NCBI GenBank assembly: GCA_026391295.1
Contig: JAPLDS010000046.1
Location: forward strand, 55,001-101,165
Length of the DNA: 46,165 nucleotides
Reading direction: 5' to 3'
DNA from: Bacteroidia bacterium
GTDB taxonomy: Bacteria > Bacteroidota > Bacteroidia > Bacteroidales > Prolixibacteraceae
The position numbers and the translations under genes are program-made. Within the stretch, counting starts at the first letter, position 1. Each line of letters begins with the position of its first letter. A model generated the notes under the pieces. The model made no database searches. It saw nothing but the letters and a program-made list of their open reading frames with translations, and was not told the origin of the DNA. This document shows, one piece after another, positions 1 to 46,165 of the stretch.

Positions 1-102
1 CAGGTCCCTACAAACTTATTAAAAAAATGGATAATTGATACTTCAGTTATGTTAACAAGGCTTAATTCTGATCTTGTGTCTATTAGTAAATTCAATTATT
101 AA
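1..102 (+). CDS. Possible 3' end of an unidentified gene (partial)
   Basis: Frame 1 is open from the window edge for 33 codons and ends at TAA 100-102. The translated tail ends in ISKFNY. It is too short to assign to a family and could be a chance open frame. The position directly upstream of an envelope operon on the same strand is compatible with the end of a preceding gene. Confidence 0.3.
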   Translation, partial: QVPTNLLKKWIIDTSVMLTRLNSDLVSISKFNY

Positions 103-137
103 TCCAAACTAAGAGACAAAAATGTCCCATTGACTGA

Positions 138-200
138 TTATTTTCGTCTTTCTACTGATTTAATTATTGAACCGAATGGTTGTTTCTTATTTTCGTCTTT
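138..200. repeat. 14-bp direct repeat before the first operon
   Basis: TTATTTTCGTCTTT occurs at 138-151 and again, identical, at 187-200, with 49 bases between the start positions. The second copy lies about 28 bases before the ATG chosen for the first gene. It could be a pair of binding sites for a regulator or a chance repeat in AT-rich DNA. No clear TAnnTTTG promoter was found beside it. Confidence 0.35.
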
Positions 201-227
201 ATCATATTAATCTCTAATAATAGCGCT

Positions 228-626
228 ATGAAGACAAGAATTTTAGCAACACTTATTATCCTTCTATCAGCAGTAAGTTTTGGCTTCTCTCAGCCTAAAG
301 AAGGTTCTCCACAACCCCCATCTTTAAAAGATCGAATCGGAATGATCGAAGAGCGGATCTGCAAGCCTCTAAATCTGGATAAACAGCAGACCGAAAAAGT
401 AAGTTCGGCTTTTAATGAATTCTTTAAAGGGATGGAAAATTTAGTCGACAAGAGTACAATTCATCCTATGAGACCTGAAAGATCAAAGATTGAGATACTC
501 GAAAAGATCAGAGATGAGAGAGTAAGGCTGGTTATACCTGCTGCATTATTTCCGAAATATCTTGAGCTGGAATTGGCAGGTCGACCAAAAGGCCCTGGAG
601 ATAGCGGTCATGGACCAAATATATAA
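228..626 (+). CDS. Secreted Spy/CpxP-like small protein
   Basis: This is a 132-residue exported protein. Residues 1 to about 20 form a signal peptide ending FGFSQ. The mature part is charged and helical, with a segment around residues 48-72 (KPLNLDKQQTEKV) that resembles the LTxxQ-type helix of Spy/CpxP periplasmic chaperones, and a Pro/Gly-rich tail. The frame stays open upstream to a TTG at 180, but ATG 228 begins a clean signal peptide and is preferred. It ends 17 bases before the YHYH lipoprotein gene and probably starts that operon. Spy/CpxP relatives act in envelope and metal stress, which fits the SCO gene downstream. The family call is tentative; the gene itself is likely real. Confidence 0.7.
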   Translation: MKTRILATLIILLSAVSFGFSQPKEGSPQPPSLKDRIGMIEERICKPLNLDKQQTEKVSSAFNEFFKGMENLVDKSTIHPMRPERSKIEILEKIRDERVRLVIPAALFPKYLELELAGRPKGPGDSGHGPNI

Positions 627-643
627 TAAACACTTAACCGAAC

Positions 644-1429
644 ATGAATAAAATGAAATTTAAAAATTCAAAACTAGCGATTGCCGCCTTCGCATTTACT
701 GTATTCGTAATTACGTTAGGCTGCAGTAAAAAAGATGTCATTTCGACGGTGACTACCACGGACAACACATCCGTGCCAGCGGTGTATCAGAAAATCTATG
801 GTGCGACAAGTATTACCACTGATGGGACGTGGGTATATATTAAAACAAAAGATCTGCCCGATCATAAAAGTGCGTATTATCCCGCTTCAAATGCTTTGTA
901 TGAAGCCTATAGCGGAACTACTTTTGGGGGTCATGTTTTTAATAAGAATCCTAACTCAATAATTGAGCAAACGGGCAACTTTAAAATTCCCCTGAATCCT
1001 AAGGTTAATGCGGCACATGCTGCAACTCCTCTAGGACCTATTGGAATTGCCCTTAATGGAGTTCCATTTTTTAATCAGTATGCCGGACCGAGTCAGCCAC
1101 TTTCAAACGAGATCGTATCTTTTGATAAATATTATGGCCATCCGCAGCAATCGGGAATGTATCATTATCATGTTGAACCCTTATACTTAACCACGGTAAA
1201 ATCAACAAAGTCCGGTTTAATGGGGTTTTTGCTTGATGGATTTCCTGTTTATGGACCTCAAGAAGAAAATAACACGGTCGTATTAAGCAGTGCATTGGAT
1301 CTTTATCATGGGCACACGCATGCAACGGTTGATTATCCCAATGGCATTTATCATTACCATTTTACAAGTGATGCTCCATACTTAAACGGCAACGGATTTT
1401 ATGGAACAGCAGGGACTGTAACGCAATAA
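644..1429 (+). CDS. YHYH-domain lipoprotein
   Basis: The protein has 261 residues with a lipoprotein signal peptide (lipobox ITLGC, cysteine at about 27). It carries the YHYH-domain hallmarks: MYHYHVEP near residue 171 and GIYHYHFTSD near 236, plus the histidine-rich LYHGHTHA between them and a conserved LDGFPVYGP segment. The YHYH family (PF14240) has no settled function. The clustered His and Tyr residues suggest metal binding, which is inference. It is expected to sit in the periplasm or on the outer membrane. The stop codon TAA shares its last base with the ATG of the next gene, indicating translational coupling in an operon with the MORN and SCO lipoproteins. Confidence 0.88.
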   Translation: MNKMKFKNSKLAIAAFAFTVFVITLGCSKKDVISTVTTTDNTSVPAVYQKIYGATSITTDGTWVYIKTKDLPDHKSAYYPASNALYEAYSGTTFGGHVFNKNPNSIIEQTGNFKIPLNPKVNAAHAATPLGPIGIALNGVPFFNQYAGPSQPLSNEIVSFDKYYGHPQQSGMYHYHVEPLYLTTVKSTKSGLMGFLLDGFPVYGPQEENNTVVLSSALDLYHGHTHATVDYPNGIYHYHFTSDAPYLNGNGFYGTAGTVTQ

Positions 1430-2022
1430 TGAGGCACTATTTCCTATATCTATTCATTCTGTTGGTTTATTCTTGTGATGGGGATAAGCCCAAAGGTAGT
1501 ATGAATGTGGAAATAGTCCCTCTTCGCTATTTATCGAAATCAGCAAATGGTATATCCATAAACAACGGCACCGTTTTTTTAAAGGGGGAAAAATTTAGTG
1601 GCTATTTAGTTCAGCTTTCCCCTGCTGGAAACGATACGATTGCTTTGGAGGGATATGTAAACGGACTGTTGAGTGGAGGTTCAAAGAAGTGGTTTTCTAA
1701 CCGGCAATTAATGGAGGAGCGATATTATCGACAAGGGAGAAAAAATGGAAAGCAAGTTGCTTTCTGGCCCAATGGAAACAAACGCTTTGAGTTTTTTGCA
1801 AAGGACAATGGCTATGAAGGTGAGCTAAGAGAATGGAACGTAAATGGACAGCTATTTCACTTAGGAAATTTTCTAAATGGACAGGAAAATGGATCACAAA
1901 AGATGTGGTATGAGAACGGTAAAATAAGGGCAAACTATGTTATCATCGATGGTAAACGGTATGGCTTATTAGGAACTAAAAATTGTAAAAATGTATCGGA
2001 TAGTATTTTTGTTGTTAGGTAG
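1429..2022 (+). CDS. MORN-repeat-variant lipoprotein (YwqK-like)
   Basis: This 197-residue lipoprotein has a signal peptide ending VYSC, with cysteine at about residue 16. From about residue 80 to 185 it has short repeats of the type G.W.NGQL....F.NG (KKWFSNRQLMEERYYRQGRK, AFWPNGNKRFEF, REWNVNGQLFHLGNFLNGQ, KMWYENGKIRANY). This is the MORN-variant pattern often labelled YwqK-family antitoxin in Bacteroidota, although antitoxin function is not established. It starts on the last base of the YHYH stop codon and overlaps the SCO gene by 32 bases, so the three are tightly coupled. Its role is unknown; a scaffold in the envelope is plausible from the repeats. Confidence 0.85.
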   Translation: MRHYFLYLFILLVYSCDGDKPKGSMNVEIVPLRYLSKSANGISINNGTVFLKGEKFSGYLVQLSPAGNDTIALEGYVNGLLSGGSKKWFSNRQLMEERYYRQGRKNGKQVAFWPNGNKRFEFFAKDNGYEGELREWNVNGQLFHLGNFLNGQENGSQKMWYENGKIRANYVIIDGKRYGLLGTKNCKNVSDSIFVVR

Positions 2023-2638
2023 TCTTTGCTTGTTAAGCTGTGCTGAAAGGAAATTGCAACCCATTGTATTGCCCTATTATAACGAGCCAGATTTTACCCC
2101 TTTGTTTATCAAAAATAAGCAGTCGGTAAAAGACTCTATCACTCATACTATTGGGGACTTCTCATTCTTAAACCAAGATAGTAACCTCGTCACACAGCAG
2201 GTTATTGAAAACAAAATCCATGTGGCTAATTTTATATTTACCACCTGTGGCAGCATTTGTCCGGTCATGACTAAAAACATGAAAATAGTTAGTGATTCTT
2301 TGGCGAATGATCCCAATCTAATTTTCCTCTCCTTCTCCGTAACACCCTGGATCGACAAGCCAATAGTTCTCAAGAAATATAAGGCCAGAAATGAGATTAC
2401 AAATCAAAACTGGGAGTTTTTAACCGGTCATAAGTCAGATATTTACAAGTTGGCCAGACAATCCTATTTTGCCGAGGAAGACCTTGGATTTACAAAAGAT
2501 AGCACTGAGTTTTTGCACACCGAGCATTTTATATTAGTCGATAAATCAAAGCGAATACGGGGAATTTATAACGGGACCTTAGCATTAGAAATGCAAGCCT
2601 TAATTGCAGATATCAAAACGCTGCAAAACGAGAAATAA
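1991..2638 (+). CDS. SCO1/SenC-family copper chaperone lipoprotein
   Basis: This is a 215-residue thioredoxin-fold protein of the SCO family, which delivers copper or reduces the CuA site of cytochrome oxidase in the periplasm. A lipoprotein signal peptide ends LLSC (cysteine at 17). The copper motif CxxxC is present as TTCGSICPVM (C86 and C90), followed by the expected histidine in LHTEHFILVD (H176 or H179). Length matches the family. The start ATG 1991 overlaps the MORN gene by 32 bases but gives a perfect lipoprotein signal. It is the last gene of the operon; no oxidase genes are visible nearby, so the client may be encoded elsewhere or may be the YHYH protein. Confidence 0.9.
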   Translation: MYRIVFLLLGSLCLLSCAERKLQPIVLPYYNEPDFTPLFIKNKQSVKDSITHTIGDFSFLNQDSNLVTQQVIENKIHVANFIFTTCGSICPVMTKNMKIVSDSLANDPNLIFLSFSVTPWIDKPIVLKKYKARNEITNQNWEFLTGHKSDIYKLARQSYFAEEDLGFTKDSTEFLHTEHFILVDKSKRIRGIYNGTLALEMQALIADIKTLQNEK

Positions 2639-2815
2639 AATAATTCGGATCATAATCGCCATTGTTTGCTTGTGTCATCTTTTTAACCATTAGGTTTCTT
2701 ATTGAAATGCTCTCTCTTAATTCGCTATAAAACCATCTCCATTACTCCGGTCCTTGTTTAAGACTGATTCTTCCCTTCCTGCTTTTATAAAAGATTATCC
2801 AATTGGTATTTTTAG

Positions 2816-2846
2816 TTGCTGGGACCAAATGGCTACATTATTTTTA
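2816..2846 (+). promoter_or_regulatory. Candidate promoter for the esterase gene
   Basis: TTG (2816-2818), 20 bases, then TATTTTTA (2839-2846), a 7-of-8 match to the Bacteroidota -7 element TAnnTTTG with near-normal spacing. Transcription starting a few bases downstream would give a leader of about 140 bases that includes the inverted repeats at 2937-2985. Confidence 0.35.
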
Positions 2847-2936
2847 AATTTACGTTTTAAAAAAGGGAATATTTAACACCTAATGGTCGTATTCCTGTCG
2901 TATGCTAAACTTTCAACAAAACTATATCACAGCTTA

Positions 2937-2985
2937 GGACTTTTTAGGAGTCCCTCAATAAGGCTTATTCCAAGTGCCTAAAAAG
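2937..2985 (+). promoter_or_regulatory. Alternative hairpins in the esterase leader
   Basis: CTTTTTAGG (2940-2948) is a perfect inverted match to CCTAAAAAG (2977-2985), and between them AATAA-GGC-TTATT (2957-2969) forms a small inner hairpin. A competing stem GGACT (2937-2941) with AGTCC (2949-2953) shares bases with the outer stem, so the two cannot form together. The element ends 7 bases before the ATG at 2993. It could control translation or be a terminator-like remnant. Confidence 0.4.
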
Positions 2986-2992
2986 ACTTTCG

Positions 2993-4225
2993 ATGAAAAA
3001 AGTTGCGTCTCTAATTCTGCTCTCATTATTCTTTGTTTGTCAGGTCGGATTGGCTCAGAAAACAATCCAGAAAGTGGCGGGCTCCGTTTTAACCCCAATC
3101 AAACTAAGCACTCAAGAGATTGCCGGCCGAACTGTGCTCCGTTTTGAGCACGAGTGTTCTGTTAAATTAGGCAATAAGGTCCCCCAGAAACGGTTTTTTG
3201 ATGTTGTGACACCAAAAGATAGTAGTTCAAAACATCCCTTGTTAATTTGCTTGCACAGCGCAGGTGAGAAAAATAATACCGAATGGCGCACGAATGTTCC
3301 TCGAATTGCAGCTGCAGGAGATGACTTCGTTGGACTGATTCCGAACTGTAATTTCGATGCCGAATGGTGGTGGGGTCATGAAGAGATCATGAAGGATAAG
3401 AAAAAATACGAAGATTCAATAACCTCAACGGAGGCGCGAATCCTTGCTGAGATCGAATGGGTGGTCCAAAAATACAATGTCGATCGGAACAGGATTTATA
3501 TGCACGGCATTTCAATGGGCGGTAGTGGCACCCTCGGAATCGGGATGTCGCATGGTGATATTTTTGCGGCACTCTTTGCAGGGGTCCCGGCAGGCGCTGA
3601 TCATATGTTATTTCGACAAAAAATCGCTACAGATAAAAATCCGCCTCCGGCTCTGGTCTTTTTCTCGCAGACAGATGATTGGTCGGCTGAGATCCCTTTG
3701 CTAATTAAAGCTGCAAAAGAGAACCGTTACGCTTTAGTGTGCGCATGGGGTCCGTGGGGACATCAGAATCACTATGAGATGACCAACCCCGCAGCGTTTG
3801 AATTTCCATGGCTTTCGATTCGTCGAAATGAAGCTTATCCAGTTTTTACAAATACTTCCAGCGATCAGAAATTCCCTGGGTGTAAATCGAAAGAGCCCGA
3901 TCAGGACGGACAGATAAATGCATTTTTTCGTTGGACGAATATCAAAGACCAGTCAAACGCTTTCGCGATGCAGATTAAATTAGTCTCACAAGAGGAGCTA
4001 AAAAACAAGGATGAATTGCCAACAGAGATTGTAACAGATGTTACACTCCGCAGAATTCAACAATTTAAAATTGAACGGGAGAAAGACTATCGTTGGACAG
4101 TCTCCGTGGCTGGTATTCGGAGTGCTGGAGGCCGAGTGAAAGCAGATAAGGATGGGCTGATCACCATTCCAGGGATTAAAGTGACCGCTCAGCCGCTTCG
4201 AATTACTCTTTTTAGCAAGGAATAA
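2993..4225 (+). CDS. Secreted alpha/beta-hydrolase esterase (PHB-depolymerase-like)
   Basis: The protein has 410 residues with a signal peptide (residues 1-22, ending GLAQ). The nucleophile elbow GISMGGSG places the catalytic serine near residue 174. The oxyanion segment LLICLHSAGE lies near 81-92. Likely acid and base are the Asp of FFSQTDDWS and a His of WGHQNHYE. The arrangement resembles secreted esterases of the PHB depolymerase or feruloyl/acetyl-xylan esterase type. About 110 residues follow the catalytic part and form an unassigned beta-rich domain. It is probably periplasmic or outer-membrane associated and may deacylate plant-type glycans, given the glycosidase genes in the window; the substrate is not predictable. 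It is transcribed alone and converges on the amidohydrolase pair. Confidence 0.85.
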   Translation: MKKVASLILLSLFFVCQVGLAQKTIQKVAGSVLTPIKLSTQEIAGRTVLRFEHECSVKLGNKVPQKRFFDVVTPKDSSSKHPLLICLHSAGEKNNTEWRTNVPRIAAAGDDFVGLIPNCNFDAEWWWGHEEIMKDKKKYEDSITSTEARILAEIEWVVQKYNVDRNRIYMHGISMGGSGTLGIGMSHGDIFAALFAGVPAGADHMLFRQKIATDKNPPPALVFFSQTDDWSAEIPLLIKAAKENRYALVCAWGPWGHQNHYEMTNPAAFEFPWLSIRRNEAYPVFTNTSSDQKFPGCKSKEPDQDGQINAFFRWTNIKDQSNAFAMQIKLVSQEELKNKDELPTEIVTDVTLRRIQQFKIEREKDYRWTVSVAGIRSAGGRVKADKDGLITIPGIKVTAQPLRITLFSKE

Positions 4226-4355
4226 TTTAAATGGTATTGTAGCGAACCAAAGAATTAGGTTATCCGAGTAAAATTGGGTTTATAAGATTAAATTCCTCAA
4301 CTCTTATCCCTTCAAAAATTGCCTTATACCCATTGCCTCAAGTAATGAATTCGCT

Positions 4356-5633
4356 TTATTTAATCGAATACTTCGCCTTATATTTCTCAAATAATTGCGA
4401 TTGCTTATTGTCAAGATTGATCTCGCGACCTTGAATAAAGGCTTTGGTGACCTTGCTAGTTTTCATGTCGAGTAGATCTCCTTCACTGATTACAATATTT
4501 GCATCTTTCCCCGCCACTAGGGTACCTGTAATCTGATCGATCCCTAAGATCTTAGCTGCATTAAGGGTTAGTGCAGAGAGAGCCTCTTCTTTTGTTAATC
4601 CGTAGGCCGCCATCGTCCCTGCCTGGAAGGGGAGGTCGCGCTGGCGCCAATAGCCAAAACCCTGATCCAAACAGATCGTAAATAGCACACCGGCCTTCTG
4701 AAGCACTGCTCCTGTCTTATACGGCTGGTCTATATCATCGTCTTCTGCAGAGGGCAGGCTATGCGGTTGCGCCAAGATCACCGCTACCTTATTCTCCTTA
4801 AGAACCTCGGGGATCAAATAACTATCAGAGCCACCTACAACGACTAATTTAAATCCAAATTCGCGTGCGAAATCAATCGCTACCATCATCTCACGGACTA
4901 GATCGCAATGAACGAAAAGCGATTGGCTTGAATTAAACAACCCTTTAACGGATTCGAACTTTAAATTTGTTTTGGTATGCACAGGCTCCATGTTATAAGC
5001 TTTCGCCTCTCTGAAAAAATTCCGAATCTCCTCAATAGTCTCGAGTCCCGACTTGACCTGGTCGGTTCCTCCTGGTCGGTTAAGTAGAACTGGGAGATTT
5101 AAATGTATTCCATTATCCATCTTATACGCCGCATCTTCCCAGTTCCAAGCATCGAGCTGCACCACTGATGAGGTGCCGCTCAGATAGCCACCCGACGGAA
5201 CAATATGTGCCAACAAAATTCCATTGCTGCGCACTGTATTGATAACTTTGCTGTCTGTATTGTACGCCACTAACGAATGAATATTTGGATTCATCGTGCC
5301 AAGCTCTGCAAAATCGGCTGTAGCGCGAACGGCGCTAACTTCAATCAGTCCAAGGTTCGTGCTGGCCGCAATAAGTCCAGGATAAAGTTGCTTGCCCTGC
5401 GCATTAATGACCTGGGCATTTGCTGGAGCATCATACGCCCCACTCCCTACCGATACGATTTTCCCCTTATCAAAAAAGAGATATCCATCTTCAATAATCA
5501 GACCATTGCCCAGATGCATGGTTCCATTTTTAATCAATACCGGAGTGCTCTGCGCGGCCATTGGGTGCATCGTCTCCTGTGCCTTCGCTACGAAAGAGAT
5601 CACTATTAAAAGGATAAAGAATATTTTTCGCAT
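4356..5633 (-). CDS. Amidohydrolase-superfamily protein lacking the HxH metal motif
   Basis: This is a 425-residue exported protein (signal peptide 1-18, ending VAKAQ). The composite beta-sandwich and barrel of imidazolonepropionase/prolidase-like amidohydrolases are recognisable from VLIKNGTMHLGNG at the start and TLNAAKILGIDQITGTLVAGKDANIVI at the end. Where active members have PGLIDxHxH, this one reads PGLIAASTNLG (residues 85-95), so the first metal-binding pair is lost. It lies 76 bases downstream of the 1008-residue amidohydrolase on the same strand and is probably co-transcribed. I infer a non-hydrolytic partner subunit, or an enzyme with altered metal binding. The family assignment is firm; activity is doubtful. 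Confidence 0.88.
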   Translation of the reverse strand: MRKIFFILLIVISFVAKAQETMHPMAAQSTPVLIKNGTMHLGNGLIIEDGYLFFDKGKIVSVGSGAYDAPANAQVINAQGKQLYPGLIAASTNLGLIEVSAVRATADFAELGTMNPNIHSLVAYNTDSKVINTVRSNGILLAHIVPSGGYLSGTSSVVQLDAWNWEDAAYKMDNGIHLNLPVLLNRPGGTDQVKSGLETIEEIRNFFREAKAYNMEPVHTKTNLKFESVKGLFNSSQSLFVHCDLVREMMVAIDFAREFGFKLVVVGGSDSYLIPEVLKENKVAVILAQPHSLPSAEDDDIDQPYKTGAVLQKAGVLFTICLDQGFGYWRQRDLPFQAGTMAAYGLTKEEALSALTLNAAKILGIDQITGTLVAGKDANIVISEGDLLDMKTSKVTKAFIQGREINLDNKQSQLFEKYKAKYSIK

Positions 5634-5709
5634 AAGTTAGTTTTCAAAAAGGAATAAACTGAATTGTGATGAACTTATTAATTTAAATCCGTTGATGGTA
5701 TTTGAGCGA

Positions 5710-8700
5710 CTACTCTTGTGTAGACGATCTTGAAGATTCTCTGTTTTCAAGTCTGTCGAGTAAGCTAGTCCCATCGTGACAACCCTCCTCGCAGTAATTC
5801 CTCACTGCAAAGGATGGTGCTGCCGGAACAGTTTTCTCTCCATCTTTTTTTGCACTGATCATCTTCTGAAGCAGACGGGTGCGCTCAGTAAGAATTTGCT
5901 CTCGTAATTTTTTGTCTCTCTCTCGATCAAAATAGATGACTCCATCGACCATGGTTAGCTCAGATTTTGCATAAATACTCAATGGATGATCACTCCAAAG
6001 GACTAAATCAGCGTCTTTCCCAACTTTAATACTTCCAGTCCGATCGGCAACATGTAACATCTTAGCCGGATTCAACGTGACCATTTTTAACGCCTCTTGT
6101 TCATCCATATTGGCATACTTTACACTCTTGGCTGCTTCCTGGTTCAGTCTTCTAGCCATCTCCGCGTCATCACTGTTCAGCGCTACATTAACGCCGTTTT
6201 TCTGCATTAAGAAAGCATTTTGAGGTATCGCATCCACCACTTCCATCTTATAATTCCACCAATCGCTAAAGGTTGAAGCGTTTGATCCATGAGCATTCAT
6301 TTTATCGGCAACTTTATATCCCTCCAAAATATGGGTGAAGGTGTTAACCGTAAAATTAAACCGATCGGCAATTTTAATCAGAGAGTTAATCTCACTCTGA
6401 ACATAGGAATGACAGGTGATAAATCGTTTTTTATTTAGGATCTCCGATAGCGCTTCTAACTCTAGATCTTTTCGTTTTGTGGGTCCCAGCTTTTGGTATT
6501 CACGAGCACGAGTGAACGCATCGGCAAGCACCTCTTCAACACCCATTCGGGTATCTGGAAAGCGAGTACTGCTCGGATAATAGGAACGTTTTACATTCTC
6601 TCCTAAGGCAAATTTTATAAACGGATCCCAGTTGCTGAATTTCATCTGTTCGGCATTTGCCCCCCATCGTAATTTGAGCAGTTGCGTCTGACCACCAATC
6701 GTGTTGCAGCTTCCATGCAGAATATGACTTCCAGTAACCCCACCGCTAAGTTGACGATAGATGTTTACGTCATCGGGATTAATGACGTCCGTAATTCTTG
6801 ATTCTGCTGTTACGCTTTGCGAACACTCGTTAACCTCACCACTGACTGCGATATGTGAGTGTTCATCAATAATTCCGGCAGACAAATGTTTGCCTGTCCC
6901 ATCAATAATACGGGCCTTACCTTCCGAAAGGTTTTTCCCAATCGCCGCAATCTTTCCTTTTCGGATTAGCACATCTGTACCTTCTAGTTTTCCTCCCTTT
7001 TCATTGGTCCAAACTGTTGCATTTTTTATTAAAATAGTCTCTTGTGAAGGGATTTCCTGGCTGCCATATCCGCCAAATGGAAAGGTAACTACCCCCTCGT
7101 TTTTAAATGGAGAATCTGCTTTTTTTGTTTTTGCTGTGTCAGCATCCAGCGATAGCTCTGAGCTTTTTGTGGCCACCCAAATCGCTGATTTCCCCGTTGA
7201 GAATAGTGCTGTTCCATTCCATCTCTCCTCGCTCATTACTCCGCTAAGCTTAACCTTAAACAGAGAATCTTTTTTGGCAGAAAGGGATAATCTGACTAGC
7301 CGGTCGTTCATCTCAAGCTCACTCTTTAAGGTGTCTTTCGCAATCAACAGTATCTTGGGTTTTGCTGCATCACCTTTCAACTCCATTCGGTAGGTCTCGT
7401 TGTTCAGTGTCAAGGTATAAATCCCATTTCGGTCTTTCCAGCCTTCATCTTTTACTACATATCTATTTCCTTGAACCCAGTTTTGAAAGATCACGGTTTT
7501 CTCGGCAAAAACAGGAGCTGAGGTGATTAGGAAATTTGCAAGTTTACCTTTCTCAAGACTTCCTACTTGATCATACATTTTTAATAAGTTCGCCGGAGTC
7601 TTAGTCAGCGCATCTAGAGCTGCCTGTTCGCTTAGACCGGCTTTTATCGCTTTACGCAGATTAGGGATAAAGGAGCTCAGCTCTTTTAAACCGGTTGAGG
7701 TAAGGGCGAACGGTATCGTTGCTTTTTCGAATGCTGCTGGATTTAGTGGGGCCATCTCCCAATGTTTTAGATCGGCCAGTGAGACAAAGCGCGAGTCGAT
7801 AGGATCGTCCACATCCATGGCAAGTGGGAAGTTAAGTGGAAGTATAAAAGGAGCATTGGTCGCTTTTATCTCGGCGATACGTTGATACTCGTTTCCACCC
7901 CCTTTAACGATAAATTGAACTCCAAATTCATCTCCGACTTTATCGGCTCGCAGATCGTTCCACTTATCATTTCCTTCGAAAATCTGAGGTAATGCGCGAT
8001 TGTCGAGAAAGGCTTGCAAGGATAAGTTGATCCCTTCCTCTGCTGGTTTTGTTTGATACCATTGCGCATCGAGGAAGTTTTGACGCAAAAGTGCAATCGC
8101 ACCCATCAAGGAGGTTGGATAATCTTGTGTACTGGAGCCCTTGTCGAACGAGAAGTTTGCCGAAGCTTTTTCTTTGAGCATCACCTTATTCTCTTTTTCA
8201 AGGCCAAGCGTTACAAACGTACCAGTGCCTCTTGATATCCCATCCATCTGATGGCTAAGCACCGCACCAATTCCAATAGCCCGTAAATCTTTTGCTTTTG
8301 ATGGGTTGACTTTAAATAAATCGGAACTTACATTCTCAGATCGAATGGCTTGATTCCATCCAAATGCTCCTTTGGTGGATGAAGTCATCTGTCTCCCACG
8401 ATCTCCGGAACTTCCTTCTGTCTTATTCGCTGAAACCCCATAATCCGAGTAGATATCAATAAATGAAGGATAGATATACTTCCCTTTACAGTCAATAACC
8501 ACGGCATCTTTAGGAATCGGCAGTGCTGATCCAATATTTTCAATCTTGCCATGCCTAATAATCATCGAAGCATCTTGCAAGGTGGTCTTAGAATCCTTGA
8601 TGATTGTTGCATGGATAAATGCGGTGCATCCTTCGCGGGGATTTGCGACGTCATTAAGCGGGAAAGTCTCTTGTCCAGCTAATTGAAATGATATGGTAAG

Positions 8701-8736
8701 GATTGCACTAACAAGAATAATGGCTAATCTGTTCAT
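5710..8736 (-). CDS. Double-domain secreted amidohydrolase, one degenerate and one intact barrel
   Basis: This 1008-residue exported protein (signal peptide 1-21) contains two amidohydrolase modules in tandem. The first (about 35-425) ends in a typical TKTPANLLKMYDQVGSLEKGKLANFLI segment but has PSFIDIYSDYG at 90-100 in place of the HxH motif. A linker beta domain (about 430-565) follows. The second module (about 567-960) is intact: GIIDEHSHIA (HSH at 626-628), further ligands in ITCHSYVQSE and THILEGYKV, and the Asp in NSDDAEMARR. The tail carries CEEGCH and a Ser/Arg-rich end. The relatives are imidazolonepropionase-like and peptidase-like amidohydrolases. It is the first gene of a two-gene operon with the degenerate paralogue at 4356-5633. 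The substrate is unknown; a cyclic amide or dipeptide in the periplasm is plausible. Confidence 0.9.
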   Translation of the reverse strand: MNRLAIILVSAILTISFQLAGQETFPLNDVANPREGCTAFIHATIIKDSKTTLQDASMIIRHGKIENIGSALPIPKDAVVIDCKGKYIYPSFIDIYSDYGVSANKTEGSSGDRGRQMTSSTKGAFGWNQAIRSENVSSDLFKVNPSKAKDLRAIGIGAVLSHQMDGISRGTGTFVTLGLEKENKVMLKEKASANFSFDKGSSTQDYPTSLMGAIALLRQNFLDAQWYQTKPAEEGINLSLQAFLDNRALPQIFEGNDKWNDLRADKVGDEFGVQFIVKGGGNEYQRIAEIKATNAPFILPLNFPLAMDVDDPIDSRFVSLADLKHWEMAPLNPAAFEKATIPFALTSTGLKELSSFIPNLRKAIKAGLSEQAALDALTKTPANLLKMYDQVGSLEKGKLANFLITSAPVFAEKTVIFQNWVQGNRYVVKDEGWKDRNGIYTLTLNNETYRMELKGDAAKPKILLIAKDTLKSELEMNDRLVRLSLSAKKDSLFKVKLSGVMSEERWNGTALFSTGKSAIWVATKSSELSLDADTAKTKKADSPFKNEGVVTFPFGGYGSQEIPSQETILIKNATVWTNEKGGKLEGTDVLIRKGKIAAIGKNLSEGKARIIDGTGKHLSAGIIDEHSHIAVSGEVNECSQSVTAESRITDVINPDDVNIYRQLSGGVTGSHILHGSCNTIGGQTQLLKLRWGANAEQMKFSNWDPFIKFALGENVKRSYYPSSTRFPDTRMGVEEVLADAFTRAREYQKLGPTKRKDLELEALSEILNKKRFITCHSYVQSEINSLIKIADRFNFTVNTFTHILEGYKVADKMNAHGSNASTFSDWWNYKMEVVDAIPQNAFLMQKNGVNVALNSDDAEMARRLNQEAAKSVKYANMDEQEALKMVTLNPAKMLHVADRTGSIKVGKDADLVLWSDHPLSIYAKSELTMVDGVIYFDRERDKKLREQILTERTRLLQKMISAKKDGEKTVPAAPSFAVRNYCEEGCHDGTSLLDRLENRESSRSSTQE

Positions 8737-8956
8737 TGAAGGGGAATTTAAACGATGGATTATAGAATGCTAAAATAACAATTCATTTGATCACTCTGCA
8801 AAACTTTTTTCTGCGAGATGCGGCTTTGTTAATTTTAAAAGAACAAGTTTTGTTGATTGGTTAGGACAACTGTTTTTTGTCTTGAGGGCAGTTAATCTAA
8901 ATTTATTAATATTGGGTAAAATTAAAACCAATCTTAAACTTGTTTTTAACTCACAG

Positions 8957-11260
8957 ATGCGCCCTATGAAATCTGATCGCGTTGATGGAACGGCTAATGT
9001 TTCGCTTTCTTCAAAAAAGCTTGACTACTCGCTAACTGGGAAGAATACCAAAAGAGCGGTGGAGTTAGGACTTGCTGAAGCCGATTGGTATCAAACTCCC
9101 GTGCCGCGTGCCACTATGCGTGAATTATTAACACGTAAAAATGGGCCTGCTATTCGGGATACACTCTTACTTATCGTTGTCTTAGTCAGCACCGCGGTTA
9201 CCACGGTAGTTTTCTGGGGTACCTGGTGGGCTGTGATTTCTTATCTTATTTACGCTGTATTTTACGGCACTAGCTCTGATTCAAGATGGCATGAGTGTGG
9301 TCATGGGACCGCTTTCAAAACAAACTGGATGAATGATGCTTTGTACGAGGTTGCATCTTTTATGGTTATGCGCGAATCGGTGGTCTGGCGCTGGAGTCAT
9401 AACCGTCACCATAGCGATACTATAATTGTTGGACGCGATCCAGAGATTCAAATTCCACGTCCACCAAACTTGTTGATGCTCGCACTCTCCCTTTTAAATT
9501 TGCCCGGCTACAAAGCTTATTATCCAGGTCTGATTCGTCATGCACTGGGCAAGGTTACTGGGGCAGAGAGGACTTTTGTCCCGGAGACTGAATTTGGAAA
9601 GATATTCAGAAATGCACGTATAATAGTTCTCATTTACACCTTAGTAATTTTATCCGCCATCGTGTTAAAGACTTGGATTCCTGTTTTCCTATTTATCTTG
9701 CCTCAATTTTTTGGCACCTGGTTGATGATTTTGCACAATACTCCGCAACATGCTGGTCTTGCTGAAAATGTATTAGATCATCGTCTGAATTGTCGCACCG
9801 TTTATATGAACCCCATAAGTCGGTTTATTTATTGGAACATGAACTACCATGTCGAGCATCACATGTTTCCGCTCGTTCCCTACCATGCGCTTCCTAAACT
9901 TCATAAATTGGTAAAAGACGATTGTCCACCTGTCTATCCATCTATTTACTCCGCTTGGAAGGAGATCCTGCCAACGATAATTAAGCAAGTGAAAGACCCT
10001 TCGTACTGCGTGAAACGAAAACTGCCTGAATCTAAAGGGCGAATTGACGAGCGCATATTACGCACCGATTGCCTCCCGGATGCCGACGGATGGATAGAGG
10101 TTACTGCTTCAGCTCGTCTGATTAATGAAGATGTGATCCGCTTTGATTCCGGGAAGAAGACGTTTGCGATACACCGCGATAACGAGGGAAAACTTTATGC
10201 TACCGATGGTATTTGCACCCATGGAAATACCCATTTAAGTGAAGGTCTTGTAAAAGGCAAGATCATCGAATGCCCGAAACACAACGGCCGATTTAATCTG
10301 GCTGATGGTTCCCCAGCTCGAGCCCCAATTTGTGCTGGATTGGCCACTTATCCGGTGGAAGAGCGAAACGGCTCTATCTGGATTAATCTGAAAAGAGCAG
10401 GGGGCGACGGAGCGCGTTCTGAGAAAAAATACGAGCTCGTTGTTATTAGCAATTTAAGTGTCTCTACGTTTATTAAAGAGCTTGTTTTGGAGCCAATTGA
10501 TGTCAAAGAAAAAATGGTGTTTACTCCTGGCGACTATATGCAGATTGATATTCCAAGTTACGAGGAGATCGGTTTTCACGATTTTGAGATTCCTGAGCCC
10601 TATGCTTCCGTCTGGAATCGTCAAGGTATTTTCAATCTTACAAGCAAAAATGCAGACTTGGGACGTCGCAATAATTACTCTCTTGCAAGCAATTGTGTAA
10701 CCGAGCGAACGCTTAAATTTAATGTCCGTCTTGCCACTCCGCCTCCTGGTCAAGATTGCCCTCCAGGTATTGGGTCTAGCTATATTTTTAATTTAAAGCC
10801 AGGCGATCGGGTTTCTGCCATTGGGTCGTTTGGCGATTTTCATATCAAGCCAACTCAGAAAGAGATGGTCTACATCGGTGGTGGGGCAGGAATGGCTCCA
10901 ATACGTGGGCACCTTGCACACCTTTTTGAAAATGAGTCAACAAACCGTAAAGTTAGCTATTGGTATGGCTCACGCTCGAAACAAGAGATTTTCTGCGACG
11001 ATTATTTTGAAAATCTAGCAGATCAGCATTCTAATTTTAGTTTTAAGATTGCCCTCTCAGATCCGCTGACAGAAGATAATTGGAATGGCGATAAAGGGTT
11101 TATTCATGAAGTTGTATTTGAAAACTACCTAAAGAATCATCCCACCCCTAAATCCATAGAGTTCTATCTCTGCGGTCCACCAATGATGATTAAAGCCTGT
11201 CTTAAAATGCTCGCCGGCCTAGGTGTATCCGAAGAACAGATTGCCTTCGATGAGTTTTAA
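8957..11260 (+). CDS. Fatty-acid-desaturase / Rieske / NqrF-like reductase fusion
   Basis: The protein has 767 residues in three fused domains. Residues about 40-350 are a membrane di-iron desaturase/hydroxylase with all histidine boxes: HECGH (112-116), HNRHH (148-152) and HVEHH (298-302), plus hydrophobic spans. Residues about 375-480 are a Rieske-type ferredoxin: CTH (420-422) and CPKH (439-442). Residues about 490-767 match the FAD and NAD(P)H modules of NqrF (Na+-NQR subunit F), with NYSLAS, GGGAGMAP (641-648), YWYGSRS and LCGPPM, but without NqrF's own plant-type ferredoxin domain. Electrons can be inferred to flow NADH, FAD, [2Fe-2S], di-iron site in one chain. Separate MocD/MocE-type proteins supply the first two domains elsewhere. 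ATG 8957 is preferred to TTG 8882; ATG 8966 is also possible. The gene stands alone before a strong terminator. Confidence 0.93.
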   Translation: MRPMKSDRVDGTANVSLSSKKLDYSLTGKNTKRAVELGLAEADWYQTPVPRATMRELLTRKNGPAIRDTLLLIVVLVSTAVTTVVFWGTWWAVISYLIYAVFYGTSSDSRWHECGHGTAFKTNWMNDALYEVASFMVMRESVVWRWSHNRHHSDTIIVGRDPEIQIPRPPNLLMLALSLLNLPGYKAYYPGLIRHALGKVTGAERTFVPETEFGKIFRNARIIVLIYTLVILSAIVLKTWIPVFLFILPQFFGTWLMILHNTPQHAGLAENVLDHRLNCRTVYMNPISRFIYWNMNYHVEHHMFPLVPYHALPKLHKLVKDDCPPVYPSIYSAWKEILPTIIKQVKDPSYCVKRKLPESKGRIDERILRTDCLPDADGWIEVTASARLINEDVIRFDSGKKTFAIHRDNEGKLYATDGICTHGNTHLSEGLVKGKIIECPKHNGRFNLADGSPARAPICAGLATYPVEERNGSIWINLKRAGGDGARSEKKYELVVISNLSVSTFIKELVLEPIDVKEKMVFTPGDYMQIDIPSYEEIGFHDFEIPEPYASVWNRQGIFNLTSKNADLGRRNNYSLASNCVTERTLKFNVRLATPPPGQDCPPGIGSSYIFNLKPGDRVSAIGSFGDFHIKPTQKEMVYIGGGAGMAPIRGHLAHLFENESTNRKVSYWYGSRSKQEIFCDDYFENLADQHSNFSFKIALSDPLTEDNWNGDKGFIHEVVFENYLKNHPTPKSIEFYLCGPPMMIKACLKMLAGLGVSEEQIAFDEF

Positions 11261-11292
11261 TTAGTGGTCTACTCTGCTGGTCTTATAATAAG

Positions 11293-11333
11293 AAAGGGTT
11301 TAGGAAGGTAAAACTTCTTAAACCCTTTTTTTT
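11293..11333 (+). terminator. Rho-independent terminator after the fusion gene
   Basis: A 15-bp stem (11293-11307 with 11314-11328, one G-T pair) closes a 6-base loop and is followed by a T run at 11329-11333. The stem starts 33 bases after the stop codon of the desaturase fusion. It is the clearest intrinsic terminator in the window. Confidence 0.9.
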
Positions 11334-11445
11334 ATGTCTAATTCTTTGAAAAATTCTTGTTTGGGTTTGATTTTTTCGGAGTAAAATAGGCTAAATAGAA
11401 TTTAAAGGATCGAATATTTTGAATGATACAGCAGGAAGAATTATT

Positions 11446-11484
11446 GATAAAATTTTATCGAATTCAGCCAATATTCTATCTTTG
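11446..11484 (+). promoter_or_regulatory. Candidate promoter and palindrome before the thioredoxin-like gene
   Basis: TATCTTTG (11477-11484) is an exact TAnnTTTG -7 element, placed so that transcription would start about 12 bases before ATG 11503. A perfect 14-bp palindrome GATAAAATTTTATC (11446-11459) lies where the -33 region would be and could be an operator. No TTG at the normal spacing was seen, so the promoter call is moderate. Confidence 0.35.
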
Positions 11485-11502
11485 AAATCTAAATTCAATA
11501 AA

Positions 11503-12027
11503 ATGAAATATTTTAAAATTCTAATTCTTCTTATTTTCTTCTCATTAAAACTTCAAGGTCAGTCGGTTGCGGATTTTACCATTTCATCGGTAACCGACAA
11601 TCGCAGTTTTACCTTAAGTAAGTCGAAAGGTAAATTTATCGCTCTCCATTTTTTATTGAAAACAGAGTGTCCTTATTGTATAAAACATACCAATGACTAC
11701 TTTGAAAAAGCGAGCTCATTACCTAATGTGCTTCAAATATTTATTAAGCCAGACGAAGAGAAAGATATTAAAGGATGGGCTGAAAAGTTGGGTGGCAATA
11801 AGGCTAATAAATATCCTATTTACCAGGATGTTAAGGCTAAGCTTGCGGATCAATTTAATATCCCCTCTGGCTATGCCTTTCATGGTCAAATAGTGCACTA
11901 TCCTGCATTGATCTTGCTCAATGAAAAAGGGGAAGAAGTATTTAGATATATTGGCAAAAATAATTCAGATCGGTATTCATTTGAAAATTTAAAAGCAACG
12001 ATTCAGGACCTAATGAATAAGAAATAG
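11503..12027 (+). CDS. Secreted thioredoxin-like / peroxiredoxin-like protein
   Basis: The protein has 174 residues with a signal peptide (1-20, ending LQGQ). The thioredoxin fold is indicated by VADFTISSV, a CxxC active site in TECPYCIKH (C56, C59) following the FIALHFL strand, and the cis-Pro region VHYPALILLNEKGEEVFRYIG. This layout fits an AhpC/TSA or redoxin-type protein working in the periplasm, possibly reducing disulfides or peroxides. The open frame extends upstream to 11419, but ATG 11503 begins the signal peptide and lies just after a TAnnTTTG element. Two small genes follow on the same strand. The physiological partner is unknown. Confidence 0.85.
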   Translation: MKYFKILILLIFFSLKLQGQSVADFTISSVTDNRSFTLSKSKGKFIALHFLLKTECPYCIKHTNDYFEKASSLPNVLQIFIKPDEEKDIKGWAEKLGGNKANKYPIYQDVKAKLADQFNIPSGYAFHGQIVHYPALILLNEKGEEVFRYIGKNNSDRYSFENLKATIQDLMNKK

Positions 12028-12060
12028 GCCCCAGTCCAATGCATCGTATATTTTTATTTT

Positions 12061-12390
12061 ATGCACATATCAATTACAGGATTAAAACCAAAAGGTTTGT
12101 GGGGATTTATTCGATTTTGGACTTTAGCCATCCCCTCATTTGGTGAGGCAAAATCGGCCAAAGGGAATCTTTATAGTGCAGTCAAAAAAATCAACGGCTA
12201 TAATTGTACTTTGTCGGCTTGGGAAAGTCGTGAACTCATGCTGGCTTTTATGAAAAATGGTGTTCATCTTAAGGCAATGAAAGCATTTACATCCATAGCA
12301 ACCGGTCGAACATATGGGTATGAATCTGATATAATTCCAACTTGGGAAGAGGCCTATTCACTACTAGAATCAAAAGGAAAAAATTATTAA
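12061..12390 (+). CDS. Small ABM/DUF3291-like dimeric alpha-beta barrel protein
   Basis: This 109-residue cytoplasmic protein has no signal peptide. The segment TLSAWESRELMLAFMKNGVHLKAMKAF (about residues 55-81) resembles the helix-strand core of antibiotic-biosynthesis-monooxygenase-like or DUF3291 and spheroidene-monooxygenase-like domains, where the aromatic WES stretch is typical. Such small barrels dimerise and are often of unknown substrate. It starts 33 bases after the thioredoxin-like gene and ends 10 bases before a small membrane protein gene, so the three are likely co-transcribed. The fold call is tentative. Confidence 0.75.
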   Translation: MHISITGLKPKGLWGFIRFWTLAIPSFGEAKSAKGNLYSAVKKINGYNCTLSAWESRELMLAFMKNGVHLKAMKAFTSIATGRTYGYESDIIPTWEEAYSLLESKGKNY

Positions 12391-12400
12391 AACTTGCACT

Positions 12401-12682
12401 ATGAAAACATCATTTAATAAGTTTATTTATATTGGGTTTGTCATTTTTGGAATTTATGAATTGGTCGCACGGCACTCTCCAGGTGATGCAGCAACATATT
12501 TGGGAATCGCTTTAGCATTTGATCCTTTTGATCAAACACAGTCATGGGAAAAAAGGCCAACTTGGCAAAAGGCAGTTTTAGTAATTCACCTAGCGATTGT
12601 TCTTGGTCTGTTTGGTTATATGATTGGAACTGCATCAGGTGATTTTAAGAAAGGAATCATGGATGGCTGGCAAGGGAAATAA
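12401..12682 (+). CDS. Small two-helix membrane protein, function unknown
   Basis: The protein has 93 residues with two hydrophobic segments, near residues 8-22 (FIYIGFVIFGIYELV) and 58-76 (AVLVIHLAIVLGLFGYMIG). They are separated by a polar, acidic and aromatic loop (LAFDPFDQTQSWEKRPTWQKA). I do not recognise a named family with certainty, although similar short proteins are common in Bacteroidota. It follows the ABM-like gene by 10 bases and is the last gene in the run before a convergent lipoprotein gene. Confidence 0.75.
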   Translation: MKTSFNKFIYIGFVIFGIYELVARHSPGDAATYLGIALAFDPFDQTQSWEKRPTWQKAVLVIHLAIVLGLFGYMIGTASGDFKKGIMDGWQGK

Positions 12683-12757
12683 ATTTCTTGCTTTCCCCTA
12701 TTAGGGTTTATGAGATTGGAGGAGGTTTGCCAAATAAATAGACGATAACTTAATCGG

Positions 12758-13126
12758 CTACTTCGCGCAGATCTCTATACTGATTCGTTTGTTTGGAATC
12801 GGACTATAAGCCAGACATTGTGCACAAGTCTGAACGACTGGGTTCTTCGGGATGGAAAAATAGAATTCATCCCCTTCTTTGATCGTGGAGGGGAAGGTAC
12901 AGATGCTAGCCAATCCAAATACATTTTGATAAGTCTTACTCGTGATTGGATTTTGCCAACTAGCCTCATAGAGCGATTTGTCCACATTGCCCTCTATTAT
13001 TTCAATGACATAATTCATGCAAATACCTTGCAACACCAATTTGCCTTTAAAACAGTCAACTGAAGTGCTACTCGACTTCTTGCATGCCAGGTTTAACAGA
13101 AGAGTTAGTATGAGTAAATATTTCAT
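12758..13126 (-). CDS. Small cysteine-containing lipoprotein, function unknown
   Basis: This 122-residue lipoprotein has a signal peptide ending LLNLAC (cysteine at 15). The mature part has five further cysteines (C25, C36, C77 and the pair in VQTCAQC) that probably form disulfides. Segments such as CFKGKLVLQGICMNYVIEII and KEGDEFYFSI look like a small beta-rich domain found in hypothetical lipoproteins of Sphingobacteria-type genomes. It is transcribed from the minus strand, 70 bases downstream of the glycosidase gene's upstream-strand neighbour region, and converges on the small membrane protein gene. No function can be given. Confidence 0.75.
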   Translation of the reverse strand: MKYLLILTLLLNLACKKSSSTSVDCFKGKLVLQGICMNYVIEIIEGNVDKSLYEASWQNPITSKTYQNVFGLASICTFPSTIKEGDEFYFSIPKNPVVQTCAQCLAYSPIPNKRISIEICAK

Positions 13127-13196
13127 CCTTTAACAGGTTGATTGCTGAATGAATTAGATCCCTAAAGTTAACCCTTCTTAAGCACTTTTTCAGTTT

Positions 13197-15650
13197 TTAA
13201 TGTCCTGAGCCGCTCGGTATAGGGATCAGCCAGACCTCTGCCACCTGAACACCTCTGCCACTTCCGCCGATTCCGGGAGGCCTGCTCCATTTGAGTCGTA
13301 GCTTGCCTGACTGTGTTGCTTCGGCAGGAAGTTCAAACTCCACCGGTTGGTAATCCATCTCTTTCGGACGCATGGGATGAACTTCAATTTTATCATTCGC
13401 AACAAGCCTGATAAGACCTCTTCCCTCTGGTCCGTAAACAATCCGAAGGCGATAACGGCTAGATTTATCTAGATCTGGATAGAACATCTCCAACGGATGA
13501 TCGTGTATGGTTTCTGCATAGGTGCAGGATGAGATTCGGGCTTCATGATTCAACGAGCGGACCACCATACCAGAGGCAGGACCATATTGAAATGCAGGAT
13601 CATCGGCATAGGTCGTCCCTCTAACAAGATGCGGCTGCGATCCTATCTTTCCCAGATCATCGTAGAAACCACCTTTGCCAGGATTACTCCAATTGACGAT
13701 CTTGTCAAGTCGAGCCAAGCGCTCGGACTCATTGGCAAGAGTCTTAATCTCAGAAAATTGTTTGTTCAGCCAGGGTGCATTGTTCAATGGAAAGTCGATA
13801 AGATCGAGGTTTGCTCCCCGCCGCACTCCGATCGCCTTATATCGCGGCACGCTCAGCTGCATATGAATACTTTGGAATAGTGCCTCTGCCAGTTCAAAAA
13901 CACGGGCATGGGTTTGAGCCCATTGCTTAATATCTGGGGTTGCTAGCGCCGCTTCTGCATTTATTATGGCGGTTAAACTGCCAGAAGAGGATGCTTTTCG
14001 AAGGAATTCTATCGCTTTTTGCTCTTGCACTGTTTCCCAGTATAGTCGAGTCTGGTCTGTTGCATCATAACAAGCACGATATAAAGCTTGTTGGAAGCGC
14101 CAGTTTTGCAGAATCTGTGGGGAGGCATTCTTTTCGAGTTCCTGAAATTGGACCAAAGTAGTCTGAACACCTTCGTTCTCAATCAATGCTCCTCTCCAAT
14201 TCTGCTCTAGTTTAAGTAGTCCCTTCGAAAACGAATCTCCCATTTCTGAACCAATAAAATACCGACTATAATCGAGAAGAATCGACTCTATTGTAGCATC
14301 GGGATTCCATCCTAAACTACTCCAAAGAATCTTATTCACATCGTCGTTGCACCCTTCTGAGTAGGTAATAAAGCCTTGCTCGGCGAGTGGTTGTATCCGT
14401 TTAAAGATTGCCGACTCATCGACTGGACGTGGGTTAATAGGCTCGCGGTTGAGGGTTGCGACATAGGCAAAATCCCAATCCGGAACAGGGTATTGTGCCC
14501 AGGCAGAGTGCGTAATATCGGGATAGAAACGCATCTTAAACCGTTTTGGAACTTTTGCCCGTAAATCATCAAGGCTCTCAAATTGCTGAGGACCAAACAC
14601 GATGCCTTCTAGCCAGGTGGGTTCCGTTCGCATAATGGTGTAGAAGTCGTTCATCCAGGCAGCATTAAATCCCTGCGGCGACATCCACATTTTAGCCCCT
14701 GGATGGAGTGTTTTAAGTTGTGCTGTCTGCTTCTCTAGCATAGGAAACAAGTTCTTTGGAGAGGTATGACCAGGATCACCTCCAGGGACAAATACGGCAT
14801 CAACCTTTGGCAATTGTCGAAGGACATTGCCCCACTCTTTTAACGCTTTATCTACCGTGGCTTTGTCGCCATAGTCTTTTTCCATTGCAGGATACCAGAT
14901 CCAACACTCTATCCCATAAGCCTTTGCTAGCCCCGACATTTTGATCATCATTTTCATCGGATCCATTGGAAAGTGAGGACTATCGAGATCATCATCTGAA
15001 ACAGGAGGGAGTAATTCGATGGCATTCGTGCCAAAAATGATTAAGTCACGGAAGTATTGCTCCCACATGGGTGCTGACCATCCATCATACGAATTTGTTT
15101 TTGCACGATATCCTAACTGATGACCTCTAAGGGGATATTTTGGAGAGGTGGATAGATTCACGGAATTCGGTAGTGAGACTTTCTCTCTTGAATAATCCAT
15201 CAGTCGCAGGAGTCGTCCAGCACCGAAAAGGACCCCTCGAGCATCGTTACCAGCAACAATTACCAATCCTGTTTCAAGGGTTAGAATTTGATATCCTTCG
15301 GGCTTATGATTATCTCCAGCTTTTAGTCGATTTGTCAAGGCAGGAAAAGAGCGAATGATCTCTTTCGTTTGACCAAGCACTACCCCTTTATCCCCATTAC
15401 TTGGGAGCTTAGTGGAAATTGCCCAGCGAATCCAGCTCCGTTTCTCCACTTCATCAAGCAACATCTCAGATGCTTTCAGTTCCGGACCACTCATGCCTGG
15501 GGCGAGAACTAGCACTGCAGCAGAAAGGTCAACTGGCCCATTTTGAGCCTCGCTATTAGTTGGGTTTTGGGTTTCCCCACTCGACAAAATAGGAAGTATG
15601 ACGAAGAAGAAACAGACAAGCAACAATACACTCAATCTTTTTTTACACAT
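13197..15650 (-). CDS. Secreted glycoside-hydrolase-like protein (GH67/GH20-like architecture)
   Basis: The protein has 817 residues with a signal peptide (about 1-25). Residues about 45-170 form an alpha/beta domain like the N-terminal domains of GH67, GH20 and related enzymes (VLVLAPGMSGPELKASEMLL, then VVLGQT). From about 172 a barrel begins with YPLRGHQLGYRAKTNSYDGW and continues through FGTNAIELLPP, ECWIWYPAMEKDY and DAVFVPGGDPGHTSP, a pattern seen in alpha-glucuronidase-like barrels. The C-terminal 130 residues look like a beta-sandwich accessory domain. I cannot assign a GH family or the catalytic acids with confidence. It is read divergently from a sulfatase operon, suggesting shared control and a role in breaking down an acidic or sulfated glycan. 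Confidence 0.85.
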   Translation of the reverse strand: MCKKRLSVLLLVCFFFVILPILSSGETQNPTNSEAQNGPVDLSAAVLVLAPGMSGPELKASEMLLDEVEKRSWIRWAISTKLPSNGDKGVVLGQTKEIIRSFPALTNRLKAGDNHKPEGYQILTLETGLVIVAGNDARGVLFGAGRLLRLMDYSREKVSLPNSVNLSTSPKYPLRGHQLGYRAKTNSYDGWSAPMWEQYFRDLIIFGTNAIELLPPVSDDDLDSPHFPMDPMKMMIKMSGLAKAYGIECWIWYPAMEKDYGDKATVDKALKEWGNVLRQLPKVDAVFVPGGDPGHTSPKNLFPMLEKQTAQLKTLHPGAKMWMSPQGFNAAWMNDFYTIMRTEPTWLEGIVFGPQQFESLDDLRAKVPKRFKMRFYPDITHSAWAQYPVPDWDFAYVATLNREPINPRPVDESAIFKRIQPLAEQGFITYSEGCNDDVNKILWSSLGWNPDATIESILLDYSRYFIGSEMGDSFSKGLLKLEQNWRGALIENEGVQTTLVQFQELEKNASPQILQNWRFQQALYRACYDATDQTRLYWETVQEQKAIEFLRKASSSGSLTAIINAEAALATPDIKQWAQTHARVFELAEALFQSIHMQLSVPRYKAIGVRRGANLDLIDFPLNNAPWLNKQFSEIKTLANESERLARLDKIVNWSNPGKGGFYDDLGKIGSQPHLVRGTTYADDPAFQYGPASGMVVRSLNHEARISSCTYAETIHDHPLEMFYPDLDKSSRYRLRIVYGPEGRGLIRLVANDKIEVHPMRPKEMDYQPVEFELPAEATQSGKLRLKWSRPPGIGGSGRGVQVAEVWLIPIPSGSGH

Positions 15651-15689
15651 GACAAGGGCTCATTAAGTAATTATAAATTAATATATTGT

Positions 15690-15764
15690 CAAATCTAATA
15701 AAATCGATCATTATAAAATCACAATGATCTTTAATATTCAAAATATCGGACTAGAAGTTCTAGT
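15690..15764. promoter_or_regulatory. Divergent control region with promoter and two inverted repeats
   Basis: On the minus strand, TAGATTTG (plus 15690-15697) is an exact TAnnTTTG element, giving a leader of about 32 bases for the glycosidase gene. Its upstream side is covered by the inverted repeat GATCATT (15706-15712) and AATGATC (15723-15729). A second, perfect repeat ACTAGAA-G-TTCTAGT occupies 15750-15764. Their position between the glycosidase and sulfatase genes suggests operators for shared regulation. Confidence 0.4.
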
Positions 15765-15853
15765 GTTTGTAAATATTTTAATTTCAAATTCTTAGGCTAA
15801 AAATACCAGAATTAGTTACTTAATTTTACCCCTTATAACTTAAAAAAATACAG

Positions 15854-17224
15854 ATGACACATCGTTTTCTTCCAATCATTTATGCAATTCTTTTTAGCCT
15901 TTTTTTCGCCAAAGAATCTAGGGCGCAAAAGCCAAATATTCTTTTTATTGTTGGAGATGACATGGGGTATAGTGATACCGGTTTTCAAAATTGCAAAGAT
16001 ATCCCCACCCCAAATCTAGATGCATTAGCAGCCTCTGGGGTCGTGTTCACGAATGGTTATGTGACCGGTCCCTATTGTTCTCCAACGCGAGCTGGCTTGT
16101 TGACCGGTCGTTATCAGCAGCGTTTCGGACATGAGTTTAACCCTGGAGGGAACATTCAAGGTTTACCACTTACCGAAACCACCATCGCCAATCGCCTTAA
16201 GGAATTGGGCTATGAGACCGGTGCTGTTGGTAAATGGCATCTTGGGGCACAACCAGCTATGCAACCACAGAAACGTGGATTTAATGAGTTTTACGGCTTC
16301 CTGGGTGGCGGTCATAGTTATTTTAAAAATTCAGGTATCCTAAGAGGGACTGAACAAGTGGATGAACTTGACTATACCACAGACGCATTTGGGAGAGAGG
16401 CCGTGAGTTTCATTGAACGACATCAGAAAAACCCGTGGTTTCTTTACCTTGCTTTTAATGCCGTACATACTCCCATGGATGCTACGGATGATCGTTTGGC
16501 AAAATTTACCCATATACAGGATAAACGACGACAGACTTATGATGCCATGATGCTTGCCATGGACGAAGCAATCGGCAAGGTCCTTAAAAAAGTTGCCGAA
16601 GTTGGACAGGAGAAAAATACGCTGATTATTTTCATCAGTGACAATGGCGGTCCGACGATGAAGGGGACCACGATGAATGGATCATCGAATTTCCCACTTC
16701 GAGGAGGTAAGCGCACAACGCTTGAAGGGGGTATTCGCGTGCCATTTGTCTTATCATGGCCGAGTCATGTAAAACCAGGCAAATATAATCTTCCAGTCAT
16801 TCAGATGGATTTAAATACTACAGCTCTTGTAGCTGGTGGGGTGAAAATAAAATCAACGATGAAGCTCGATGGCGTTAACCTAATTCCATTTATTTCCGGC
16901 GAAAACTCCCATGCTCCTCATGAGGCTTTGTATTGGCGTTTCGGTGAACAGATGGCCATCCGAAAAGGAGATTTTAAACTTGTTCGTTACGATACCAATG
17001 CGGATACAAATACTGGCAAGCCCCAACCCGTAACGGCTGTTAAGTTATATAACCTAAAGGAAGATATAGGTGAAACAAATGACTTAGCCTCAGCTATGCC
17101 TGGCAAACTGAAAGAAATGCAAAGGCAATGGTACACGTGGAATGCGACCCTGGTAAAACCACTTTGGGGAGGTGAACCTGGCGATAACGATGGACCAGAG
17201 CCAGGAGCTTCGAAGAGAAAATAG
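15854..17224 (+). CDS. Secreted sulfatase, S1 family
   Basis: This 456-residue exported sulfatase (signal peptide 1-24) hydrolyses sulfate esters, probably on a polysaccharide or glycosaminoglycan. It has the metal-binding start PNILFIVGDDMGYSDTG, the signature CSPTRAGLLTGR with the cysteine at 75 that is converted to formylglycine, GAVGKWHLG, and the calcium/metal site FISDNGGP. Length is normal for arylsulfatase-type S1 members. A maturation enzyme must be encoded elsewhere. It is the first gene of a likely operon with an internally duplicated protein (7 bases on), a phosphoesterase and a sodium symporter, and is divergent from a glycosidase gene. The substrate cannot be named from sequence. 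Confidence 0.95.
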   Translation: MTHRFLPIIYAILFSLFFAKESRAQKPNILFIVGDDMGYSDTGFQNCKDIPTPNLDALAASGVVFTNGYVTGPYCSPTRAGLLTGRYQQRFGHEFNPGGNIQGLPLTETTIANRLKELGYETGAVGKWHLGAQPAMQPQKRGFNEFYGFLGGGHSYFKNSGILRGTEQVDELDYTTDAFGREAVSFIERHQKNPWFLYLAFNAVHTPMDATDDRLAKFTHIQDKRRQTYDAMMLAMDEAIGKVLKKVAEVGQEKNTLIIFISDNGGPTMKGTTMNGSSNFPLRGGKRTTLEGGIRVPFVLSWPSHVKPGKYNLPVIQMDLNTTALVAGGVKIKSTMKLDGVNLIPFISGENSHAPHEALYWRFGEQMAIRKGDFKLVRYDTNADTNTGKPQPVTAVKLYNLKEDIGETNDLASAMPGKLKEMQRQWYTWNATLVKPLWGGEPGDNDGPEPGASKRK

Positions 17225-17231
17225 AATTACA

Positions 17232-17993
17232 ATGGGACTAAATACAATATTAACGAAGGCAGGTATTCGAGAAGCATCCGCATTAATTGGAATAAATTTT
17301 GAAGAGGTTTTCGGCCCCTTAGACCAGAGCGCTGTTCATCCATATGGCCGATATAGGTGGTCGGTATCTTATGCGGAAACGGGTGGTCCGATTATTCAAG
17401 CGTTGCCTCCCGAAGAAGAGATGGGCTGGACACCTTGGGAGGAGTGGCTTATGCTAAATGGCAAGCCTGTGCGCCGAGCCATGATCCTTTATCCGGTTAA
17501 GGAAATGGTCCGTAATGTTCCTCGTTGGAGGGTTCTCGAGCAAAGCGAAACAGATCTAGCTCCTCGCTGTGCAACAAAAGTAAAGAGCATAGAGGAACTA
17601 TTCCATCGGGACCGAGTTATTGAAGCGGCAAATGCTGTTGGGTTTGATGCTCAGAAGTTGCTTGTCGATCCCCTTTCGGAGAGTGAAAGAGCGCTGTATA
17701 TGCAAATGCGCTGGTCCATTGCTCCCCATCGACTAGCTGCCGATCTTCCAGTCATACAATGTCTACCTCCCTTGGATAAAATGGCTCAATGGCCTTGGGA
17801 AACTTGGTATACTGATGGGAAAACCCCTTTGATTCACCATGTCCATTATACTTATACGACAGAAAGAACATCATCTGAGGTATGGATTGAAAGAGATGGA
17901 GCTCCTCAGCGACCAGTTGAATTATTCGGTCATGACTGGTATTGGTACAACGATGTGTCAATGGCTCCTGCGCTGTCAGGTAAGATCGAATAG
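17232..17993 (+). CDS. Internally duplicated cytoplasmic protein of unknown function
   Basis: The protein has 253 residues without signal peptide or membrane helices. It consists of two similar halves. Residues about 10-90 and 127-210 align through EASALIGINFEEV / EAANAVGFDAQKL, then RWSVSYAETGGPIIQALPP / RWSIAPHRLAADLPVIQCLPP, then WTPWEEWLMLNGKP / WPWETWYTDGKTP. I do not recognise the family. The frame opens at 17172 inside the sulfatase gene, but ATG 17232, 7 bases after the sulfatase stop, is the natural start. Tight linkage to the sulfatase suggests a related job. Conserved Trp and Pro-Pro motifs hint at a ligand-binding surface, which is inference. Confidence 0.8.
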   Translation: MGLNTILTKAGIREASALIGINFEEVFGPLDQSAVHPYGRYRWSVSYAETGGPIIQALPPEEEMGWTPWEEWLMLNGKPVRRAMILYPVKEMVRNVPRWRVLEQSETDLAPRCATKVKSIEELFHRDRVIEAANAVGFDAQKLLVDPLSESERALYMQMRWSIAPHRLAADLPVIQCLPPLDKMAQWPWETWYTDGKTPLIHHVHYTYTTERTSSEVWIERDGAPQRPVELFGHDWYWYNDVSMAPALSGKIE

Positions 17994-18061
17994 TCAAATT
18001 GTTTTTATCTTTAGCACTGCAAAAACCGATCGGAAACGGAAATCGGAATTAAAACTGAATC

Positions 18062-19315
18062 ATGATTAATAAATTTTTATTTTTTGGACTGATAGTCCTG
18101 CTTGTAGAATACTACTCCTTTGTCGCTGTGCGAAGCGTTATCAAGCAAACTCCCGACAGTATACATGGCTATTTATTCTTGCTTTATATTATTCTATCGC
18201 TTGTAACTTTATGCGGCTTTTTTGCTTTATCACATTACGGAAGGGGAGTCTGGCCTTCGGTAACACTTAAATATGCAGTTAATATGTTGGTGGGCGTCTT
18301 TATCGGCAAATTCCTTGTGGCCACGATTCTCCTTTTCACTGATGTTGCGCTTTTGATTCCCAATCTGATTTCGTTTGCTAATTCATTTAAAAGTCATCCG
18401 ATTGGATCTCCACCTGAAGGGTCACGGTTTATGAGTCGGTTTACTTTTATCTCCCAATTGGCTTTGGGAGTAGGAGCTCTGGTAACGCTAGGTCTTGGTT
18501 GTGGAATACGCAATAGATATCGTTACCAGCTTAAGAAAGTAAAGTTATCCTTGAAAAATCTACCGAGTGAGTTTAAAGGGCTTCGCATTATCCAAATTTC
18601 CGATATTCATTCTGGCAGCTTAGATGATCCGGAGGCAGTGTCCAAGGGTGTCGATTTGATCATGCGCGAAAAACCTGACCTGATTTTGTTTACTGGAGAT
18701 CTTGTAAATAATCAGGCCGAAGAGGTGAATCCTTACTTAAAGATATTTGGACAACTCAAAGCGCCTATGGGTGTTTACTCAGTCTTGGGAAATCACGATT
18801 ATGGCGATTACGTCTCTTGGCCTTCCGAAGTAGCTAAGAGGGAAAATCTGGATGCGCTGAAACAGCATCATGTTGATTTAGGATGGAGACTGCTATTGAA
18901 TGAGCATGTTTTGTTGGAGCGTAACAGCCAGCAGATTGCTTTGATAGGTATTGAAAACTGGGGTGCTAGAGGGTTTGCTAAATATGGCGATATGAAAAAA
19001 GCTGTTGCTGGACTCGAGCATATAAATGTGCCAATCAAAATATTGCTTAGCCATGATCCATCACATTGGGAAGCCGAAGTGCGCAAAGAGTATCGTGATA
19101 TTGACTTGACGCTCAGTGGCCACACCCATGGAATGCAATTTGGAATTGACATTCCCGGATTTAAATGGAGCCCCGTGCAGTATGTTTACAAGCAGTGGGC
19201 CGGCTTATATCAAGATGAAAACCAATCTCTTTATGTTAACCGCGGTTATGGTTTTATTGGATACCAAGGTCGAGTAGGAATATTGCCCGAGATAACCTTG
19301 ATCGAACTGAGTTAA
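18062..19315 (+). CDS. Membrane-anchored calcineurin-like metallophosphoesterase (YkuE/YaeI-like)
   Basis: The protein has 417 residues. Residues 1-150 contain four hydrophobic segments. The C-terminal 250 residues are a calcineurin-like phosphoesterase with the full set of dimetal motifs: ISDIHSG (about 180-185), FTGDLVNN (about 210), LGNHDYGD (about 243), a SHDPSHWE histidine and SGHTHGMQ near 355. The four-helix N-terminus followed by the phosphoesterase is the usual layout of membrane relatives of YkuE/YaeI. The likely substrate is a phospholipid or nucleotide-type phosphodiester at the membrane. It lies 68 bases after the duplicated protein and 21 bases before the symporter, so it is probably in the sulfatase operon. 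Confidence 0.92.
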   Translation: MINKFLFFGLIVLLVEYYSFVAVRSVIKQTPDSIHGYLFLLYIILSLVTLCGFFALSHYGRGVWPSVTLKYAVNMLVGVFIGKFLVATILLFTDVALLIPNLISFANSFKSHPIGSPPEGSRFMSRFTFISQLALGVGALVTLGLGCGIRNRYRYQLKKVKLSLKNLPSEFKGLRIIQISDIHSGSLDDPEAVSKGVDLIMREKPDLILFTGDLVNNQAEEVNPYLKIFGQLKAPMGVYSVLGNHDYGDYVSWPSEVAKRENLDALKQHHVDLGWRLLLNEHVLLERNSQQIALIGIENWGARGFAKYGDMKKAVAGLEHINVPIKILLSHDPSHWEAEVRKEYRDIDLTLSGHTHGMQFGIDIPGFKWSPVQYVYKQWAGLYQDENQSLYVNRGYGFIGYQGRVGILPEITLIELS

Positions 19316-19336
19316 CAGGTGAACTAAACTACAGCT

Positions 19337-20815
19337 ATGAAATTATCGGTTTTAGACCTACTCGTTTTTATTGTACTGACCTTTGGCAGTGTAATTTTTG
19401 GCGCTAGCTTTTTCTTTAAAAACAAGACCTCTTCACAGTTTACTTCAGGTGGTGGTAAGATCCCCGGATGGGTCGTTGGACTTTCACTCTTTGCCGCTTT
19501 TTTAAGCAGCATAAGCTTCTTGGGTCTTCCAGGGAAAGCTTATATGTCGAATTGGAATGCCTTTGCTTTTAGTCTTTCCATACCACTAGCCGCTATTTTT
19601 TCGGTTCGGTTTTTTGTCCCACTTTATCGAGGACTGGGTAGCATCTCGGCTTATCATTATTTGGAAGTTCGATTTGGTATATGGGCAAGTGCTTATTATA
19701 TCTTAACCAAGATTATGCATATGGGAGCTATTTTATTATTACTCTCCTTGCCTTTAAATGCGCTGTTTGGTTGGAACATACAAACTATCATCATCGTTAC
19801 CGGAATTACCGTAACGATTTATTCGATGCTCGGAGGTATTCAGGCAGTCATCTGGACCGATGCGATACAGGGATTGATACTTATGGTAGGTGCTATTGTT
19901 GGTGCATTAATTCTGACGTTTTCGATGCCTGAAGGGCCGAAGCAAATCTTCGACATCGCCGCTGCAAACCATAAATTTAGTCTGGGAAGCTTTGGTTCTA
20001 GTCTAACAGATTCTACTTTTTGGGTCGTCCTTATCTATGGATTTTTTATGAATCTTCAGAATTTCGGTGTCGATCAGAACAACGTCCAGCGTTATATGAC
20101 AACTGGCACGGAGAAGGAAGCCAAATCTTCTGCCTTATTTGGATACTTATTATATATCCCGTTGTCGCTGATCCTCTTTTATATTGGCACTGCACTTTTT
20201 GCCTATTACACTGCTCAGCCCGACTTGCTACCCGCTGAACTTAAAGTGGCTGGTTCGGGGGATAAGATATTCCCTTATTTTATTGCCACGGCACTTCCAA
20301 CGGGTATTCGTGGGCTCTTAATTGCCTCCATCTTTGCCGCTGGAATGAGCAATATTTCTGCTAATATAAACGGTACGGCAACCATCATCTTAACCGACTA
20401 TTACAAAAGATTCTTTAATCAGCAGGCGAATGAAAAATCATCTATGAAGGTTCTTTATGGCTCTTCGTTGATTGTGGGAGCACTGGGTGTAACGATTGCC
20501 TTATCGCTCGTTGGGGTTAAAAGTGTGCTCGATGCCTGGTGGATGCTAGCCTCCATCTTTAGCGGTGGAATGCTTGGCTTATTCCTTCTTGGTTATCTCT
20601 CCAAGTATGCCCGCAATATTGATGCTGTTATTGGGACAATTGTAGGAATCCTAATCATCATCTGGATGAGCTTGTCACCGCTTTATTTCACAGAAGGTAA
20701 ATTACTGGCTTTCCGGAGTCCTTTTCATGAAGATTTGACCGCGGTCTTTGGCACCATGGCCATTACTCTTGTTGGATTTTTATTAGCCAGTTTATTCGCT
20801 AAAAAAGCAAGCTGA
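19337..20815 (+). CDS. Sodium:solute symporter (SSS family)
   Basis: This 492-residue integral membrane protein has about 13 hydrophobic segments. SSS-family features include the early GGGKIPGWVVGLSLFAAFLS region, the SISFLGLPGKAY stretch, SMLGGIQAVIWTDAIQG (the family signature region) and NGTATIILTDYYKRF. It should import a sugar, sialic acid or other small organic solute with Na+ across the inner membrane. It follows the phosphoesterase by 21 bases and closes the sulfatase operon, so it may take up the monosaccharide released by the neighbouring glycosidases. Its stop lies only 3 bases from the end of the convergent DUF423 gene. Confidence 0.93.
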   Translation: MKLSVLDLLVFIVLTFGSVIFGASFFFKNKTSSQFTSGGGKIPGWVVGLSLFAAFLSSISFLGLPGKAYMSNWNAFAFSLSIPLAAIFSVRFFVPLYRGLGSISAYHYLEVRFGIWASAYYILTKIMHMGAILLLLSLPLNALFGWNIQTIIIVTGITVTIYSMLGGIQAVIWTDAIQGLILMVGAIVGALILTFSMPEGPKQIFDIAAANHKFSLGSFGSSLTDSTFWVVLIYGFFMNLQNFGVDQNNVQRYMTTGTEKEAKSSALFGYLLYIPLSLILFYIGTALFAYYTAQPDLLPAELKVAGSGDKIFPYFIATALPTGIRGLLIASIFAAGMSNISANINGTATIILTDYYKRFFNQQANEKSSMKVLYGSSLIVGALGVTIALSLVGVKSVLDAWWMLASIFSGGMLGLFLLGYLSKYARNIDAVIGTIVGILIIIWMSLSPLYFTEGKLLAFRSPFHEDLTAVFGTMAITLVGFLLASLFAKKAS

Positions 20816-20818
20816 GGA

Positions 20819-21199
20819 TCAATTTTTCTTTTTATTGGTATTTAGAACGTGCACCAAAAGGCAGATCCAGCCTGCAATAAATAGGACTCCACCAATTGGG
20901 ACAATAGCTCCCAATATTTTAATTCCGGTTATTGCCAAAAGGTAGAGAAAGCCGGAGAAAATAATCGTTCCAGCGAGGAAAAGGTACCCCGACCATTTTA
21001 GAACTTTCGAAGGGTTGAGGTGCATCAAAATGCCGACTGCTAAAAGGGCAAACGTATGATAAAACTGATACTCAACGCCTGTTTTGTATACCGCAAGCAT
21101 CTCTGGGGTGATCAGTTGTTTTAAGAGATGGGCCCCAAAGGCTCCAAGGATCACGGCTAATGCTCCGGTTATGGCTGCTGCAGATAAAAAGATTTTCAT
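20819..21199 (-). CDS. DUF423 family membrane protein
   Basis: This 126-residue protein has four membrane helices. The start GALAVILGAFGAHLLK and the YKTGVEYQFYHTFALLAVG segment are characteristic of DUF423 (YgdD-like), whose function is not known. The end is charged (LNTNKKKN). Length is typical. It is a single gene on the minus strand, convergent with the symporter gene with no terminator between them. Confidence 0.92.
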   Translation of the reverse strand: MKIFLSAAAITGALAVILGAFGAHLLKQLITPEMLAVYKTGVEYQFYHTFALLAVGILMHLNPSKVLKWSGYLFLAGTIIFSGFLYLLAITGIKILGAIVPIGGVLFIAGWICLLVHVLNTNKKKN

Positions 21200-21292
21200 T
21201 TGATGGTTTTTATTTCAAGGTAAAACTACGAAAAAAGCGTGGTTATGGACTAGTGATCCCAATCACGGGATTTAAGGAAAAACAAGGTTTGG

Positions 21293-21346
21293 CCACCAAG
21301 ACACCAAGACACCAAACTATCGGCTGACTGTCAAAAGGGCACCAAG
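21293..21346. repeat. Short CACCAAG tandem repeat, non-coding
   Basis: Three adjacent 8-base units, CCACCAAG (21293-21300), ACACCAAG (21301-21308) and ACACCAAA (21309-21316), are followed by an isolated GCACCAAG at 21339-21346. The repeat sits between the divergent DUF423 and GH31 genes. Units are too short and spacers absent for CRISPR. It looks like a low-complexity intergenic repeat. Confidence 0.6.
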
Positions 21347-21437
21347 GGCTTCAAATTTTCAAATAAAATAGCACACCTAAATATTCTTACTCCTTTATGC
21401 AGATTTTTGAGTTTATTTGTTCTTTAAACCCAAAGCT

Positions 21438-23216
21438 ATGCTAAAAAAGAAATTAAAAAAAATCGGAAAGATAGTCGCGATAACGATCGGAGTCTTAATT
21501 TTCATCTTCTATTTTTATGTAGCATACCCACTTTGGGGATTGTTTTTCAATGCTCAGCGACATACTAATCCACCGCTGACACCTGCATGGGCATTGGAAT
21601 GTTGGATATGGGATAACGATTTTAACAATGCAGCCACCGTGGATACCTTGGTGTATGGCTACAAGAAATATGATCTTCCAGTTAGAACGATCAATATAGA
21701 TAGTCCATGGGCCATGCGTTTTAACGATTATCGGGTCGATACCATTCGCTATCCACATCCCAAAGAGTGGTTTGCAAAGAAGAAGGCGGAGGGTTATCGG
21801 ATTGTCATGTGGACCACAACAATGGTTAACAGTCGAAATAAAGATACCCCAATCAAGAACTCTGAAGATTGGTATAACGAGGCTAAATCAAAAGGATATC
21901 TTACCGGAAATGGACAGCAAAATGGTTGGTGGAAAGGGAAGGGCGGCTTTATTGATTACTCAAATCCGGCAGCTATGACTTGGTGGAGAGGCATGCAGCA
22001 ATCAGTTTTCGACTATAATATCGATGGATGGAAACTTGATGATACCGCCACACTCTCCTTTTATATGGCTGGACCAATCCCATTCTTATATCGAAGCACC
22101 TTCTCGGGATTGATGAGTCTTCGGACTTATATGGATCATTTTTATCGCGACGAATACCAGTATGGACTCACAAAAAATCCCGAGTTTATAACCCTAGGAC
22201 GTTCCATTGACCAGAGTTTTCATCCCGAAGGTTTTGCCCCTTTAGATGCGGCTCCAGTAACCTGGGTTGGTGATCAGCGTCATATTTGGAAATCGAAAGA
22301 TGTGGTTGATGATGGGCGCAAGAGTAGCGATCTTATCGTAACGGGCATTGGTGGTTTTGAAATGGCCATTCAAAGTATTTTATCGGCGGCAAAGCTTCGT
22401 TATAACGTGATTGGCTCTGATGTGGCAGGCTATTCTGGGAGTAAAATTCCAGCGCGACTCTACATTCGGTGGGCTGAGTTTTCGGCCTTTTGTGGACTAT
22501 TTCTGAATGGCGGTCATGGAGAGCGGGCGCTTTGGCGAAGAACGCCACAAGAACTCGAGGTGGTTCGCAAATTCTCGTGGTTGCATACCGAGCTCGTTCC
22601 ATATATGTATAGTTATGTGGTGACAGGTCACCAAGGGGGAAGAGTCCTTCAGAAGCCTGTCGAAGGAAAGTATCATTATCTTTTTGGAGATGATTTTTTA
22701 GTCGCCCCGATATATCAAGATTCGCTAAGAAATACGGTCACCTTGCCAAAGGGTAGATGGCACTATTTTTTCAAGGATAGCGAAGTGTATGAGGGTGGTA
22801 AATCGTTTGTGAAATCGTTTCCGCTTGACGAGTTTCCGGTCTTTATTCGTGAAGGGGCCATTGTTCCTTTAAATATCGAACGCTCCTATACGGGATTGGG
22901 TAATCAGACAAATACAGGTAAAGATACGTGGTTGATTTATCCAGGAATGGACAATGCGTTCACCCTTTATCACCCGGACAAAAGCGGTACCACAACCGTT
23001 ACGATGAAGAACCTTTCGAATAAAATTGAGCTTACCCTCAAAGAGGTTAAGAAGCCTTCCGTGTATACGATTAACCTAGATAAGATACCTGCGAAGGTGA
23101 TGTTTAACCAAGTAGATCTTAAGGATTCAGCAGGGTATAGCTATGATGCCCAAAAGCATCGTTTAAGAGTCGAAATTACTCAAGTCCAGGATGGAATTAT
23201 TCAAATTGATTATTGA
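21438..23216 (+). CDS. Membrane-anchored GH31 glycosidase without the N-terminal domain
   Basis: The protein has 592 residues. A basic start and one hydrophobic helix (about 11-33) anchor it, with the catalytic part probably in the periplasm. The GH31 barrel begins almost at once with PPLTPAWALECWIW and continues with YDLPVRTINIDSPW. The nucleophile is D201 in DGWKLDDTA and the acid/base is D279 in TWVGDQRHIW; IGSDVAGYSG (about 325) matches the HDIGGF motif. The C-terminal beta domains follow. The mutarotase-like N-terminal beta-sandwich usual in GH31 is missing and replaced by the anchor. ATG 21438 is preferred over TTG 21417. Likely activity is alpha-glucosidase, alpha-xylosidase or a relative; specificity is uncertain. 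The gene stands alone and converges on the NagX-like gene. Confidence 0.9.
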   Translation: MLKKKLKKIGKIVAITIGVLIFIFYFYVAYPLWGLFFNAQRHTNPPLTPAWALECWIWDNDFNNAATVDTLVYGYKKYDLPVRTINIDSPWAMRFNDYRVDTIRYPHPKEWFAKKKAEGYRIVMWTTTMVNSRNKDTPIKNSEDWYNEAKSKGYLTGNGQQNGWWKGKGGFIDYSNPAAMTWWRGMQQSVFDYNIDGWKLDDTATLSFYMAGPIPFLYRSTFSGLMSLRTYMDHFYRDEYQYGLTKNPEFITLGRSIDQSFHPEGFAPLDAAPVTWVGDQRHIWKSKDVVDDGRKSSDLIVTGIGGFEMAIQSILSAAKLRYNVIGSDVAGYSGSKIPARLYIRWAEFSAFCGLFLNGGHGERALWRRTPQELEVVRKFSWLHTELVPYMYSYVVTGHQGGRVLQKPVEGKYHYLFGDDFLVAPIYQDSLRNTVTLPKGRWHYFFKDSEVYEGGKSFVKSFPLDEFPVFIREGAIVPLNIERSYTGLGNQTNTGKDTWLIYPGMDNAFTLYHPDKSGTTTVTMKNLSNKIELTLKEVKKPSVYTINLDKIPAKVMFNQVDLKDSAGYSYDAQKHRLRVEITQVQDGIIQIDY

Positions 23217-23229
23217 CAGTTCAATTTAT

Positions 23230-24369
23230 TTAAGCTTTGAGGACAATCTTCTTCCGATACAAGAGATAGGCTAATCCCCAGAATAGTAGCATGTGGGTTA
23301 GCGCAAAGATCAGTGATGAAACTCTTGGGTCGGTTGTTAAAGGACTAAAGAGATGGAAATAGAGCCACTCATAACCATTTTGATTCTTCCCATCTGGTTG
23401 AGGGAGATGAATTAATCCAATCAAAACCCTTACGTATAAGCTTGATGCGGCAAAAGCTAGCAGGGGATTTAGGCCAAAGACTTCGAAAAAAGGGGTCCAG
23501 CGACGGTATCCTTTTAGGTCGATAATCCAGATCAGAAGGGCTAAGACTACTAAGGCCCATCCTGCGCTATAGAGCACATATGAAGGTGTCCAGAGTGGTT
23601 TATTCAAGGGTAGGATAAGGCTCCAGATAATTCCAGCAGTGATACTTAATAGTCCAGCAGAGGCAAGTTTTAATACGCTCGTTTTGGTCTTTTCAAAGGT
23701 GCGAATATACACACCAGTAAGATATCCTAACAGGACGGTGGCTAGTGTCGGGATTGTACTCAGAAGTCCTTCGGGGTCAAACCGGATGCCAAATCCTCGG
23801 TATAAATGAAGCTCTCCTAAGATCCCGCGATCAAACGCTAATGTTGCATTCTGGTTGAGAGAATAAGGATCAGCACCTCCAAAATACCACAAAATCCACC
23901 AGTATCCACCTAAAATAAGAGCTACCAAATAGGGTAAGTATTTCTTTTGAATGAGCAGGACTAATACCGAACTAACGCAGTATGCTATCGCTATTCGTTG
24001 AAGAATGGCCATGATTCGGTATTTTGAGAAATCGATTACCCATTGTGGAAACGAATTGATAAATAGTCCAATGGAAAATATCAGTAGTGTTCGTTTTGCG
24101 ATCCGCTTATAAATAGCGATGTCGTAGGGTTGCTCATATTTTGAGAATGAGAAAAACATCGAGATTCCCACCACAAAAAGAAAGAATGGAAAGACGAGAT
24201 CGGTGGGAGTGCATCCGTGCCATTTCGAATGCTCAAAGGGCTCGAAATTATGAGTCCAGCTTCCAGGTGTATTTACCGTGATCATCGCAGCAACGGTGAG
24301 GCCACGCATAACATCTAAGGCCAGATAACGCGGAGAAGATGGTTGATTAGTTGAATTTAACTCGGCCAT
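23230..24369 (-). CDS. NagX-like membrane acyltransferase (DUF5009 / HGSNAT-related)
   Basis: This 379-residue membrane protein has about ten hydrophobic segments. The N-terminal motif RYLALDVMRGLTVAAMITVNTPGSW followed by WHGCTPTDLVFPFFLFVVG is characteristic of the family of heparan-alpha-glucosaminide N-acetyltransferase and the bacterial NagX/DUF5009 proteins. It probably transfers an acyl group to an amino sugar across the inner membrane. It is a common partner of amino-sugar and glycan catabolism in Bacteroidota, consistent with its glycosidase neighbours. A 14-bp perfect hairpin ends 7 bases before its ATG. It follows the efflux operon on the same strand, 55 bases downstream. Confidence 0.92.
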   Translation of the reverse strand: MAELNSTNQPSSPRYLALDVMRGLTVAAMITVNTPGSWTHNFEPFEHSKWHGCTPTDLVFPFFLFVVGISMFFSFSKYEQPYDIAIYKRIAKRTLLIFSIGLFINSFPQWVIDFSKYRIMAILQRIAIAYCVSSVLVLLIQKKYLPYLVALILGGYWWILWYFGGADPYSLNQNATLAFDRGILGELHLYRGFGIRFDPEGLLSTIPTLATVLLGYLTGVYIRTFEKTKTSVLKLASAGLLSITAGIIWSLILPLNKPLWTPSYVLYSAGWALVVLALLIWIIDLKGYRRWTPFFEVFGLNPLLAFAASSLYVRVLIGLIHLPQPDGKNQNGYEWLYFHLFSPLTTDPRVSSLIFALTHMLLFWGLAYLLYRKKIVLKA

Positions 24370-24375
24370 ATTCAG

Positions 24376-24409
24376 TAGTTTTGAACTGTTTGGTTACAGT
24401 TCAAAACTA
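24376..24409 (-). promoter_or_regulatory. 14-bp perfect hairpin between the efflux operon and the NagX-like gene
   Basis: TAGTTTTGAACTGT (24376-24389) is the exact inverse complement of 24396-24409, with the loop TTGGTT. On the minus strand it starts 15 bases after the outer-membrane channel stop and ends 6 bases before the NagX-like ATG. There is no T run after it, so it is not a standard terminator. It could end the efflux transcript, block ribosome access or bind a dimeric regulator. Confidence 0.6.
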
Positions 24410-24424
24410 ATAAATATTAGCAGA

Positions 24425-25858
24425 TTACTTCCACCCTCCCCCTAAGGCTTTGTAGATATTCGTTACAGCATTAAACTGGTTTTTCTTGGCCTCAATTAAT
24501 TCAAGTCTAGAACTCAAGGCATCGCGTTGTGCCATTAAGACTTCCAAATAGGTGGCTCGTGCTGACTTAAACAAGTCGTTTGAGATCTCAATAGACTTGG
24601 TTAGAGCCTCCACTTCTTTTGCTTTTAGACTATACGATTGCTCTAGGTGATTGATGTTCGACATTTCATTCGACACTTCAACATACCCATTTAAGATTGT
24701 TTTTTGATAGTTGTAAAGAGCTTCAAGCTGATAGGCATTCGCATTTTTAAATTCTGCTTTGATAGCGCTTCTGTTGATAAGAGGCACGGTCAAATCACCA
24801 ACTAAGGAATAGAGCATCGATTGTGGCGTTGTGAATAAATATGCGGTCTTAAATGCTTGATAACCTAATGAGCCAGAGACATTCAGGGATGGATAAAACT
24901 CCGCCTGAGCAGCTTTTACATCACATTTAGTGGCAAATAACTCTAGTTCTGCCTGTTTAATATCTGGCCTATTTTTCAAGATCTGAGAAGGAATTCCAAT
25001 CTTGATGGAAGATGGTATTTGAGCTGTAAACGTCTCTTTGTCACGAGCAATTTTTTGCGGGAATCGACCCAGCAAGGTGTTTATGTTATTCTCATTTTCG
25101 GCAATATTTTGTAGTAATTCAAATTCAAGTCCTTGTGAATTATACAGTTGGGCTTCGAATTGTTTTACCGCTAACTCCGTAACTACAGCTGCGTCTTTCT
25201 GAGCTTTTACGATCTCCAATCCATTTTTCTGTAATTGAATGGTCTCACGGATGATCGCTAATTGATTGTCTAATGCCAATAACTCATAATAGGTATTGGC
25301 AATTTCAGCAATCAGGTTTGTAATCACGAAGTTTTTACCCTCGATACTCCCGAGATAACGTGTGGCCGCAGCTTTCTTTGCATTGTGCAACTTGCCCCAG
25401 ATATCGGCTTCCCAGCTCGACTGAAAGCCAACCATATAATCATTCAAATGTTCTGGGACTAATTGGCCAGGAGTGATATCGGCCGAGGCATCACCTGCTC
25501 CTTGTGAAGTATAATGCCCAACCTTGGTTATTCCTGCTGATCCAGCACCAGTAATCGTTGGGAACAACTTGCCACTTTTAAGACGTACATTATTTTTGGC
25601 TACTTCAATCTCTTGAAGGGTGGTCAATACATCGAGGTTATTCTTTAGCGCCGTGTCAATTAAGGCAACTAAATTCTTATCCGCGAAGAACTCTCTCCAT
25701 TTGAGCTGTGCTGAATTGGTTGTATCAGTAGCTGCAGAATAAGACTGAGGCAGCGCTTGAGTATTGGTCGTTTGGACAGCTTTAGGGGCTGTGCAACTTG
25801 CATAGGTTATGCAAATCAGCAAAAATCCAAGTGGTATATTTCGTATAATTAGCCTCAT
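24425..25858 (-). CDS. RND efflux outer-membrane lipoprotein (TolC/NodT family)
   Basis: This 477-residue lipoprotein (lipobox YASC, cysteine at about 22) is a TolC-like outer-membrane channel. Typical NodT features are PQSYSAATDTTNSAQLKWREFFADKNLVALIDTALKNN-type opening, the duplicated long helices, and the conserved IPSQILKNRPDIKQAELEL and YPSLNVSGSLGY segments near the middle. It forms the exit duct of the tripartite pump and lies 3 bases after the pump gene, as the last gene of the efflux operon. Confidence 0.95.
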   Translation of the reverse strand: MRLIIRNIPLGFLLICITYASCTAPKAVQTTNTQALPQSYSAATDTTNSAQLKWREFFADKNLVALIDTALKNNLDVLTTLQEIEVAKNNVRLKSGKLFPTITGAGSAGITKVGHYTSQGAGDASADITPGQLVPEHLNDYMVGFQSSWEADIWGKLHNAKKAAATRYLGSIEGKNFVITNLIAEIANTYYELLALDNQLAIIRETIQLQKNGLEIVKAQKDAAVVTELAVKQFEAQLYNSQGLEFELLQNIAENENNINTLLGRFPQKIARDKETFTAQIPSSIKIGIPSQILKNRPDIKQAELELFATKCDVKAAQAEFYPSLNVSGSLGYQAFKTAYLFTTPQSMLYSLVGDLTVPLINRSAIKAEFKNANAYQLEALYNYQKTILNGYVEVSNEMSNINHLEQSYSLKAKEVEALTKSIEISNDLFKSARATYLEVLMAQRDALSSRLELIEAKKNQFNAVTNIYKALGGGWK

Positions 25859-25861
25859 TTT

Positions 25862-28800
25862 TTAAAATTCTTCAGTTAAAGGTTTTTCCTCTTCATCTTC
25901 TATGATGGGGTGTTTCTCGGAGATGCGGCCGAAGATGTAGTATAATCCAGGGACTATAAGTACACCAAAGACAGTTCCGAAGAGCATCCCACCAGCCGCT
26001 GCAGCTCCAATTGTTCTATTTCCTATTGAGCCTGGTCCAGAAGCAAAAACTAAGGGTATTAATCCGGCAATAAAGGCAAATGAAGTCATCAAAATTGGAC
26101 GTAATCTTACCGAGGCACCAGCAATAGCTGCTTGAAAGACGGATAATCCAGAGCGGTGTTTTTGAACGGCAAACTCGACGATTAGAACCGCATTTTTCCC
26201 CAATAATCCAATTAACATCACCATGGCGACTTGGGCGTAAATATTGTTCTCTAGTCCAAGAATGCCAAGCAAGAAAAACGCGCCAAAGATTCCTGTTGGC
26301 AAGGATAGGATAATTGGGAATGGGAGAATAAAACTCTCGTATTGAGCTGCTAAGAGTAGGTATACAAAAATCAAACAGATTAAGAAAATATAGATAGCTT
26401 GATTGCCTCTTCCAACTTCATCTTTTGAAATTCCAGCCCAGTCGATACCAAATCCACGAGGTAATTTTTCCTTTGCAACTTGTGTGATCGCATCAATGGC
26501 GCTTCCGCTGCTATATCCAGGAGCCGCTCCTCCACTGATCTCAGATGAGTTATACATGTTATGTCGAGTGATCTCTTCTAATCCATATACTTTATCAACG
26601 GTCATAAATGCCGAATAAGGAACCATCTCCCCACGTTCATTTTTGACATAGAGTTTTAATATATCTTGAGGTAATGCCCGATATTGCGGTAGCGCTTGCA
26701 CCATCACCTTATATTGTCTATCGTATTTAATAAAACTAGTAGCATACTCACTTCCAACTAAGGTTGATAGATTACTCATTGCATTGTCTATCGAGACACC
26801 TTTTTGTTGAGCTTTATCGTTGTCAACATGAAGCATATACTGCGGAAAGCTCGCGTCATAGAACGTAAATACAGAGGTGAGCTCTGTTCTTTTATTGAGT
26901 TCTTTTACAAAATCCTTACTCACGGTTTCCATCTTTTTGTAATCACCGCTACCAGTTTTGTCGAGTAGTCGTAATTCAAATCCTCCAGCAGTTCCATAGC
27001 CCGGGACAGCTGGCGGAGGGAATAGTTCAATCTTTGCCCCTTTAATATTCTTCATTTTCTCTTCTAGGTCTTTCATCACCTCATCAACGGAGTGTTTTCT
27101 TTCGCCCCAGCTTTTGAGGTTAACCAGACAAGTTCCAGAACATGCTTCAGTCCCCTCGGTTAGAATTTCATACCCAGCAATCGTTGAGACAGATTGAATA
27201 TCCTCAATGGTAGCGGCAACTTTTTGAATCTCGGAAACTACCGCATCAGTCCGTTCGATGGTCGATCCTGCAGGCGTTAATACGATCGCATAAAAAACAC
27301 CCTGGTCTTCATTTGGAATAAAGCCAGATGGTATTCTCGAACTTAGACTCCATGTGCCGAGACAGAATAAGACTAAGGTTAAAAAAGTTACAACTCTGCG
27401 ATTTACAATCAAGGACAAGAAAGATTTGTATTTCCCTAATAGTTTATTAAACCAATTATTAAATCCCATCAAGAGCTGATTCAACCACGACTTACTTGGC
27501 GTTTTGCCGTGATTATTCTTGAGCATTACGGCACATAAGGCTGGCGTCAAGGTTAGGGCAATAACTCCAGATAGGATGATTGAGGTGGCCATTGTTACGG
27601 AGAACTGCCGGTAGAAGATCCCCACCGGCCCGGACATAAAGGCTACCGGTATAAATACTGCTGCCATAACTAAGGTGATCGCGATGATGGCTCCACTTAT
27701 CTCGCCCATCGCTACTTCAGTAGCTGTTTTTGGATCGAGATTCTCCTCTTCCATTTTCGCATGCACCGCTTCAACCACCACAATGGCATTATCGACGACT
27801 ATCCCGATGGCCAATACTAAAGCAAATAGGGTGATTAAGTTTAACGTAATGCCGAAAAATTGCATGAAAAAGAAGGTTCCAATTAATGAGACCGGCACTG
27901 CAATAGCAGGAATCAATGTAGATCGCCAGTCAGCCAGGAAAAGGAATACGACAAGACTAACCAATAAGAAAGCTTCAAGTAAAGTGTGAAGAACTTTTTC
28001 GATTGAAGCATCCAAGAACTTCGATACATCGTAGCTGATCTCATAATCCATCCCTTTGGGAAACGAGGTCTCTTTGATCTCGGCCATCCGCTTTTTTATG
28101 TTACTGATAACCGCACTTGCGTTACTTCCATACGATTGCTTGACCATAATAGAGGCAGCAGGCTTGCCATTGAACTTTGAATATAAGTCGTAATAGGTGC
28201 TTCCGAATTCCACGTCTGCAACATCTTTAATGCGCAAAGTTTGTCCATCGGCACTCGATCGGAGAATAATATTTTTATACTCTTCTTCAGAGCTAAACCG
28301 TCCGGGATATTTTAAGACATATTCAAAAGTTTGCGATTTCTTTCCGGAACTTTCGCCTGCCTTTCCTGGTGCCGCTTCGATATTCTGTTCATCTAATGCT
28401 TTTAGTACCTCTTCGGCGGAGATGGAATAAGCCAACATTCGATCAGGCTTAAGCCAAATTCGCATGGCATATTCTCGGTTACCAAGGATGTCTGCAAAGC
28501 CTACTCCATCAATCCTTTTTATATCAGCGAGAATATTTATATCCGCATAGTTGTAAAGAAAGTTGATATTCAAACTAGGATCTTTGCTATATAAATTAAT
28601 GTACATCAGCATGTTTGATTCTTCGCGAGTGATCTTAACCCCCTCCTTAACAACCGCTGGAGGTAGTTTATTGATAACTGCAGCAACACGGTTTTGCACA
28701 TTGACAGATGCGATATTTGGATCAGTACCTAATTCAAAAATCACTTGAATGGAGCATACTCCGTCATTTCCCGCATCGGAAGCGATATATTTCATCCCAG

Positions 28801-29017
28801 GAACTCCATTGATAGCTCGCTCTAATGGAATCACAACAGCTTTAATCATCAACTCTCCATTGGCCCCAGGATATTCAGCTGTGATGTTTACTTTCGGTGG
28901 CGAGATGGAAGGAAACTGGGTTATGGGCAATTGAGTAATTGCCAATCCCCCTAGAAGTGTAATGATAAGCGAGATTACAATAGACAGAACTGGTCTATGT
29001 ATGAATTTATTGAACAT
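25862..29017 (-). CDS. RND multidrug efflux pump, HAE-1 (AcrB-like) inner-membrane subunit
   Basis: This 1051-residue AcrB-type proton-driven exporter has the family start (FIHRPVLSIVISLIITLLGG), two large periplasmic loops and twelve transmembrane helices. The helix-4 proton relay reads VVDNAIVVVE with Asp409 followed by Asn410, where AcrB has two Asp residues. The helix-10 lysine is present in LIGLLGKNAVLIVEF. The pump takes hydrophobic drugs, detergents or similar compounds from the periplasm or membrane. It lies between the adaptor (27 bases upstream) and the channel (3 bases downstream). No local regulator gene was seen. The D-to-N feature may simply be normal in this branch. Confidence 0.97.
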   Translation of the reverse strand: MFNKFIHRPVLSIVISLIITLLGGLAITQLPITQFPSISPPKVNITAEYPGANGELMIKAVVIPLERAINGVPGMKYIASDAGNDGVCSIQVIFELGTDPNIASVNVQNRVAAVINKLPPAVVKEGVKITREESNMLMYINLYSKDPSLNINFLYNYADINILADIKRIDGVGFADILGNREYAMRIWLKPDRMLAYSISAEEVLKALDEQNIEAAPGKAGESSGKKSQTFEYVLKYPGRFSSEEEYKNIILRSSADGQTLRIKDVADVEFGSTYYDLYSKFNGKPAASIMVKQSYGSNASAVISNIKKRMAEIKETSFPKGMDYEISYDVSKFLDASIEKVLHTLLEAFLLVSLVVFLFLADWRSTLIPAIAVPVSLIGTFFFMQFFGITLNLITLFALVLAIGIVVDNAIVVVEAVHAKMEEENLDPKTATEVAMGEISGAIIAITLVMAAVFIPVAFMSGPVGIFYRQFSVTMATSIILSGVIALTLTPALCAVMLKNNHGKTPSKSWLNQLLMGFNNWFNKLLGKYKSFLSLIVNRRVVTFLTLVLFCLGTWSLSSRIPSGFIPNEDQGVFYAIVLTPAGSTIERTDAVVSEIQKVAATIEDIQSVSTIAGYEILTEGTEACSGTCLVNLKSWGERKHSVDEVMKDLEEKMKNIKGAKIELFPPPAVPGYGTAGGFELRLLDKTGSGDYKKMETVSKDFVKELNKRTELTSVFTFYDASFPQYMLHVDNDKAQQKGVSIDNAMSNLSTLVGSEYATSFIKYDRQYKVMVQALPQYRALPQDILKLYVKNERGEMVPYSAFMTVDKVYGLEEITRHNMYNSSEISGGAAPGYSSGSAIDAITQVAKEKLPRGFGIDWAGISKDEVGRGNQAIYIFLICLIFVYLLLAAQYESFILPFPIILSLPTGIFGAFFLLGILGLENNIYAQVAMVMLIGLLGKNAVLIVEFAVQKHRSGLSVFQAAIAGASVRLRPILMTSFAFIAGLIPLVFASGPGSIGNRTIGAAAAGGMLFGTVFGVLIVPGLYYIFGRISEKHPIIEDEEEKPLTEEF

Positions 29018-29044
29018 GGTATGGGCCCTGTGTAAATTTTAAAA

Positions 29045-30121
29045 CTAATTTTTGATTAACTGCAAATTGGCAAGAACTTCTTTGGCGGGGATAAACTTTG
29101 TTTCAATCTTCTCGTCTTCCTTAACATTTTGAATCCCTTCCAACAGAATTTTGTCATTCGCGTTGATGCCACCTTCTAGGATATAAATATTTGATAGTCT
29201 TTGCTTGATCGAGATGCTACGTGCGGAGAGAGAATTATTCTCATTAATCACATAAACATAGATCTTATCCTGAATTTCAAAGGTTGCTTTTTGAGGTATT
29301 ACTAGCACATTTTTCAGATCACTCGTCAGTAGCACCTTCCCTGTCTCCCCATGTTTTAATAAAAAGTCTGGATTGGGAAATTTGGCTCGAAAAGCGATAC
29401 TCCCTGTGTTTTTGTCAAATTCGCCAGCGATGGCTTCTACAACACCCTGATATTTATGGGCATGATTGTTGGCGAGCATCAGAGTTGCTCCTGAATTTCC
29501 TCCCTCTTTAGTTTTGAAGTCCAGATATTCAATTTCCGATAAGTTGAAATAGGCATAGACCTCTTTGTTATTTGAAAGAGTTGTTAAGAGTGTTCCTTCG
29601 TCAATCAAACTGCCGACTTTAAATTTTAGTCTGTCGATGGTGCCGCTAAATGGGGCTTTGACCTTGGTGTATGAGACATAAAGCTCAGCTAAACCCTGAG
29701 CCGCTTTTGCTTGATCTAATTTAGCAATCGCACCATCAAGTTCTGTTTGAGAAACAATATTTTTCTCAGTCAATTTCTTGATGTTTTGCATCTCTAACTC
29801 AGCAGTTCGAACATCTGATTTTGCTTTTAATAACTCAGCCTCATATTCCTTGGGCCTAATCGTACAGATAACCTGTCCGGCTTTAACAGTCTGCCCTTCA
29901 TCAACATGAATCGATTCAATATACCCTTTTACTTTGGCATGAATCTCAATGTTTTGTAGCGATTGAATCTCTGCAACATACTCCTTTATAAAGGAGGTGT
30001 CCATTAAAAGCGGACTAGTTATGGTAAACTTGCCAGCTTCACTTTTATGCTCTTGGTTAGATTGGCAAGCCGAAAAACTCCATAATATATAGAGGCTAAA
30101 TGGGACTAGGAATTTGTTCAT
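29045..30121 (-). CDS. RND efflux periplasmic adaptor (membrane fusion protein)
   Basis: This 358-residue lipoprotein (cysteine at about 19) has the usual hairpin-lipoyl-barrel order. The lipoyl half-motifs are KVKGYIESIHVDEGQTVKAGQVICTI and YTKVKAPFSGTIDRLKFKVGSLIDEG, with a coiled-coil pair between them (about 88-140) and barrel and membrane-proximal domains after. It bridges pump and channel. It is the first gene of the three-gene efflux operon. A 12-bp palindrome lies 77 bases upstream and could be an operator. Confidence 0.95.
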   Translation of the reverse strand: MNKFLVPFSLYILWSFSACQSNQEHKSEAGKFTITSPLLMDTSFIKEYVAEIQSLQNIEIHAKVKGYIESIHVDEGQTVKAGQVICTIRPKEYEAELLKAKSDVRTAELEMQNIKKLTEKNIVSQTELDGAIAKLDQAKAAQGLAELYVSYTKVKAPFSGTIDRLKFKVGSLIDEGTLLTTLSNNKEVYAYFNLSEIEYLDFKTKEGGNSGATLMLANNHAHKYQGVVEAIAGEFDKNTGSIAFRAKFPNPDFLLKHGETGKVLLTSDLKNVLVIPQKATFEIQDKIYVYVINENNSLSARSISIKQRLSNIYILEGGINANDKILLEGIQNVKEDEKIETKFIPAKEVLANLQLIKN

Positions 30122-30197
30122 AATGGGAAAATAGTTTTCAAAGAGATTTTATCTTAATTGAGTTAAGGCATTTGGATTTAATTCGAACTAAATTAGA

Positions 30198-30209
30198 GGT
30201 TTATAAACC
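30198..30209. promoter_or_regulatory. 12-bp palindrome upstream of the efflux operon
   Basis: GGTTTATAAACC is a perfect palindrome 77 bases upstream of the adaptor start codon (minus strand). Such sites often bind dimeric repressors of efflux operons. No TAnnTTTG element of good quality was found close by, so the role is uncertain. Confidence 0.3.
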
Positions 30210-30231
30210 CTGATTTAAAAGGTTATTTACG

Positions 30232-30263
30232 ATAGGATCAAGCATATGGAGTTGCTATCCTAT
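30232..30263 (-). terminator. Possible hairpin terminator after the small secreted protein gene
   Basis: ATAGGAT (30232-30238) pairs with ATCCTAT (30257-30263), with an inner AGCA/TGCT stem (30241-30244 with 30253-30256) and an 8-base loop; CA at 30239-30240 is a bulge. It lies 17 bases after the minus-strand gene at 30280. No T run follows, so it may be a weak terminator or an RNA structure only. Confidence 0.3.
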
Positions 30264-30279
30264 GGTTTGAGAATGTAAA

Positions 30280-30639
30280 TCAGATTCGCAGTACGCGGCG
30301 AAGAATAAATAGAGACGATTGGGAATTAATGGAATTACTGGAATTCCAGTCTCTGTTGAATGGGCCTAGATGTGCATGAGATGTGATAAAGAAGAGCGTT
30401 TTATAACTGCTTTTTTGGAAGCTAAGACTTCTTCTTTCCGTATCATTTATTTCATCATCATTGATATCTAATAGGTCATCATTTAAGCTAAGATTCACGG
30501 CACTCGTTGAGACCTTTTGCAACAGGGATGTTTGTTGCATTATCCCTAAATCTTTAACCCCTTTTACTTCATGAGCAAATGGAATAATGGGATGCAACAA
30601 GGCCATCAAAACAATGATAAAGAATAAACCTATTTTCAT
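30280..30639 (-). CDS. Small secreted protein, function unknown
   Basis: The protein has 119 residues with a clear signal peptide (about 1-22, ending IPFAHE). The mature region is polar and acidic in the middle (NDDLLDINDDEINDTERR) and basic at the end (FILRRVLRI). I do not recognise a family. It is upstream of the efflux operon on the same strand, separated by 158 bases with a hairpin, so it may be an independent unit. A TATATTTG element lies 8 bases before the ATG, which would give an almost leaderless transcript or mean that a later start is used. Confidence 0.55.
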   Translation of the reverse strand: MKIGLFFIIVLMALLHPIIPFAHEVKGVKDLGIMQQTSLLQKVSTSAVNLSLNDDLLDINDDEINDTERRSLSFQKSSYKTLFFITSHAHLGPFNRDWNSSNSINSQSSLFILRRVLRI

Positions 30640-30647
30640 AATCCCTG

Positions 30648-30655
30648 CAAATATA
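30648..30655 (-). promoter_or_regulatory. Candidate -7 element for the small secreted protein
   Basis: The minus strand reads TATATTTG, an exact TAnnTTTG match. A TTG lies 16 bases upstream, a little closer than usual. The implied start is only a few bases before the ATG at 30639. Confidence 0.3.
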
Positions 30656-30758
30656 TCTGTATAATCAGAACCAAAAAATTATTTAACATTTTTTTTGAGT
30701 CTGAACAGTACGGTCAATAGTAGCATAACAACTATACATAAGAGATTGTTCATCTAGA

Positions 30759-30796
30759 TTCAGATCTGAAGTGAAATCTATTTTTGTGATTTCACT
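30759..30796. promoter_or_regulatory. Adjacent inverted repeats upstream of the PHP-hydrolase gene
   Basis: A perfect 12-bp palindrome TTCAGATCTGAA (30759-30770) directly abuts a 9-bp inverted repeat AGTGAAATC (30770-30778) / GATTTCACT (30788-30796) with a 9-base loop. They lie about 60 bases upstream of the -7 element at 30855 and could be binding sites for a regulator of the CehA-like gene. Confidence 0.4.
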
Positions 30797-30854
30797 GCTA
30801 GAGTATAAATTATACCACCACGCTAATCCCCTTTTAATCAGAAGTTATATTCCT

Positions 30855-30862
30855 TATATTTG
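30855..30862 (+). promoter_or_regulatory. Candidate -7 element for the CehA/McbA-like gene
   Basis: TATATTTG is an exact TAnnTTTG match 39 bases before the ATG at 30902, giving a leader of about 33 bases. The -33 region has CTTTTA rather than TTG, so the promoter may be weak or activated. Confidence 0.4.
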
Positions 30863-30901
30863 GCAGAACTAATGGAAGAGCTCTAACTAAAAGGAAACAG
30901 A

Positions 30902-32563
30902 ATGAAGACGAAACAGTGGCTTGGAATTGTATCGCTAATCCTTTATGGGTTTATAGGTATGGCTCAGCAATCGGATGTCCATAGCCTTGTAAATATTCGA
31001 ATAATTGACGCGAATACAACTCGTATTACGCCGGCCATGATCTGTTTAATGAACTTGAAAGATAGTTCGATACATACGGCACAACTCAAAACGATTGTCG
31101 GATCAACCTCTAAAATTCTCGATTTTTATGCCGGTATAGAGTTTAATAAGGATCGAAATTGGACCGGCCCGATACGCAAAATGAATGGCTCGGGAACCAA
31201 TAGCGATCGTAGTACCGTATATGGAACATTGGCTTCACTCCCCTATTGGAGTGATCCTGTGATGTATCAAGTATCAGGTGATTTTGATATCGATTTGGTG
31301 CCAGGTAACTATCATATTAGCATTGAACATGGGAATGAATATATCCCAATAAGCGAAGATTTTGTCGTCACAGGCAAAGATCCGAAGGTGGTAAAATCTT
31401 ATACTCTAAAACGTTGGATTAATCTTCCTCAGCTGGGTTGGTACTCTGGCGATGTCCATGTTCACCACCCGACAACCAAGCCTGAATTTAAAGATTTCTT
31501 GCTTGAATATGCGACTGCCGAAGATGTTCACATGGCTAATGTCCTTGAGATGGGTCACCATTCTGATGCCAACAACGATTTCAAGCAGGAGGGGTTTGAT
31601 GAGAAATTTAGAATCTGCCGAGGAAATATTTGCCTTGCCTCTGGTCAGGAAGGTCCTCGCAGTGAATTTGGACATATCATCGGACTCAATATCAATCAAT
31701 TTGTAAGAGAGCCTGATCCAGGTTATAACTATTACGATCTTGTATTTAAGAAACTACATCAAGAGGCTGGGGCGCTGGTGGGGTTTGCCCATTTTTCGTG
31801 GAATGGCTGCAGTCTTCCACGCGGTTTCCCCTGGTATGTCACCACTGGAGAGATCGATTTTGTGGAGTTACTCCAGTTTTCAAAAATAAATACACTCGAT
31901 TATTACGACTATCTCGATCTTGGTTTTAGATTAACTGCTGCCGCAGGAAGTGATATCCCTTGGGGATCAACGATGGGGGAGGTCCGCACATTTGTCTATA
32001 CCGGAAACGAATTTTCCGCAAATAAGTGGTTCGAAGGATTAAAAGCAGGGCACTCATTTGTGTCGAACGGTCCAGCACTTTTATTAGATGCTGATAGTCA
32101 GCTTCCGGGATCTGAAGTGCTTAAACTTAAAGGTTCAACAACGGCCATAACTGTCAAGGCAGTGTCTAACCCTTCCATTGGAGTGATCAGCAAAGTTGCG
32201 ATTTACAATAGCGATGGACTTGTTTTAGAGCAGGCAAACACGGGGAAAAAAGACTCAATAGTTTTGAATATAAACCATGTTGTGTCACATAGTCAATGGC
32301 TTACAGCAGCTGTATTTTGTGAAAATAATGCGGTTGCTCATACTACGCCAATCTATTTTATTGTCGATAATCAACCTACCTGGAACTACAAAAGGGCTCC
32401 ATCGATTATTCTAAAACAAGAAGCTGCCATAAATAAAACGGAAAAAGAAGAGAAGGTTAAGCCAATGCCGGACAAAGGGATCTTAACACGGTTAGCCAAT
32501 GCCCGCGAATTTTATAAAAATCTGCTGGAGCATATCCAACATCCGGCGATCTCTGGGAATTAA
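30902..32563 (+). CDS. Secreted CehA/McbA-family PHP-domain metallohydrolase
   Basis: The protein has 553 residues with a signal peptide (1-21, ending GMAQ). After an N-terminal beta domain (about 25-170) comes the PHP-type core: GWYSGDVHVHHPT (metal ligands in DVHVHH, 184-189), VLEMGHHSDANND, SGQEGPRSEFGHIIG, VGFAHFSW and AAAGSDIPWGS. These are the motifs of the CehA/McbA hydrolases, known from carbamate hydrolysis, though most relatives have unknown substrates. It probably hydrolyses an ester, carbamate or phosphoester in the periplasm. It is a single gene behind its own promoter and converges on the BNR-propeller gene with 8 bases between stops. Confidence 0.9.
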   Translation: MKTKQWLGIVSLILYGFIGMAQQSDVHSLVNIRIIDANTTRITPAMICLMNLKDSSIHTAQLKTIVGSTSKILDFYAGIEFNKDRNWTGPIRKMNGSGTNSDRSTVYGTLASLPYWSDPVMYQVSGDFDIDLVPGNYHISIEHGNEYIPISEDFVVTGKDPKVVKSYTLKRWINLPQLGWYSGDVHVHHPTTKPEFKDFLLEYATAEDVHMANVLEMGHHSDANNDFKQEGFDEKFRICRGNICLASGQEGPRSEFGHIIGLNINQFVREPDPGYNYYDLVFKKLHQEAGALVGFAHFSWNGCSLPRGFPWYVTTGEIDFVELLQFSKINTLDYYDYLDLGFRLTAAAGSDIPWGSTMGEVRTFVYTGNEFSANKWFEGLKAGHSFVSNGPALLLDADSQLPGSEVLKLKGSTTAITVKAVSNPSIGVISKVAIYNSDGLVLEQANTGKKDSIVLNINHVVSHSQWLTAAVFCENNAVAHTTPIYFIVDNQPTWNYKRAPSIILKQEAAINKTEKEEKVKPMPDKGILTRLANAREFYKNLLEHIQHPAISGN

Positions 32564-32571
32564 AGATTTCA

Positions 32572-33597
32572 CTACTTTAACGAGTTATGCCGAAGATCTT
32601 TTAACGCATACATGGTTCTCAAGATAAACCCTTTGTTGGTCCCACCTAGAATAACGACTGAGTCTTTTTTCTCTATCCGAATCACATGGTCAAGCCAATC
32701 TTTAGACTGACCTGTGGGAACAATCCTTTCGTCAATCCAACTTTTACCCATGTTTTGTGAACTAAATACATGCTGACTATCGGTATAGGTCGAATAGATG
32801 ATCGTTCCGTTGCCGACATAAACAAAATCGTCGGCAGCTCCCCCAGGTTTAGCTAGAAATTTAATGGTTTTGGAGTGGCCGTTGCCAACATAAATATTAC
32901 CAGCTTCAGTTCCTTGCAGATATCTGTTTCCTCCCAATGATTCCGTTGCATACAATGGCGACTTGTCAGCCTCTGCTAATCTCCCCCACGTCAGCCCATC
33001 GTCTTTGCTGCGAAATACGCACCCTTCCCATCCATTAACAATGATAAAGCTCTTCAGGATGGTAAAGCGATAGAGCCCTTTTGAGGTAAAGGATTTAAGT
33101 TTCGAAAAGGTGAGTCCTCGGTCGGTGCTTCGATAGATGGAGCCTCCCGAAGAATTCGCATCACTGACTAAAATTGTGCCTTGTTTTGTAATACAGATGC
33201 CATATGCCAAGGCATGACCTTCGGTGTTTATCCCGGAGGATAATTTTGTTATCCGTTGCCAGGTTTCACCATTGTCAACCGATTTGAAAAACTCGGAACT
33301 TTCGTTTAAGGCATAGCAATATCCATCTCCCGCGGACTGAATGCAAGTAATCCCAGATCGCTTTTCTGCAGATTCAAGCGTCGAGACTTGCTTCCAGGTG
33401 AAGCCATAGTCCATGCTTTTAAATATTCGGGCAGGTGTTGTATTCCGTGTTCCGACTAAAACCACCCCATGACCTAGATCTGCCATTGCATCAATCCGGC
33501 TGTGGGACAGAAGCTCAATAACCTTCCACGGAATGGCCGTTTGCGCAACAGTGTGCGTGAAAAAGATAAGTGCCAGTAAACTCAGCTTTATTTTCAT
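32572..33597 (-). CDS. Secreted BNR/Asp-box beta-propeller protein
   Basis: The protein has 341 residues with a signal peptide (1-19). It has four clear Asp boxes (S/T-x-D-x-G-x-T-W/F): SMDYGFTW (61-68), SVDNGETW (106-113), STDRGLTF (157-164) and SKDDGLTW (197-204), and a weaker one, SSQNMGKSW, near 290. These mark a sialidase-like or Ycf48-like propeller. The catalytic Arg triad, Tyr/Glu and FRIP motif of true sialidases are not visible, so it is better seen as a binding or structural propeller. It is read divergently from the beta-lactamase-like gene. Confidence 0.85.
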   Translation of the reverse strand: MKIKLSLLALIFFTHTVAQTAIPWKVIELLSHSRIDAMADLGHGVVLVGTRNTTPARIFKSMDYGFTWKQVSTLESAEKRSGITCIQSAGDGYCYALNESSEFFKSVDNGETWQRITKLSSGINTEGHALAYGICITKQGTILVSDANSSGGSIYRSTDRGLTFSKLKSFTSKGLYRFTILKSFIIVNGWEGCVFRSKDDGLTWGRLAEADKSPLYATESLGGNRYLQGTEAGNIYVGNGHSKTIKFLAKPGGAADDFVYVGNGTIIYSTYTDSQHVFSSQNMGKSWIDERIVPTGQSKDWLDHVIRIEKKDSVVILGGTNKGFILRTMYALKDLRHNSLK

Positions 33598-33663
33598 ACA
33601 AGGATGCAGACTTGATCGTTATTCAGGTAAAAGTAATCATTTAAGTTAGATTTTAGGTGAGTT

Positions 33664-33710
33664 AAATTGTTAGTTGGACATAACAATTTTTTGTCAGATT
33701 AAAATGTCCA
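33664..33710. promoter_or_regulatory. Two overlapping, mutually exclusive inverted repeats
   Basis: AAATTGTTA (33664-33672) pairs with TAACAATTT (33681-33689) over an 8-base loop. TGGACAT (33675-33681) pairs with ATGTCCA (33704-33710). The second stem's left arm lies in the loop and right arm of the first, so only one can form. The pair sits in the divergent region between the propeller and the serine hydrolase genes, upstream of the promoter of the latter. Confidence 0.45.
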
Positions 33711-33730
33711 TCTTACAATCTCAAGTGAAA

Positions 33731-33760
33731 TTGAATTGGTCAATAATTTTATTATTTTTG
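33731..33760 (+). promoter_or_regulatory. Strong Bacteroidota-type promoter for the serine hydrolase operon
   Basis: TTG (33731-33733), exactly 19 bases, then TATTTTTG (33753-33760): both elements and spacing fit the Bacteroidota sigma consensus. The expected start lies about 40 bases before the ATG at 33809. This is the best promoter match found in the window. Confidence 0.6.
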
Positions 33761-33808
33761 AATTAACCTACCTACGATTCGTGCTTACTAACTAGCATTT
33801 ACCTTACT

Positions 33809-34951
33809 ATGCTTCGATCAATTATTTTTAATGCCTTCTTGTGCCTTTCCTTAATGTCTCAGGGTCAGATTACGGCTAAGCAAATCAAGCCTCTTTCGTA
33901 TTTCCAGCCTCGAATTGACAAGGGCGAAATAGCAGGTGTAGTGACGCTTTTAGCGACCAAAGATCGAATTTTAAGTCTTGAAGCCTCGGGGTATTCCAAC
34001 TTGGAACAAAAAGTTGCGATGAAAACCGACGATCTATTTTGGATTGCCTCGCAGACAAAGCCGATGGCAGCTTTAGCTTTTATGATGTTGCTGGAGGAGC
34101 AGAAGATCTCCCTCGACGACACCTTATACAAGTACATCAAATACTTTAAAAATCAGAAGGTAGAAGTGGTGATTGACGAACATACCTCTGTACTTCGAAC
34201 CCCAAAGAGACCAATTACTTTTCGTGATCTACTAAACCACACCAGTGGTCTACCTTCGGAACCTCCAGTGCAAAAAGGACCTTATGATCGAATTATATTA
34301 GAGGATATTATGCCGGGATATGCCTATACCCATTTAGTGAATGATCCAGGTGTCAAGCAAATCTATAGCACGATGGGAATAAATACCATCGGTAGAATGA
34401 TAGAGGTCTTAAGTGGCTCACGATTTGATGAGTTTATGCAAAAGCGACTCTTTGATCCACTCGGGATGAAAAACACCACCTTCTATCCTTCCGAAGAACA
34501 AGAGGCGCGCATCGCAACGAGCTATGTAATGAATAATTCAGTCCTTAAGCCAGCCCCTTTGGGATTTACAAAACCTTTATCAGACAAACATCGAGTGGCC
34601 CAACCGTATGGTGGTCTTTTCTCAACTGCTTCAGACTTAGCTCGGTTTTGTCAGATGTGCCTCAATGGGGGCGAGTTGGATGGCCACCGATATATCTTAC
34701 AAAGTACACTCGATAGCATGCTAGTCAAGCGATCTGCCGTCTCTCCGTTTGGTGTGGGATTTTTAATTTATAAGAATGGGACCTATGGTCATAGTGGTGC
34801 TTTTAATACAGATATGTCCATTTTTACTCGATCTAATCTGATCTCGGTGACCCTCGTTCAGATGCCTGGACTTATGGAATGTCGGGGGTATGTGCGTGAT
34901 GCAATCTGGGCATTGGAGGATAAGAATCTTGCTAAATCAACTAAAAAATAA
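33809..34951 (+). CDS. Secreted beta-lactamase-like serine hydrolase (class C / esterase type)
   Basis: The protein has 380 residues with a signal peptide (about 1-20). The penicillin-binding-like active site is SxxK in ASQTKPMAAL (S81, K84). The second motif appears as YST (186-188) in QIYSTMGIN where class C enzymes have YxN. The third motif region is YGHSGAF. Conserved DLLNHTSGLPSEP confirms the family. Members include beta-lactamases, D-amino-acid peptidases and esterases; the role here is more likely an esterase or peptidase than drug resistance. It follows a strong promoter and is 24 bases before the TIM-barrel gene, so the two form an operon. Confidence 0.92.
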   Translation: MLRSIIFNAFLCLSLMSQGQITAKQIKPLSYFQPRIDKGEIAGVVTLLATKDRILSLEASGYSNLEQKVAMKTDDLFWIASQTKPMAALAFMMLLEEQKISLDDTLYKYIKYFKNQKVEVVIDEHTSVLRTPKRPITFRDLLNHTSGLPSEPPVQKGPYDRIILEDIMPGYAYTHLVNDPGVKQIYSTMGINTIGRMIEVLSGSRFDEFMQKRLFDPLGMKNTTFYPSEEQEARIATSYVMNNSVLKPAPLGFTKPLSDKHRVAQPYGGLFSTASDLARFCQMCLNGGELDGHRYILQSTLDSMLVKRSAVSPFGVGFLIYKNGTYGHSGAFNTDMSIFTRSNLISVTLVQMPGLMECRGYVRDAIWALEDKNLAKSTKK

Positions 34952-34975
34952 GTCGAATCTTTTTGTGTTAATTCA

Positions 34976-36418
34976 ATGAAAAACAAATTATTATTTTCTC
35001 TCTTATTGAGTTTTGTACTATTTTCTGCGGTTACTTTTGGACAGCAATTAAAATTCGCTAAAGATGGTATGGCCATCCTAAAGGGCAAGCGAACGTTTAT
35101 GATCGGGCTCTACGAGACTCCTGAGAATGATCGCATATTAAAGCAGGTTTCCGAAGCCGGCTTTACCATTGTGGCCGTACCTTTTAAGGATTCTGTAGCC
35201 ACGAAAATGGAGCTTGATAAGTTGTCATCGGCTGGCTTAGGCGCTTGGATTAGTGGTCCTTTTGACCTGAGCCTGAATGCAGAGAAGGGGAAAAATAAGC
35301 TGATGACGATGGTCCGAAATTTTGGATCTCATTCGGCCTTGCTTGCCTGGGAAGTGCCTGATGAAGCACTCTGGAATGTCTCTACCAAAGCCTACGATTA
35401 CCGAACTGGAAAAGAGATTAAGCTTTTTGAGGAGGCCATAAAGACAGTGAAAGACTCCGATAAGCGAAAGGCTTTTGAAGCGAAAGTAAAAGAGATAAGT
35501 GCTGCCTATACTGAAGCCGATATAGCCAGAGGTCAAGAGGCTGCTGATGCCCTTTGGCTTGAACTAGGAAAGAAGATCCAAGCTGAGGATTTTAGTCTCA
35601 TTGCAGCCCCACAGAGAAGCATCGAGGTAGCCAATGGGATCAAGAGCGGTTACGACTATGTCAAATCGATCGACCCCTTCCATCATCCCGTATTTATGAA
35701 CCATGCTCCCCGCAATCAGATTGCTAAACTTGCCTTATACAACAGAGCAGCCGACATTGTGGGCTGCGATATCTACCCATTCCCTGAATATAAAACCGAA
35801 CACTCCGACCTTGGTGATCATTCGCTGGCTAGCGTTGGAGGTTACACGCAACGGATGCGACAATCTGCACCTGGAAAACCGGTCTGGATGGTGTTGCAAG
35901 GGTTTGGTTGGGGTGACTATTTCATTTCTGTTGCAAACATAGACAAGCGGGAAGAGTTGCCGCCACCTGCATTGTCTCAAACTCGGTTTATGGCTTTCGA
36001 TGCCATCGTGAATGGTGCTCGTGGAGTAAACTATTGGGGAACCTACATTGCAGATAAGGAGACTAAGATATGGAAAGATATACTTGCAATCGCCCATGAG
36101 CTAAAAGAGTTACAGCCTGTTTTAAGTGCTCTGGATGCAAAAATTAAGCCCGAAATTACGCTGGAGGAGTCCTTTAATTCGTTTGATCAGTCGATTAAGG
36201 TCCTGCCAAAACAAATGGGTAAAGAGATCTGGTTTATTGTTGTGAATGAAAATCGGAATAAAAACACCGTCGTTTATAACCTAAACAAGCTAAATCGGTT
36301 GAATGGATTGGTTTATCAAGAGCAACTTACGGGCAAGAGGGTGACCGTTGAAAATGGATCTCTCCGATTCCCAATTGGGGGTTATGGAGTCCATATCTTA
36401 AAACCTATTGGTCGATAA
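34976..36418 (+). CDS. Secreted TIM-barrel glycoside-hydrolase-like protein
   Basis: The protein has 480 residues with a signal peptide (1-23). A barrel is suggested by RTFMIGLYETPENDRILKQVSEAGFTIVAVPF, ALLAWEVPDEALW (E126, D129 and E130; the position typical of an acid/base Glu in GH-A barrels), DIVGCDIYPFPE, PVWMVLQGFGWG and NGARGVNYWGTY. A C-terminal beta domain of about 90 residues follows. I cannot assign a GH family; the second catalytic acid is not obvious. It resembles uncharacterised secreted glycosidase-like proteins of Bacteroidota. It is in an operon with the serine hydrolase and its stop is 3 bases from that of the convergent thioesterase. Confidence 0.8.
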   Translation: MKNKLLFSLLLSFVLFSAVTFGQQLKFAKDGMAILKGKRTFMIGLYETPENDRILKQVSEAGFTIVAVPFKDSVATKMELDKLSSAGLGAWISGPFDLSLNAEKGKNKLMTMVRNFGSHSALLAWEVPDEALWNVSTKAYDYRTGKEIKLFEEAIKTVKDSDKRKAFEAKVKEISAAYTEADIARGQEAADALWLELGKKIQAEDFSLIAAPQRSIEVANGIKSGYDYVKSIDPFHHPVFMNHAPRNQIAKLALYNRAADIVGCDIYPFPEYKTEHSDLGDHSLASVGGYTQRMRQSAPGKPVWMVLQGFGWGDYFISVANIDKREELPPPALSQTRFMAFDAIVNGARGVNYWGTYIADKETKIWKDILAIAHELKELQPVLSALDAKIKPEITLEESFNSFDQSIKVLPKQMGKEIWFIVVNENRNKNTVVYNLNKLNRLNGLVYQEQLTGKRVTVENGSLRFPIGGYGVHILKPIGR

Positions 36419-36421
36419 CAG

Positions 36422-36835
36422 TTAGATAAGCTCTTTAAAGCCAGGAATGTCATATAGCTTAACTGGCCGACCTCCTTTTAAGCCAACACCTGTGATTTTG
36501 CCATGGGCCACAAGCTTATTCGCCGGAAGGATGAAAATATCCTCTTCAAAGATTAAGCGCAATAACCCCTCCTTGAGAATGTTCAACCGGACGACAAATC
36601 GATCACCGCTTTTCAGCGAAAGACGATAGTCGACTTCAATTCTTGAAACAACTAAATCGATCCCTTCCAGATGTAACTGGGCAAAATCGATGTTCGCGCC
36701 AATTAGAAAGGTATGACGGGTATGCTCGAAATAATTTAAGTAAACCGAGTTGTTCACAATGCCTTGCAAGTCGCACTCGTAGTCGCGCACTGTAAATTCA
36801 AGCTCGTACTGATAGGTTTGAGGGGAATTATCCAT
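36422..36835 (-). CDS. Acyl-CoA thioesterase, 4-hydroxybenzoyl-CoA-thioesterase type hotdog fold
   Basis: This 137-residue cytoplasmic protein has the family signature in TVRDYECDLQGIVNNSVYLNYFEHTRH: Asp in the DLQGIVNN loop is the usual catalytic residue. SRIEVDYRLSLKSGDRFVV completes the hotdog strands. It probably hydrolyses a short or medium acyl-CoA; the precise substrate is unknown. It begins 6 bases from the stop of the GH2 gene and reads in the same direction, so it is likely co-transcribed with it. Confidence 0.92.
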   Translation of the reverse strand: MDNSPQTYQYELEFTVRDYECDLQGIVNNSVYLNYFEHTRHTFLIGANIDFAQLHLEGIDLVVSRIEVDYRLSLKSGDRFVVRLNILKEGLLRLIFEEDIFILPANKLVAHGKITGVGLKGGRPVKLYDIPGFKELI

Positions 36836-36841
36836 TTTTAT

Positions 36842-39232
36842 TTAATTGAGATTCTTTGCGTCTGCAAGGTTAAACTTTTTAGCCCAGTTTTGATAATCAC
36901 TGAGTTTAAAGGGTGCTTTGCCACATAAATAGTGGTTGGAGAACTTCTTCCCCTCAATGGTATAATCAATCAGCCACATCGACTGTTTCTCCGTTGTCGG
37001 AAGTACGCCGATCGTCACTTTCCCATTGATGGGGATGGTAAAATCAGTGGTTAGTAGGATGGTTCCAGAGTCTGCATCTTTAATGATCGCCGATCCATGT
37101 TTTTCAATCCGTGTATCATTCACCGCCACAATAGGGTGTTTACCTTCTTGCGCATCTCCAATCATTATACAAGCATCGGGCTGTACTTTTTTGATGTAGA
37201 AATAGGCTAGTTTTTTACTGTTGTAGAAATCGACAACGGCATCGGAGATGATGGGCCATCCATCGCGTAAGTTCCACCAGATAATTCCAGTTTTTCGAAA
37301 CTTCTCCATCCGCCAGAGCTCAATAAAATATTTCATCGCTTCGGCCTGCACCACCTGTGAGGCAAAAATAAACTGATTGAGATCTGCAGGAGACTCTCCA
37401 AATACCGCTTTTACTTGTTTGCGCATCAGTTCATTACGGGTACTGGTAAAGGTTGATTCGGGATGTGCCCGGACTGCTTTCGTCTGCCACTGATCGTTCC
37501 AGTTTCCCTCTTTATCCCAGGGATAGACAAATGCAGAATCGAACATTTTCTCTAAGCTGCTTCTATTCGGACATCCATGATAGCCGATCTCACTCACAAA
37601 ATGAGCAATCGAGGAGGTGTAAAAACGATCTTTATAATATCCTCTTGGTCCCCAGAGATGAACCTCTGGAATTCGTGCTCCAGCAGCGTAGTTTTTAATA
37701 TATTCATCGCTCGAATAGGGTGAGCTTGGCAGATAACTTCTAATTGGATCATACTCCCAGATTACACGAGGTAAGATTTCCCGACTAATGCGATCAATTG
37801 CTGGATCTGGATGCTTTTGAAGAGTCCACTCTAGCGACTGATCATTTTCATTGTTTCCAGACCATAAGATCAAAGAGGGATGTTGCCGCAATTTAAGGAC
37901 CACATTGATCGCTTCATGGGTTATCCGCTCGGCAAAGTCATTATTTTGGGGATAAGTGGTGCAGCCCATGGCAAAATCTTGCCAGACTAAGACCCCATTC
38001 TGATCACATAAATCGAAGAAGTCATGATCCTCATACACATTGCCACCCCAGCACCGAATCATATTACAGTTGAGGTCGGTGATCATCGTAAAAACATCAT
38101 TTAAATGTTGCTTGTCGCGACTATGTAGGGCATCAAGAGGGACCCAATTGGTCCCTTTGATAAAGATCGATTCCCCATTGACTTTAAAAACAAACTCTCC
38201 AGGTTTCTCCTTGGTTGTAATCTCCGAATGGACCAGTTCGGCCGTTCGAATACCAATTTGTTTGACAGCCTCATCCAGAACTTTCTTATTTCGATCAATT
38301 AGTTTTAGCCTCGCTTGATACAATGCTGGATCACCATACCCACGAGGCCACCAGAAATCTACATTCTCAAGCGATATCCGTTGGCGAGAGCTCGCGGTAA
38401 AGACAGGAACCGATTTTTCATAACACAATTTTCCACCCTTGCTTAATGCGATTTCTAGCGTTAGTCCATCAACCGTTGGATAGTCCGTACTGATGTCATA
38501 ATCGAGTAAAAGTTGGGCTTTTCGATTCGCGACATCCACCGAGTTCGTCATCCAATAGACTTGCTTTAGGCGAGTAGGCTTGATGATCTCAAGTTGCACA
38601 TCGCGCCATAATCCTGCACTAATAAGACGGGGCATGATATCCCAGCCGTACATGTGTGGCGCTTTTCGAACATTGACGGCTTCTGCTCCCAGATCCATGC
38701 GGGTGCCAATCACCCCATTGGTAAATTTAGCCCCCTCTGCCACGGCTGGTTCGATGCGGATGGTGAGGGTGTTTATTTTTCCTGGTTTTAATAGCGTTGT
38801 TAAGTCAAACCGATGGTTTATAAGCATATTATCTGTTTTCCCAACCCATTGATTGTTAATCCAGATCGTTCCGAAGCAATCGAGACCCTCGAAATTTAAC
38901 TCCACCTTTTCACCAGATGCGATAACTGGCGTTTCAAAAGTTTTAGTGTACCACCATTGGTACGCCTCATATTTGCGCAGATCGTAAATGAGGTTTCCTA
39001 TCTCAGGATTTTTAATTACTCCCGCGGAGAGCATATCTAGCTCAACGTTTCCGGGGACAGCTGCCGAGATTGAGGGCCAGTTTTTAGTTTTTAATTCGGC
39101 TGGGTTCGTTGGCGCATTTGCATCTGCAACACCATAGGAGAGGGACCATTTCCCATTAAGAGATATAGGCTGATTTTTTTGACCATACAGGAGGTTTCCG
39201 CAAAGAAAAAGCAGAATAAGGAGTCTATTCAT
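36842..39232 (-). CDS. Secreted GH2 beta-mannosidase-like glycosidase
   Basis: The protein has 796 residues with a signal peptide (1-17, ending LLYGQ). The GH2 order is sugar-binding sandwich (about 22-215), immunoglobulin-like domain (about 220-330), then barrel (about 340-620) and C-terminal Ig-like domains. The acid/base is E462 in WSGNNENDQ and the nucleophile is E548 in FVSEIGYHG. The WNLRDGWPIISDAVVDF motif and the NNE form are typical of beta-mannosidases rather than beta-galactosidases. It should release mannose from beta-linked mannosides. The frame extends 14 codons upstream to 39274, but ATG 39232 begins the signal peptide. It is the first gene of a two-gene unit with the thioesterase. 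Confidence 0.94.
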   Translation of the reverse strand: MNRLLILLFLCGNLLYGQKNQPISLNGKWSLSYGVADANAPTNPAELKTKNWPSISAAVPGNVELDMLSAGVIKNPEIGNLIYDLRKYEAYQWWYTKTFETPVIASGEKVELNFEGLDCFGTIWINNQWVGKTDNMLINHRFDLTTLLKPGKINTLTIRIEPAVAEGAKFTNGVIGTRMDLGAEAVNVRKAPHMYGWDIMPRLISAGLWRDVQLEIIKPTRLKQVYWMTNSVDVANRKAQLLLDYDISTDYPTVDGLTLEIALSKGGKLCYEKSVPVFTASSRQRISLENVDFWWPRGYGDPALYQARLKLIDRNKKVLDEAVKQIGIRTAELVHSEITTKEKPGEFVFKVNGESIFIKGTNWVPLDALHSRDKQHLNDVFTMITDLNCNMIRCWGGNVYEDHDFFDLCDQNGVLVWQDFAMGCTTYPQNNDFAERITHEAINVVLKLRQHPSLILWSGNNENDQSLEWTLQKHPDPAIDRISREILPRVIWEYDPIRSYLPSSPYSSDEYIKNYAAGARIPEVHLWGPRGYYKDRFYTSSIAHFVSEIGYHGCPNRSSLEKMFDSAFVYPWDKEGNWNDQWQTKAVRAHPESTFTSTRNELMRKQVKAVFGESPADLNQFIFASQVVQAEAMKYFIELWRMEKFRKTGIIWWNLRDGWPIISDAVVDFYNSKKLAYFYIKKVQPDACIMIGDAQEGKHPIVAVNDTRIEKHGSAIIKDADSGTILLTTDFTIPINGKVTIGVLPTTEKQSMWLIDYTIEGKKFSNHYLCGKAPFKLSDYQNWAKKFNLADAKNLN

Positions 39233-39294
39233 CGGTTTATTTTTTAAGCTGCTAATACAAGTTTTTATCAGCAACCTAGTGTCGTTAGTTCCAA

Positions 39295-39302
39295 CAAAGT
39301 TA
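39295..39302 (-). promoter_or_regulatory. Candidate -7 element for the GH2 gene
   Basis: The minus strand reads TAACTTTG, an exact TAnnTTTG match 63 bases before the GH2 start, giving a leader of about 57 bases. No TTG at the normal spacing was seen upstream. Confidence 0.4.
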
Positions 39303-39492
39303 ATTATTATCTAAAATTTGTGTCGAAGTGCTCTATTTTATTTATCCTTAGCGTAAGAATGCCTATTTTTAGGCCATCAATGCTGGTCTGATATAGCAAG
39401 ATTGAGAACAATTGCTAAATAAAAGTGTTATACAGATCAATAGATGAGCGTGATGAATATTGATAATAAATTGTCCATAATACTACTAGCGA

Positions 39493-42261
39493 ATGAATAC
39501 GCTTGAGCAAGTTAAAGATAAATTAGGTAAGTCATATGAAGATTTAGTATTTCTTCTCAACTGCCTAAAGGAGGTTTTAATCGAATCGGGAGAAGGTGAA
39601 TTAGCGCTTGATATTCCGTGGATTTCGAAAGCACCTGATTTTAAAGATAAGCCCTTTACAGGAAAACATTTGCAGCTTTATTCAAGTTGTTTTCAGCTTT
39701 TAAATATTGTAGAGGTGAATGGTGCTGTTCAAACTCGACGGAAGAGGGAAGATCAAAGAGCCTTGTCGGATATTGATGGCTTATGGTCTTATAATTTAAA
39801 ACTCCTAAAAGATAAGGGTTTTAGCGCTCAAGAGATCGCAGAAAAACTATCTGAGATTACGGTAGAGCCAGTTCTAACGGCTCATCCTACCGAGGCGAAG
39901 CCAACGATTCTTCTCGAGCATTTACGTAACTTATATCTTCTAGTTCTTCGTCGCGAGAATCAGATGTATAGTCGTTTTGAACAAGAAGAAAATCGCAAGA
40001 ACATTAAAATTGCGCTTCATCGTATTTGGCGGATATCGGATGTTTATACCGAGAAGCCTGATATTGATTCGGAGCTCGAAAATATCATCCATTATCTAAC
40101 GCAAGTATTCCCTGAGGTTATTACCCTTCATGATCGCCGATTATTGCAGGCGTGGGAAGATGCTGGATTTGATCCTGCCTTAATTCGTGGAACGACTCAT
40201 TATCCTAAGATTACCTTTGGAAACTGGGTTGGTGGGGATCGAGATGGCCATCCTTTGGTAACGGCAGAAGTTACACAGAAGACGCTTGTAAAGCTTCGGT
40301 CGAAGTCATTCCAGGTTATTCATAATAAGCTAGTTGATCTTCAAAAAAATCTAAGTTTTTATTCCAGTGAGACTCAAGTAAGTGAAGCTTTTCAATCCCA
40401 CTTCCACCACCTTCAGGATGAAATTAATTCGCATTCAGGGCATCTTAAGATTAAACATCCGAATGAAGCTTTCAAGCAATATTTAGCTTTTGTAATTGCT
40501 AAACTGCCAAAATCTAGGAATGTTTCAGAAGTGTTGGAGATTCGTGAAGAGAAGATTAGCTATAATTATCCCGCTGAGCTCATTAAAGATCTTGAAATAC
40601 TTCAACGAGGACTCATTGCTTTTGGGGCTTCTGAGATCGCTTTTACCGATGTCAATGAGCTTATCCGAATTGTGAAGACATTCGGTTTTCATTTGGCTAA
40701 GCTTGATATTCGACAAAATAGTCGTTACCACGAAGAGGCTATAATGCAGCTAATGCAGGCTGTACAGCTTGATGGAGAGGCATTTGTAAACTCGAATGAA
40801 AATGAAAGAGTCTCTTTTATTACCAAGGAACTCAGCTCTTCACGTCCTTTTGCCCATCCAGATATTGCCATGGGTAAAGAAGCCCGATTGATGGTGGATA
40901 CTTACCGGGTGGTAAGCACACATGTGAATAAATATGGGGAAGAGGCCTTAGGGGCCTTAATTGTGAGTATGACCCGCACAGTTTCGGATTTGCTGATTGT
41001 TTATTTGCTTCAGCGGGAAGCTGGTCTAATGATAAATACGTCAGATGGACTGGCTTCGAGATTGCATGTGGTTCCTCTTTTTGAAACCATCGATGATTTG
41101 ATCCATAGTCCGGAAATCTTAGATAAATATTTGTCGCATCCGATCACGAAAAATAGTCTCAAAATACAGCAACAGCAAAGTGGCTCAAATGCCCTTGTGC
41201 AGCAAGTGATGATTGGCTATAGCGATAGTAATAAAGATGGAGGTATTTTGGCTAGCCAGTGGTACTTGTATCAAGCACAATCCAAGTTAACGCAAGTTGG
41301 ACTTAAGCATGGTGTTAAGATTCGATTCTTTCACGGTAAAGGTGGATCAATAAGTCGAGGTGCTGGGCCAACGCATTGGTTTCTCCGTGCTTTGCCGCCA
41401 GGAACGATCAATGGAGATATCCGATTGACTGAGCAAGGCGAGACCATTGAACGAAAATATGCGAATAAAAATAATGCAGTCTACAACTTAGAATTGCTTA
41501 CTGCAGGAACTTTATCTGCAACCTTATTGCAAAAAAATAATGTAGTTTGGGAACATGAACTGTCGGCTGAATTTGGGTTCTTGGTCTCTAAAAGCATGTC
41601 TGTTTACAAAGATTTAATCGAGAAGCCTGGCTTTATTCCATTTTATGAAAAAGCTACGCCCATTGATGCGATCGAGCAAAGTAAAATTGGTAGTCGGCCA
41701 TCCCGACGAACTGGCACCCGCTCCTTGGCGGATCTCCGAGCCATTCCTTGGGTATTTAGTTGGAGTCAGTGCCGATTTAATATTACCAGCTGGTACGGAA
41801 TTGGAACGACTCTCGAGGACATGCAGAATCAAAATCCACTGCAGTTCGAACGGTTTCATAGCTCTGTTAAAACCGATCCCTTTGTGCGCTATATTATGAC
41901 CAATATCGACTCTAGTCTGGCCTCTTCTGACGAAGCGATTTTCCGTAAATATGCCGAACTAGCCGCCGATGTACCTGGGAATGAGAAATTTCTTTCACTG
42001 ATGCTAGAGGAGTTGGCACGCACAAGGAAAATGATAGAAATTGTATTGAACTATCCGTTGGCTGAACGTCGAGTAAATCATTATTATTCAACGATGTTGC
42101 GAGCTGAGGCGATGGACCCACTTCATAAACATCAAGTTAATTTACTACGACAGTGGCGAGAGAATTTGTTAACGGGCAATACCGAAAAAAACGACTTGCT
42201 ACTTTTTGAACTCTTGCGTTGCATCAATGCAATTGCTGGGGCAATAGGGTTTACAGGTTAA
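39493..42261 (+). CDS. ppc: Phosphoenolpyruvate carboxylase
   Basis: This 922-residue enzyme converts PEP and bicarbonate to oxaloacetate, refilling the TCA cycle. Catalytic signatures are present: VEPVLTAHPTEAKP (His131), GNWVGGDRDGHP, MIGYSDSNKDGG and FFHGKGGSISRGAG (about 610-625). In the last loop, the first Arg of the usual HGRGGxxGRGG is Lys and two glycines are replaced by Ser and Ala. The C-terminus ends IGFTG where the E. coli enzyme ends RNTG, so the Asn that contributes to aspartate feedback binding (N881 in E. coli) is absent. The gene lies 31 bases upstream of a carbonic anhydrase gene and is probably co-transcribed with it. Confidence 0.97.
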   Translation: MNTLEQVKDKLGKSYEDLVFLLNCLKEVLIESGEGELALDIPWISKAPDFKDKPFTGKHLQLYSSCFQLLNIVEVNGAVQTRRKREDQRALSDIDGLWSYNLKLLKDKGFSAQEIAEKLSEITVEPVLTAHPTEAKPTILLEHLRNLYLLVLRRENQMYSRFEQEENRKNIKIALHRIWRISDVYTEKPDIDSELENIIHYLTQVFPEVITLHDRRLLQAWEDAGFDPALIRGTTHYPKITFGNWVGGDRDGHPLVTAEVTQKTLVKLRSKSFQVIHNKLVDLQKNLSFYSSETQVSEAFQSHFHHLQDEINSHSGHLKIKHPNEAFKQYLAFVIAKLPKSRNVSEVLEIREEKISYNYPAELIKDLEILQRGLIAFGASEIAFTDVNELIRIVKTFGFHLAKLDIRQNSRYHEEAIMQLMQAVQLDGEAFVNSNENERVSFITKELSSSRPFAHPDIAMGKEARLMVDTYRVVSTHVNKYGEEALGALIVSMTRTVSDLLIVYLLQREAGLMINTSDGLASRLHVVPLFETIDDLIHSPEILDKYLSHPITKNSLKIQQQQSGSNALVQQVMIGYSDSNKDGGILASQWYLYQAQSKLTQVGLKHGVKIRFFHGKGGSISRGAGPTHWFLRALPPGTINGDIRLTEQGETIERKYANKNNAVYNLELLTAGTLSATLLQKNNVVWEHELSAEFGFLVSKSMSVYKDLIEKPGFIPFYEKATPIDAIEQSKIGSRPSRRTGTRSLADLRAIPWVFSWSQCRFNITSWYGIGTTLEDMQNQNPLQFERFHSSVKTDPFVRYIMTNIDSSLASSDEAIFRKYAELAADVPGNEKFLSLMLEELARTRKMIEIVLNYPLAERRVNHYYSTMLRAEAMDPLHKHQVNLLRQWRENLLTGNTEKNDLLLFELLRCINAIAGAIGFTG

Positions 42262-42292
42262 TTATAAATTTTTGAATCTAAAATATTGAAGT

Positions 42293-42919
42293 ATGGATTT
42301 GTCCCGGATTTTTAGAAACAACCAGGAATGGATTGCAGAGAAACTTAAGACAGATGCTGATTTTTTCAAAAATCTATCTCAAGGTCAGAATCCCAATGTG
42401 CTCTATATTGGTTGCTCCGATAGTCGCGTAACCGCTGAAGAACTTATGGGAACTCAGCCAGGCGAAGTTTTTGTTCATCGCAATATCGCTAACATGGTCC
42501 CCAATACCGACCTTAGTGTGATGTCTGTGATCACCTATGCCGTAACCCATCTTAAAGTTAATCATGTGGTCGTTTGTGGCCACTACTATTGCAATGGGGT
42601 TAAATTGGCGATGGCATCGGCTGATATGGGTGTTCTTAATCCTTGGCTACGAAATATTCGAGATGTTTTTCGATTGCACAAAGCTGAGCTGGATGCAATA
42701 GTTGATGAAGAGGCCAAATATAAGCGGCTAGTCGAATTGAATGTGCAAGAGCAGTGTGTGAACATCATTAAAACATCGGATGTTCAGAAGGCGTATAAAG
42801 ACCGTGAATTCACCGTTCATGGTTGGGTCTTCGATATTCATACGGGTGAATTGATCGATTTGAAAATTGATTTCGATAAAATCCTTAATGAGATCATGGA
42901 GATCTATCGGATTATCTAG
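42293..42919 (+). CDS. can: Beta-class carbonic anhydrase
   Basis: This 208-residue cytoplasmic enzyme interconverts CO2 and bicarbonate. The zinc ligands are Cys41 in IGCSDSR, His97 and Cys100 in VCGHYYCNGV, and the catalytic Asp43/Arg45 dyad is present. The sequence CGHYYCNG departs from the common CGHxxCGG. ATG 42293 follows the PEP carboxylase stop by 31 bases. The likely role is to supply bicarbonate to the carboxylase; this is inferred from linkage. It converges on the first receptor-like gene with 2 bases between stops. Confidence 0.95.
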   Translation: MDLSRIFRNNQEWIAEKLKTDADFFKNLSQGQNPNVLYIGCSDSRVTAEELMGTQPGEVFVHRNIANMVPNTDLSVMSVITYAVTHLKVNHVVVCGHYYCNGVKLAMASADMGVLNPWLRNIRDVFRLHKAELDAIVDEEAKYKRLVELNVQEQCVNIIKTSDVQKAYKDREFTVHGWVFDIHTGELIDLKIDFDKILNEIMEIYRII

Positions 42920-42921
42920 CT

Positions 42922-44310
42922 TCAATTAATTTGGGGCCATTCAAAATAGCTTTTGTTGATGAAATAGCTCTTCGACCTTTTGTCGACCGATGATTTTTTC
43001 TCGGTTATTAAATCAATTTTGCGATCTAACAACAATCGAAATTTCAAGTTTAATTCATTGATCATCTGATGTAAAATGCGCAGGTTTTGTGTGTAATGCA
43101 GGTGATCTTTATGTAAGAAATCTAAAATTTGATTGGTCGACAACTCTTCTCTTTCCAAAAATAACGTAAGCATCCCGACATAGTCATCTTCTAAGTCTAT
43201 CGTACGGCTATTGTAGAAGAGTTGACAGCCCATCAAGTGAATTTTATTTTTTATCTTTTGTTTGCCTCTTCTAGCACCTAGAAAAACGAGGCCGATCAAG
43301 CCACCAGTCAAAAGCACCAATAGGTAAATATATAGCTTGCTTGTTGAGTATACTTGACTTGTTTCAATTATTTGATCTTCATACAATGATTTTTCCTTAA
43401 TTAATTTAGCCTCTAAGGTGGATCCATTTTCAGATAATAAATAGTAATACCCTTTGAAATAGTAGTGGAAATTTAAGTCAGGACCTTCCGGACAGTAGAA
43501 ATTTGGTGAGGCATTAAGCTTATGCGTGGAGACTAAGTTTTTACGCAGATCTACTTCATAGCAATAGTTACGTGATAATAGGAGTAGTTTATTTTCAACA
43601 TGAATACTCGCAACAATTTTTTGAATCAGCTTGCTATTCGTCAATCCCAACAATTCCCATCTCTTGGTCTTGGAATGAAATACCCATAGATTTTTGTTCG
43701 GCTCAAATTCTTTCGGATTAGATTGTTTGATCACCTCTCCCCCAAAGACATACCAGTCATCACCTATGATTTTTACATAAGTGCCATCTCCACTGCCTAC
43801 TGGGAATGCAGTAGAGGCTTCAGCAGAAATTATATCCCAGCCTTTTGAGTTCTCATCGAAATAGGTGAAGAAATTGCGAAACCCCCAGAATCCATAGCCC
43901 CCATAGCGGTAATAATAGTCCCCACTAGTAAAGCCTGGAGCACCTATTTGCATTTTATGGGTGAACGACTCATCAAGTCTATTAAAACTATTATTCTCCC
44001 ATCGGTAAGTCTGCCCACCTTTTCGACTACTGATATAGAGCTTATTCTTTAAGTAGTAAGCATCGAAATTTAGGAGGTAGATCTCGCTGGGTATCTGGAT
44101 CGGTGTGGCAGAGATGACTCGAAAAGATGCTAAGTCAATAATTTTCAGCGTGTCTTGAGTGAAAATTGCTTCGACCCCCTGTTCTGCGTTGAAAGCCGTT
44201 TGGAATGTTGTTGTAAAGCTACCTAGTACGATGCCCTCATACCCCTTCGATTTCAAGCCAAGGTGAAGCAGAATTATTAAGATTAAAATACGCGGAGTAA
44301 AAGATTTCAT
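42922..44310 (-). CDS. Propeller / TM / winged-helix-like membrane regulator, copy 1
   Basis: The protein has 462 residues with a signal sequence (about 1-23). Residues about 30-320 are beta-rich with Kelch-like repeats: RYGGYGFWGFRNFFTYF, DDWYVFGGEV, WVFHSKTKRWELLG. A single membrane helix spans about 325-346, followed by the basic ARRGKQKIKNK. The cytoplasmic 110 residues have LFYNSRTIDLEDDYVGMLTLFL, LSTNQILDFL, then DHLHYTQNLRILHQMINELN and a final YFINKSYF, resembling a response-regulator-type winged helix. I infer a one-component regulator that reads a periplasmic signal. It shares all parts with the gene at 44563-45957. The regulated genes are unknown. The winged-helix call needs structural confirmation. 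Confidence 0.8.
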   Translation of the reverse strand: MKSFTPRILILIILLHLGLKSKGYEGIVLGSFTTTFQTAFNAEQGVEAIFTQDTLKIIDLASFRVISATPIQIPSEIYLLNFDAYYLKNKLYISSRKGGQTYRWENNSFNRLDESFTHKMQIGAPGFTSGDYYYRYGGYGFWGFRNFFTYFDENSKGWDIISAEASTAFPVGSGDGTYVKIIGDDWYVFGGEVIKQSNPKEFEPNKNLWVFHSKTKRWELLGLTNSKLIQKIVASIHVENKLLLLSRNYCYEVDLRKNLVSTHKLNASPNFYCPEGPDLNFHYYFKGYYYLLSENGSTLEAKLIKEKSLYEDQIIETSQVYSTSKLYIYLLVLLTGGLIGLVFLGARRGKQKIKNKIHLMGCQLFYNSRTIDLEDDYVGMLTLFLEREELSTNQILDFLHKDHLHYTQNLRILHQMINELNLKFRLLLDRKIDLITEKKSSVDKRSKSYFINKSYFEWPQIN

Positions 44311-44333
44311 TTATCTAGATTTCTTAGGTTGAC

Positions 44334-44341
44334 CAAATATA
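44334..44341 (-). promoter_or_regulatory. Candidate -7 element for regulator copy 1
   Basis: The minus strand reads TATATTTG, an exact TAnnTTTG match 23 bases before the start codon at 44310. No -33 TTG at normal spacing was found. It implies that copy 1 can be transcribed separately from copy 2. Confidence 0.4.
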
Positions 44342-44470
44342 TTAGGATCTTTTATGATAATCTATGAAATTCCATTTTGGAATAGTAGCATTGCAATTCT
44401 GCTATTTTGGGACGAATTGCGCATCGGACTAAAATCACACTCAATCAAATTATTAAGTGTATTTTTTACC

Positions 44471-44496
44471 TGCAACTCCTTTGTTCTGGAGTTGTA
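44471..44496. promoter_or_regulatory. Hairpin between the two regulator genes
   Basis: CAACTCC (44473-44479) pairs with GGAGTTG (44488-44494), extended by a G-T and a T-A pair to 44471-44496, over the 8-base loop TTTGTTCT. It lies about 70 bases after the stop of copy 2 on the minus strand. No T run follows on either strand, so it is not a standard terminator; it may be an operator or a processed RNA end. Confidence 0.35.
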
Positions 44497-44562
44497 AATT
44501 AGATGGGAAAATGAACTTTTTACTTGCATTAATTGGTTTTTGCGAGAAAATTATGTTCTATT

Positions 44563-45957
44563 TTAACTAAAATAGCTCTCGTTAATCTTATAAATTTTAA
44601 TTCTTCTGTCGATATTTGATTTTTCTTCTTTGATTAGGTCATTGGAATCATCGGTTAGCAGTCGTAATTTCATGTTAAGCTCATCGATGAGCTTATGCAA
44701 GTTCCGCATGTTCTGGGTGTGATGTAAATGATCGTTCCCGATAGATACTAAGATCTCATTCGATGATAGCTCCTTCGTTTTAATAAATAACTGCATTAAA
44801 TCTAGCTGTTGCGGTTGTAAATCAAGAATGCGTTGTTTGTATAACAATTTGCCACTAAGTATTTGAATTTGATTCTTTTTCTTATTCTCGGTTAATCTTT
44901 TCTTGTAGATTAAGACAAGGATTATCCCGAGCAGAAAAGCAATTGCTCCAATGGTTATATTTTTTTTCCAAGCAATTGATTTGTATACAACATCATGGGT
45001 TATCGAGGTCTCTATGTAGATCCCATTTCTTTTATATAGTGATCGGTTTTTATCTTGCGAATTTAATTTGAATAATAGATAATAAGCCTCCTTATACTTA
45101 TAATTATAAACTCGAAGGTCCTCATTGTCCGTGTACAGATTTATGGCAATGGCTCTGTTTTTGTATGTTTCTAGCTTGTTTTTTTCTAAATCTAGAACTT
45201 GTGTTTTTTGCTGATCTACATATAGTATCTGATTGTTATCGCCCAGTATGACCATATGTTTTGCTTTAGTTAATGTAGGATTTAACTCCCCTAAGTATTC
45301 CCACTCTTTTTTTGCGATGTGAAAAACCCAACATGCTTTATTCGGCTGGAATACAATTGGGGTTTTTACGTTTACTTCTTCCCCGCCAAAAATATAACCA
45401 TCGTCACCAATGATTAATACTAAGGTACCATTGCCACTCCCTTGAGGAAATATTTCTGACCCCTCTGGTGAGATAATTTCCCAGCCTTGGGTGCTTAAGT
45501 TATAGTTTGTGAAGAAATTGCGAAACGACCAAAATCCATATCCTCCATAACGATAAGCCTCATCTTTGTATTCAAATATAGACGATCCTTGTTGCATCAT
45601 ATGGGAAAACGACTTGTCTATTCGTTGAAGTGAATCATTAACTAGTTGATACACTGCACCACCTTCATTGCTGAAGAGATACAACTGATGGCTCAAATAT
45701 AGAGCTGTTAAGTCTGACAAGTGGACTTTGTCAGGATAATGCAACCTTTTGGATTCAATGATTTTGAAAAGATTGAGATCTACCACCTTAAGTGAATCGC
45801 CATAGAATATTGCTTCTTGGCCAACCTCCCGATCAAGCGTAGTTATAAATTGGTTCTGATCGTCTCCAATGGAGATGCTCTCTTGGGCGTTAAGACTTCC
45901 TATAGCAACTCCTAAAAACACGAATATGCTCACAAATATGTAAGTGGCAGGTTTCAT
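44563..45957 (-). CDS. Propeller / TM / winged-helix-like membrane regulator, copy 2
   Basis: This 464-residue paralogue of the gene at 42922-44310 has the same order: signal sequence (about 1-24), Kelch-like beta repeats (RYGGYGFWSFRNFFTNY at 136-152, DDGYIFGGEEV, WVFHIAKKEWEYLG), membrane helix 334-352, basic YKKRLTENKKK, and a cytoplasmic domain from about 365. The cytoplasmic domains share DHLHxTQNxRxLHxxIxELNxKxRLL and the ending YKINESYF. The sensor halves differ more, suggesting different ligands with similar DNA-binding. It has its own TAnnTTTG element and is first in the tandem. The right neighbour is an IS30 transposase fragment. Function is inferred from architecture only. Confidence 0.8.
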   Translation of the reverse strand: MKPATYIFVSIFVFLGVAIGSLNAQESISIGDDQNQFITTLDREVGQEAIFYGDSLKVVDLNLFKIIESKRLHYPDKVHLSDLTALYLSHQLYLFSNEGGAVYQLVNDSLQRIDKSFSHMMQQGSSIFEYKDEAYRYGGYGFWSFRNFFTNYNLSTQGWEIISPEGSEIFPQGSGNGTLVLIIGDDGYIFGGEEVNVKTPIVFQPNKACWVFHIAKKEWEYLGELNPTLTKAKHMVILGDNNQILYVDQQKTQVLDLEKNKLETYKNRAIAINLYTDNEDLRVYNYKYKEAYYLLFKLNSQDKNRSLYKRNGIYIETSITHDVVYKSIAWKKNITIGAIAFLLGIILVLIYKKRLTENKKKNQIQILSGKLLYKQRILDLQPQQLDLMQLFIKTKELSSNEILVSIGNDHLHHTQNMRNLHKLIDELNMKLRLLTDDSNDLIKEEKSNIDRRIKIYKINESYFS

Positions 45958-45987
45958 TTTTAAACTGGTTAAATTACGTTAGGTGAT

Positions 45988-45995
45988 CAAATTTA
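45988..45995 (-). promoter_or_regulatory. Candidate -7 element for regulator copy 2
   Basis: The minus strand reads TAAATTTG, an exact TAnnTTTG match about 30 bases before the start codon at 45957, giving a leader of about 25 bases. The -33 region is AT-rich without TTG. Confidence 0.4.
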
Positions 45996-46032
45996 AGATT
46001 ATTTTTTATGTTTATCTAAATAGCCGCTGAAT

Positions 46033-46165
46033 TCAAGCTACAAATGCAACTTTTGGGTTAAACAATAATTTTTCCATTACAAATATAGGAGATTCAAATC
46101 CAAAACGTTTTCTTGGTCTGTTATTTAAGATGTTTTCAATTTCAGTAACTCTCTGATCACTAATA
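46033..46165 (-). CDS. IS30-family transposase, C-terminal part (cut by window edge)
   Basis: The minus strand is open from the window edge to TGA at 46033-46035. The 43 visible residues include VTEIENILNNRPRKRFGFES and end KVAFVA. The NNRPRKRFGF motif followed by SP and a short hydrophobic end is the hallmark of the last part of IS30-family transposases, just after the DDE catalytic Glu region. The rest lies outside the window, so I cannot tell whether the element is intact. The terminal inverted repeat should fall between 45958 and 46032 but was not identified. Confidence 0.85.
   Translation of the reverse strand, partial: ISDQRVTEIENILNNRPRKRFGFESPIFVMEKLLFNPKVAFVA

Follow-up and report, generated by a model that had tools for sequence, protein, structure and literature searches.

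Work on membrane di-iron oxygenases is difficult because the proteins that supply their electrons are in many cases separate or not known. In a stretch of 46,165 nucleotides from a Bacteroidia bacterium, hereafter the window, one gene joins a membrane di-iron domain to a Rieske domain and a reductase domain, which raises the question of what such a chain does and how its parts came together. The reading that we favour, with slightly better than even confidence, is that of a MocDEF-like, self-sufficient, NADH-driven oxygenase that likely acts as an O-demethylase of methyl-ether sugars or cyclitols.

Domain organisation of the fused protein

The translated gene (Table 1) is free of stops over its 767 residues and encodes, from the N- to the C-terminus, a membrane di-iron domain (PF00487), a Rieske [2Fe-2S] domain and an NqrF-type FAD/NAD reductase. 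A preliminary description of this DNA had placed desaturase-type, Rieske and NqrF-like modules in one frame and had read them as a complete NADH-to-di-iron chain on one polypeptide; both points are upheld by the translation and by the Pfam and NCBIfam domain matches. The start of the gene is not certain, since the longest open reading frame (792 residues) begins at a TTG at position 8882. The earliest invariant column among 55 aligned fusions is Y24, and all 75 of 75 fusion proteins end in a C-terminal Phe. It should be mentioned that the scan for terminator-like sites found 2, compared with 2.6 expected in shuffled sequences.

Table 1. Positions of the fusion gene, its domains and motifs, and adjoining features in the window
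Feature	Positions	Strand	Residues	Basis
Divergent neighbour, amidohydrolase	5710-8736	-	1008 in total	Pfam Amidohydro_1, 88.4 bits
MocD-Rieske-NqrF fusion gene	8957-11260	+	767 in total	translation, ORF list
MocD-like catalytic domain	9017-10027	+	21-357	identity to MocD, Pfam, model
Histidine box 1, HECGH	9290-9304	+	112-116	both His invariant, 55/55
Histidine box 2, HNRHH	9398-9412	+	148-152	three His invariant, 55/55
QH pair	9746-9751	+	264-265	invariant in 55/55 fusions
Histidine box 3, HVEHH	9848-9862	+	298-302	three His invariant, 55/55
MocE-like Rieske [2Fe-2S] domain	10091-10354	+	379-466	Pfam, MocE family, identity
Rieske ligands, CTH (10214-10222) and CPKH (10271-10282)	10214-10282	+	420-442	invariant ligands
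NqrF-type FAD/NADH reductase domain, without the ferredoxin part of NqrF	10424-11257	+	490-767	TIGR01941, PDB
NYS	10673-10681	+	573-575	N573, Y574, S575 invariant, 55/55; opposite AYS in an NqrF
CGPP motif in the NAD half	11171-11182	+	739-742	invariant, 55/55; aligns with CGPP of an NqrF
Hairpin and T run, terminator-like, directly 3' of the fusion gene	11290-11331	+		18 pairs

The catalytic domain matches FA_desaturase (PF00487) in Pfam at residues 89-332 with 131.8 bits (cut-off 29.7) and is 54.0% identical to Phyllobacterium MocD over 337 residues. The three histidine boxes recognised earlier were read at the bases given in Table 1; their histidines do not vary among the 55 aligned fusions, and the other box letters do. 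In a second alignment of 55 rows (8 rhizobial MocD and 47 fusions), long invariant stretches around the boxes are common to MocD and the fusions. The QH pair is also invariant there and could be a possible further ligand. Structure modelling, suggested earlier as a check, gave a pTM of 0.84 for residues 21-368 of the catalytic part; the full-length model reached a pTM of 0.65, so that the docking of the domains is not readable from it. In a fold search with the catalytic domain, two chains of a chloroplast motor complex matched at an E-value of 0.001 or lower, with TM-scores of 0.57-0.58 by query length.

The Rieske domain is recognised by Pfam with 60.3 bits (cut-off 20.3). Its score for the MocE family TIGR02377, 105.7 bits, is below the cut-off of 136.15, yet this is still the best-scoring Rieske family in NCBIfam, and the domain is 50.5% identical to Phyllobacterium MocE over 101 residues. 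The previously noted CxH...CxxH pair was confirmed; none of C420, H422, C439 and H442 varies among the 55 aligned fusions. From the HxEHH box to the first Rieske cysteine the distance is exactly 117 residues in 57 of the 75 proteins counted, one more (L060) having been set aside by the pattern.

In the reductase domain, Pfam finds NAD_binding_1 at residues 640-748 (63.9 bits, cut-off 22); PF00970 is absent from the Pfam matches of the 767-residue protein at E 0.001. The NCBIfam model nqrF (TIGR01941) scores 331.2 bits against a cut-off of 295, aligning residues 490-767 with model positions 128-403 of 405. Since the match begins at position 128, the first 127 positions are missing, which we take to be the place of NqrF's own ferredoxin. 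NqrF carries an N-terminal plant-type [2Fe-2S] ferredoxin part that the fused reductase lacks, in agreement with the preliminary description. The shared FAD/NAD domain is 49.8% identical to that of Tritonibacter NqrF, matches PDB entries of NqrF FAD domains at E 1.5e-83 in a sequence search, and has a fold similar to the NqrF FAD domain 7qu5 (TM-score of 0.93 by target length). The NYS position presumably corresponds to the flavin-binding xYS motif of NqrF.

Recurrence and origin of the fusion

An uninterrupted reading frame of at least 700 residues with all signatures was found at 85 loci, including some repeats of the same locus, and these encode 76 distinct proteins; the carriers span several phyla. 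The exact domain order, proposed earlier as the subject of a genome survey, is thus recurrent, and considering that the same uninterrupted frame is found so often, the fusion is neither a chance event nor an assembly join. The adjacency of mocD and mocE as separate genes in rhizobia would lend some credit to a frameshift or a join of neighbouring genes, but with 76 distinct uninterrupted proteins from isolate genomes and MAGs alike this has a negligible probability, and an assembly join was rejected. A pattern scan of viral contigs found no relative, and in none of the 770 plasmid records matched did a single place span 80% of the query.

Quick trees, with SH-aLRT support only and long-branch warnings, were calculated for the catalytic and reductase parts. 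In the catalytic tree all 76 fusions are located on the same side of one branch (SH-aLRT 94). In a smaller tree, containing 40 of these fusions, they were recovered as a single clade (support 96) that is joined first by 16 rhizobial MocD (97) and then by the two-part fusions L160 and L165. As judged from the smaller tree and the NCBIfam scores, the catalytic part belongs to the rhizobial MocD lineage and not to the lipid desaturases. The likeness to MocD/MocE sets that had been pointed out is therefore borne out by this tree and by the identities of both parts, and the alignments indicate that the fusion is of common ancestry with MocD/MocE and NqrF. The reductase tree, another check suggested earlier, separates the 76 fused reductases from 51 NqrF across a single branch with support 100, which is consistent with a single origin but does not establish one. 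When phenol-hydroxylase and XylA reductases, with their long outgroup branches, were used for rooting, the root was placed among the fusions, so that the fused reductases may be either nested within NqrF or sister to it.

The preliminary description held that an NqrF reductase had been recruited and its ferredoxin replaced by a Rieske domain. Considering that the Rieske part resembles MocE, that the catalytic part resembles MocD and that the reductase differs from MocF, with no real match between the two in sequence comparison, the order of events is better read in reverse, with the Rieske domain as the native, MocE-type partner of the catalytic part. Recent recruitment from a resident NQR was considered and is not supported, given the one-branch split from NqrF and the failure to find NqrB or a separate NqrF in the host genome (97.5% complete, without an NqrB match) and its 4 fusion-bearing congeners.

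Genomic surroundings of the fusion genes

A xylose-isomerase-like TIM barrel is encoded within 4 kb of the fusion at 41 of 74 loci, and within 400 bases at 38 of them; an AraC regulator lies within 4 kb at 30. Both were found at 0 of 51 control loci (among them L165, a two-part fusion locus), counts that reflect neighbour profiles built from the fusion loci themselves and control loci that are shorter, with a mean of 3.9 kb compared with 10.8 kb. One control locus had a URO-D match, and at 13 of the 74 fusion loci no profile matched within 4 kb. In the PDB, the main TIM-barrel profile matches AsbF at E 1e-6 and, weakly, IolE at E 0.01; the TIM-barrel cluster 11 matches nothing there by sequence, and its alignment with cluster 1 has a probability of 99.4%. 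A scan of 83 further neighbours gave 6 fucosidases, 4 rhamnosidases, 3 sulfatases and 6 Gfo/Idh/MocA proteins, bearing in mind that sulfatases and fucosidases are in any case abundant in Verrucomicrobiota. Taken together, the neighbours suggest that many fusion loci resemble sugar loci.

At the window locus, neither a TIM barrel nor an AraC gene was found among the five nearest scanned neighbours, and a scan of the host genome with the main TIM-barrel profile, run without a positive control, gave no match. The divergent amidohydrolase is a candidate member of the system only. Use of oxygen by the host is plausible, because its genome has three COX1-family matches.

For comparison, the Phyllobacterium locus L168 contains, in order, a Gfo/Idh/MocA gene, a substrate-binding protein, a PLP-dependent (MocR-type) regulator, the desaturase, MocE, an FAD-dependent oxidoreductase, a PanB-like gene and purU, where the moc labels other than MocE were assigned in this analysis. 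Of the 13 Mesorhizobium loci, 11 also have a PanB-like gene, as do L169 and L170 together with L168; PurU occurs in L168, L088 and L089. Neither a PanB-like nor a PurU-like gene was found in the fusion loci, so no C1-handling gene can be linked to the fusion. MocF-like proteins gave only two weak matches in fusion loci, at 27-28% identity (L044 and L056).

Proposed reaction and comparison with known oxygenases

In the proposed mechanism, NADH would reduce the FAD of the C-terminal NqrF-type domain, from which single electrons would pass to the middle Rieske [2Fe-2S] cluster and on to the N-terminal membrane domain with its di-iron site. This site would activate O2 and hydroxylate a C-H bond, most likely in an O-methyl substituent of a sugar or cyclitol. 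The hydroxylated O-methyl group would then be released as formaldehyde, and the free hydroxyl compound could be used by glycan-degrading bacteria with access to oxygen. The electron path, the self-sufficiency, the O-demethylation and the substrate are our inferences.

The preliminary description allowed for a hydroxylase or desaturase acting on a lipid, a carotenoid or another compound, which was too open. The substrate class can be narrowed because the catalytic part adjoins MocD in the tree, the loci are often sugar-like, and for MocD the removal of an O-methyl group is reported, namely the formation of scyllo-inosamine from 3-O-methyl-scyllo-inosamine (PMC2593844). A hydrophobic substrate drawn from the bilayer, such as a lipid or a carotenoid, would fit the membership of PF00487, the fatty acid desaturase family, the hydrophobic stretches at about residues 63-103 and 213-261, and a weak NCBIfam match to DesB. 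However, the DesB score of 28.7 bits is far under the cut-off of 500, the best local match of the host's other desaturase (L002) is 21.8% identical and its branch is very long, and the part of the neighbours scanned shows no prominent lipid or carotenoid family, so that we consider such a substrate improbable. Less easily dismissed, though still unlikely, is a MocD-kind sugar or cyclitol oxygenase that performs ring or side-chain hydroxylation, N-demethylation or the oxidation of an aromatic or amide compound. Close to the fusion, 6 Winogradskyella-group loci and L058 have creatininase-like and aldo/keto reductase genes, and amidohydrolase pairs occur at L057, L066, L080 and beside the window gene. 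This amidohydrolase link is weak, with identities of only 25-34%, for which a partnership at the window locus was rejected. Aromatic oxidation has been named as another idea for mocDEF (PMC5132102), against which stands the O-methyl removal reported for MocD itself.

The reductase part might also serve a quinone or an NQR-like partner instead of the di-iron site, since it scores above the TIGR01941 cut-off and a full-length NqrF is also present in 9 of 32 fusion genomes. In the other 23, no full-length separate NqrF was found (one, G367, has a weaker partial match), NqrB was not found in any of the 5 members of the host's genus that carry the fusion, and both the di-iron and the Rieske ligands are invariant, all of which makes this role very improbable.

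The O-demethylase reading may extend beyond this host. We tentatively propose, at somewhat less than even confidence, a widespread and so far undescribed class of one-protein, NADH-driven, non-heme O-demethylases composed of a MocD-MocE pair and an NqrF-type reductase. If so, Verrucomicrobiota, Bacteroidota and other glycan degraders could use methylated deoxysugars or cyclitols. The mocDEF genes are part of rhizopine catabolism (PMC10107442) and, in P. syringae, directly adjoin a second xylose isomerase gene (PMC5132102). MocD, MocE and MocF share with the fusion the invariant boxes and the sugar- or cyclitol-type surroundings; however, they are encoded by three separate genes, and MocF is a glutathione-reductase-type flavoprotein in place of which the fusion carries an NqrF-type reductase.

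Three-part AlkB fusions are already known, and the ferr_ferrR_AlkB alkane monooxygenase (Nie 2014 and Williams 2021, cited in PMC8918992) likewise has a membrane di-iron oxygenase, a ferredoxin and a reductase in one polypeptide. There, the ferredoxin and reductase are N-terminal to an AlkB oxygenase, whereas the Rieske and NqrF-type domains of the fusion are C-terminal to a MocD-type oxygenase. As cited in the same review, which dates from 2022 and deals with the partners of AlkB, desaturases fused to a ferredoxin had not been found (PMC8918992), and searches of open-licence papers in PubMed Central gave no description of the MocD-Rieske-NqrF combination. In porphyran-degrading Flavobacteriia, a P450 O-demethylates 6-O-methyl-D-galactose (PMC10033563). 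The reaction type, sugar methyl ether to alcohol and formaldehyde, is the same as that proposed here, but the P450 is a heme enzyme with a separate ferredoxin and ferredoxin reductase and is unrelated to the fusion; if our substrate assignment is right, the fusion would provide a second, non-heme route for the removal of sugar methyl ethers. A natural single chain with a defined entry point for NADH would also make electron transfer into a di-iron site convenient to study. The xylene monooxygenase, with an aromatic substrate, consists of the membrane di-iron oxygenase XylM and the reductase XylA, which has a 2Fe-2S ferredoxin domain; these are encoded by two genes in contrast to the single chain of the fusion, and the XylA reductase (locus L174) matches the fused reductase at 30.9%.

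One reading frame and its recurrence

The window gene, described in the preliminary description as a desaturase, a Rieske domain and an NqrF-type reductase in one polypeptide, matches three Pfam families and an NCBIfam model within a single frame. The histidine boxes HECGH, HNRHH and HVEHH and the Rieske motifs CTH and CPKH were confirmed at the expected bases. Judged from its sequence, the C-terminal part is the FAD/NAD part of NqrF without the ferredoxin part of that protein.

Features of the window fusion and its surroundings
Feature	Position	Strand	Remarks
Two amidohydrolase genes	4356-8736	-	divergent from the fusion
Fusion gene	8957-11260	+	767 residues, stop-free on translation
FA_desaturase	aa 89-332 of fusion		Pfam
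Rieske	aa 379-466 of fusion		Pfam
nqrF	aa 490-767 of fusion		NCBIfam, model positions 128-403 of 405; 331.2 bits, cut-off 295
NAD_binding_1	aa 640-748 of fusion		Pfam
Terminator-like hairpin	11290-11331		directly 3' of the fusion gene; no commoner than in shuffled sequence
Two small ORFs	12061-12390 and 12401-12682		no Pfam match

The one-polypeptide frame is real. An uninterrupted ORF with all signatures was found at 85 loci, some of them duplicates, by a contig scan (best 80 of 577 relatives retained) and whole-genome searches, giving 76 distinct proteins including that of the window. All 55 aligned fusions share, without exception, the metal-binding His and Cys residues, an NYS motif, a CGPP motif and a C-terminal Phe, and the distance between the parts is almost constant. 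A frameshift or an assembly join as the source of the fusion is excluded by the recurrence of uninterrupted proteins.

By record titles and taxonomy, the hosts belong to Bacteroidota, Verrucomicrobiota, Acidobacteriota, Ignavibacteriota and Gemmatimonadota. A survey of genomes for the fusion revealed a patchy occurrence. Of 61 genomes searched as relatives, 5 have it, each of them among the 18 of the window's genus; in a wider phylum sample 2 of 296 do, the window's own genome counted; and in a phylum sample centred on an Akkermansiaceae genome 22 of 288 do, the sample centre counted, with the fusion split over two frames in one of the 22 (G412). Such a spread would fit transfer between lineages. 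No relative was found in the viral contigs scanned, and none of the plasmid records searched covers 80% of the fusion query in one place. L079, a relative of the fusion that is broken over frames, comes from a 3.1-kb contig whose record title names the betaproteobacterium Verminephrobacter; it could be contamination.

Ancestry of the three parts

The closest relatives found for the first two parts are separate rhizobial genes, mocD and mocE. At the Phyllobacterium locus, MocD is 54.0% identical to the catalytic part over 337 residues and MocE 50.5% identical to the Rieske part over 101. Their neighbours at this locus are a Gfo/Idh/MocA gene, a PLP-dependent (MocR-type) regulator, an FAD-dependent oxidoreductase, here labelled mocF by its position, a PanB-like hydroxymethyltransferase and purU; this is the rhizopine catabolism gene set (PMC10107442).

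In a quick catalytic tree with long-branch warnings, the 40 fusions included, out of 76, group in a single clade (support 96) beside 16 rhizobial MocD proteins (support 97), and two-part desaturase-Rieske fusions diverge earlier (L160 and L165) or earlier still (L176). With all 76 fusions, a second quick tree carrying the same warnings gave the fusion group a support of 94, narrowly under the support mark. The two-part frames, of 488 (L160), 475 (L165) and 535 aa (L176), lack the reductase and come from two genomes, G475 and G614; a MocF match was sought in their loci and was absent. Another desaturase-like gene, on contig C81 of the window's own genome (L003/L004), shows up as two separate matches to one family in neighbouring 226-aa frames.

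No real match links the fused reductase to MocF, but it is 49.8% identical to a true NqrF. Its predicted fold matches solved NqrF FAD domains, with a TM-score of 0.93 by target length to 7qu5. In the reductase tree, a support-100 branch parts all 76 fused reductases from 51 NqrF proteins; from these sequences, the reductase may have branched either from inside NqrF or beside it. The simplest history is one event joining MocD, MocE and an NqrF-type reductase. The earlier proposal of an NqrF module lacking its own ferredoxin is upheld. There is no sign that the module was recruited from a resident NQR pump: the five fusion-bearing members of the window's genus, when searched, had neither NqrB nor a separate NqrF, and full-length NqrF was present in 9 of 32 fusion genomes examined elsewhere and in none of the other 23. 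At L081, a 499-aa frame from about 6001 stops right after the Rieske domain and the NqrF part is missing; this reverse step may be a case of natural reductase loss. In Xanthomonas citri, a plasmid protein (L171:5135-6922) has an NqrF-like reductase part that aligns with 99% of the reductase query at 39.2% identity; it is surrounded by TonB-receptor, PepSY and sigma-factor genes, not by an NQR operon.

Neighbouring genes

Within 4 kb of the fusion, 41 of 74 distinct loci have a xylose-isomerase-like TIM barrel (38 within 400 bases) and 30 have an AraC regulator. Less often, URO-D/MtaA-like genes (12 loci), aldose 1-epimerases (11), Gfo/Idh/MocA genes (6) and amidohydrolases like those of the window (4) lie in this range; 13 loci have none of the profiled families within that distance. 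The 51 control loci (50 NqrF loci and the two-part L165, included by oversight), which are shorter than the fusion loci, gave no TIM barrel, no AraC and one URO-D with neighbour profiles built from the fusion loci themselves. Pfam gave no match for the representative of the main TIM barrel; against solved structures, its family profile matched AsbF (E 1e-6), with a weak second match to IolE (E 0.01). The 83 further neighbours scanned included 6 alpha-L-fucosidases, 4 alpha-L-rhamnosidases, 3 sulfatases and 6 Gfo/Idh/MocA dehydrogenases.

The window gene stands without its usual partners: no TIM barrel or AraC is among the five nearest neighbours scanned, and a search of the genome with the main TIM-barrel profile found no match. 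Its closest neighbours are the amidohydrolases, a redoxin and the two family-less ORFs, but farther downstream, at about 4.6 to 28 kb, there are sulfatase, sodium:solute symporter, GH31 and GH2 genes. Amidohydrolase pairs also lie behind the fusion in L057, L066 and L080, but with a low identity of 25-34%. The two small ORFs follow the fusion in the same order in L005 (the window locus) to L007.

Creatininase-like and aldo/keto reductase genes adjoin the fusion in a Winogradskyella group (L022, L023, L024, L026, L044 and L083) and in an Akkermansiaceae MAG (L058). Together with the amidohydrolases, these neighbours may point, in some loci, to nitrogen-bearing substrates. A DUF1638 gene is second downstream of the fusion in L035, one of the loci with a URO-D/MtaA-like gene; methyl-group metabolism may be indicated by such neighbours.

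Proposed reaction and related systems

MocD reportedly converts 3-O-methyl-scyllo-inosamine to scyllo-inosamine (PMC2593844), rhizobial mocD loci hold genes potentially handling one-carbon units (PanB-like, purU), and in P. syringae mocDEF adjoins a second xylose isomerase gene (PMC5132102). From these three observations O-demethylation is proposed: an O-methyl group would be hydroxylated and formaldehyde lost, which would serve sugar or cyclitol breakdown. The P. syringae adjacency is, in our reading and not that of PMC5132102, a hint of methylated pentoses. However, PanB and PurU searches of the fusion loci found no one-carbon gene, which counts against O-demethylation, as does the lack of TIM-barrel and AraC partners beside the window gene.

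There is a known precedent for a membrane di-iron oxygenase that carries both a ferredoxin and a reductase in its own chain, ferr_ferrR_AlkB, and ferredoxin-fused desaturases are cited in the same review as not having been found (PMC8918992). Searches of open-licence papers aimed at a MocD-Rieske-NqrF fusion gave no description of one.

Based on anatomy and ancestry, electrons would pass from NADH through FAD, the Rieske [2Fe-2S] cluster and the di-iron centre to O2. Oxygen use is plausible, as the host genome has three COX1-family matches, one of which may be a nitric-oxide reductase. The predicted full-length model (pLDDT 77.6, pTM 0.65) is too weak to judge whether the three redox centres lie near one another; the catalytic domain modelled alone has a better predicted fold, with a pTM of 0.84.
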